Source of the DNA: Limisphaerales bacterium
Lineage (GTDB): Bacteria; Verrucomicrobiota; Verrucomicrobiia; Limisphaerales; AAA164-E04
NCBI GenBank assembly: GCA_024761205.1
Contig: JAMASS010000047.1
Span: 1 to 32,856 of the forward strand
Length of the DNA: 32,856 bases
Reading direction: 5' to 3'
A model generated the notes under the pieces. It was not told the DNA's origin. It saw only the letters and a list, made by a program, of their open reading frames with translations, and did not search any database. This document shows, piece by piece, positions 1 through 32,856 of this stretch. The translations under genes were made by a program, and so were the position numbers. The first letter of the stretch is position 1. Every line of letters starts with the position of its first letter.

Positions 1-1200
1 CGCCAGTGCCAGCGAAAAAGCGATACCGAAGGAGCGCTTCTCAAATCCGCTGAGCGAAGCCAGTAATTTGGGCTCCTGGTTTTCGATCTTGACGGCGGGT
101 TCTCCCGTGAGGCGAATCTTGCCGTCCGTGAAGCGTTCATCGGCAATCTTCCGAAAGTGTTCGGTGACGGACTTTTCAAGGCGACGCTTAATCACGGGTT
201 TGAGCTTCTCGGAAAGTTCCTCCAATACGCGGGAAACCCTATCCGCCACGGCATTGCGCCGTTGTTCGGGCTCCAAACGCGCGAGTTCTTCGCGGAGGCG
301 GCCCACTTCCGCAGAAATGGTCTGATAATCGGCTCGCCAGGCCTTGAGTTGGTTTCCCAACTCGGCGATGCGGTGGATGAGCTTGTCTATCTCTCCAGTC
401 AAGTCCTCTATCTTGGCGGCCCACTCGCGCGTTTTCTCGGATTGTTCCCCCACCCGATCCCGCTTCGCCTTGGCATCCCGATAGTCGGCTCGGGCCTCTC
501 GCAACTGATCGGCGCTGGTTTTGAAGCGATCATAAGCAAACTCGCGAGTCTCGTCTAAACGACGGCGAACCCGCTCCCGCTGCTGACCTTGCACGTGTCC
601 CAACAGGTAGCCATCGGCGGTGTCGGGGTCCGGGGGATCGTAAATGGCCTCCAAAGCTTTGAGGATGCGCTCTTTTACTTTCTCCCGAACCTCGGCGGTG
701 ATGTTCCCAAGGAGCGGGTCCCTTTCGGGCGGCTCGGGCATGGCTGAGGCGAGAACCCGCTTTCGCTTGTCCAAGGTGCCCTGCCGCAAGTTTTCGTGAT
801 CTTCGCGCAGCTTCTCCTGACGCAATCGCTCCCGAATCCCCCTATCGAGACGAAGAACGGCCAAGGCCAAACCCATCCGGCCGACCAAATCCGTCACGGA
901 TTCTTCCGCTTCAGTCTTTCGCCTCTCAGCCCTCTCAAAGTCTTTGTTGACCTTTTCGGCCTCGTCCGCATTGCCGCCTCCCGCCCGCTGAAGCTGATCT
1001 CGCAAGGCGTCGCGCTCTCTTTCAATGTTTTCTTTCTCCTTCTGAAGTGTCTCCAGCTTTTCCTTATCCCTCTCTATCTTGGTGTTCAGCACTTCTTGAT
1101 CAGCAACTTTCGCGTTGAGTTTTTGCGCCTTCTTGGACAGTCCCTGCTTCCCTCCAAGGCTTTCGCTGGTTCTTTTACGAACTGCACACTTAATTCTCAG
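1..1200 (-). CDS. C-terminal part of an SMC/Rad50-like coiled-coil ATPase, cut by the window edge
   Basis: The minus-strand frame is open from position 1200 to the left edge. The first ~80 codons are a charged heptad-like coil rich in K, E, Q and R. A non-coil section follows (around GYLLGHVQGQQ), then a second long coil, then a globular head-like section ending in LSGFEKRSFGIAFSLAL. That string sits where SMC, SbcC and DndD proteins carry the ABC signature LSGGE; Walker B would lie beyond the edge. Family role: DNA-end or DNA-modification-linked ATPases. The N-terminal Walker A half is absent: a TGA at 1201-1203 lies directly upstream, and the sequence before it belongs to a permease relic. 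The first in-frame start is a GTG at 1092. It is therefore probably a 5'-truncated relic, though the frame has no internal stop. The exact subfamily (SbcC, DndD, other) is not resolved. Confidence 0.55.
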   Translation of the reverse strand, partial: MRIKCAVRKRTSESLGGKQGLSKKAQKLNAKVADQEVLNTKIERDKEKLETLQKEKENIERERDALRDQLQRAGGGNADEAEKVNKDFERAERRKTEAEESVTDLVGRMGLALAVLRLDRGIRERLRQEKLREDHENLRQGTLDKRKRVLASAMPEPPERDPLLGNITAEVREKVKERILKALEAIYDPPDPDTADGYLLGHVQGQQRERVRRRLDETREFAYDRFKTSADQLREARADYRDAKAKRDRVGEQSEKTREWAAKIEDLTGEIDKLIHRIAELGNQLKAWRADYQTISAEVGRLREELARLEPEQRRNAVADRVSRVLEELSEKLKPVIKRRLEKSVTEHFRKIADERFTDGKIRLTGEPAVKIENQEPKLLASLSGFEKRSFGIAFSLALA

Positions 1201-1204
1201 TCAT

Positions 1205-1800
1205 TTATAGTTTGACTTTCGCTTGAAACCTGCTGAGCTCTCCGAGATTGAAAACGTGGAGTAGGTTTTGATTCTTGCTTAGATGCGCCGCCCTCCGCCG
1301 GTCGGACTGCCTCAATATGCTTGAGACAGTCTGCGAGCGTCGCCTATCGCTGTGCGAATTCGCACGATGGTGGTCATTGATCGCATTCCTCGACTCGAAG
1401 GCAGCACGCCCCCACCCTGCATTTTCAGAACCGTCAAGCGTATAGTCCCTCAAGGTTTTGGAGACATTTGGCGATGTAGCGATTCTCAATACCATAGGCA
1501 TCCGCAACCACGTAAAAGAAAATCAAAATCTGCACCAGTAGAGGCGCCCCCCGAATCAGTTCCACAACGATTCGGTGAAAACTCCGGAGCAGAAGCCAGC
1601 AGCTCTGACCAGCAAGAACTAAGAGCATTCCTAAGACAAGACTTAGCACCAAAGCCGCAATCGAAATCGCCGAAGTCGTCAACCACCCCCGCCACAACAA
1701 CGAGCTGTATTCACCCAGAAAGGAACAATTCCAATGATATTCCGAACGGACACCGGCGACTTGAAGGACAAACGCCAAAATCAGAATCACGCGACTAAAG
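1205..1800 (-). pseudogene. amino-acid ABC transporter permease (HisM/GlnP type) relic
   Basis: Read on the minus strand from about 1800, the frame gives a membrane segment (SLLWRGWLTTSAISIAALVL) followed by VELIRGAPLLVQILIFFY, the conserved E-x-x-R-G-x-P-L-L-V-Q block of polar amino-acid permeases. The frame breaks near 1434. A second frame ends in LLHVFNLGELSRFQ, matching the usual C-terminal region of these permeases (LIKDSSL.SVI...EL...Q), and stops at 1205. At least one frameshift separates the two halves, and the EAA-loop region between them is degenerate. No intact partner ATPase or binding protein is adjacent. It abuts a CehA/McbA relic upstream (junction near 1800) and the coiled-coil ATPase fragment downstream, with no intergenic space at either end. 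Confidence 0.7.
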
Positions 1801-1804
1801 CCAA

Positions 1805-2915
1805 AATGAGCACGTTCGAAAGGACAAAAACCGTTATGCACGTTATGAGGATGACTAATATCACCGCCACTTCGAGCTCCGAATGCCAACGAAAATGGCC
1901 ATTTAGTTTATCCCAGCCGAGAATCCGAAAATCCGGAATCCGCGAATCCAGCGGCAGAGAAAACACATTAAAAATGCGCTTCCTTAGTCGCAACTTCATC
2001 ACCAATCACCGGAGTAAAATCCCTGTTCACCTCCAACTGGTCCACGATCTGACGATAATCCATCAAGATGTTGTGATCCTCAGCGACCGACAGATCCAGA
2101 CCTTCTCCAGCAATCGTGATTACGTATTCTGCTCCCAACGCATCTCCTTACTGACTGTAGGTGAAGGTGTGTGTATGGGGACCGCAACGGACCCAGCCGT
2201 CGGTATCTATCGATCGAGGCAATCGAGCAACCAGAATCGAACGATCCCGAGGTTCCATCTCGATCTGAAACGCGCCTTTTCATACTCGGGTCCGCATGTG
2301 ACCTGAACCGAGTATTTGCCCGCTGGCAAATCGACCGTCACAAGCCCGCCGGCCCCGTAAACAATTCAGTCCGTGAAGCCTACCTTCTGGGATTAGAACT
2401 CGAAAAGGTACGAGACATCCTTGCTCGTCTAAGAATATTGATCGCACCAGTAAAAGAGTGCTCCAAATAGCGATCCAAACTCCCGGGACAAACTCGGATC
2501 TCCGACAGTTCAATCGCATCTTTTTTGTTGGAAAAACAATCTCCAGCTTGAAAGTCAGATCAGCCTTGGTCCGATGCGTAATGGGAAACACCGCCCATGT
2601 CGGTTGTTCGATCCGATCCAGGTTCCCTATGGTTTCTCCATCCACCCGCACGCCCCAGCTCTCCTTCACTCGATCATGGGGATCAACAGAACAATCTCAT
2701 CGGCACCTTCCGGCCAATCAAACGTAAGGCTGAACCGCCCCCAATTTCTCTTCTTCACCGGACGCCGATAGCCCAAGTGAGGCGTCAAATATTGTGAGTA
2801 GATCGGAAGACAACGCTTCGGCCCTTTCCAAGGCAATCGGCCTGCAGAGCAAAAAACGCAGGACAACCCAATTGCTGCAAGCAGCATACCGGCCGAGTAA
2901 AGTCAAAAAACTCAC
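1805..2915 (-). pseudogene. CehA/McbA-family (PHP-type) metallohydrolase relic
   Basis: Several minus-strand frames, read in order, rebuild one protein. It begins with a GTG at 2913-2915 and a degraded signal peptide, followed by an N-terminal domain (YLTPHLGYRRPVKKRNWGRF). Next comes a beta-sandwich piece (LVTVDLPAGKYSVQVTCGPE), then SIDTDGWVRCGPHTHTFTYS, ITIAGEGLDLSVAEDHNI, FTPVIGDEV and, in the last frames, NVFSLPLDSRIPDFR and SHPHNVHNGFCPFERAHF. The H-x-H (HTH) and D-H-N elements are metal-site motifs of the CehA/McbA family. There are at least five frame changes, in-frame stops, and C-terminal truncation near 1805. The GTG overlaps the sulfatase TGA (GTGA), so the two were once translationally coupled. 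Family members are secreted hydrolases of varied esters; the ancestral substrate is unknown. Confidence 0.72.
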
Positions 2916-4396
2916 GGCGAATCACCGGCTTGAGCTTGCAGCACCGCTAGCCGTTTCTTCAAATCCCGAACGATTTCGCTTTGCCACATTGCATCGTATC
3001 GATTCTCATTCTCATGCGGGTCTTCAGCGAGATCATAGAACTCCCAACGCTTTGCGTCCGCGACGCCCCTCAAACCGTCGTAGTAGATGAGTTTCCGGGT
3101 CTGGGTTCGGATTCCAAAATGGGCAGGGCGGGATTCACTGTTCTCAAAATAGCGGTAATACATTGCGTCCCGCCAATCCAGCGGGGTCTGTCCCCGAAGA
3201 TTCGTTCGAAAGCTTCGCCCCTGCAGAGAACCTGGAATCGTCACCCCGGCATAGTCGAGAAACGTCGCAGCAAAATCGATATTGAGCACGAGGTCATCCA
3301 AGACAGTCCGCGCACGAATCTCCTTGGGATAGCGAATAACAAAAGGCATCCGCAGGCTTTCCTCCAACATGAACCGTTTATCAAAGTAATTGTGCTCCCC
3401 CAAGAAATAGCCTTGGTCACTTGTGTAGATTAGAACGGTGCTGTTCGTCAACCGGCGCTCCCTCAAATAGTCCATGACACGCCCCACGTTCTCGTCGATT
3501 GCCGCCCCACAACGGAGAAAATCCTTCACGAATTTCTGATAGGTCTCTTGACGGGTCGTTACCGGATCATCCGAAGAGGGGATCAGCTTGCCGTTCCCAT
3601 GCTTCCCGGCAGCGGTCATTCTTCCAGTCAATATTTCGAGCGGCCAACCAGGAACTCGACTATCCTTCGGTCCCGTTGTCCTTAACAGGGTATCCGGTTC
3701 GGGAATTTCTACGTCCTCAAACAAAGCCGCATGCCGCGGATGAAACTGCCAGGGCTCGTGGGTGGCCTTGAAGTGCAGCATCAGGCAAAACGGCTTCGAG
3801 GGCTCACAACGATCCAGCCAGTTCAACGCCTTGTCCGTAAACACATCCGTTGAGTAAGCCCCGGTCTGCACCTCGCCGTTATCCAACGACATCTCATACA
3901 TTACAGGTTCATGGTAACGCCCCTGCCCCTTAATGATGTTCCAGTAGTGGAAGCCCGCTGGCGCTTGTTTCAAATGCCATTTCCCAACCAACGCAGTCTG
4001 GTAACCCACCGCTTGAAGTCGCTTGGCGACGTTATCAGCCGAGCTCGGCAACGCGTCTCTAAGCGTTCTCACCCCATTCCGATGACTATATTGCCCGGTC
4101 AGGATGCTCGCGCGGCTGGGAACACATATGGAGTTCACGCAAAAACAATTTTCCAGCAGCGCCCCTTCAGCCGCCAACCGATCAATATTCGGTGTCTTGG
4201 CAAATGCGGCGAGCCGTCCCCCGTAACAAGACCACGCCTGGCTCGTATGATCATCCGCCATAATGAAGAGAATATTCGGACGATCCGCCGCCGCAAGCGA
4301 TAATGCGCCCAGCAACGCCACCCACCCAGCACGAAAGCGCTCGCCCGCCACCCGCTCCGCCATCCATTTCCAAAGAAAAGCCAGCCTACACATCAC
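2912..4396 (-). CDS. secreted sulfatase (FGly-dependent, family S1)
   Basis: A 494-aa protein of usual length for type I sulfatases, which hydrolyse sulfate esters, in these bacteria often on polysaccharides. It has a hydrophobic export signal (RFRAGWVALLGALSLAAA, residues ~21-37), though the start could instead be the later ATG giving MAERVAG. D48-D49 are metal ligands. C91 in CVPSR is the cysteine converted to formylglycine. GKWH lies at 138-141, SDQG at 326-329 and H335, and FDKRFMLEES follows. The chain ends in a complete sub-domain with FYDLAEDPHEN. The frame is intact although its former partner downstream (the CehA/McbA relic) has decayed. It runs divergent from the restriction-modification operon. 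The substrate cannot be read from the sequence. Confidence 0.93.
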   Translation of the reverse strand: MMCRLAFLWKWMAERVAGERFRAGWVALLGALSLAAADRPNILFIMADDHTSQAWSCYGGRLAAFAKTPNIDRLAAEGALLENCFCVNSICVPSRASILTGQYSHRNGVRTLRDALPSSADNVAKRLQAVGYQTALVGKWHLKQAPAGFHYWNIIKGQGRYHEPVMYEMSLDNGEVQTGAYSTDVFTDKALNWLDRCEPSKPFCLMLHFKATHEPWQFHPRHAALFEDVEIPEPDTLLRTTGPKDSRVPGWPLEILTGRMTAAGKHGNGKLIPSSDDPVTTRQETYQKFVKDFLRCGAAIDENVGRVMDYLRERRLTNSTVLIYTSDQGYFLGEHNYFDKRFMLEESLRMPFVIRYPKEIRARTVLDDLVLNIDFAATFLDYAGVTIPGSLQGRSFRTNLRGQTPLDWRDAMYYRYFENSESRPAHFGIRTQTRKLIYYDGLRGVADAKRWEFYDLAEDPHENENRYDAMWQSEIVRDLKKRLAVLQAQAGDSP

Positions 4397-4603
4397 AAAA
4401 AATTATAGAGAGAAGCGCACTCTACCGGCTCCCCCGCCACTTGAGGAGTCTAAACCAGCCGACCGCCATCCTAGATTGTTTCAAAATCACCTCTCCCAAA
4501 CAGCCCTCTGCCGCCAGCAACAAAAAACGCTGTCTGAGTCGGTCATCATTAACCAAAACCTTCCATAAACCGCTTTCGAAAAACTAGGCCCTAAATCAAC
4601 CTC

Positions 4604-4627
4604 ACGTTTGCATTGACGTTTGCATTG
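4604..4627 (+). repeat. tandem 12-bp direct repeat over the R-M promoter
   Basis: ACGTTTGCATTG occurs at 4604-4615 and again at 4616-4627, exactly head to tail. The second copy begins inside the TTGACG -35 box. Such placement fits an operator, but no regulator gene is recognised other than possibly the Cys-rich ORF that follows. Confidence 0.6.
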
Positions 4628-4640
4628 TTCTCTGTAAAAT
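4613..4640 (+). promoter_or_regulatory. predicted sigma70-type promoter of the R-M operon
   Basis: TTGACG at 4613-4618 and TAAAAT at 4635-4640 are separated by 16 bp. Transcription would start near 4647, about 30 nt before the ATG of the small ORF. The match is by eye to the general bacterial consensus. Confidence 0.45.
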
Positions 4641-4678
4641 TGTGGGTCACATTTGATTCTTGCCTTATTCATAAAGAA

Positions 4679-4888
4679 ATGAAGAACGCTGAAGCATTCC
4701 ATTCTCCTCTAAAGCCGCAAGACAAACTTGATCAAACTGAGGGCTGCAGGCACACAAATCCGGATATTTGTGCGAAAAATAGTGTTCCAAATATCTGCGC
4801 TTTTTCACGAAGTGATGGCTTATGTCTCTGCCCTCCACGCTCTTGGCCAAAACAGTTCGAAAAGTTAAAAAAATCAGGAGAAAACTAA
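4679..4888 (+). CDS. small Cys-rich protein, translationally coupled to the restriction endonuclease
   Basis: A 69-aa ORF. Residues ~23-45 carry five cysteines spaced C-x7-C-x8-C-x8-C-x-C (CRHTNPDIC, then ...NIC, ...GLC, LC), followed by PPRSWPKQFEKLK. The spacing could bind zinc or another metal, but that is inference. The protein does not match a helix-turn-helix C protein of the usual kind and I cannot name its family. The TAA stop (4886-4888) overlaps the endonuclease ATG (4888-4890) as TAATG, and the endonuclease Shine-Dalgarno lies inside this ORF. A longer frame from a TTG at 4613 is unlikely because that codon is the -35 box. The ribosome site before 4679 is weak (AAAGAA). Composition is A+T-rich like the two genes after it. 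Possible roles are controller, antirestriction or chaperone for the endonuclease. Confidence 0.6.
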   Translation: MKNAEAFHSPLKPQDKLDQTEGCRHTNPDICAKNSVPNICAFSRSDGLCLCPPRSWPKQFEKLKKSGEN

Positions 4889-5811
4889 TGAAACCTGATT
4901 TCAAACAGATTACTGAAGAACAAATCGAGAAACGCAATTATTGGATTGGGGAAATTGAGAATTTGAGTGGCAATTTTGGAGACGACTTCGATCGTCTCCA
5001 AACCAAATTAAGGAGCGAAATCAAGGCTGAAGGTTCTCATTCGCTTTTATCACACGTTCGGTTGTGCGGAGCAATTCCAGAGCATTATCCACATGATAGC
5101 AGCGCCGAAAAACTTTACTCGAAATATACAGACGCTCTTTTGGCTGAAACATTTCAGTTCTTAGGGATTACTAGCTTAGTCCTAACGGAACGCAGCGACG
5201 CAGCAGATGTGGAATGTGTAGCTCGCGATTATAGCTTTGTTGCTGACGCGAAAGCCTTCCGACTAAGCCGGACAGCCAAAAACCAAAAAGACTTTAAAGT
5301 TCAAGCGATGGACAATTGGAAAAATGGAAAAATTTATGCAATGGTCGTTTGTCCCTCATATCAACTCCCATCACGGAGTAGTCAAATTTATCAACAAGCT
5401 ATTTCTCGAAATGTTTGCATTTTTTCTTATTCGCATTTGATTGTTCTCATTCAATTCGCAGAGAAACATGGAAAACAGAAAGCCGAGACGGCGTTGAAAA
5501 TGATTTTCGAAATGATTGGTAGACTTCAGCCATCTAAAGATGCCCAAAGTTATTGGAAAGCATTAAATTCGACACTACTTAACTGTCACGATTACCTCAG
5601 TAAAGTGTGGCGTAGAGAGAAGAGAGCAACTCTTGAAGTAGTAGAAATAGCGAAAAGAGAAGCTCTGGCCGACCTGGCAAAAGAGCGCGAACGAATCATG
5701 CGTTTACCTCGTGAGACCGCACTGCGGGAGCTTGTCCGTAAATCAAATATAGATAATCGAGAAACCATGATTAAACGCGTTTCAGATTCTCAAATTCTGA
5801 CAATGGTCTAA
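4888..5811 (+). CDS. type II restriction endonuclease, HindIII family (predicted target AAGCTT)
   Basis: A 307-aa protein. The core block VADAKAFRLSRTAKNQKDF is nearly identical to that of R.HindIII (300 aa, from memory), followed by a matching SSQIYQQA region. D120 and K122 of VADAK, plus D135, correspond to the catalytic metal-site residues of the PD-(D/E)xK fold, with D107 and E101 nearby. The start at 4888 is chosen because AGGAG lies 7 nt upstream at about 4876-4880; an ATG 66 nt earlier would lack this site and only overlap the small ORF. The methyltransferase gene starts 4 nt after the stop. The gene is A+T-rich compared with both flanks, which fits acquisition by transfer. Cutting at A/AGCTT is inferred from family similarity. 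Confidence 0.92.
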   Translation: MKPDFKQITEEQIEKRNYWIGEIENLSGNFGDDFDRLQTKLRSEIKAEGSHSLLSHVRLCGAIPEHYPHDSSAEKLYSKYTDALLAETFQFLGITSLVLTERSDAADVECVARDYSFVADAKAFRLSRTAKNQKDFKVQAMDNWKNGKIYAMVVCPSYQLPSRSSQIYQQAISRNVCIFSYSHLIVLIQFAEKHGKQKAETALKMIFEMIGRLQPSKDAQSYWKALNSTLLNCHDYLSKVWRREKRATLEVVEIAKREALADLAKERERIMRLPRETALRELVRKSNIDNRETMIKRVSDSQILTMV

Positions 5812-5815
5812 GTCC

Positions 5816-6736
5816 ATGAACTTAAATACGATCACACAATCTAGTGCGGATGATTTTTTGAAGGCACTGCCCTCTGAATTCGCACATGCGCTGATCAGCG
5901 ATATTCCTTATGGTATCGGAATGGATGATTGGGATGTTCTTCATGCCAATACCAATTCTGCCTTGCTGGGCACGAGTCCCGCCCAGCAACGCGCCGGAGC
6001 TGTTTTTAAAAAGCGCGGTAAACCTTTAAATGGTTGGTCAAATGCAGATCGTAATATACCACAAGAATACTACAAATGGTGTCGTTCTTGGGGAGATGAT
6101 GCGTTGCGGATTTTAAAGCCCGGAGCTTCTGTAATTATCTTTGCCGGGCGCAGACTTTCCCACCGTTGTATTTGTGCTTTCGAGGATATTGGATTTACGC
6201 TAAAAGATACGCTTGGATGGGTTCGCCCTCGTGCGCCGTATCGCGCCCAAAGAATGAGCGCAGTGTTTGATCGCCGTAAGAACAGGGCGCTGTCAGAAAA
6301 ATGGCGCGGATGGAGGTTGGGGAATTTATGTCCGGTATTCGAACCGATTCTTTGGTTTGTCAAACCATACGCTATTGGCACAACCATCGTCGATAATGTT
6401 ATCAAACATGGAATCGGCGGTTTTAATGAGCATGGATTATTACGTTATTTTTCGAATACGAATAATTTATTTGAAGTTAATTTTGCGCCCGATGAAAAAA
6501 AAATACATCCAACTCAAAAACCGCTTGTTTTAATGCAAGCGTTAATCGAACTCACTACTGCACCCAATCAAATCGTAATCGACCCGTTCTGCGGCAGCGG
6601 AACGACCGCTCTAGCCGCCCAAAATACAGGACGGAATTTTATGGTATCAGATAATTGTAGCGAGTTTGTTGCTTTGGCGAGAGAAAGGATAGGAAGCGAT
6701 CTCTTTAAATTAGCCAGTGGCAAAATTTTACCATAG
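5816..6736 (+). CDS. adenine-specific DNA methyltransferase, HindIII family (beta class)
   Basis: A 306-aa protein that should methylate adenine in the same site the neighbouring endonuclease cuts. Motif IV reads SDIPYGIGMDDW (residues 28-39), an IPY variant of the usual D/N/S-PP-Y/F. The middle section holds the target-recognition region. KKIHPTQKP (motif X) precedes the AdoMet-binding motif I, DPFCGSGTT (256-264). The order IV ... X-I marks the beta class of N6-adenine enzymes. It starts 4 nt after the endonuclease stop with no strong Shine-Dalgarno, so translation is probably coupled. Both enzymes look intact, so the system is probably active. Confidence 0.92.
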   Translation: MNLNTITQSSADDFLKALPSEFAHALISDIPYGIGMDDWDVLHANTNSALLGTSPAQQRAGAVFKKRGKPLNGWSNADRNIPQEYYKWCRSWGDDALRILKPGASVIIFAGRRLSHRCICAFEDIGFTLKDTLGWVRPRAPYRAQRMSAVFDRRKNRALSEKWRGWRLGNLCPVFEPILWFVKPYAIGTTIVDNVIKHGIGGFNEHGLLRYFSNTNNLFEVNFAPDEKKIHPTQKPLVLMQALIELTTAPNQIVIDPFCGSGTTALAAQNTGRNFMVSDNCSEFVALARERIGSDLFKLASGKILP

Positions 6737-6809
6737 TTACTTTTACTCGCTTGTAGCACATTCTCTGGTGTTGTGGGTTAGGACGAGCGTATTCCTTTGC
6801 AGGCGGCGT

Positions 6810-7748
6810 ATGCAGGTTTTTTGGTTAATCGTTGCCTGGCTAACGTTGCCTCACTGGGATCGGGAAGGGCAGGCTGCATCACCGGCGAGCCCTGCAACCG
6901 AGACGAACCTCATTGAGCAGGAGTATTTTCGAATCCTTGAACTCGACGACGCGGCATTGAAGAAGATCGACGAATGGATTCGTGCGAGTCAGCGCCCGGA
7001 CGCTTCGGAAGCCAAAACCATCACGCTAGGCGGCAGAATCAATAATGCAATCAAGCCCGTCAAAGAAGCTTACGAAGCTTTTATCAAGGCTCACCCCGAC
7101 CATGTCCACGTACGTTTAGCCTTTGCCAGTTTTCTCACCGACATCGGCGAAGAACATGCTGCCCTGCCTCATTTGAAGAAGGCGATCGAATCCGACCCCG
7201 CCCTGCCCGCCGCCTGGAACAACCTGGCCAACTACTACGGACACAATGGAGAAATCAAGAAAGCCTTTACCCACTACGAGAAGGCCATCGAGATCAACCC
7301 TAAGGAGTCCGTGTATTACCACAATTTCGGAACAACCGTTTTCCTTTTTCGCAAAGACGTCAAAGAACACTATCAAATTACCGAGTCGGAGGTCTTTGAC
7401 AAAGCCCTGACCCTTTATCAAAAAGCCTTAGAACTCGATCCTAAGAATTTCGACCTAGCCGAAGACATCGCACAAATCTACTACGGCATCCGAACCACGG
7501 ACAGTCCTTCACAAATGGCGCGACCAAAAGAAGCGCTGAAGGCATGGAAACGCGCGGAGAGCTTGGCTCCGGGTGATTTCGAAAGAGAGGGAGTCGTGAT
7601 TCACCTAGCTCGCACTCATATCGACATGGGGAACTTTAAGGCTGCAAGACGCGAAATCGATCGTGTCACCTTGCCGATCTACAAGGAACTGAAAGAGCAA
7701 GTCAGTCGAAGAATTCCAGAGACCAATACCGAAATCGAAAAAGAATAA
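6810..7748 (+). CDS. secreted or membrane-anchored TPR-repeat protein
   Basis: A 312-aa protein from the ATG at 6810. The longer frame from 6717 would overlap the methyltransferase end and add an unusual N-terminus. A hydrophobic export segment ([13 protein letters not shown]) opens the protein. Tetratricopeptide repeats follow from about residue 85: [60 protein letters not shown] and [23 protein letters not shown] arrays are protein-protein interaction scaffolds, and the partner is unknown. G+C content returns to the level of the rest of the window within the first codons, marking the right border of the transferred R-M segment near 6740-6800. Confidence 0.82.
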
Positions 7749-7774
7749 CGCCCCGCGGCGCATCACTTCCCGAT

Positions 7775-8185
7775 ATGTTAGAGGAGATTCAGCAACTGCT
7801 AAACCTTTCTGGCATCGAACGGCACATCTTTCTTTGCGCCGACCAAACCGAAGCCAAGTGTTGCGCTAGGGCCGACGGTCTCGAATCCTGGAACTATCTC
7901 AAGAAGCGCCTCAAGGAACTCGGTCTCGCCACCGCTCAAGCCAAGGTGTTCCGCACTAAAGCCAACTGTCTTCGCGTTTGCACTCGAGGTCCCATCGTTG
8001 TCGTCTATCCGGAGGCGACCTGGTATCATTCCTGCGCTCCGGAAGTGCTGGAGCGAATTATTCAAGAACATCTCATCGGCGGGCAAACAGTCCAGGACGT
8101 ATTAATCACCACTAACTCAGATTTCGGAGTCCGGCGAAGCTGCCCTCTCCAGACAATATCGACACCGCAACCCGCAAACGAGTAA
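7775..8185 (+). CDS. thioredoxin-like [2Fe-2S] ferredoxin
   Basis: A 136-aa soluble protein of the thioredoxin-fold ferredoxin family. Cluster-ligand cysteines occur as C21 with C29/C30 ([12 protein letters not shown]) and C65-x3-C69 (NCLRVC). Next comes the typical strand [15 protein letters not shown] and then the C-terminal block [12 protein letters not shown]. Members carry electrons in the cytoplasm, often with unknown partners. The gene lies 26 nt after the TPR gene on the same strand, so it may be co-transcribed. The last ~30 residues are less conserved-looking. Confidence 0.88.
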
Positions 8186-8405
8186 AGAGCCTTGTGCAGG
8201 AGGGCGGGGGAATGATGTTCAGAGGGGCTGCCATGAGGTGGTTCTTTCCAGCATAACCGACCCGCTACCCACGTTCTCTGAACAGAGGTTTTTCTATCCG
8301 CTTAAAAAATTTCCGGCGATGCATCGTTGCGAGTGTAAACCAACGAAGCTCGAAACGAGTCTGATCCGTCGATGATCAAGCCGAAACCACGGGCCCAACT
8401 CGCAC
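8186..8405. other. convergent intergenic spacer
   Basis: This is the space between the ferredoxin stop and the stop of the minus-strand secreted protein. I see no convincing gene, and no terminator better than a short CTCTG/CAGAG pair followed by TTTTT near 8279-8295. Confidence 0.4.
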
Positions 8406-8870
8406 CTACCGTGAGCGACCCAACAGCAGTACGCCTTGCATATCCGCCGTTTTCACATCAAACGCCCCCTTCCTTCCCGGACGCAGCCCCGAATACGGCG
8501 CCAAAGGATCGACGAATCCACATTTCTTCGGGGCGAAGGGATTAAAAAGATTCACGAAGAAATACTTGGGCAGCTGCTGCCCTCTTCTCTTACCGATGAG
8601 CGAGGGAAAAATATGCGGCACAACGCCTTGAGACTTCCAATGATTCTGCAGGCGAGGCTCGACAATAAGTTCCGAGAGCTTCTTTAGATCCGTGGTAAAT
8701 GGAGTTTCCATCGAAAGTAGCAACTGCATTGACGGTGATTTCGCCGCACTCTGATTCAGTTTTTTGGCGTCATCGGCCCATAAGTCGAGACCGCACCAAA
8801 ACACGAGACTCCAGGACAGAATCTGAGCGAAGCCGATCCGTTGGATCCCCCACAGTTTTACCATCTCCAT
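8406..8870 (-). CDS. secreted hypothetical protein
   Basis: A 154-aa protein with an N-terminal signal peptide (IGFAQILSWSLVFWCGLDLW, cleavage probably before ADDAKK). The mature part contains FFVNLFNPFAPKKCG and PLAPYSGLRPG, which read like real protein, but I recognise no family. It is read from the minus strand just downstream of the decayed DUF1549/DUF1553 gene and could once have been in its operon. It appears intact. Confidence 0.6.
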   Translation of the reverse strand: MEMVKLWGIQRIGFAQILSWSLVFWCGLDLWADDAKKLNQSAAKSPSMQLLLSMETPFTTDLKKLSELIVEPRLQNHWKSQGVVPHIFPSLIGKRRGQQLPKYFFVNLFNPFAPKKCGFVDPLAPYSGLRPGRKGAFDVKTADMQGVLLLGRSR

Positions 8871-10503
8871 GCTACAAAACTCCTACACCAAATCGACTAG
8901 TAAAAACCCGGGCGCGTTCATGGGCAAAATCACTGTTCAACAACATGAAGAGTTGAGGCGCATTGACCGAAACCGACCGACGACCACAGGACGCCGACGC
9001 ATCGGCGATATCAAACGATTTCCAAAGGGCATCTCGCGCATGATTTGCCTCTTCGTCCGTCCCTCATTTGGAGAACGGAAAACTTGCGGCCATCTTCGTC
9101 AGCAGCATCTCCCGAAGTCCAGGATCACCACCACCGACCTCATTGAGTTCGTCGCTTAACGCCAGCAGGCCACCGTGGAAGGCATTGGCTTCGATCCGTC
9201 AAAAATGAGTCCGCCATAGCAACCAATTATTCGGATCACGCCCTGCATGCGCCTCAAATGCGGTGATGACTAGACTGTGTCGATAGGTCCGCAAAGTCAC
9301 TAACTAAAAGATGGAATAAGGTTCAGATATCATTGCCGGTCCAGCAACGCCGAAACCAGGTAATCGAGCAATGCCGGACGGGACGGATGATCACCATTCA
9401 ACTCCGGAATCATTTGGTGTCGCCACCAAACCGACACCAAAAGGGTAGTGCTAAAGACGATTGGCCAACACCCTGGCCGTCAAAGGATTACAGGCAGCAG
9501 CAATCCAATTTTTCAGCGGTGCCCGTCGTTCCTCGACGCCACTCGAGAAGTAGTGCCAAGCGCCTGATAACAATCCCAGCTCAAGGATATACCGCCGAAA
9601 GGACCTCCGGGCAGTAGCTTCGCTCCGGGACTTGCCACATCGCCGCTTTTGAGAATTTGGGTCACCGGAAGCTTGTCCTCTTCACCAGGATTAGCAATCG
9701 GGACGGCAACCGGAGCGTATCGCTCGGGTTATTTGAAATTCGAAACCGCTTCTTTGAGCGCTTGCAACCATTCCTCATCGGATTTCTCAAATAGTTGCTC
9801 CTGGTTTCAGCGCCGCATCAACATCCTTGTCGTGACTTCGGCCAAGGGCTGGTTGGCCCGTATCGTGCATCGTTCCCGGAGCCTCGCACGATGGGCTTCC
9901 AATGCCGCCTACTTCGACTTCGCTGCCCGTTCCGCATCGCCCTCTTTACCCTGTCATTTAACAGAGCGCCGATGGTTTCACTCGCGGAAAGTGGCGAGGC
10001 TTTGGTCGAACGCTTATTAACCGGTGCCACGAAGGCTTGCATTCGATAGAAATCACGAGTTGGGATCGGGCCATACTTGTGACCGTGCCAACGGGTACAT
10101 CCGACAGTCAGCCTTAAAAATGCCGTTCCAATCGTACTCGTGACTTCATTGAGATAACTCCTGACACCGATTCTCAGCGATCATGTTGTCCGTTTCCCAT
10201 GATGGTCCCAGCCGATAGAAGCCAGTCGAGACCATGCCCTCTGAACCGAGACCGATCTCATCACCGGCCAGTTGCTCGCAAGTGAATTGATCGAATGGTT
10301 GTCTCTAATTCAACGTGCGAATCACATAGTCGAGATAACGCCAGAGCGTATACCATTCGCCATCAATCGCGAAGCCGTCAGTATCCGCATAGTGGACCAC
10401 ATCCAACCCATGCCGCTCCCATCGCTCTCCGGAACGGGGCATGGCCAACAACCGATCGACAACCCGGTCATAGGCATCGGGATACGAGTCCGACAAAAAG
10501 TCA
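8871..10503 (-). pseudogene. DUF1549/DUF1553 (PSD1) protein relic
   Basis: The minus strand carries ordered fragments of the PSD1 family typical of Planctomycetes and Verrucomicrobia. Near 10490 is SYPDAYDRVVDRLL then GERWERHGLDVVHYADTDGF (DUF1549). Near 10250 is DEIGLGSEGMVSTGFYRLGP in broken form. FVAPVNKRST is near 10030, EEWLQALKEAVSNFK near 9760 and NGDHPSRPALLDYL near 9380. DUF1553 signals KSFDIADASASCGRRSVSVN and APQLFMLLNSDF lie near 8950-9030. At least eight stops or frame changes interrupt it. The N-terminal cytochrome c part (CxxCH) is missing: the gene is cut near 10503, where the aldolase relic begins. Family members are exported and lie near sulfatase genes; their function is not established. 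Confidence 0.75.
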
Positions 10504-11215
10504 TCCTAATCCATTCATCGTGCCATCGATCCGGTTGACTCCTTGAATGATCCTTCAATCGCATTGGCAAAAGAGAGATGTTGATTATTATGGGTGTGAA
10601 TCCCGACTTCCTTTCCTGCCGATTTGTCATGCTCAAGACCCTTGGTGACTAAATGGCGAATTTGCTCGTAGTAAAGCGTCCCATGGCTGTCGACGATGAC
10701 GAACCGCATCCACCAGCGTCTCCATCAGTGTGGTCACAAGTCTGATCAATTTCAGAGTCGCTCACGGGCGAGATGGCCATGATGTTGCAGATCGTCTCAT
10801 ATCCGTTGTCATGGGCGTCATTGATCATATCTACCGCAGTGGGAATTTGATGCAAGTAAGTCGCAATCTAGATGCAGGCCAAGATGCTTTGGTCTTTCGG
10901 CAGAATGACCTCTTTGTAATTCGTCTTCTCGGCATCAGCCATCGCCGTCAGTTTGAGCAGACCTTTATTGTCTCTGACGCTTCAGCAGACATCTCCTTGT
11001 CACAAAATTTTCAGTCTCCAAACTTGTCGCGCGCAAAGAGTCTTTTCGAGCCCTTGTAGCCCATCTCTATTATAGTCCTTCCCGACTCAATACAGGTATC
11101 ATAGACCGCCTTGACAAACTTGTTTTCGAAGAGCTGCCTGCTGATCAAGTCACCGTCACAAACTTTGATCTCAGGCCGAAATATCACCCAAGGCATCGTC
11201 GTGTCTCTTATGGTA
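10504..11215 (-). pseudogene. HMGL-like aldolase (DRE-TIM family) relic
   Basis: Minus-strand fragments in order: PEIKVCDGDL; then VKAVYDTCIESG with MGYKGSKRLFARDKFGD; HQIPTAVDMINDAHDNGYET with NIMAISPVSDSEIDQT; YYEQIRHLVTKGLEHDKSAG; VGIHTHNNQHLSFANAIEG. The HTHNNQ motif carries metal-ligand histidines of the HMG-CoA lyase/isopropylmalate synthase-like TIM barrel. The last piece reads GVNRIDGTMNG after a frame change and then stops at a junction with the PSD1 relic near 10503. Several frameshifts and the missing C-terminal third make it non-functional. It most resembles the 'aldolase catalytic domain' proteins of this superfamily; the exact reaction cannot be told. Confidence 0.7.
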
Positions 11216-11405
11216 ATCTATTATACTAAGATTATCGTGGCTCACCCGCCGCCAGGAAAAGCCGCACACTGTGAATCCAGCCCCCGGCAAAGGGATCACA
11301 GATGGAGCGAGTGTCTCTATCCTCCTCCGCTGACGCCACGGAGGATGGAATCACCTTACCTCGTGCTCTCAGTTATCTGTGCCCCGTGATCCCACCACAC
11401 TTTAC
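11216..11405. other. short stretch without recognisable gene
   Basis: This lies between the aldolase relic and the hairpin at 11406. I found no coding remains on either strand. Confidence 0.3.
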
Positions 11406-11436
11406 GATTTAGCCAAGACCGGCTCTTGGCTAAATC
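11406..11436. repeat. perfect 13-bp hairpin
   Basis: GATTTAGCCAAGA (11406-11418) and its exact reverse complement (11424-11436) flank a 5-nt loop CCGGC. No T-run follows on either strand, so it is not a standard Rho-independent terminator. It lies between two decayed genes. Confidence 0.7.
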
Positions 11437-11454
11437 TCGGCCCACCTAGCCTCT

Positions 11455-11957
11455 TCAGCACTCTTCGTTAACATGATTTTCACGTAACGTATCCCCTCCT
11501 CGCCTTATCAAATCCCGCTCGAACAATGACTCCGCCTCGTCGAGGAATGGGGAGTTGAAACGAATCTCCGCGCCGGTATCGAGCTTCAGCGTGCCTTTAA
11601 GTTTTTTCTTGGCCCGGGCTGCAATGTCTTTGGAGACAGTGAACCATTCTTCCAATCGGATCCCTGGCCCTCCTCATAGCCATTCTTGAATTGCTGAAAC
11701 TGCTCGATCACAGCGGGCGCTCATAAGGCCTCGCGCTCAAATCTCGACCGCTCAAACTCCTCCGTCCCGACCAAGTAATAAATACCGTGATGCGTTCGCA
11801 AACAGAGGGCGCCGTCCGCCATCAAAATTTGCAGGAACGGCGCCGTGTTTTCACATTTGACGATGCAAAGAACGTCAGCAGGTTCACCGTTCACGACCAA
11901 CCCATTCAGATGAGCCACGCAAAGGTCCCCCGGTTTGATGTTGGGATGGTCGGACCT
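11455..11957 (-). pseudogene. nucleoid-associated protein (NdpA/YejK type) relic, C-terminal part
   Basis: The minus strand from about 11957 reads SDHPNIKPGDLCVAHLNGL, VVNGEPADVLCIVKCENTA and PFLQILM. A frame change follows, and the end at 11455 reads LKGTLKLDTGAEIRFNSPFL and DEAESLFER...HVNEE. These match the middle (IK.G..YV....G), the K-x-E-N block and the C-terminal LDT.IEIR...LLE.G segment of 37-kDa nucleoid-associated proteins. The N-terminal third is absent: at about 11957 the sequence switches to a Zn-alcohol dehydrogenase relic on the opposite strand. Confidence 0.55.
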
Positions 11958-12690
11958 TACCCTGGACACCGGCGAGGTACTGCTCGAAATCGATTCCTGC
12001 TGCGTTTGCGGCACCGACCTCAGGCCTGGCGCTACGGCGAAAAAATTGCTTCCCCAAAAGTACTTGGTCACGAGTTCTGCGCTTGGGTCGTCGAGAACCG
12101 AGCCACATCGAATAACGGAGTTCAGATAGGTGATCACCTCGTCATGTATATCGTTTTTCCTTGTGGCAACTGTCGCTACTGCAAAGCAGGACACACCAAT
12201 CTTTGCAGGACAGGATAACCATGCTCTATCATTACGATGAGCCTTCGCCCTCTTCATGAAAATGCCCGCCCAAGGCGTTCGGGCCGGACACTTGTTCAAA
12301 GTAGAAAACGAAAACCCCTCCGCCCGCATAAAGACCGGCCGAACCACTGAGTTGCGTTATCAACACCCACGACCGACTATAAATCGGACTCAACGACACC
12401 ATCGCCGTCAGCCTCATCGGTGTGATGCACGCCGCCGTTTCCCGCCTGTAGGGCGCTCAGAAAGTGTGGAGCCTCGCCCTCCCTACAGAAGCGGCTCGAA
12501 ATAGCCAAGCGTTTCGATATCGATAGCACCACTAAGGTTGCCCCATCAGTCTCCCACATCGATACCATGCTCGAACTGACTGACGGCTGAGAAATTGCGG
12601 CAAGGGGGACCAAGTCGAGTTCTTCAGGGGACTCCCAAAATCCGCCCCAACAACCGTCTTCAACCCCAATCACTTCCACTAAACATCTTC
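11958..12690 (+). pseudogene. Zn-dependent alcohol/sorbitol dehydrogenase relic
   Basis: Plus-strand fragments reconstruct a medium-chain dehydrogenase: LTLDTGEVLLEIDSCCVCGT (the catalytic-zinc Cys in CGTD); after a frame change SPKVLGHEFCAWVVE (GHE motif); GDHLVMYIVFPCGNCRYCKA with GHTNLC, the structural zinc cluster C-x2-C-x2-C-x7-C; then MPAQGVRAGHLFKVENEN and, in broken frames, remains of the Rossmann part (IGVMHAA..., AKRFDIDS). The first ~30 codons are missing and there are at least five frame changes. It runs into aldolase-like and Gfo/Idh/MocA relics on the same strand, suggesting a former sugar or polyol catabolic operon. Confidence 0.75.
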
Positions 12691-12729
12691 CCTCTCATGA
12701 AATCCGGCGAAGCCCTAAAAGTCTGCCCC

Positions 12730-13066
12730 CCAACGACCCCCATTAAGCCTTAACCAGTGCTCCTCACCCAACAACCCAGACCCAAACCCTCTTCGAAACC
12801 GCCACCGAACGACGATTCGCCGTCCTCAACGTCAACGCCGATAGTCCCGCCGCCATTCTCGGTATGGCACGCTATTGACCTATCTGGCAGTCCTCGCCAA
12901 CTCTGAGCGATTCCGAGATGTTTCCGTAGCCTATCACACCGATCACATTAAGAGACCTCAAACGGAGAAAATACTAAAGGGAGCCATCAACGGCGCTCCG
13001 ACCATCATAAAGAGGCAAGAACTACAAATGGGTGCGTCCAGCGTCTCGTTGAGTTCATCGGCACTA
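12730..13066 (+). pseudogene. class II aldolase-like relic
   Basis: Two plus-strand fragments: QTLFETATERRFAVLNVNAD with SPAAI, like the N-terminal (F)AVPA.NVN block of class II fructose/tagatose-bisphosphate aldolases; and, in another frame, VSVAYHTDHIKRPQTEKILK, like the HTDH metal-site strand. The pieces are short and out of frame. Identification rests on order and on the neighbours (dehydrogenase, Gfo/Idh/MocA), so it is tentative. Confidence 0.4.
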
Positions 13067-13067
13067 A

Positions 13068-13112
13068 AGCATCTGCCCGGATAAGTTTCCGAAATTTATC
13101 CGGGCAGATGCT
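13068..13112. repeat. long perfect palindromic hairpin
   Basis: AGCATCTGCCCGGATAA (13068-13084) is repeated exactly in inverted form at 13096-13112. The inner bases extend the stem with one G-U pair and TTT/AAA around a CCG loop, giving about 21 paired positions in 45 nt. There is no T-tail. It sits between the aldolase-like and Gfo/Idh/MocA relics. Confidence 0.8.
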
Positions 13113-13239
13113 CTAACGTCGGAGGAGAATCTCCGCCTCATGAACACTCTATGCGTAACCGCCGAAGCCCACGCTACGCTGGCCACACTCCGAAATGGAT
13201 CCTGGAGTGAACTATAATATTCGACTTTATCCCCTGTGC

Positions 13240-13930
13240 TCAAAAACGAAAGACCTCGTGAAAAATGGCGCCATCGGCGCCGTTTATTTTATCACCGGGA
13301 GTTTATGGTTGCTCCATTGAGCTGACTACAACTGACGAGCTCTGGTCTCAAAAAAAGGGCCGCTTCGAGCGATGACCGACATTGGCACCCATTGGTTGGA
13401 TTTAGCCCAAACGATCACCCGACTCAAAGTCGCTCAAGCGTTCGTCAACCTCCACACGGTTCACTCTCAACGCCAACGCCCGAAGGGCGAAGTCGCGACC
13501 TTTTCCGGCAAAATATCGCAGGTTGAGGCCGTGGAATCGATCCCGGTCGAGACCGAGGACCTAGCGAACATTCTCCTGCGTTTTGAGAGCGTCGCGCCAA
13601 GCAACCCATCGCCTGGAGCAGCGAACACCCCAATCACCTCCACCTTGGCAGTTGATCCGAGTCCAACCAAGTCCCCATGAAAAATCCCAGCCTTGTCTCC
13701 GAAACGACTCGCCCCATTGATTATCCGGGGGGCATGGCAAAGGCTAGCCGGATTCGTTCAAAAAATGTGCTTCCGATCCTTCTACGACTATCTTGCAGCC
13801 GGCAACTTCACCATGCCGTCTCCTTCCCCACCTTCGCCGATAGCCATCATGAATATCCAACTCTGCGAAGCCATCTTGACTAGGCAATCTCACACCCGAA
13901 AACACCTCCTCAACATCCGCTTCACGCTGA
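13240..13930 (+). pseudogene. Gfo/Idh/MocA-family oxidoreductase relic (C-terminal two-thirds)
   Basis: Plus-strand fragments: DLVKNGAIGAVYFITGS; MTDIGTHWLDLAQTITRL with QAFVNLHTVHSQRQRPKGEV and SIPVETEDLANILLRFES (13372 onward); PIDYPGGMAK after a frame change; and FRSFYDYLAAGNFTMPSP with FPTFADSHHE and LCEAILT. GTHWLDL holds the histidine typical of the family's second domain. The NAD-binding N-terminus (GxGxxG) is absent. At least four frame changes interrupt it. Family members oxidise or epimerise sugars and inositols, in line with the adjacent dehydrogenase and aldolase-like relics. Confidence 0.78.
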
Positions 13931-14310
13931 CAAACGCTGATCTCAATCAGCTTCGTCAGGGCGAGTCTTCGGTCTCAATCATCAATTCTGGTTCGGCCTC
14001 CCCCAACAACTCACCTTAGATGACATCGCTCGACTAAGACAGCTGGCCCTCTGACCTTCCCCCTATCAACACATTGGCACACCAAAGAAAACCACCTGAC
14101 TCTAGCAGAGCGCAAAATCACGCGACTTCAACAGGAAGGTGTGGATGGCTTCCAAACCGACTCGATCTACCACCCCCTTTTCCTGGCGACTGAGCAGCCC
14201 GCATATCGAAATCATTGGCAGCAGATACAATCAGGACGCATTAGCCCGCTGCCAAGGATTTATGTGGAGTTTTCGGAAGCGACAGACTAGCCTTCAATCC
14301 CCCTGGCGAC
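13931..14310 (+). pseudogene. unrecognised decayed coding segment
   Basis: Plus-strand frames read like protein in short runs: QFWFGLPQQLTLDDIARLR near 14000, THWHTKENHLTLAERKITRL with QEGVDGFQTDSIYHPLFLAT near 14080-14190, and LPRIYVEFSEATD near 14260. Frame changes separate them. I do not recognise the family; order and style suggest one enzyme gene, possibly also from the sugar catabolic cluster. Confidence 0.35.
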
Positions 14311-14319
14311 AACCAGCCA

Positions 14320-17080
14320 CAAACATCGTTTCCCTCCTGCTTATCTCGGCCCCATTCATAGTTTCGCCGCCGAGAATCGCCGCTAGCCTCGATCAAAAAC
14401 TCCCACCAAAATTACAGCCTCACCTACCAGACCGCCTATTCGTTCGCCCACTTCCAGAAGTCCTCCCTGAAAATGTCCGACAACTTAGAGAGCGCACTAA
14501 TGCAAGACTCCTCAAACACTATCCGTCACTCGACGACTTGCAACTATGGCAAATCAGTCCAGACATTCCTCTTCAGTCTGCCATCAAAGAAATCGAAGTA
14601 TCCGATATCTTCGACTTCGTCGAACCCGACTATCTCATCTACACGGCAGCCCTTCCCAAGGGGCCTGAATCTCGATAAGACAATCACTGGGCTTTGGAAA
14701 ACACAGAGCGACGAGGCAGCATCCCGGACGCCGATATCGACGCCACCGAGTCCTGGTCAATTCGTAATCGGGCGAAGGATGTTATTGTCGCAGCCGTCGA
14801 TACCAGTGCTCGTTACACCCACGAAGAACTCGCCTCAAACACATGATGGAATCCGAACGAAATCCCCGGCAATAGCATCGATGACGATCAAAACGGATAT
14901 ATCGATGAGATCAATGCCATTATCGATGACAGTGACCCGCTGGACGACGTCGATCACGGCACACACGTTGCCGGCATCTTAGATGCCGTCGGTCACAATG
15001 GTCTTGGCGTCACGAGTGCCTCTTGGGAGGTGCAGATCATGCCTCTGTGATTTAATTGAATCGATTCGGCAAAGGCACCACATCCGCTGCCATCGAATGT
15101 ATCAACTATGCCCTCCAAAAGGAATCACACACCATCAACACCAGTTGGGGAAACAAGGCGCTCTCGGGAGCCCTGAGCAGCGCCATCAATCACCCGTTAA
15201 GCCAATACCGTCGTCGTGGCCGCCACCGGCAACAAACGACGCAATAAAACGATTCGATCCCATTGCATTCGCCAACTTTGGGCACATCCTCTCCCTTACC
15301 ACCGCCACGAATCATGACACCCTAGCTAGCTATTCGAACCACGGTGCGGCGTCAGTCGACCTTACCGCCCCGGCGGGTGCCATCCTCTCCACTGAGGCGA
15401 ATGGCGACCATTCCTACAACGTTAACCGTGGCACCTCGATGTCGACACCACTCGCATCGGGCGCCGTTGCGCCCATTTTCCCAAGGCGCCGGCGCTTGAG
15501 ATTGTCACCCGCATTTTGGCGACCATCGATCCGCTCCCCAGTCTCCGGCGCCGGTGCTTCTCAAAAGGCCGCCTCAATCTTTCCCTCGCCTTGGGAGCGG
15601 ATTTGATTGCCGGATTCACCGCCTCGACCCACGCTGTCGCCCCCCGCTCCAAGTTACCTTCACGGATCAATCGCTCGGGGACATCGCCGATTGGTTCTGA
15701 GACTTTGACGACGGACAAACTCGAAACATTCAACCGAACAGCAACATCGCCGGAGAGACAATCCGTTACGATTGGATTGGAAAACCACGGGCAGGATTCC
15801 TCCCCTCCCCTCGTCAACAGGAACCCACTCCTAAAGGACGAACAGGCCCTTGCCTTCATACCACTTTCCAGCAGCGGCATGCCATCGGTCCGGAAAGGGA
15901 CCTCCAAGCGATTTGCGGTCCCGACGGGAGCACCGCACTCAAGCGTCTCTAAATTTCAAATCTTAAACACCGGGATCGGTCTTCTCGGGTGGCAAGCAGT
16001 GCCAGATCAAGACTGGGCTTGTTCTCTCAAAAACGCAGGGCGTTTTGAGGCAGGAAAAGCCGAGACTGTGGTGGCGAAGATCGACCCCATAGCCTCAAAT
16101 TTCGCGCCTGGCAGCTACTTCGGAACGATTCGCTTCAACAACCTCACTTTTGGCACAGGCAGCATCACTCGCCACATTCATCTAATCGTCAATGGAGACT
16201 ACGCCCAATGGGCACCGCACCGGATGCCAGCCTCCTCGCCAAGGGACCACAGGGCGACCCTTCAACCCACTCAACCGAATCTACACAGTGAGCAATGAGG
16301 GATCGACTCCTCGAATAGACAGTCAAACAAAAGGCGTTTTGGCTCGACACCGCACTATCGTCGGGCCTGCTGACAGCGGGCGATAACGAATCCTTTTCCT
16401 TTCGCCTGAATCCCGCTGCCAACAGTCTTCCAGTTGGCGTCCACAAAAGCATCGTCGAACTCGCTACCAACGTTCCCGAACTCCGAAGGATTCGTCATAC
16501 TTCTCGAGTGGTTGTTGACCGAGAGGATTCTTTACTGGTCCTGACCCTGATGACCATCTCATAGCAAAAATCGACGCCACAACCGAGCCGGGCACCGTGA
16601 TCCACCGTTTTCAAGCCGCCAACACCGGCACCCAGCCAGACGGATGGCAGATCACCGTGGATCAGGATTGGCTCGACGTTTCCCCTCCTACCGGCAGCAC
16701 CCTCCCGGTCAAACATCAGTGTCTCAGCTTCAAACGACAGCAGGTATTCAAGCACCGCCGCCGGGTCGCTACGAAGCGAGGATTGACTTTAAGAATCTCA
16801 CCAATTCGGATTCAACAGTCGCCACCCGATCCTTGACAATGGAGATTGTTGAAGCAAGCCCTCCCCTGCGTCTCACCACAAAACTCATCGAAGACCGATT
16901 CGTGGTCAACCTTCAAGGGTTGCCAAACACAGCCTACGCATCGAAACGTCAACAAATCTAAACCACTGAGCGCCTACAGCAGTGTTTCGAACCAATGTCG
17001 ATGGCCGTCTCACTTACAGTACGAGACTGGCATCCGCGCCCTCTTCCCTCTTCGTTCGATTCGTCAAACTCTGAGATCAA
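14320..17080 (+). pseudogene. subtilisin-like (S8) secreted protease relic with C-terminal repeats
   Basis: An N-terminal hydrophobic signal (IVSLLLISAPFIV) and a propeptide-like part (HYPSLDDLQLWQISPD) open the gene. The catalytic triad blocks appear in order but in different frames: Asp in VIVAAVDTSARYTHEEL (~14800), His in DVDHGTHVAGI (~14950), and Ser in VNRGTSMSTPLASGA (~15440), with VVVAATGN between them. After the protease domain come three copies of an immunoglobulin-like/BACON-type repeat (GWQAVPDQDWACSL near 15990, a degraded copy near 16300-16500, and GWQITVDQDWLDVSPPTGST near 16650). The end near 16880-17020 resembles the Verrucomicrobial terminal module (FRTNVDGRLTYS). About ten stops or frame changes make it non-functional. 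Its intact length would be about 900 residues. Confidence 0.82.
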
Positions 17081-17797
17081 GTGGCATTCACGCCTCGCCG
17101 CATTCCCGACGTATCTCAAAGGCGAGTTGTGGAGCAAAACCACACACGCCCTCTACAAAGGGTAGCATTGCCTCAATTATATCAGGGGAAAGGGGGAAGC
17201 ATCACCGCGCTCCACGACGCTATCGCGCTAATCCGGAGTTCTCGCCAATAGAAATGGCCGCCATGAGGCATCCGAGATTTTGCGGACTTCTCGAGGATGG
17301 GGCGGCAGCAGGCGGCTTGAGCCGCTGCTAGCCCGCTGGAGACACAAGGCTCATCATCCCTTAGCCGCGAGATCAAAGCCCCCAGGGCCACGCCGGGGTC
17401 AGAGGTGGGGTGCGTTCGCGGTGGCGGTGGATTGCGGGATCGGCCGAACCAAGAGAAAACGCCCTGGGCCGCCAGCGCAGCTAGCTAATCCGGCACAGTT
17501 GACCGCAAAACCAGCGGCAGATTGCCGGCGGGAGGCACAGCGGAGGAGGAGGTGGGGTGGCCCCATGCTTCCTCAACCTCCCTACCATTGGACAACCTTT
17601 ATTGGCGAGAAATCCGGGTTAGTGATCGCCTTAAGGAATGCCACCAGATTTTAGAGCACGGCGATACTTAGCCACTTTGGATCGCCATCGGCGGATAATT
17701 CGCCTCAACGCTGCGTCCCTTATCAATCCCCCTGCTAAGGCCGTGAGTATTCTTTTCTTTAAATCTGCCCGGCCGCCATCAAACCACACTTCTAGCT
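17081..17797. other. spacer without recognisable gene, G+C-rich centre
   Basis: The stretch between the protease relic and the binding-protein gene holds only short overlapping open frames that look random. A strongly G+C-rich block lies at about 17280-17560, in contrast with A+T-richer edges. I see no tRNA, terminator or conserved motif. It may be the residue of an older deletion or a structured non-coding element. Confidence 0.4.
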
Positions 17798-18751
17798 TTA
17801 CTGGTGAAAGGCCGTGCGCAGGCGGGCGGCATTCTCCTGCATAATGGTCAAGAAGTCGCCGGACTCCGGAATCCCTCCTACTGTCAGAATCACAATGGGC
17901 GTCACTCCTGCCTCACGCAATCGCGAAGCCACCGACGCCTCAGGCGACCCTTCCCAAAGCATCCAACGAGCAGGTTGCTCTTCCATTAGCTCATCAAACT
18001 TTGCCCACTCAGACTCCTCAACAGCCTCACCCGGTTCCCAGTGAAAATTCGTGAGCTTGAGTCCGTAACGCCGGGCCAAATATTGATACACCGGATGTGA
18101 GGCGAAAACTGGTTCCTTGAGCGACTCCGGGATGGCGTCGTTAAACTGCTGATCGATTGCGAGAAGATCCGCCTCTAACCCACGAAAATTTTCTCCATAC
18201 GGCCTCGCATGCTGCGGATACCGTTCCATCAGTCGATCCGCAATCTCACGAGCCTGCTGCAATAGGAGTTCAAAATCCAGCCAAGAGGTGAAGACAACTG
18301 CTCCATGCGAGTGCTCTCCGGAATCACCGTGACTGTGCGTCACCATCTCTTGTTCGAAGATATAACGATCGCGAATTGGCTTACCCGTATCAATCACACG
18401 ACTGTAAGGCAGGGTCACATTTTGAACCCACTTGGCGTAGTCCGCACCCCACAACAAGATGAGATCGGCGTTCTGATAGGCTTGAACATGGGTCTCCGTA
18501 GGCCGCCAAAAAGCCGGATCACTGCCGCTCTCAGGCGGCAACACTACTTTGGCGTGTTCCCCGACAATTCGGCTGGTCAAATACCAAAGAGGATAGTTGA
18601 CGACGTAGATTATCGGTGGCCCTTCGGTTCCTTTCCTCGGCGCCTCACTGCGCTCGGTCGGCGCCTGCCCCTGAGGCGAACATCCTGCGGCGCCAATCGC
18701 CATAATGACTGCAATCGCCCAGCCTGTGATAATCCTCAGCATCCCTTCCAT
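17798..18751 (-). CDS. ZnuA-like metal-binding lipoprotein (ABC substrate-binding protein)
   Basis: A 317-aa protein from the ATG at 18751; an upstream frame reaches 18859 but runs through an inverted repeat and lacks a signal, so it is rejected. The N-terminus MEGMLRIITGWAIAVIMAIG with AAGC fits a lipoprotein signal (acylated C24), placing it in the periplasm on a membrane. Features of cluster A-I metal-binding proteins: an early strand IIYVVNYPLWYL, HVQAYQNADLILLWGADYAK, a His-rich loop THSHGDSGEHSHG as in zinc-binding members, VFASHPVYQYLARRYGL with a ligand His, and a C-terminal VILTVGG strand. Zinc is the likeliest ligand. No ZnuB or ZnuC lies beside it; the partners are the LolD/FtsX-type pair upstream, co-directional and 134 nt away. 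Confidence 0.85.
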   Translation of the reverse strand: MEGMLRIITGWAIAVIMAIGAAGCSPQGQAPTERSEAPRKGTEGPPIIYVVNYPLWYLTSRIVGEHAKVVLPPESGSDPAFWRPTETHVQAYQNADLILLWGADYAKWVQNVTLPYSRVIDTGKPIRDRYIFEQEMVTHSHGDSGEHSHGAVVFTSWLDFELLLQQAREIADRLMERYPQHARPYGENFRGLEADLLAIDQQFNDAIPESLKEPVFASHPVYQYLARRYGLKLTNFHWEPGEAVEESEWAKFDELMEEQPARWMLWEGSPEASVASRLREAGVTPIVILTVGGIPESGDFLTIMQENAARLRTAFHQ

Positions 18752-18787
18752 ACGCTCTCTCAATCCGATGCTTCTCCGCGATTTGGT

Positions 18788-18857
18788 GGGGCGAGACTCC
18801 GACGAGCCCGGAGTGATCTCAGGTGGGCGAACGCTCGGCTCACCGGAGTCTCGCCCC
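18788..18857 (-). repeat. 14-bp perfect inverted repeat between permease and binding-protein genes
   Basis: GGGGCGAGACTCCG (18788-18801) is matched exactly in inverted form at 18844-18857, with an A-T pair extending it. The 42-nt interior has weaker complementary bits (GAGCC/GGCTC). In the transcript it would form a long hairpin about 37 nt upstream of the lipoprotein start. It has no T-tract. It could be a repeat element, an RNA stabiliser or an attenuator. Confidence 0.7.
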
Positions 18858-18884
18858 ATTTGGGAAGTCTTTCAATGTACCACT

Positions 18885-20063
18885 CTATCCCAACATTCGG
18901 TTCAACCACAGTTCAAAACTGGAGTAGGCCATGAGAGTTAACACAACCGTGCTCAACCCACTCGCCAAAAATACCAAACCAAATTCGGTCGCCACCAATC
19001 CCAAAACAGTTCCTCGGCGGCAGCCCAGCAAAAAAAGCGTCTCCATCTCCTTTTCCCGCAGCCGCAACGAAAGCAATGTTACCAAGACCAAAAACAAGCC
19101 CGCAATGACAGTGACCAAGAAAGAATTGAGATCCAAAAACCGCCGTGCCTTCATCACCGTACGCATCATCTCAGAAACGACTTCACGCGGTCGCAGAACC
19201 TGCAGCCGACTTTCACGCGTGTTGTAGCGGCCCCGCAACAGAGTTCCCGACTTAACATCGCGAGGAAAGACCAACAACCCCGATAGCGGTCGCTCCCCGG
19301 ACGCGGCATGAAAATGGAAGGAATCTATGTTTTGATCAGTGATTTCCATGTACTGCACCAACGCCGCATTCGCGACAATATTGCTGTCACTACGACGCAG
19401 CACCACCGAGTCATCCGCCGCCGCTTCCAAATCCATATGTCCATGGCCAATACCGGCAATGATCCAGGCAGTCTTGATGTCGACAAACACCGCCTCATCA
19501 TCAGCGGAATCCAATCTCGAAAGGACACCAACGACCCGCATTTTCAGCGGGTACCCACCAGCTATATTAAAGACATTCTCCGGATCAGACATCAGCGAAT
19601 CGCCTACTTCTAGTTCCAGAGCTTCAGCCACCGAAGCGCCGACCACGCACTCGCCCAATCGGAACAATAAGCGACCAGCAGCCATCCTCAGACCGCGAAT
19701 TTCAAAATACTCCAGCGACGTCCCGACAATCGGATAGCCGCGCGCTCGAAAATTGACATACAACGGAACCACTTGGGCGAAGCCCGTCTCTCGCACGGCA
19801 TCAGCTTCCGCTACCGAGATCATCTCGGGCGTCCGTCCCCCGAAGTAGAGGGCATGGAACACCAAATCAAATCGACTCCCCTTCGCCCCCATAACCATCG
19901 GCGTCGCCTCACTCCGTGCCCAAAGGGTCCGCTGAAAATTCCCCAGCAGGAAGTGAATTGCCACCGGGAGAAAGAAGGTCAAAGTCAGGCAAATCCAAAG
20001 GATCGCAGTCTGCCATCGGTGGAACCACACGTATCGCCAAGCCAAACAAAGGATGCCCTTCAT
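18885..20063 (-). CDS. FtsX/MacB-like ABC transporter permease
   Basis: A 392-aa inner-membrane protein. An N-terminal membrane helix (AILWICLTLTFFLPVAIHFL, ~20-40) is followed by a ~270-residue periplasmic domain of MacB_PCD type, containing VVPLYVNFRARGYPIVGTS and GECVVGASVAEALELEVGD. Then come helices at ~315-335 (VTVIAGLFLVLVTLLSL) and ~358-385. The coupling segment LRLREKEMETLFLLGCRR between helices is the FtsX-family element contacting the ATPase. A fourth helix is not evident, and the protein ends soon after the third. The ATG overlaps the ATPase stop (ATGA), so the two are coupled. Such permeases do not conduct substrate in the usual way but transmit force across the periplasm; here the neighbour suggests metal handling. 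Confidence 0.86.
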   Translation of the reverse strand: MKGILCLAWRYVWFHRWQTAILWICLTLTFFLPVAIHFLLGNFQRTLWARSEATPMVMGAKGSRFDLVFHALYFGGRTPEMISVAEADAVRETGFAQVVPLYVNFRARGYPIVGTSLEYFEIRGLRMAAGRLLFRLGECVVGASVAEALELEVGDSLMSDPENVFNIAGGYPLKMRVVGVLSRLDSADDEAVFVDIKTAWIIAGIGHGHMDLEAAADDSVVLRRSDSNIVANAALVQYMEITDQNIDSFHFHAASGERPLSGLLVFPRDVKSGTLLRGRYNTRESRLQVLRPREVVSEMMRTVMKARRFLDLNSFLVTVIAGLFLVLVTLLSLRLREKEMETLFLLGCRRGTVLGLVATEFGLVFLASGLSTVVLTLMAYSSFELWLNRMLG

Positions 20064-20734
20064 TGCAGTGCCGGCCTCCCTTGCAACGATGCGAAATCAA
20101 TGACCCGATCAAATCCCTCCAGCAGCCCCCCATCATGAGTCACCATCACCAAAGTAACAGCCTCGCCTCGGCAACATCGCAACAACAGCTCTTTGATCCT
20201 CCCCTTGTTTCTCGCATCCAGATTCCCCGTAGGTTCATCCGCCAAGATCAAACGAGGGGACGAGAGCAATGCTCGACCGATCGCCACCCGTTGACGCTCA
20301 CCCTGAGAGAGTTGCCCGGGAAGAGCTTTAATTCGCGAGGTCAGCTCAAGCTCGGTCATCAAGTCCTTCATTCGCTGCTGCGTCGCCGGTGTGACCGTGC
20401 GCCCATCCCCGATTAAGAATGGCAACAGCATGTTATCTTGAACAGACAAGTAGTCCAAAAGTCGAAAATCCTGGAAGACCATGCCGATTCGCGCGTTGCG
20501 AAATGATCGGCGCTCCGAGTCACTTAGAGCATGAATCACAGTCTCGCCAAGAACGACACGGCCGCTTGAAGGTGCCAGGATGCCTGCCAACAGATTCAAC
20601 AAGGACGTCTTTCCGGCACCGCTGGGACCGATGACCCCAACCGCCGAACCCGCTTCAACCTCCAGACTTGGAATCATAAAGAGACAGTGATCGGCGGTGT
20701 AGCCGAACGAGACTTCCTGTAGGGAAATCTTCAT
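20060..20734 (-). CDS. LolD/MacB-type ABC transporter ATPase
   Basis: A 224-aa ATP-binding subunit. Walker A is GPSGAGKTS (~36-44), the Q-loop is MVFQDFRLLDYLSV, the signature is LSQGERQRVAIGRALL, Walker B plus D-loop is LILADEPTGNLD, and the switch His is in VMVTHD. The size and sequence style fit LolD/FtsE/MacB-type ATPases that pair with FtsX-like permeases, as the coupled gene here does. Export or release of a lipoprotein or metal-binding protein, or metal uptake, are the options. Inference from context: it powers the system that includes the ZnuA-like protein. Confidence 0.92.
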   Translation of the reverse strand: MKISLQEVSFGYTADHCLFMIPSLEVEAGSAVGVIGPSGAGKTSLLNLLAGILAPSSGRVVLGETVIHALSDSERRSFRNARIGMVFQDFRLLDYLSVQDNMLLPFLIGDGRTVTPATQQRMKDLMTELELTSRIKALPGQLSQGERQRVAIGRALLSSPRLILADEPTGNLDARNKGRIKELLLRCCRGEAVTLVMVTHDGGLLEGFDRVIDFASLQGRPALQ

Positions 20735-20758
20735 CAGTCGTCGATGCGGCGGGCGTAA

Positions 20759-20953
20759 CTAAGCGGTCGAGCAGGCATCGCAAACTGCACACCGCCAACC
20801 CAAATCGGCGAAGAATCGCCGCACTTCAGACGCTTCCGCGCCCCATGAAAATAACGAAATGCCGCCAGGTTTTGGAGTGCGGTGATCATTCACCGCTTTT
20901 CCCATTTTGCCTAGCGCATTGACAGACGAGGACTCCACTCCGATCTCATTCAT
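20759..20953 (-). CDS. small hypothetical ORF inside the operon
   Basis: A 64-aa frame that fits tightly between the acyltransferase stop (18 nt upstream) and the ATPase start (24 nt downstream). The C-terminal half reads like protein (GGISLFSWGAEASEVRRFFA) and ends in CAVCDACSTA, with a C-x2-C-x2-C cluster. GGAG touches the start ATG with no spacer, so initiation there would be poor. No family is recognised. It may be a real small gene or the remains of one. Confidence 0.35.
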   Translation of the reverse strand: MNEIGVESSSVNALGKMGKAVNDHRTPKPGGISLFSWGAEASEVRRFFADLGWRCAVCDACSTA

Positions 20954-20971
20954 CTCCCATCTAACGGAAAT

Positions 20972-21970
20972 CTACTCCACAACAGATTTTTGGTTCGACT
21001 CCGTCGCACTCACTCGGCCTTTCTCAACCTGCGTTCGCCACTGCTGAAACCCGCGCCCGCTGGTCCGCCACCGATTATGCACCCAAAACCAATTTGCCGG
21101 ATCCCTGCGGACCGCATCAGTCATTGCATGCTGCACATCCTGGATAATATCATCCACCGACCTCACCTCCCCTGCTTGGCGCAGCGGAATCGCCTCGCCG
21201 ATCTCGACCGCCCACTGCCCTAAATCGGTTCGATAGCAAATTGCCGTTCTCAAATCCGCTTGGTATCGCAACGCCAAGACAGCGGGCGCCGCAGTTGACG
21301 AACAAGGCCGCCCTAAGAATTCCGTGACAACCCCGCCGCCGCCGGCATGGTGATCCGACAACAATCCCAAAACCATGCCCCCTCGCCGCAACGCCTCCTT
21401 CAATGCACCAACCTCAAAGCGCCGCTCGAAGTAACGAGTTCCCGAACATTGGCGAAGCTCGCCCATGACCCGATTTGCCGCGGAATTCTTCAGCGCACGA
21501 TAGGTCGTCGCCAACTGGGAGAAACCGATGAACTGTCCCATGCGGGCATACAATTCAAAATTTCCAAAATGCCCAATCGCAACCACATGATTCTTCACAG
21601 CGCCTCCTTCAATGATCTCCTGAAATCGCTCGACACCCTTCAATTCAACATGCGGCTTCAACTGTTCGTGACTCATGCTCGCCACCTTGATCGCACAACA
21701 GTAGCTCTCACCAAGGCGCCGGGAATTCTCCTTGGCGAGGGCAATGATCTTTTTGCGGCCCCACTCGTCGCCGTAGACATGGCTGAGATTCGCAATCGCT
21801 CGCCCCCGATGCCGTCCGTCAACCCAATACGCCAGCCCGCCAAACAAACGCCCCACCCGAGCAACATCTCTTAAGGACAGGCTTTGCAACAGCCCAACCA
21901 AAAACCGCAAGATCCAGTAGACAACGGATTCGATCACCCTAGCGAAAACAGATCTTGCCGACACAATCAT
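20972..21970 (-). CDS. lipid A biosynthesis acyltransferase (LpxL/HtrB family)
   Basis: A 332-aa inner-membrane acyltransferase that adds a secondary acyl chain to Kdo-lipid A in LPS assembly. A hydrophobic N-terminus (VIESVVYWILRFLVGLLQSL) is followed by AIANLSHVYG, the catalytic H-x4-E motif in IGHFGNFELYAR, GMVLGLLSDHHAGGGGVVTE, and DPANWFWVHNRW, which matches the family's late P.NWFW.H.RW block. With ATG at 21970 it overlaps lpxK by 32 nt; a GTG at 21937, directly after the lpxK stop, is an equally good start. Pairing with lpxK supports the call. Which acyl position it modifies cannot be told. Confidence 0.92.
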   Translation of the reverse strand: MIVSARSVFARVIESVVYWILRFLVGLLQSLSLRDVARVGRLFGGLAYWVDGRHRGRAIANLSHVYGDEWGRKKIIALAKENSRRLGESYCCAIKVASMSHEQLKPHVELKGVERFQEIIEGGAVKNHVVAIGHFGNFELYARMGQFIGFSQLATTYRALKNSAANRVMGELRQCSGTRYFERRFEVGALKEALRRGGMVLGLLSDHHAGGGGVVTEFLGRPCSSTAAPAVLALRYQADLRTAICYRTDLGQWAVEIGEAIPLRQAGEVRSVDDIIQDVQHAMTDAVRRDPANWFWVHNRWRTSGRGFQQWRTQVEKGRVSATESNQKSVVE

Positions 21971-23111
21971 GGAAATCCTTCGCCCCTTTCATAATCTTGA
22001 TCTCAACCCGCATGAAATAAAAGAGGAGGTCTCGACGATCCAACTTGGGAAAACGCACGGCATCCTTCTGCGTGGTAATGATCATCTCCGCGCCTCTTTT
22101 GACACTGCGATTGATCACATCCAGAACCTCCTGCTGGGTATAGCGATGATGATCGGCAAATCGGCGTTGGTAGACCAGCTGGTTTCCCAATTCGATCAAG
22201 CTCTGCTCAAAACTCTCGGGTTGAGCGATCCCACTCACCGTTGCCACCTTAAGGCCTTTGACCTCGTCCAGTTTCAGCCGTTTTCCTGTGAACACATCCT
22301 CAAAATAAAGGGGATGATGCACACATTCAATAATGCTGGCCTCAGGATTGTACTTGGTGATACATTCGCGAAGTTCAGATGTATCGCCGTTACTCTTGGT
22401 GATGAAAATCGTGCCAGCTCGGTTGAGGTGCGATGGCGGTTCGCGCAGAATCCCGCGCGGCAAGAGACAACCGTTCCCAAAAGGTTTTTGGTAATCAATC
22501 AACACCACATCATGTCGGCGCCCCCGCAATTTCCAATATTGAAAACCATCATCCAGCAGCAACGTATCGCAACCAAACCGCTGAATGGCAAAACGTCCGC
22601 TCTTGACTCGGTCCTTGTCGACGAGCACGACCACATCTTTTAAGTTCGACGCCAACATATAGGGCTCATCGCCCGCCATTTCGGAGTCGAGGAGCAGTGA
22701 ATTTCCATCCGAGACGACCCGCGGTGGTGTGGTCTCATTGCGCAGCAACAGTCGGTCTACCAACCGCCGATGGAACGGGGCCGGTTTGGAACGATAACCG
22801 CGCGACAAAATCGCGACCCGTCGACCAGCATCCTGTAGCTCCCGGGCAAATTTCTCGACAACTGGAGTCTTTCCCGTACCGCCAACCGTCAAATTGCCAA
22901 TAGCGATGACCTGAACCCCTAATGTGAAATCTCGCAGGATGCGCACGTTGTAAAGAAAGCGTCGGACCTTAACCGCCGATTTGAAAACCTGAGACAACCC
23001 AAACAAACCCAGCCTGACAAACGCCGCTCGATTGCTCTTTCGGTGCTCCTCAATGACCTCTAGAACCAGAGTTTCAATTGATTCGATCCATGACCGCAAC
23101 GATTCCCGCAT
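21939..23111 (-). CDS. lpxK: tetraacyldisaccharide 4'-kinase LpxK
   Basis: Transfers phosphate from ATP to the 4' position of the lipid A disaccharide at the inner membrane. The start at 23111 ([13 protein letters not shown]) is preferred, giving 390 aa; the frame extends to 23219 but the extra 36 residues do not look like family sequence. Walker A is [12 protein letters not shown] (residues ~72-83), followed by [19 protein letters not shown], the [14 protein letters not shown] block and a later [12 protein letters not shown] and [10 protein letters not shown], all in usual family order. It is the first gene of a six-gene minus-strand run that continues with the LpxL-like acyltransferase. Confidence 0.95.
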
Positions 23112-23333
23112 CACCGGAATTGTGCCCTTCACCTCAGCCAAGAGCAAGTGAAGGCTAAGACCAGCCTCCCCCCTCAAAGGCCAGCCAAAAACATGGGCGA
23201 ATACAAAACAACTATCCAAAGAGAGAATACCTACAATTAATTCATACTAAATAACTTGCGACAAATCCCATCAAAATGGAGTGAAAACTGCCTGTCGGGT
23301 GGAGCAGCCGCCCCCCTCCCCCGAGAAGTCTGG

Positions 23334-23362
23334 TTGACAGCTCCATAACTTCACACTACTCT
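23334..23362 (+). promoter_or_regulatory. predicted promoter of rpsU
   Basis: TTGACA at 23334-23339 and TACTCT at 23357-23362 are separated by 17 bp. The -35 is consensus, the -10 weak. A small hairpin (GGTCCT/AGGACC at 23385-23401) lies in the leader. The same intergenic region must also hold the divergent lpxK promoter, which I cannot place with confidence. Confidence 0.4.
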
Positions 23363-23436
23363 CCCCCACCCAAATGGAAAGAGCGGTCCTTTTAGAGGAC
23401 CAATCTCCACCTAGTGAAGAGAGGATGTGAGAAAAA

Positions 23437-23634
23437 TTGACAGAGATTCGTCTTAAAAAAGGGGAACCCGTGGAAAAGGCGCTCCGACGCCTGAAAAAGA
23501 GAATTGACCGCGAAGGAACGCTCAAGCAAGTGCGGAACCACCGCTACTTCGAGAAGCCGAGTGACAAGAAACGCCGGCGGATGAAGGTCGCAAAGTTCTC
23601 AGCGATGCTCAGCGCTCGCTACGCCGATCTTTAG
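23437..23634 (+). CDS. rpsU: ribosomal protein bS21
   Basis: A 65-aa basic protein of the small ribosomal subunit, close to the usual 58-71 aa. It opens TEIRLKKGEPVEKALRRLKK, continues with EGTLKQVRNHRYFEKPSDKK and has a Lys/Arg-rich tail. The start codon is TTG at 23437; no in-frame ATG or GTG fits. A purine-rich stretch (GAGAGG, 23419-23424) lies 12 nt upstream, farther than usual, so initiation is probably weak. It is monocistronic with its own terminator. bS21 is commonly involved in initiation at Shine-Dalgarno sites. Confidence 0.95.
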   Translation: MTEIRLKKGEPVEKALRRLKKRIDREGTLKQVRNHRYFEKPSDKKRRRMKVAKFSAMLSARYADL

Positions 23635-23652
23635 CCCCTAGATCGCTTTGAA

Positions 23653-23690
23653 ACCGGAGAGATACCCTGAGGTCTCTCCGGTCTTTTCTT
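23653..23690 (+). terminator. Rho-independent terminator of rpsU
   Basis: ACCGGAGAGA (23653-23662) pairs exactly with TCTCTCCGGT (23673-23682) around a 10-nt loop, followed by CTTTTCTT. It lies 18 nt after the rpsU stop and touches the end of the convergent SDR gene, which it may also serve less well. Confidence 0.85.
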
Positions 23691-24459
23691 ATCTCGGCCC
23701 GATCATCATCCCGCCATCGCAGACAATCGTTTGCCCGGTCACAAGATCCGTTCCTTGGATCAATCCCAGAATGGCTGCCGCCACATCCGCAGGGCCGCAC
23801 ACTTTCCCAAGAACCGCTCGCTGCTCATGCCCCTGCTTGGCTTGTTCATAGCTGTCGCCCAAGCCAGCTTGCGTCCAGTGATCCGCAATGAACCCTGGCG
23901 CCACCGAATTCACCCGAATATTTGGCGCAAGGGCACGAGCACACGAAACCGTTAGACTGATCAAAGCCGCCTTGGAAGCACAGTAGGCCATTGAGCTTCC
24001 GTTCCCAATCAGTCCGGCCACACTGCTAACATTGACAATCTCGCCACCCTCAGAAGATCGCTCGAGGTGGGGCTTGGCGGCGCGAATGCAATAAAACGCA
24101 CCTTTGACATTCGTCTGGAAGATGCGATCCCAATGATCATCCGTCAGCTTGTCCAGATCAGCAAATGGGAGGAAATTGGTAGTCGCCGCGTTGTTAACCA
24201 GAATATCCACACCGCCAAAAGCGGCAACCGTCTCGCTCACCAAACGCAAACAGTCAGCTTCCTGCGAAACATCAGCCTGGACGCAAAGAACTCTCGCTCC
24301 CAGCTGCTCAATCTCGTGTACAACGGTCGCGGCCTCGGCGGCGGATTGGCGGTAATTGACCACGACGGCGCTCCCGCCCCGTGCGATACCCGATGCCGTT
24401 TCCTTCCCCACACCGCGACTCGATCCTGTAACAATAGCCACTTTACCCTCAAGCTTCAT
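23689..24459 (-). CDS. SDR-family oxidoreductase (FabG-like)
   Basis: A 256-aa classical short-chain dehydrogenase starting at MKLEGKVAIVTG (24459); the longer frame to 24567 adds non-family sequence. The NAD(P)-binding motif is TGSSRGVG, followed by VNNAA; catalytic Ser lies in IVNVSSVAG, the YxxxK motif is YCASK, and the C-terminus has GQTIVCDGG as in FabG-type proteins. An acidic residue near QADVSQ matches the adenine-contact strand. Substrate unknown: fatty acyl, sugar or secondary alcohol are all possible. It is divergent from the FG-GAP gene and convergent with rpsU. An AAGCTT site overlaps codons 2-3. Confidence 0.93.
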   Translation of the reverse strand: MKLEGKVAIVTGSSRGVGKETASGIARGGSAVVVNYRQSAAEAATVVHEIEQLGARVLCVQADVSQEADCLRLVSETVAAFGGVDILVNNAATTNFLPFADLDKLTDDHWDRIFQTNVKGAFYCIRAAKPHLERSSEGGEIVNVSSVAGLIGNGSSMAYCASKAALISLTVSCARALAPNIRVNSVAPGFIADHWTQAGLGDSYEQAKQGHEQRAVLGKVCGPADVAAAILGLIQGTDLVTGQTIVCDGGMMIGPR

Positions 24460-24494
24460 GTCGAAATAATTCGGCTGGCTAACGATTTCACACA

Positions 24495-25805
24495 ATGCTA
24501 AAAGGAAACCGATCTTCTCCCATGAACCATAGCCCCTGGCAGTCGAGATTTGCCGCTCCAAAGGCAAACTGTCCCTCTGGCCAAGGAATTCGCTGGCGAG
24601 CCACCTGCAGCTGCTGGCTAACCATGATATGGTTCAGCTCCCAGGCTGCCGGAACCCTCGAGGCGGCCTGGCAACGCCATACCATCGACTCGAGTTCCCG
24701 AGGCGCCGATGGCGTGAAGCTAGCGGACGTTAATGGTGACGGCCTGCTGGATATCACCACCGGTTGGGAAGAAGGGAGTCAAGTTCGAGTTTACCTTCAT
24801 CCCGGACACAAAAAGGTTCACCGACCTTGGCCCAAGGTAACCGTAGGTCAGGTCCATTCACCCGAAGATGCCATACTCACGGATATCGACCGAGACGGCA
24901 ATTGGGATGTCATCAGCAGCTGCGAAGGCAAAACCCGGACGATCTTCGTCCATTGGGCGCCCCCGAAGACTTCCGATTACTTGCACCCATCTCACTGGGA
25001 AACCCAATCGCTCCCCATCACCACAGGGAAAGAACCGTGGATGTTTGTCATTCAACTCCCCAATGCACAAACCCGCGAGGCCTACTTCATTGCCGGCTCC
25101 AAAAACCCCAACGGCAGCATCAGCTTACTCAGCACCACCGAAAATCCCCGAAAACTTCAGCACTGGAGGAGCCGTCGTCTCTACGACGCAGGCTGGATCA
25201 TGTCCCTGCGGCCGTTCGATATGGATCTCGACGGTGATCTCGATGTCCTAGCTTCAGACCGAAACGGCCCGAAGAGGTGTGCTCTGGTTAGAGAATCCCG
25301 GTAACGGCTCTCCATCCCAGAGAGACAATTGGCGAGAACATCGGATCGGAGCCGCGCCGGGGAGGAAGTCATGTTCCTTGATGTTCGATGCGATCCCAAA
25401 ACCAAGGCGCTCGAAGTTGCCGCCTACGCCAAGCCGAATCAGATCTTTCACTTCAAGGCAACGCAATCTACCCCCTTGTCTTGGCAAGCCAGAAAATCTG
25501 TTGTGGACGCCCGCATCGGCACTGCAAAAGCAGTTCGTTTTGCGGATATCGACAACAACGGCCAGCCTGACTTAGTCGCCACAAACGAGCAGGCCAAGAA
25601 CGGACGAACAGGCGTCTTTTGGTTTCCATTGGGCAAACTTAGAAAGCCAACCATTACGCAAATCTCCGATATCTCCGGCTCCAAAGGCGTCAAGTTCGAC
25701 CGTATCGAAACCGTAGACCTTGATGACGACGGCGACCTCGATGTCATAACCTGCGAAGAAGTTGATAATCTTGGAGTGATTTGGTATGAAAATCCAATAA
25801 ACTAA
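24495..25805 (+). pseudogene. FG-GAP/VCBS-repeat secreted protein, frameshifted
   Basis: The gene would code for ~430 aa. A possible export signal lies near the start (ATG 24495 or 24522), then repeats with Ca-binding D-x-D/N-x-D/N-G loops: LADVNGDGLLD, LTDIDRDGNWD, PFDMDLDGDLD, FADIDNNGQPD and VDLDDDGDLD. Such beta-propellers are common next to sulfatases in this phylum. The first frame ends at a TAA (25302-25304). Between about 25270 and 25365 the protein continues in the +1 frame (VLWLENPG, WREHRIGAAPG), then returns to the original frame to the end at 25805. Two compensating one-base indels explain this: an extra base near the GTGTG at ~25275 and a missing G in the G-run at ~25359. Either a fresh pseudogene or two sequence errors. 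Confidence 0.8.
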
Positions 25806-25821
25806 GCCCTTTTCCTTAAAC

Positions 25822-27183
25822 ATGTGCCAACGCTTAACTCTCGTCATCGCGCTCGGACTGATAAGCTGCGGAGCCGCCACTCAAAGCCAAGCCGCCGCCC
25901 AACCTTCAAACCCTCCCAATATTCTCGTCATTCTCGTCGACGACCTGGGCTATGGCGACCTGTCCGCTTACGGAGCGACGGACCTGAAAACACCGCACAT
26001 CGATCACTTAATCGAATCCGGCATGCGATTCGACCACTTTTACGCGAACTGTCCGGTCTGCTCTCCCACACGGGCAGCACTCCTCTCAGGAAAATATCCG
26101 GACAAGGTCGGCGTTCCCGGTGTCATTCGCACTCATCCGAAGGACAGCTGGGGCTTTCTCAGTCCAGACACCGTGCTCCTCCCCAAAGCCCTTCGGCCCG
26201 CCTCCTACCACACCGCGATTGTCGGGAAGTGGCATCTCGGATTGGAATCACCAAACACCCCAAACGAACGCGGCTTCGATCACTTTCACGGATTCCTTGG
26301 CGACATGATGGACGACTACTACCACCATCGCCGCCACGGGAACAATTACATGCGGCACAACGATCAGGAAATCGACCCGCCGGGTCACGCCACGGACCTG
26401 TTCTCGCGCTGGGCAATCGACTACCTGAACGCCAGAAAAAAAGATGGCAAACGGTTCTTTCTGTACCTGGCCTACAACGCCCCCCATACACCCATTCAGC
26501 CGCCGACACACTGGTTGGAGAAAGTAAAGCAACGCGAACCCAACATCTCTGAAAAACGCGCCCGCCTCGTGGCTCTCATCGAACATATGGATCACGGCAT
26601 CGGCGATGTTTTGGCGAGCCTTCAGAAAAATGATCAAACGAAGGCAACCCTCGTCATCTTCACGAGCGACAATGGCGGACAATTGAACGTCGGCGGTAAC
26701 TGCGGTGCGAATCGAGGCGGCAAACAAGACATGTACGAAGGCGGCATCCGTGTGCCCTTCTGCGCCTCCTGGCCTGGAGTCATCGAGCCCGGGAGCCGGT
26801 CGGATGCCCTCGGCATGACCATGGATTTCTATCCCACCCTTTGCGAAGTCTCTGGAGTCCCGGTTCCACAACCGGTTGATGGCGTTTCTCTTCTCCCAAC
26901 GTTTTTAGGAAGAAGCCAGACCGGGCTCGACCGCACCCTCATCTGGGTTCGCCGAGAAGGGAATATGCGCTACCAGGGCCGCGATTACTACGCCCTTCGC
27001 AAAGGCCTGTGGAAACTCGTGCAAAACACGCCGTTTGAAGCCTACCAACTTTATCATCTCGGCCGCGATCCCATGGAAACCAATAACCTAGCGGCAACCG
27101 AATCCAACCAATTCCGAACTCTCGTTCGACAGCTCATGCGCCACATCCAAGCCGCTGGGCAAACCCCTTGGCAACACCCGTAA
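25822..27183 (+). CDS. sulfatase (arylsulfatase A-like), probable lipoprotein
   Basis: A 453-aa FGly sulfatase. The N-terminus MCQRLTLVIALGLISC has a lipobox (LISC, C16), so the enzyme is probably anchored to a membrane outside the cytoplasm. D40-D41 open the metal site (LVDDLGYGDLS), C80 in CSPTR is the cysteine matured to formylglycine, and GKWHLG, APHTPIQPP and FTSDNGG follow; the C-terminal part includes LRKGLWKLVQ and LYHLGRDPMETNNLA. It starts 16 nt after the FG-GAP gene and is probably co-transcribed. Sequence style is of S1 family sulfatases acting on sulfated glycans; substrate unknown. Confidence 0.94.
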   Translation: MCQRLTLVIALGLISCGAATQSQAAAQPSNPPNILVILVDDLGYGDLSAYGATDLKTPHIDHLIESGMRFDHFYANCPVCSPTRAALLSGKYPDKVGVPGVIRTHPKDSWGFLSPDTVLLPKALRPASYHTAIVGKWHLGLESPNTPNERGFDHFHGFLGDMMDDYYHHRRHGNNYMRHNDQEIDPPGHATDLFSRWAIDYLNARKKDGKRFFLYLAYNAPHTPIQPPTHWLEKVKQREPNISEKRARLVALIEHMDHGIGDVLASLQKNDQTKATLVIFTSDNGGQLNVGGNCGANRGGKQDMYEGGIRVPFCASWPGVIEPGSRSDALGMTMDFYPTLCEVSGVPVPQPVDGVSLLPTFLGRSQTGLDRTLIWVRREGNMRYQGRDYYALRKGLWKLVQNTPFEAYQLYHLGRDPMETNNLAATESNQFRTLVRQLMRHIQAAGQTPWQHP

Positions 27184-28082
27184 GATTCCAATATCAGGTT
27201 TCAACCTGCTCCACCTATAAGTGGCCAAACCCTGAGCCGGTCTGTAGAGCGATCAATTTCAACGAGGCTTCATGGCACTGCCGGAAGAGGCTTTAGGGCC
27301 CCGGGGAGTTTCGTTGGACCCTTGAGTGCGGCCGACGGCGCGGCCGAGGTGGAGCCGCGTTCCCGGAAACATTGCGCGGTCATTGGTCCTTGATGTGGCG
27401 GTTAGTCGATGGGATTTTTCCAAGAGGTGTTGAGCCTTTCACTGCGCCAGTTCCAACCGCAGAGCGAGATTCCGGGACGCAGTGGCGGTTTTGATGGCGG
27501 AAGCGCTGACGGGGGCGCGGGTTTTCACCTCGGTCACTTCGGGCCTTCGCTTCGGGGATTTCTCGGCCCGAGGAGGACGGGTGAACCTCCTTGGGCGGGA
27601 GGGTCCAAGGGCGCATCATCGAAGGCTGGGGCACCGTGTTCGCAGCCTGAACCAGCGAGCAGGCGGGTGAGTCCGTCCGCTGGTTTGGGTCTTGATGGCG
27701 AGGGCCGAACCGGCGGGAGCACCGGGGCTTGCCGTTGTCGAGGAAGTGCTGTTAATTTTCATCATTGGCCCTTGGCGATCGGAGGCGAGGAAGCCACGTT
27801 CGGAATTGGCAAGCGCGGCTTCAGGGGGAAGGCAAGCGGCCGGAGCAGGCGCCCCAAATTCATCGAGCCAAGAGGAGCCCCATGCCGCGCCTCACGAGCC
27901 CCCGGCCCTCGCAACGCGGGACAGAATTCCGGATTCGGGCAAGGCATCCCGACTGTACCATCCATCTCCCGTAGCTCAGCGAAAGAGGAGACGGCTTGAT
28001 GAAGTCTTCCCCACCCCCGCCACTTCTTGATTGCGGCCTCGCTGAATCGGCTGAGACGGCCAACACTACAAAGCTCCCAGCC
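27184..28082. other. G+C-rich spacer without convincing gene
   Basis: About 900 nt lie between the sulfatase and priA stops. From about 27280 to 27960 the sequence is clearly G+C-richer than its surroundings and open in several overlapping frames on both strands (the longest plus-strand frame is 27409-27999), as expected from a lack of stop codons rather than selection. None looks like a known protein. A tRNA-like string near 27965 has no matching arms. Confidence 0.45.
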
Positions 28083-30302
28083 TCAGAGATGCGCCGGGTC
28101 CACATTGACCAGCAGCTGAACGTCCTCCGGCAAAACAATCTCGTGTATCAGCTGCCCCAACCGTTGCGCCAGCGCGGCCATTTGGTTCGTCCGTAACACG
28201 ACTTGGTAACGAAAGAAGGTCTCCGCCCGCAGTAATGTCGCCGGAGCCGGTCCAGCCACTATCAACTCCCGCAGGTCTTTTATCTGATTCTCGATCTCCC
28301 TGCGGAGATGCGTTGCAGCCATCTTTGTCTTCGCTTCATTGCGGCCCCGTAGCGTTAGTATGCAGAGCCGCTTGACTGGTGGATAACTAAGCTCCCGCCG
28401 AAACTCGATCTCTTGCTCATAAAACCCCACGTAATCATGTCGGCGGGCATACTGGATCGCTGGATGAAATGGTGTAAATGATTGAACAAACACTTCGCCC
28501 TCAACATCACCGCGCCCAGCACGTCCGGCGACCTGTGTCAACAACTGAAAAGTTCGCTCACCAGCCCGAAAATCGGGAATATGCAGGCTCAGATCCGCAT
28601 AGATAATGCCCACCAAGGTCACATTAGGGAAATGCAGACCCTTCGCGATCATCTGGGTGCCTAGTAGAATATCAATCTTCCCCAGGCGAAACTCACCCAG
28701 GATCCGCCGATAATCCTCTTTTCGCTTCAACGCATCCGAGTCCATTCGTCGGACCCGCGCCTTGGGAAACAACTTGCCCAAAGACTCTTCCACCCGCTCC
28801 GTTCCAATCCCCGCATACCGAATCTGCGCACTCCGACAACTCGTTTCCGGGCAAACCCGAGGCACCTGCTCGGCGTGGCCACAAACGTGGCAGCGAAGCC
28901 GCTCAGCTTGCCGGTGATACGTCAGGTTAATACTACAATTAGGACACCCGGCGACAAAGCCACAGAGGGGACACTGCAAGGAGGACGAGTAGCCGCGCCG
29001 ATTCAAAAACAGCATCACTTGCTCCCCGACCTCCAACCGCGCCGTAATGCCATCCTTCAACTTCAACGAAAAGATCGGCACACCTTTCTCTTTCCGAGCC
29101 TCCTGCCGCATATCCACGACCCGAACCAACGGCAGCGTCTTGGCATCCGCCCGATTGGGCAATTCGAGCAACTGATACTTGCCGCGCTCGGCATTGTAGT
29201 AACTCTCCATGGAAGGCGTTGCCGATCCCAACACCACCACGGCGCCCTCTCGTTGCGCACGCGCCACCGCGACATCTCGGGCATGATAACGGGGCGCTTC
29301 CTCCTGCTTATATGAATATTCATGCTCCTCATCGACAATCACCAATCCCAACGGATCAACAGGAGCGAACACCGACGACCGCGCGCCGATGACGATCAGG
29401 GCTCGCCCCTGCCGGATCTTGTGCCACTCGTCATGCCGCTCCCCGGCGGAAAGGTGGCTGTGCAGGACCGCGACCAGTGTCCTTAGAGGCCCCTCGCTAA
29501 AACGCGCCTTAAACCGTTCCACAGTCTGAGGTGTCAGGGAAATCTCCGGGACCAAAACAATGGCCCCCTTCCCCTGGAGCAAACAATGCTCAATAGCCTG
29601 CAAGTAAACCTCCGTTTTGCCACTGCCTGTGACCCCGTGAAGCAGGAAGGTCCGCTTACTTTCGGAAGGCGAGTCGCAAGCATGCACGATTTGTTCCAGA
29701 GCCGCTTTCTGAGCCTCATTCAGCTCGAGCTTCCAAGTCGGGAGAATGGTTTCGTTAGCAAAGGGATCCCTCTCCAAGACCTGAGAAGTGATTGCGACCA
29801 ATCCTTTATCCTCCAATCGTCGCACCGTTTCTGGGGTCGTCGACATCGTTTTGACAAACTCCTGGAGCGGCATCTTCCGCCTTTCCTGAATCACTCGCCA
29901 AAGCTCTTTCTGCCGATTGGATAGCTTGGGCAACTCACCGCTCTGCGGCAACGCACGGACGAACAGGCGCTCCTGCCAACCCTCCTTTTCCTTGCGAACC
30001 GCATCCGGGAGCACACTCTTCAAAGCCGTCTCCACCGGACAGCAGTAGTACTCAGCTATCCATCGAGCCAGCGCCAAGACCTTGGGCGTCACCAGACTCT
30101 GTCGGCCCACTACACCTAGCACATCGCGTAATTTTTTGAAAGTCGACTGCTCGACGAGATCTGTAACGACCCCCATCATCCGCCGCGCACCAAACGGCAC
30201 CTTGACCCGGGAGCCCACCATGATCGAATCCCTTAAATTTTCCGGGATCCAATAGTCAAACTCCTTGCCGACGGCAAGTTCCAGCGTAACCCGTGCGATC
30301 AC
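28083..30302 (-). CDS. priA: primosomal protein N' (PriA helicase)
   Basis: A 739-aa 3'-5' DNA helicase that restarts stalled replication forks, cytoplasmic. The start is GTG at 30302 (IARVTLELAVGKEFDYWIP), matching the usual 3'-DNA-binding N-terminus. Walker A is GVTGSGKTEVYLQA, the DEAD-box equivalent is DEEH, and the motif VLGSATPS follows. The zinc-binding insert has eight cysteines in CPLC, CPNC, CHVC and CPETSC. Late helicase motifs are GTQMIAKGLHFPNVTLVG and VAGRAGRGD. Length fits the family (about 730 aa). Confidence 0.97.
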   Translation of the reverse strand: MIARVTLELAVGKEFDYWIPENLRDSIMVGSRVKVPFGARRMMGVVTDLVEQSTFKKLRDVLGVVGRQSLVTPKVLALARWIAEYYCCPVETALKSVLPDAVRKEKEGWQERLFVRALPQSGELPKLSNRQKELWRVIQERRKMPLQEFVKTMSTTPETVRRLEDKGLVAITSQVLERDPFANETILPTWKLELNEAQKAALEQIVHACDSPSESKRTFLLHGVTGSGKTEVYLQAIEHCLLQGKGAIVLVPEISLTPQTVERFKARFSEGPLRTLVAVLHSHLSAGERHDEWHKIRQGRALIVIGARSSVFAPVDPLGLVIVDEEHEYSYKQEEAPRYHARDVAVARAQREGAVVVLGSATPSMESYYNAERGKYQLLELPNRADAKTLPLVRVVDMRQEARKEKGVPIFSLKLKDGITARLEVGEQVMLFLNRRGYSSSLQCPLCGFVAGCPNCSINLTYHRQAERLRCHVCGHAEQVPRVCPETSCRSAQIRYAGIGTERVEESLGKLFPKARVRRMDSDALKRKEDYRRILGEFRLGKIDILLGTQMIAKGLHFPNVTLVGIIYADLSLHIPDFRAGERTFQLLTQVAGRAGRGDVEGEVFVQSFTPFHPAIQYARRHDYVGFYEQEIEFRRELSYPPVKRLCILTLRGRNEAKTKMAATHLRREIENQIKDLRELIVAGPAPATLLRAETFFRYQVVLRTNQMAALAQRLGQLIHEIVLPEDVQLLVNVDPAHL

Positions 30303-30423
30303 TCCAAGAGAGCAAACTAGAAAAGACAGCCCGAAAAAAGGATGAAAAGCATGGCCTCTACCGGACTTTGCTCATTGAGTATCGCCCATCAAAAACCGTA
30401 AAAAAGAAGTGCGTGAAATACTG

Positions 30424-30963
30424 GTGAGCATGGCTTCTCTTGGTGATCTCTCTTTTGGCCGAGTGGTGGTGGTTGCGCCAATGGCTGGAAAAAACCGTAC
30501 AGCCGCTTCGACCGTCTCATCCTGCAAGCGGCGGAGACCTATCAGCTTAAACCAGCACTCATCAAAGCCGTGATCTGGAAGGAGAGCCAGTTCAATGCCT
30601 TCGCAACAGGCAAAGCCAGGGAAATCAGACTGATGCAGCTGACCGATGCCGCGGCCTGCGAATGGGTGAATACCTCCCAGATCCTCAACTTCGAACCCGA
30701 ACACCTCTACGATCCCGAGACGAATACACTCGCCGGATGCTTTTACCTGGCCAAAATGCTTGAGTCCTTTCCCGCCTGCGACGATCCCACCCTCTATGCT
30801 CTAGCCAGCTACAATGCCGGCAAGAGTCAGGTGAACCCTGGAGCCAAGGCGCCGTCACCGCCAATTCAACTCAATTCATTAACCAAATCGGCTTTCCATC
30901 CACCAAACGGTATGTGAAATCCATCCTCCGTGAACGCGACCGCTTCGAGCAAGATTTCGAATA
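30424..30963 (+). pseudogene. lytic transglycosylase (SLT family), frameshifted
   Basis: The reading begins with a membrane-anchor-like segment (WLLLVISLLAEWWWL), lacking a clear start, then changes frame near 30490 and continues SRFDRLILQAAETYQLKPAL and IKAVIWKESQFNAFATGKA. The Glu of KES is the catalytic residue of the lysozyme-like fold. LMQLTDAAACEW and YALASYNAGKSQ are the usual following motifs (the typical G-L-M-Q reads R-L-M-Q). A second frame change near 30835 leads to FINQIGFPSTKRYVKSIL and the stop at 30963. Two single-base indels would restore about 175 residues. Peptidoglycan-cleaving role by family. Confidence 0.72.
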
Positions 30964-31085
30964 GCTTCCTGCATCTGAAACCGGATTCACCCCAAACTCA
31001 CCGCATAGAATAACCGGTAATCACCGAGAGCGTCCTCTGTCTTGCAAGCCTGATGGGATGCTCAACAATGCCCTCACCTCAGGCC

Positions 31086-31508
31086 ATGAACGACACATCC
31101 GCCCGAACCAAGTTTTTCCTCGGCACCTACTCCGCCCGTCTGAGTCATGCCAACGGCCGAGCCGAGGAAATCACGCTTTGATCACTCAATTTACCATCGG
31201 GTGCGCTCAAGCAGGAAAAAGCCCATGGCCGATCATTGATTAGTGCACATCTCTGTACAAGCCCGGATCGAAAGTTTCTGTATTCGATTAGCGAGACCTC
31301 TGAATACCAGGGCACGGAAGATGACTGCCTGACAAATTTCCGTATTGATCCGGCCATCAATGAGCTTACTGAGTTAGGCACGATTAGCTCCCAAAGCGCG
31401 GGAGCCGGCCTATGCATCCGAGCAGCGGAAAAGGAAGCTGCCGCCGAAGCCTACGACCAAGCGCGCCGCATCTACGCCCGCATCCTCAGCGAATCCGTGG
31501 CCGAATAA
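31086..31508 (+). pseudogene. lactonase-family (6-phosphogluconolactonase-like) N-terminal fragment fused to an unrelated tail
   Basis: One frame from the ATG at 31086 reads TKFFLGTYSARLSHANGR, an in-frame TGA (31179), then LPSGALKQEK, SPDRKFLYSISE and TNFRIDPAINELTELGTISS. This matches the start of seven-bladed lactonases (FLGTYT..., SPDGKFLY). At about 31410 the match ends and the frame continues AAEAYDQARRIYARILSESV to a stop, which resembles the end of a TPR-type protein. So roughly 110 of ~350 residues remain, with one nonsense codon and a fusion junction. Confidence 0.6.
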
Positions 31509-31651
31509 GGCATCCCCCTCCGCAGAAAGAGCGAACCATCGACGGCAACAAAAGTTGAAAAGAAAGATTTGCTCATCCTCTCTCTTAGATAGTACAACGA
31601 GCATCCCTTTATGAAACCCTACTTTCTTTACTTGGCGCGCTCGTCCACCGG

Positions 31652-32856
31652 ATGCGCATCTCAGGAGCACCAACGCTCTCTAATTCAATCAAGCCCCTTC
31701 CAACCTTCGGGACGGTCTCGGCCATCGGTCTCGGCCTCCTGCTGGCGATTCCCGGCGCCACGGCGGACAAACCCAAGAAGTTGATCGACGTGCTGCCCTT
31801 CACCGGTTTCGAAGAGGCGGCCATCTGGCTGCTGGACAAGGCCCTGGACGAGGTGGGCAACGAGACTTGGGATGAAGTCAAGCAGTCCATCAAGGATGCC
31901 TGGGCAAAGAAAAGCGACCCCTACGCCGATGACTGGGCCGACAACACCGCCCTCGCCCCCTATTGGTACAGCGGCACCTACAATCTAGGCGAGAGCCACT
32001 GGTGGGGGGACGCCAAGATTCTTTACAGCTACCAGGGCGCGAAGTATGACGATAGCACCGCCGTCGGATACCACTACGAAACCCGGGACAATGAAGTCAT
32101 CAAGAATGAAACCCTGCGGGGCTATAAGGCCTCCTCACTGATCGATTCGAAAGGGACGAATCTCAACGGCTGGGTCCGGGCCTATGATCTTCAATACCGC
32201 CAACAGCTACAGGATGAGGATGGTAACCACTATTGGAGCGATTGGAGCGTTTATGCCTCTCAGGGATGGTATGGCACCGGGAGGTCCGATATCAGCCGCA
32301 TCCAGGCCGAGGTCGCCGGCCGAAACAGCTCTGACACTCAATACCGCTTGGGCCAGCTCATTACAAGCGTCGATGAATCCTGGTCAGTGGGGAGCTACTA
32401 CTTTAACACCCTCCTCACCAAATCCCCACGGGCGCATCCCAAGGTGGTGCAGGAACCGGGAGACTACATCGTCACCATCACAGGAAGTTACACCCCCGTG
32501 GCATACGGCGGCAAAGGCATCATCAACCACGTGGGAGACACCGAACCATTTGAAAGAAGAGTCACCTGCGCCTTCAATCAGTCCCGTGCGGAAGTCATCC
32601 ACGGCATTAAGTTTGATCTGCCTGACAATCACGAGGTCATCTGGATAAGGCAGAAAGGGGCTGTCCAGCGCAGCGTGTTCCTTCACGACGTGATGGGGCG
32701 GTTTGCTGAGACCGTCCGATTCCCTGTTCCCGTTCACGAGATGGTTCTTCCGCCTGCGCATCACGGCCTGTGGCCGACCAGGCCAAAAACTGTGTACACC
32801 ACGGCGAAAGTCAACGAGGAATACCTTGTCAAGGAAATCAAGTTCGACCAACCCTA
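31652..32856 (+). CDS. secreted protein of unknown function, cut by the right edge
   Basis: Open from an ATG at 31652 through the window end, at least 401 codons without a stop. A signal peptide is present (TVSAIGLGLLLAIPGATA, cleavage before DKPKK). The mature part contains TGFEEAAIWLLDKALDEVG, then aromatic-rich stretches (ALAPYWYSGTYNLGESHWWG, GNHYWSDWSVYASQGWYG) and a later beta-rich part (PGDYIVTITGSYTPVAYGG, VFLHDVMGRFAETVRF). No family recognised. Codon pattern and G+C are consistent along the ORF, unlike the broken genes before it, so it looks active. No good Shine-Dalgarno precedes the ATG. Confidence 0.75.
   Translation, partial: MRISGAPTLSNSIKPLPTFGTVSAIGLGLLLAIPGATADKPKKLIDVLPFTGFEEAAIWLLDKALDEVGNETWDEVKQSIKDAWAKKSDPYADDWADNTALAPYWYSGTYNLGESHWWGDAKILYSYQGAKYDDSTAVGYHYETRDNEVIKNETLRGYKASSLIDSKGTNLNGWVRAYDLQYRQQLQDEDGNHYWSDWSVYASQGWYGTGRSDISRIQAEVAGRNSSDTQYRLGQLITSVDESWSVGSYYFNTLLTKSPRAHPKVVQEPGDYIVTITGSYTPVAYGGKGIINHVGDTEPFERRVTCAFNQSRAEVIHGIKFDLPDNHEVIWIRQKGAVQRSVFLHDVMGRFAETVRFPVPVHEMVLPPAHHGLWPTRPKTVYTTAKVNEEYLVKEIKFDQP

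Follow-up and report, generated by a model that had tools for sequence, protein, structure and literature searches.

What does a 69-residue protein do at the head of a HindIII-like restriction-modification (R-M) operon? The question is raised by the window analysed here, a stretch of 32,856 nucleotides from a Limisphaerales bacterium (Verrucomicrobiota; assembly GCA_024761205.1, contig JAMASS010000047.1), in which a small gene precedes those of an endonuclease and a methyltransferase. The original prediction, made on reading the DNA, saw in its product a possible metal-binding controller, or an accessory that times endonuclease synthesis after methylation.

The operon and its small gene

The features of the locus are the following:

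4604..4627, + strand, exact 12-nt tandem repeat ACGTTTGCATTG x2, overlapping the -35 hexamer
4613..4640, + strand, sigma-70-like promoter TTGACG-16-TAAAAT (consensus match only)
4679..4888, + strand, gene of the four-cysteine mini-protein, 69 aa, C-x7-C-x8-C-x8-C plus the non-conserved C51
about 4877..4881, + strand, Shine-Dalgarno AGGAG for the endonuclease gene, within the mini-gene (from sequence)
4888..5811, + strand, HindIII-family endonuclease, 307 aa, D120/K122 (PF09518, E=1.4e-106; PDB 2e52/3a4k)
5816..6736, + strand, cognate N6-adenine-type DNA methyltransferase, 306 aa (PF01555 N6_N4_Mtase, E=3.9e-37)

The 69-aa open reading frame, its coordinates, its C-x7-C-x8-C-x8-C-x-C spacing and its PPRSWPKQFEKLK tail are present as predicted, and the translated product of positions 4679-4888 is MKNAEAFHSPLKPQDKLDQTEGCRHTNPDICAKNSVPNICAFSRSDGLCLCPPRSWPKQFEKLKKSGEN, followed by a stop. 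The start codon is supported by those of the relatives presented below that open with M(K/R)N at the identical alignment column. At the other end, the last A of the mini-gene's TAA is also the first letter of the endonuclease ATG (position 4888; CTAATG, a TAATG overlap), and the Shine-Dalgarno of the latter gene lies inside the small gene; both had been foreseen. The GC content of the operon is 41-46%, compared with 52-56% upstream. Because the third-position GC content of the mini-gene and of the endonuclease (R) and methyltransferase (M) genes is alike (0.36-0.39, versus 0.58-0.62 in the neighbouring genes), the three probably arrived together, as a single acquired cassette.

The assignment of both enzymes to the HindIII family was correct. 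The PF09518 (RE_HindIII) match covers endonuclease residues 17-298 and profile positions 2-284/285, the PDB chains of HindIII match with E about 1e-36, and the VADAK of the window protein is in register with that of the solved HindIII, which makes D120 and K122 the PD-(D/E)XK residues. AAGCTT is therefore the putative target, as far as family membership can tell. In the methyltransferase, motif IV (SDIPY, residue 28) precedes motif I (DPFCGSGTT, residue 256), and the protein is 50-55% identical to the M proteins of EcoVIII-type plasmids and of two other members of the phylum. The endonuclease is 53% identical to that of the EcoVIII-type plasmids of enterobacteria; used as a query against the genome contigs, it found no relative.

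HindIII and PsaI have R followed by M, head to tail, and a control protein is drawn among HindIII-like clusters (PMC12294265). The system in the window is like the other members of the family (HindIII, EcoVIII, PsaI/PanI, LlaCI, Csp231I) in combining a PF09518 endonuclease with an N6_N4_Mtase, and like HindIII and PsaI in its order, R then M; it differs by the extra four-cysteine gene that overlaps the beginning of R. The control protein of Csp231I is a helix-turn-helix C protein. In the stretches read, the mini-gene is absent from the EcoVIII-type plasmids and from three other PF09518-bearing members of the phylum, so it is not part of HindIII-type systems generally. The EcoVIII-type, HindIII-family loci of three E. 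coli plasmids (L007-L009) have M and R on opposite strands; one of these plasmids is an IncF plasmid that also carries mcr-3.5.

Elsewhere in the window, two sulfatases with SGSH-type C-termini are encoded (2912-4396 and 25822-27183), the region of 17.8-23.2 kb holds a MacB/ABC/ZnuA cluster as well as lpxK and a lipid A acyltransferase, and a 136-aa protein (7775-8185) has a weak likeness, under the curated cut-off, to thioredoxin-like [2Fe-2S] ferredoxins. Between 8900 and 17700 no open reading frame exceeds about 260 aa and forward-strand pieces match subtilase (14983-15606), possibly as a result of broken genes or assembly errors.

A conserved four-cysteine family

The mini-protein belongs to a family with 44 known loci, the window included, in at least eight phyla. 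The 43 relatives were detected by sequence alone, and gene neighbours played no part in their detection. A first search of 377 genomes of the same phylum gave two strong relatives (in its table, with E up to 10, the rows after the first three are noise), and scanning 84,980 species genomes with the help of these yielded 39 loci, of which one coincides with one of the two. Two contigs of a viral collection and one locus found by profile search in another phylum were added; the proteins of L075 and L041 are the same. Among the carriers are Verrucomicrobiota, Bacillota (Lachnospiraceae, Oscillospiraceae, Clostridium fessum), Bdellovibrionota, Thermodesulfobacteriota, Myxococcota, Spirochaetota, Hydrogenedentota and Melainabacteria, many of them metagenome-assembled genomes whose names may be wrong and several of them isolates; Clostridium fessum and Anaerobium acetethylicum are examples of cultured carriers. 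The family is rare, since carriers are few: at least three of the 377 phylum genomes and at least one of 291 genomes of a clostridial class (the centre member itself), both lower bounds.

Identity to the window protein reaches 66%, across phyla. All 41 aligned sequences have T-x-G-C-R-x2-N-P-x-I-C-x8-C-x8-C-x2-P in common, W56 and D46 are almost invariant, and the window protein has the defining traits of the family, namely the TxGCRxxNPxIC-x8-C-x8-C core, a length of about 70 aa and a position against an R-M gene. The description of the protein as a five-cysteine one holds for the window, where five are present, but not for the family, in which four are invariant and C51 is incidental: its position is matched in just one relative, and with two members in all the five-cysteine motif was rejected as a family signature.

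The lack of a database family would suit a frame that is open by chance or a gene in decay. The frames are nevertheless open and conserved across phyla, and dN/dS is 0.03-0.16, well below 1, in most close pairs (the exception is a pair with only four differences). A chance frame was rejected on these two grounds and either version has a negligible probability; judged from these sequence comparisons, the mini-gene is a real protein-coding gene under purifying selection.

No convincing match to the family was found in Pfam, NCBIfam, PADLOC, PHROGs or PDB sequences, and single-sequence searches gave nothing usable, either with the window protein (phages, plasmids, PDB) or with the clostridial member. 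PHROG 22854 (E=0.034, one member) was rejected, as other members gave no support. No description of the family was found in the literature searched, which consisted largely of open-access journal papers. An AlphaFold2 model led by the clostridial member L047 (35 sequences; pLDDT 93.2, pTM 0.78) shows a small, largely irregular domain with one longer C-terminal helix, for which Foldseek returned no PDB match and nothing of note among viral models. The confident fold belongs to this relative and not to the window protein, because the model led by the latter reached a pLDDT of only 67.5; the chemokine-like Foldseek rows that it gave were insignificant and were rejected. For a 68-residue protein, the lack of a structural match to a predicted model is weak evidence of a new fold.

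Association with restriction-modification genes

When the homologues were tabulated with their gene neighbours, as the original prediction had proposed, an R-M gene was found within about 40 nt of the mini-gene in 42 of the 43 relatives, and thus at 43 of 44 loci with the window. The partners are type I systems for 35 of the 43, always with the mini-gene against hsdS, single-chain methylase and specificity (M-S) enzymes for two (L034, L045) and type IIG enzymes for five (L040, L050, L053, L057, L060), and one relative is an orphan. In the 39 genome loci the distance is 0-36 nt throughout (32 type I, 2 M-S, 5 IIG); the three loci found later, in the viral collection and by profile search, are type I. 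The identification of the neighbours is backed by Pfam matches of representatives (Methylase_S, HsdM_N with N6_Mtase, HSDR_N with T1RH-like_C, Eco57I, Phage_integrase), by the PADLOC IIG model (E=0 for the L020/L053 enzyme) and, for R-M genes lying under shadow ORFs or in broken frames (L026, L055, L040), by tblastn. In one isolate, two type I loci carry a mini-gene apiece (L043 and L054, 73% identical), as expected for a dedicated partner. With this association, the family is almost certainly a dedicated partner of R-M enzymes. The prediction of a partner in a HindIII-type operon thus held in that the gene adjoins R-M genes, but was too narrow, since most relatives are found in type I systems and the window is the sole HindIII-type case among the 44 loci. 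At L033 (5571-7887) a RhuM-family gene and a related short fragment separate hsdM from the mini-gene and hsdS.

The orphan (L019/G139; L019:5917-7018) is next to a toxin-antitoxin pair (PIN and Phd/YefM), on a 17.9-kb contig in which no R-M gene was detected. This neighbourhood, together with the position between hsd genes, recalls PrrC in EcoprrI and raises the idea of a guard or toxin-like add-on that is set free upon inhibition of the R-M enzyme by a phage. The orphan is, however, about 180 nt away from the Phd gene and uncoupled from it, and a protein of about 70 aa with no nuclease motif and no match to a defence or toxin family makes an improbable guard. Like PrrC and other hsd-embedded genes, the mini-gene is an extra gene inside an hsd operon, but PrrC has a nuclease domain, which the mini-protein lacks, and the mini-gene is also found at type IIG and HindIII-type loci.

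Gene position and the promoter repeat

By classes assigned by hand from the order of neighbouring genes, the mini-gene follows hsdS or an M-S gene at 15 loci, lies between M and S or immediately in front of S at 11, follows a IIG gene at five and an inverted S half at four, and precedes the first visible R-M gene at five, the window included (contig ends limit some of these). A gene that is mostly internal or last is no leader regulator of the classic type. The start or stop codon of the mini-gene often overlaps the gene before or after it (ATGA or TAATG); these overlaps, together with the position, argue for co-production with a neighbouring R-M polypeptide, which is mostly the specificity-bearing one.

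The window is where a regulator of transcription has most in its favour. Its promoter, TTGACG-16-TAAAAT, is the sole promoter-like site in 4397-6900 (shuffled sequences average 4.7), and the exact 12-nt tandem repeat ACGTTTGCATTG that runs across the -35 hexamer, a possible candidate operator, is expected by chance with a probability of about 0.002 (first-order Markov model, 280 nt upstream). A mini-protein that binds this repeat over its own -35 could control its own operon and time endonuclease synthesis, as a non-helix-turn-helix counterpart of C proteins or of RptR, and the first place of the gene in the window operon and the basic nature of the mini-proteins (pI 8.4-9.7) are in line with that. 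A precedent exists in RptR, a repressor of 79 aa which is encoded at the head of type I islands and binds direct repeats (PMC12255303). However, no equivalent repeat or shared operator was found upstream of 26 other loci, so that the repeat is seen in the window only, though so conserved a protein might imply a conserved operator. The relatives, moreover, are mostly not upstream of an endonuclease gene, and in one orientation of the switching loci described below the mini-gene runs counter to hsdM, with which half S remains in line. Nor is there a match to a DNA-binding family: the prediction that this is no helix-turn-helix C protein agrees with the lack of a helix-turn-helix match for the window protein (Pfam, NCBIfam, PADLOC, PHROGs) and of a convincing one for its relatives (Pfam, PHROGs), and with the confident L047 model, in which there is hardly more than one longer C-terminal helix. 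Control of transcription is thus a doubtful explanation for the family.

C proteins and RptR are the nearest known regulators. The mini-gene of the window resembles the genes of type II C proteins in its small size, in its place upstream of R with an overlap, and in the repeat near its promoter, which is seen in the window only. It differs in its four cysteines, the absence of a helix-turn-helix match and of a shared C-box, and the position of its relatives, which follow hsdS, follow IIG genes or stand between hsdM and hsdS. RptR, too, comes from a small gene strongly tied to type I R-M loci, and direct repeats are present at the window promoter; by its description, it is set apart as a helical protein encoded at the operon head, a place that most relatives of the mini-gene do not share, and with TAGCTA-type sites, and none of TAGCTA, TAGATA, TATCTA and TATATA occurs in window positions 4580-4679.

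An invertible cassette of hsdS and the mini-gene

In three pairs of phase-variable type I loci (L046/L059, L047/L049 and L041/L075), a segment of 876-890 bp, made up of the mini-gene and the 3' part (half) of hsdS, is found in opposite orientations. L046 and L059 are over 99.7% identical, apart from a 94% flank; relative to L059, L046:7322-8199 (878 bp) keeps its direction and both flanks are reversed. The ends of the cassette in this pair are 14-bp inverted repeats, TAAACAAGAATTTA. One orientation places a 378-aa HsdS and then the mini-gene after hsdM; the other leaves hsdM with a 167-aa half S and puts the mini-gene on the opposite strand. A tyrosine recombinase gene is close to the switching type I locus. 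Because the mini-gene is inverted jointly with the hsdS half, only full-length S is in line with it at these switching loci.

In the isolate with L059, where the cassette has the full-S direction, a premature TGA (8148-8150) replaces the codon of the almost invariant Trp of the mini-gene; intact copies are present in near-identical loci.

Evolution with the partner enzymes

Distances between mini-proteins correlate with those between HsdM proteins with r=0.46 (p=0.0006) and with those between HsdR proteins with r=0.52, compared with 0.98 for HsdM and HsdR. Mean identity is 54% for the mini-protein, 37% for HsdM and 35% for HsdR. This slow evolution relative to the partners suggests a target that is common to many R-M systems. 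The family seems, from these comparisons, to move between R-M systems, and one possible common target would be the N6-adenine-type methylase, which occurs in all three kinds of partner.

A constitutive structural or assembly subunit, which stabilises the specificity polypeptide or the M2S complex and has no control function, would account for translational coupling and for the fact that all 42 R-M-linked relatives lie against hsdS or a single-chain enzyme that holds the target-recognition domains. Most R-M systems need no such subunit, however, as the rarity of the gene in both genome sets illustrates, and the EcoVIII-type relatives do without it despite their 53% identical endonuclease. The partners are, in addition, very diverse (HsdM identity goes down to 16%), and a purely structural role is rather unlikely.

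Proposed role

The best explanation of the family, to which we give a probability of about 40%, is control of restriction at the level of the enzyme by a metal-stabilised R-M accessory. The four invariant cysteines would bind one metal ion, probably zinc, and the mini-protein, produced in step with the specificity-bearing polypeptide, would act on the R-M enzyme and not on a promoter. It may hold back cleavage, or favour methylation of unmodified own DNA, when an R-M system arrives or its specificity changes. The effect would be akin to that of phage lambda Ral on EcoKI; Ral, itself a small protein, tips an R-M enzyme away from cutting and towards methylation (PMC3874165). Ral is the nearest known enzyme-level effector, but the likeness is a functional analogy only, in the shift proposed here for the mini-protein: the latter is host-encoded, inside R-M operons, and none of 26 members has a Pfam match to any family, among them those of restriction alleviation (Ral/Lar).

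Several observations stand against enzyme-level control. In the window, the mini-gene heads the operon beside R and not M, and a repeat lies over the -35; this operator-like repeat and the first position fit a regulator equally well. The HindIII-type case is a single one, and related HindIII-type systems do without the mini-gene. The histories of the mini-protein and HsdM agree only loosely (r=0.46), and the L019 relative is an orphan without R-M genes.

Implications

The family is absent from every library searched and merits a name for the use of annotators. On a more speculative reading, its members would have a new fold and make up a novel class of R-M components: small metal-bound subunits that fit enzymes as different in mechanism as those of types I, IIG and IIP, set the balance of cutting and methylating, and are switched together with specificity at phase-variable loci. 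R-M systems must spare the DNA of their host upon arrival and upon a change of specificity. One small family that is associated with type I, IIG and C-less type II systems, and that inverts together with hsdS at switching loci, would offer a common handle on the question of how they do so.
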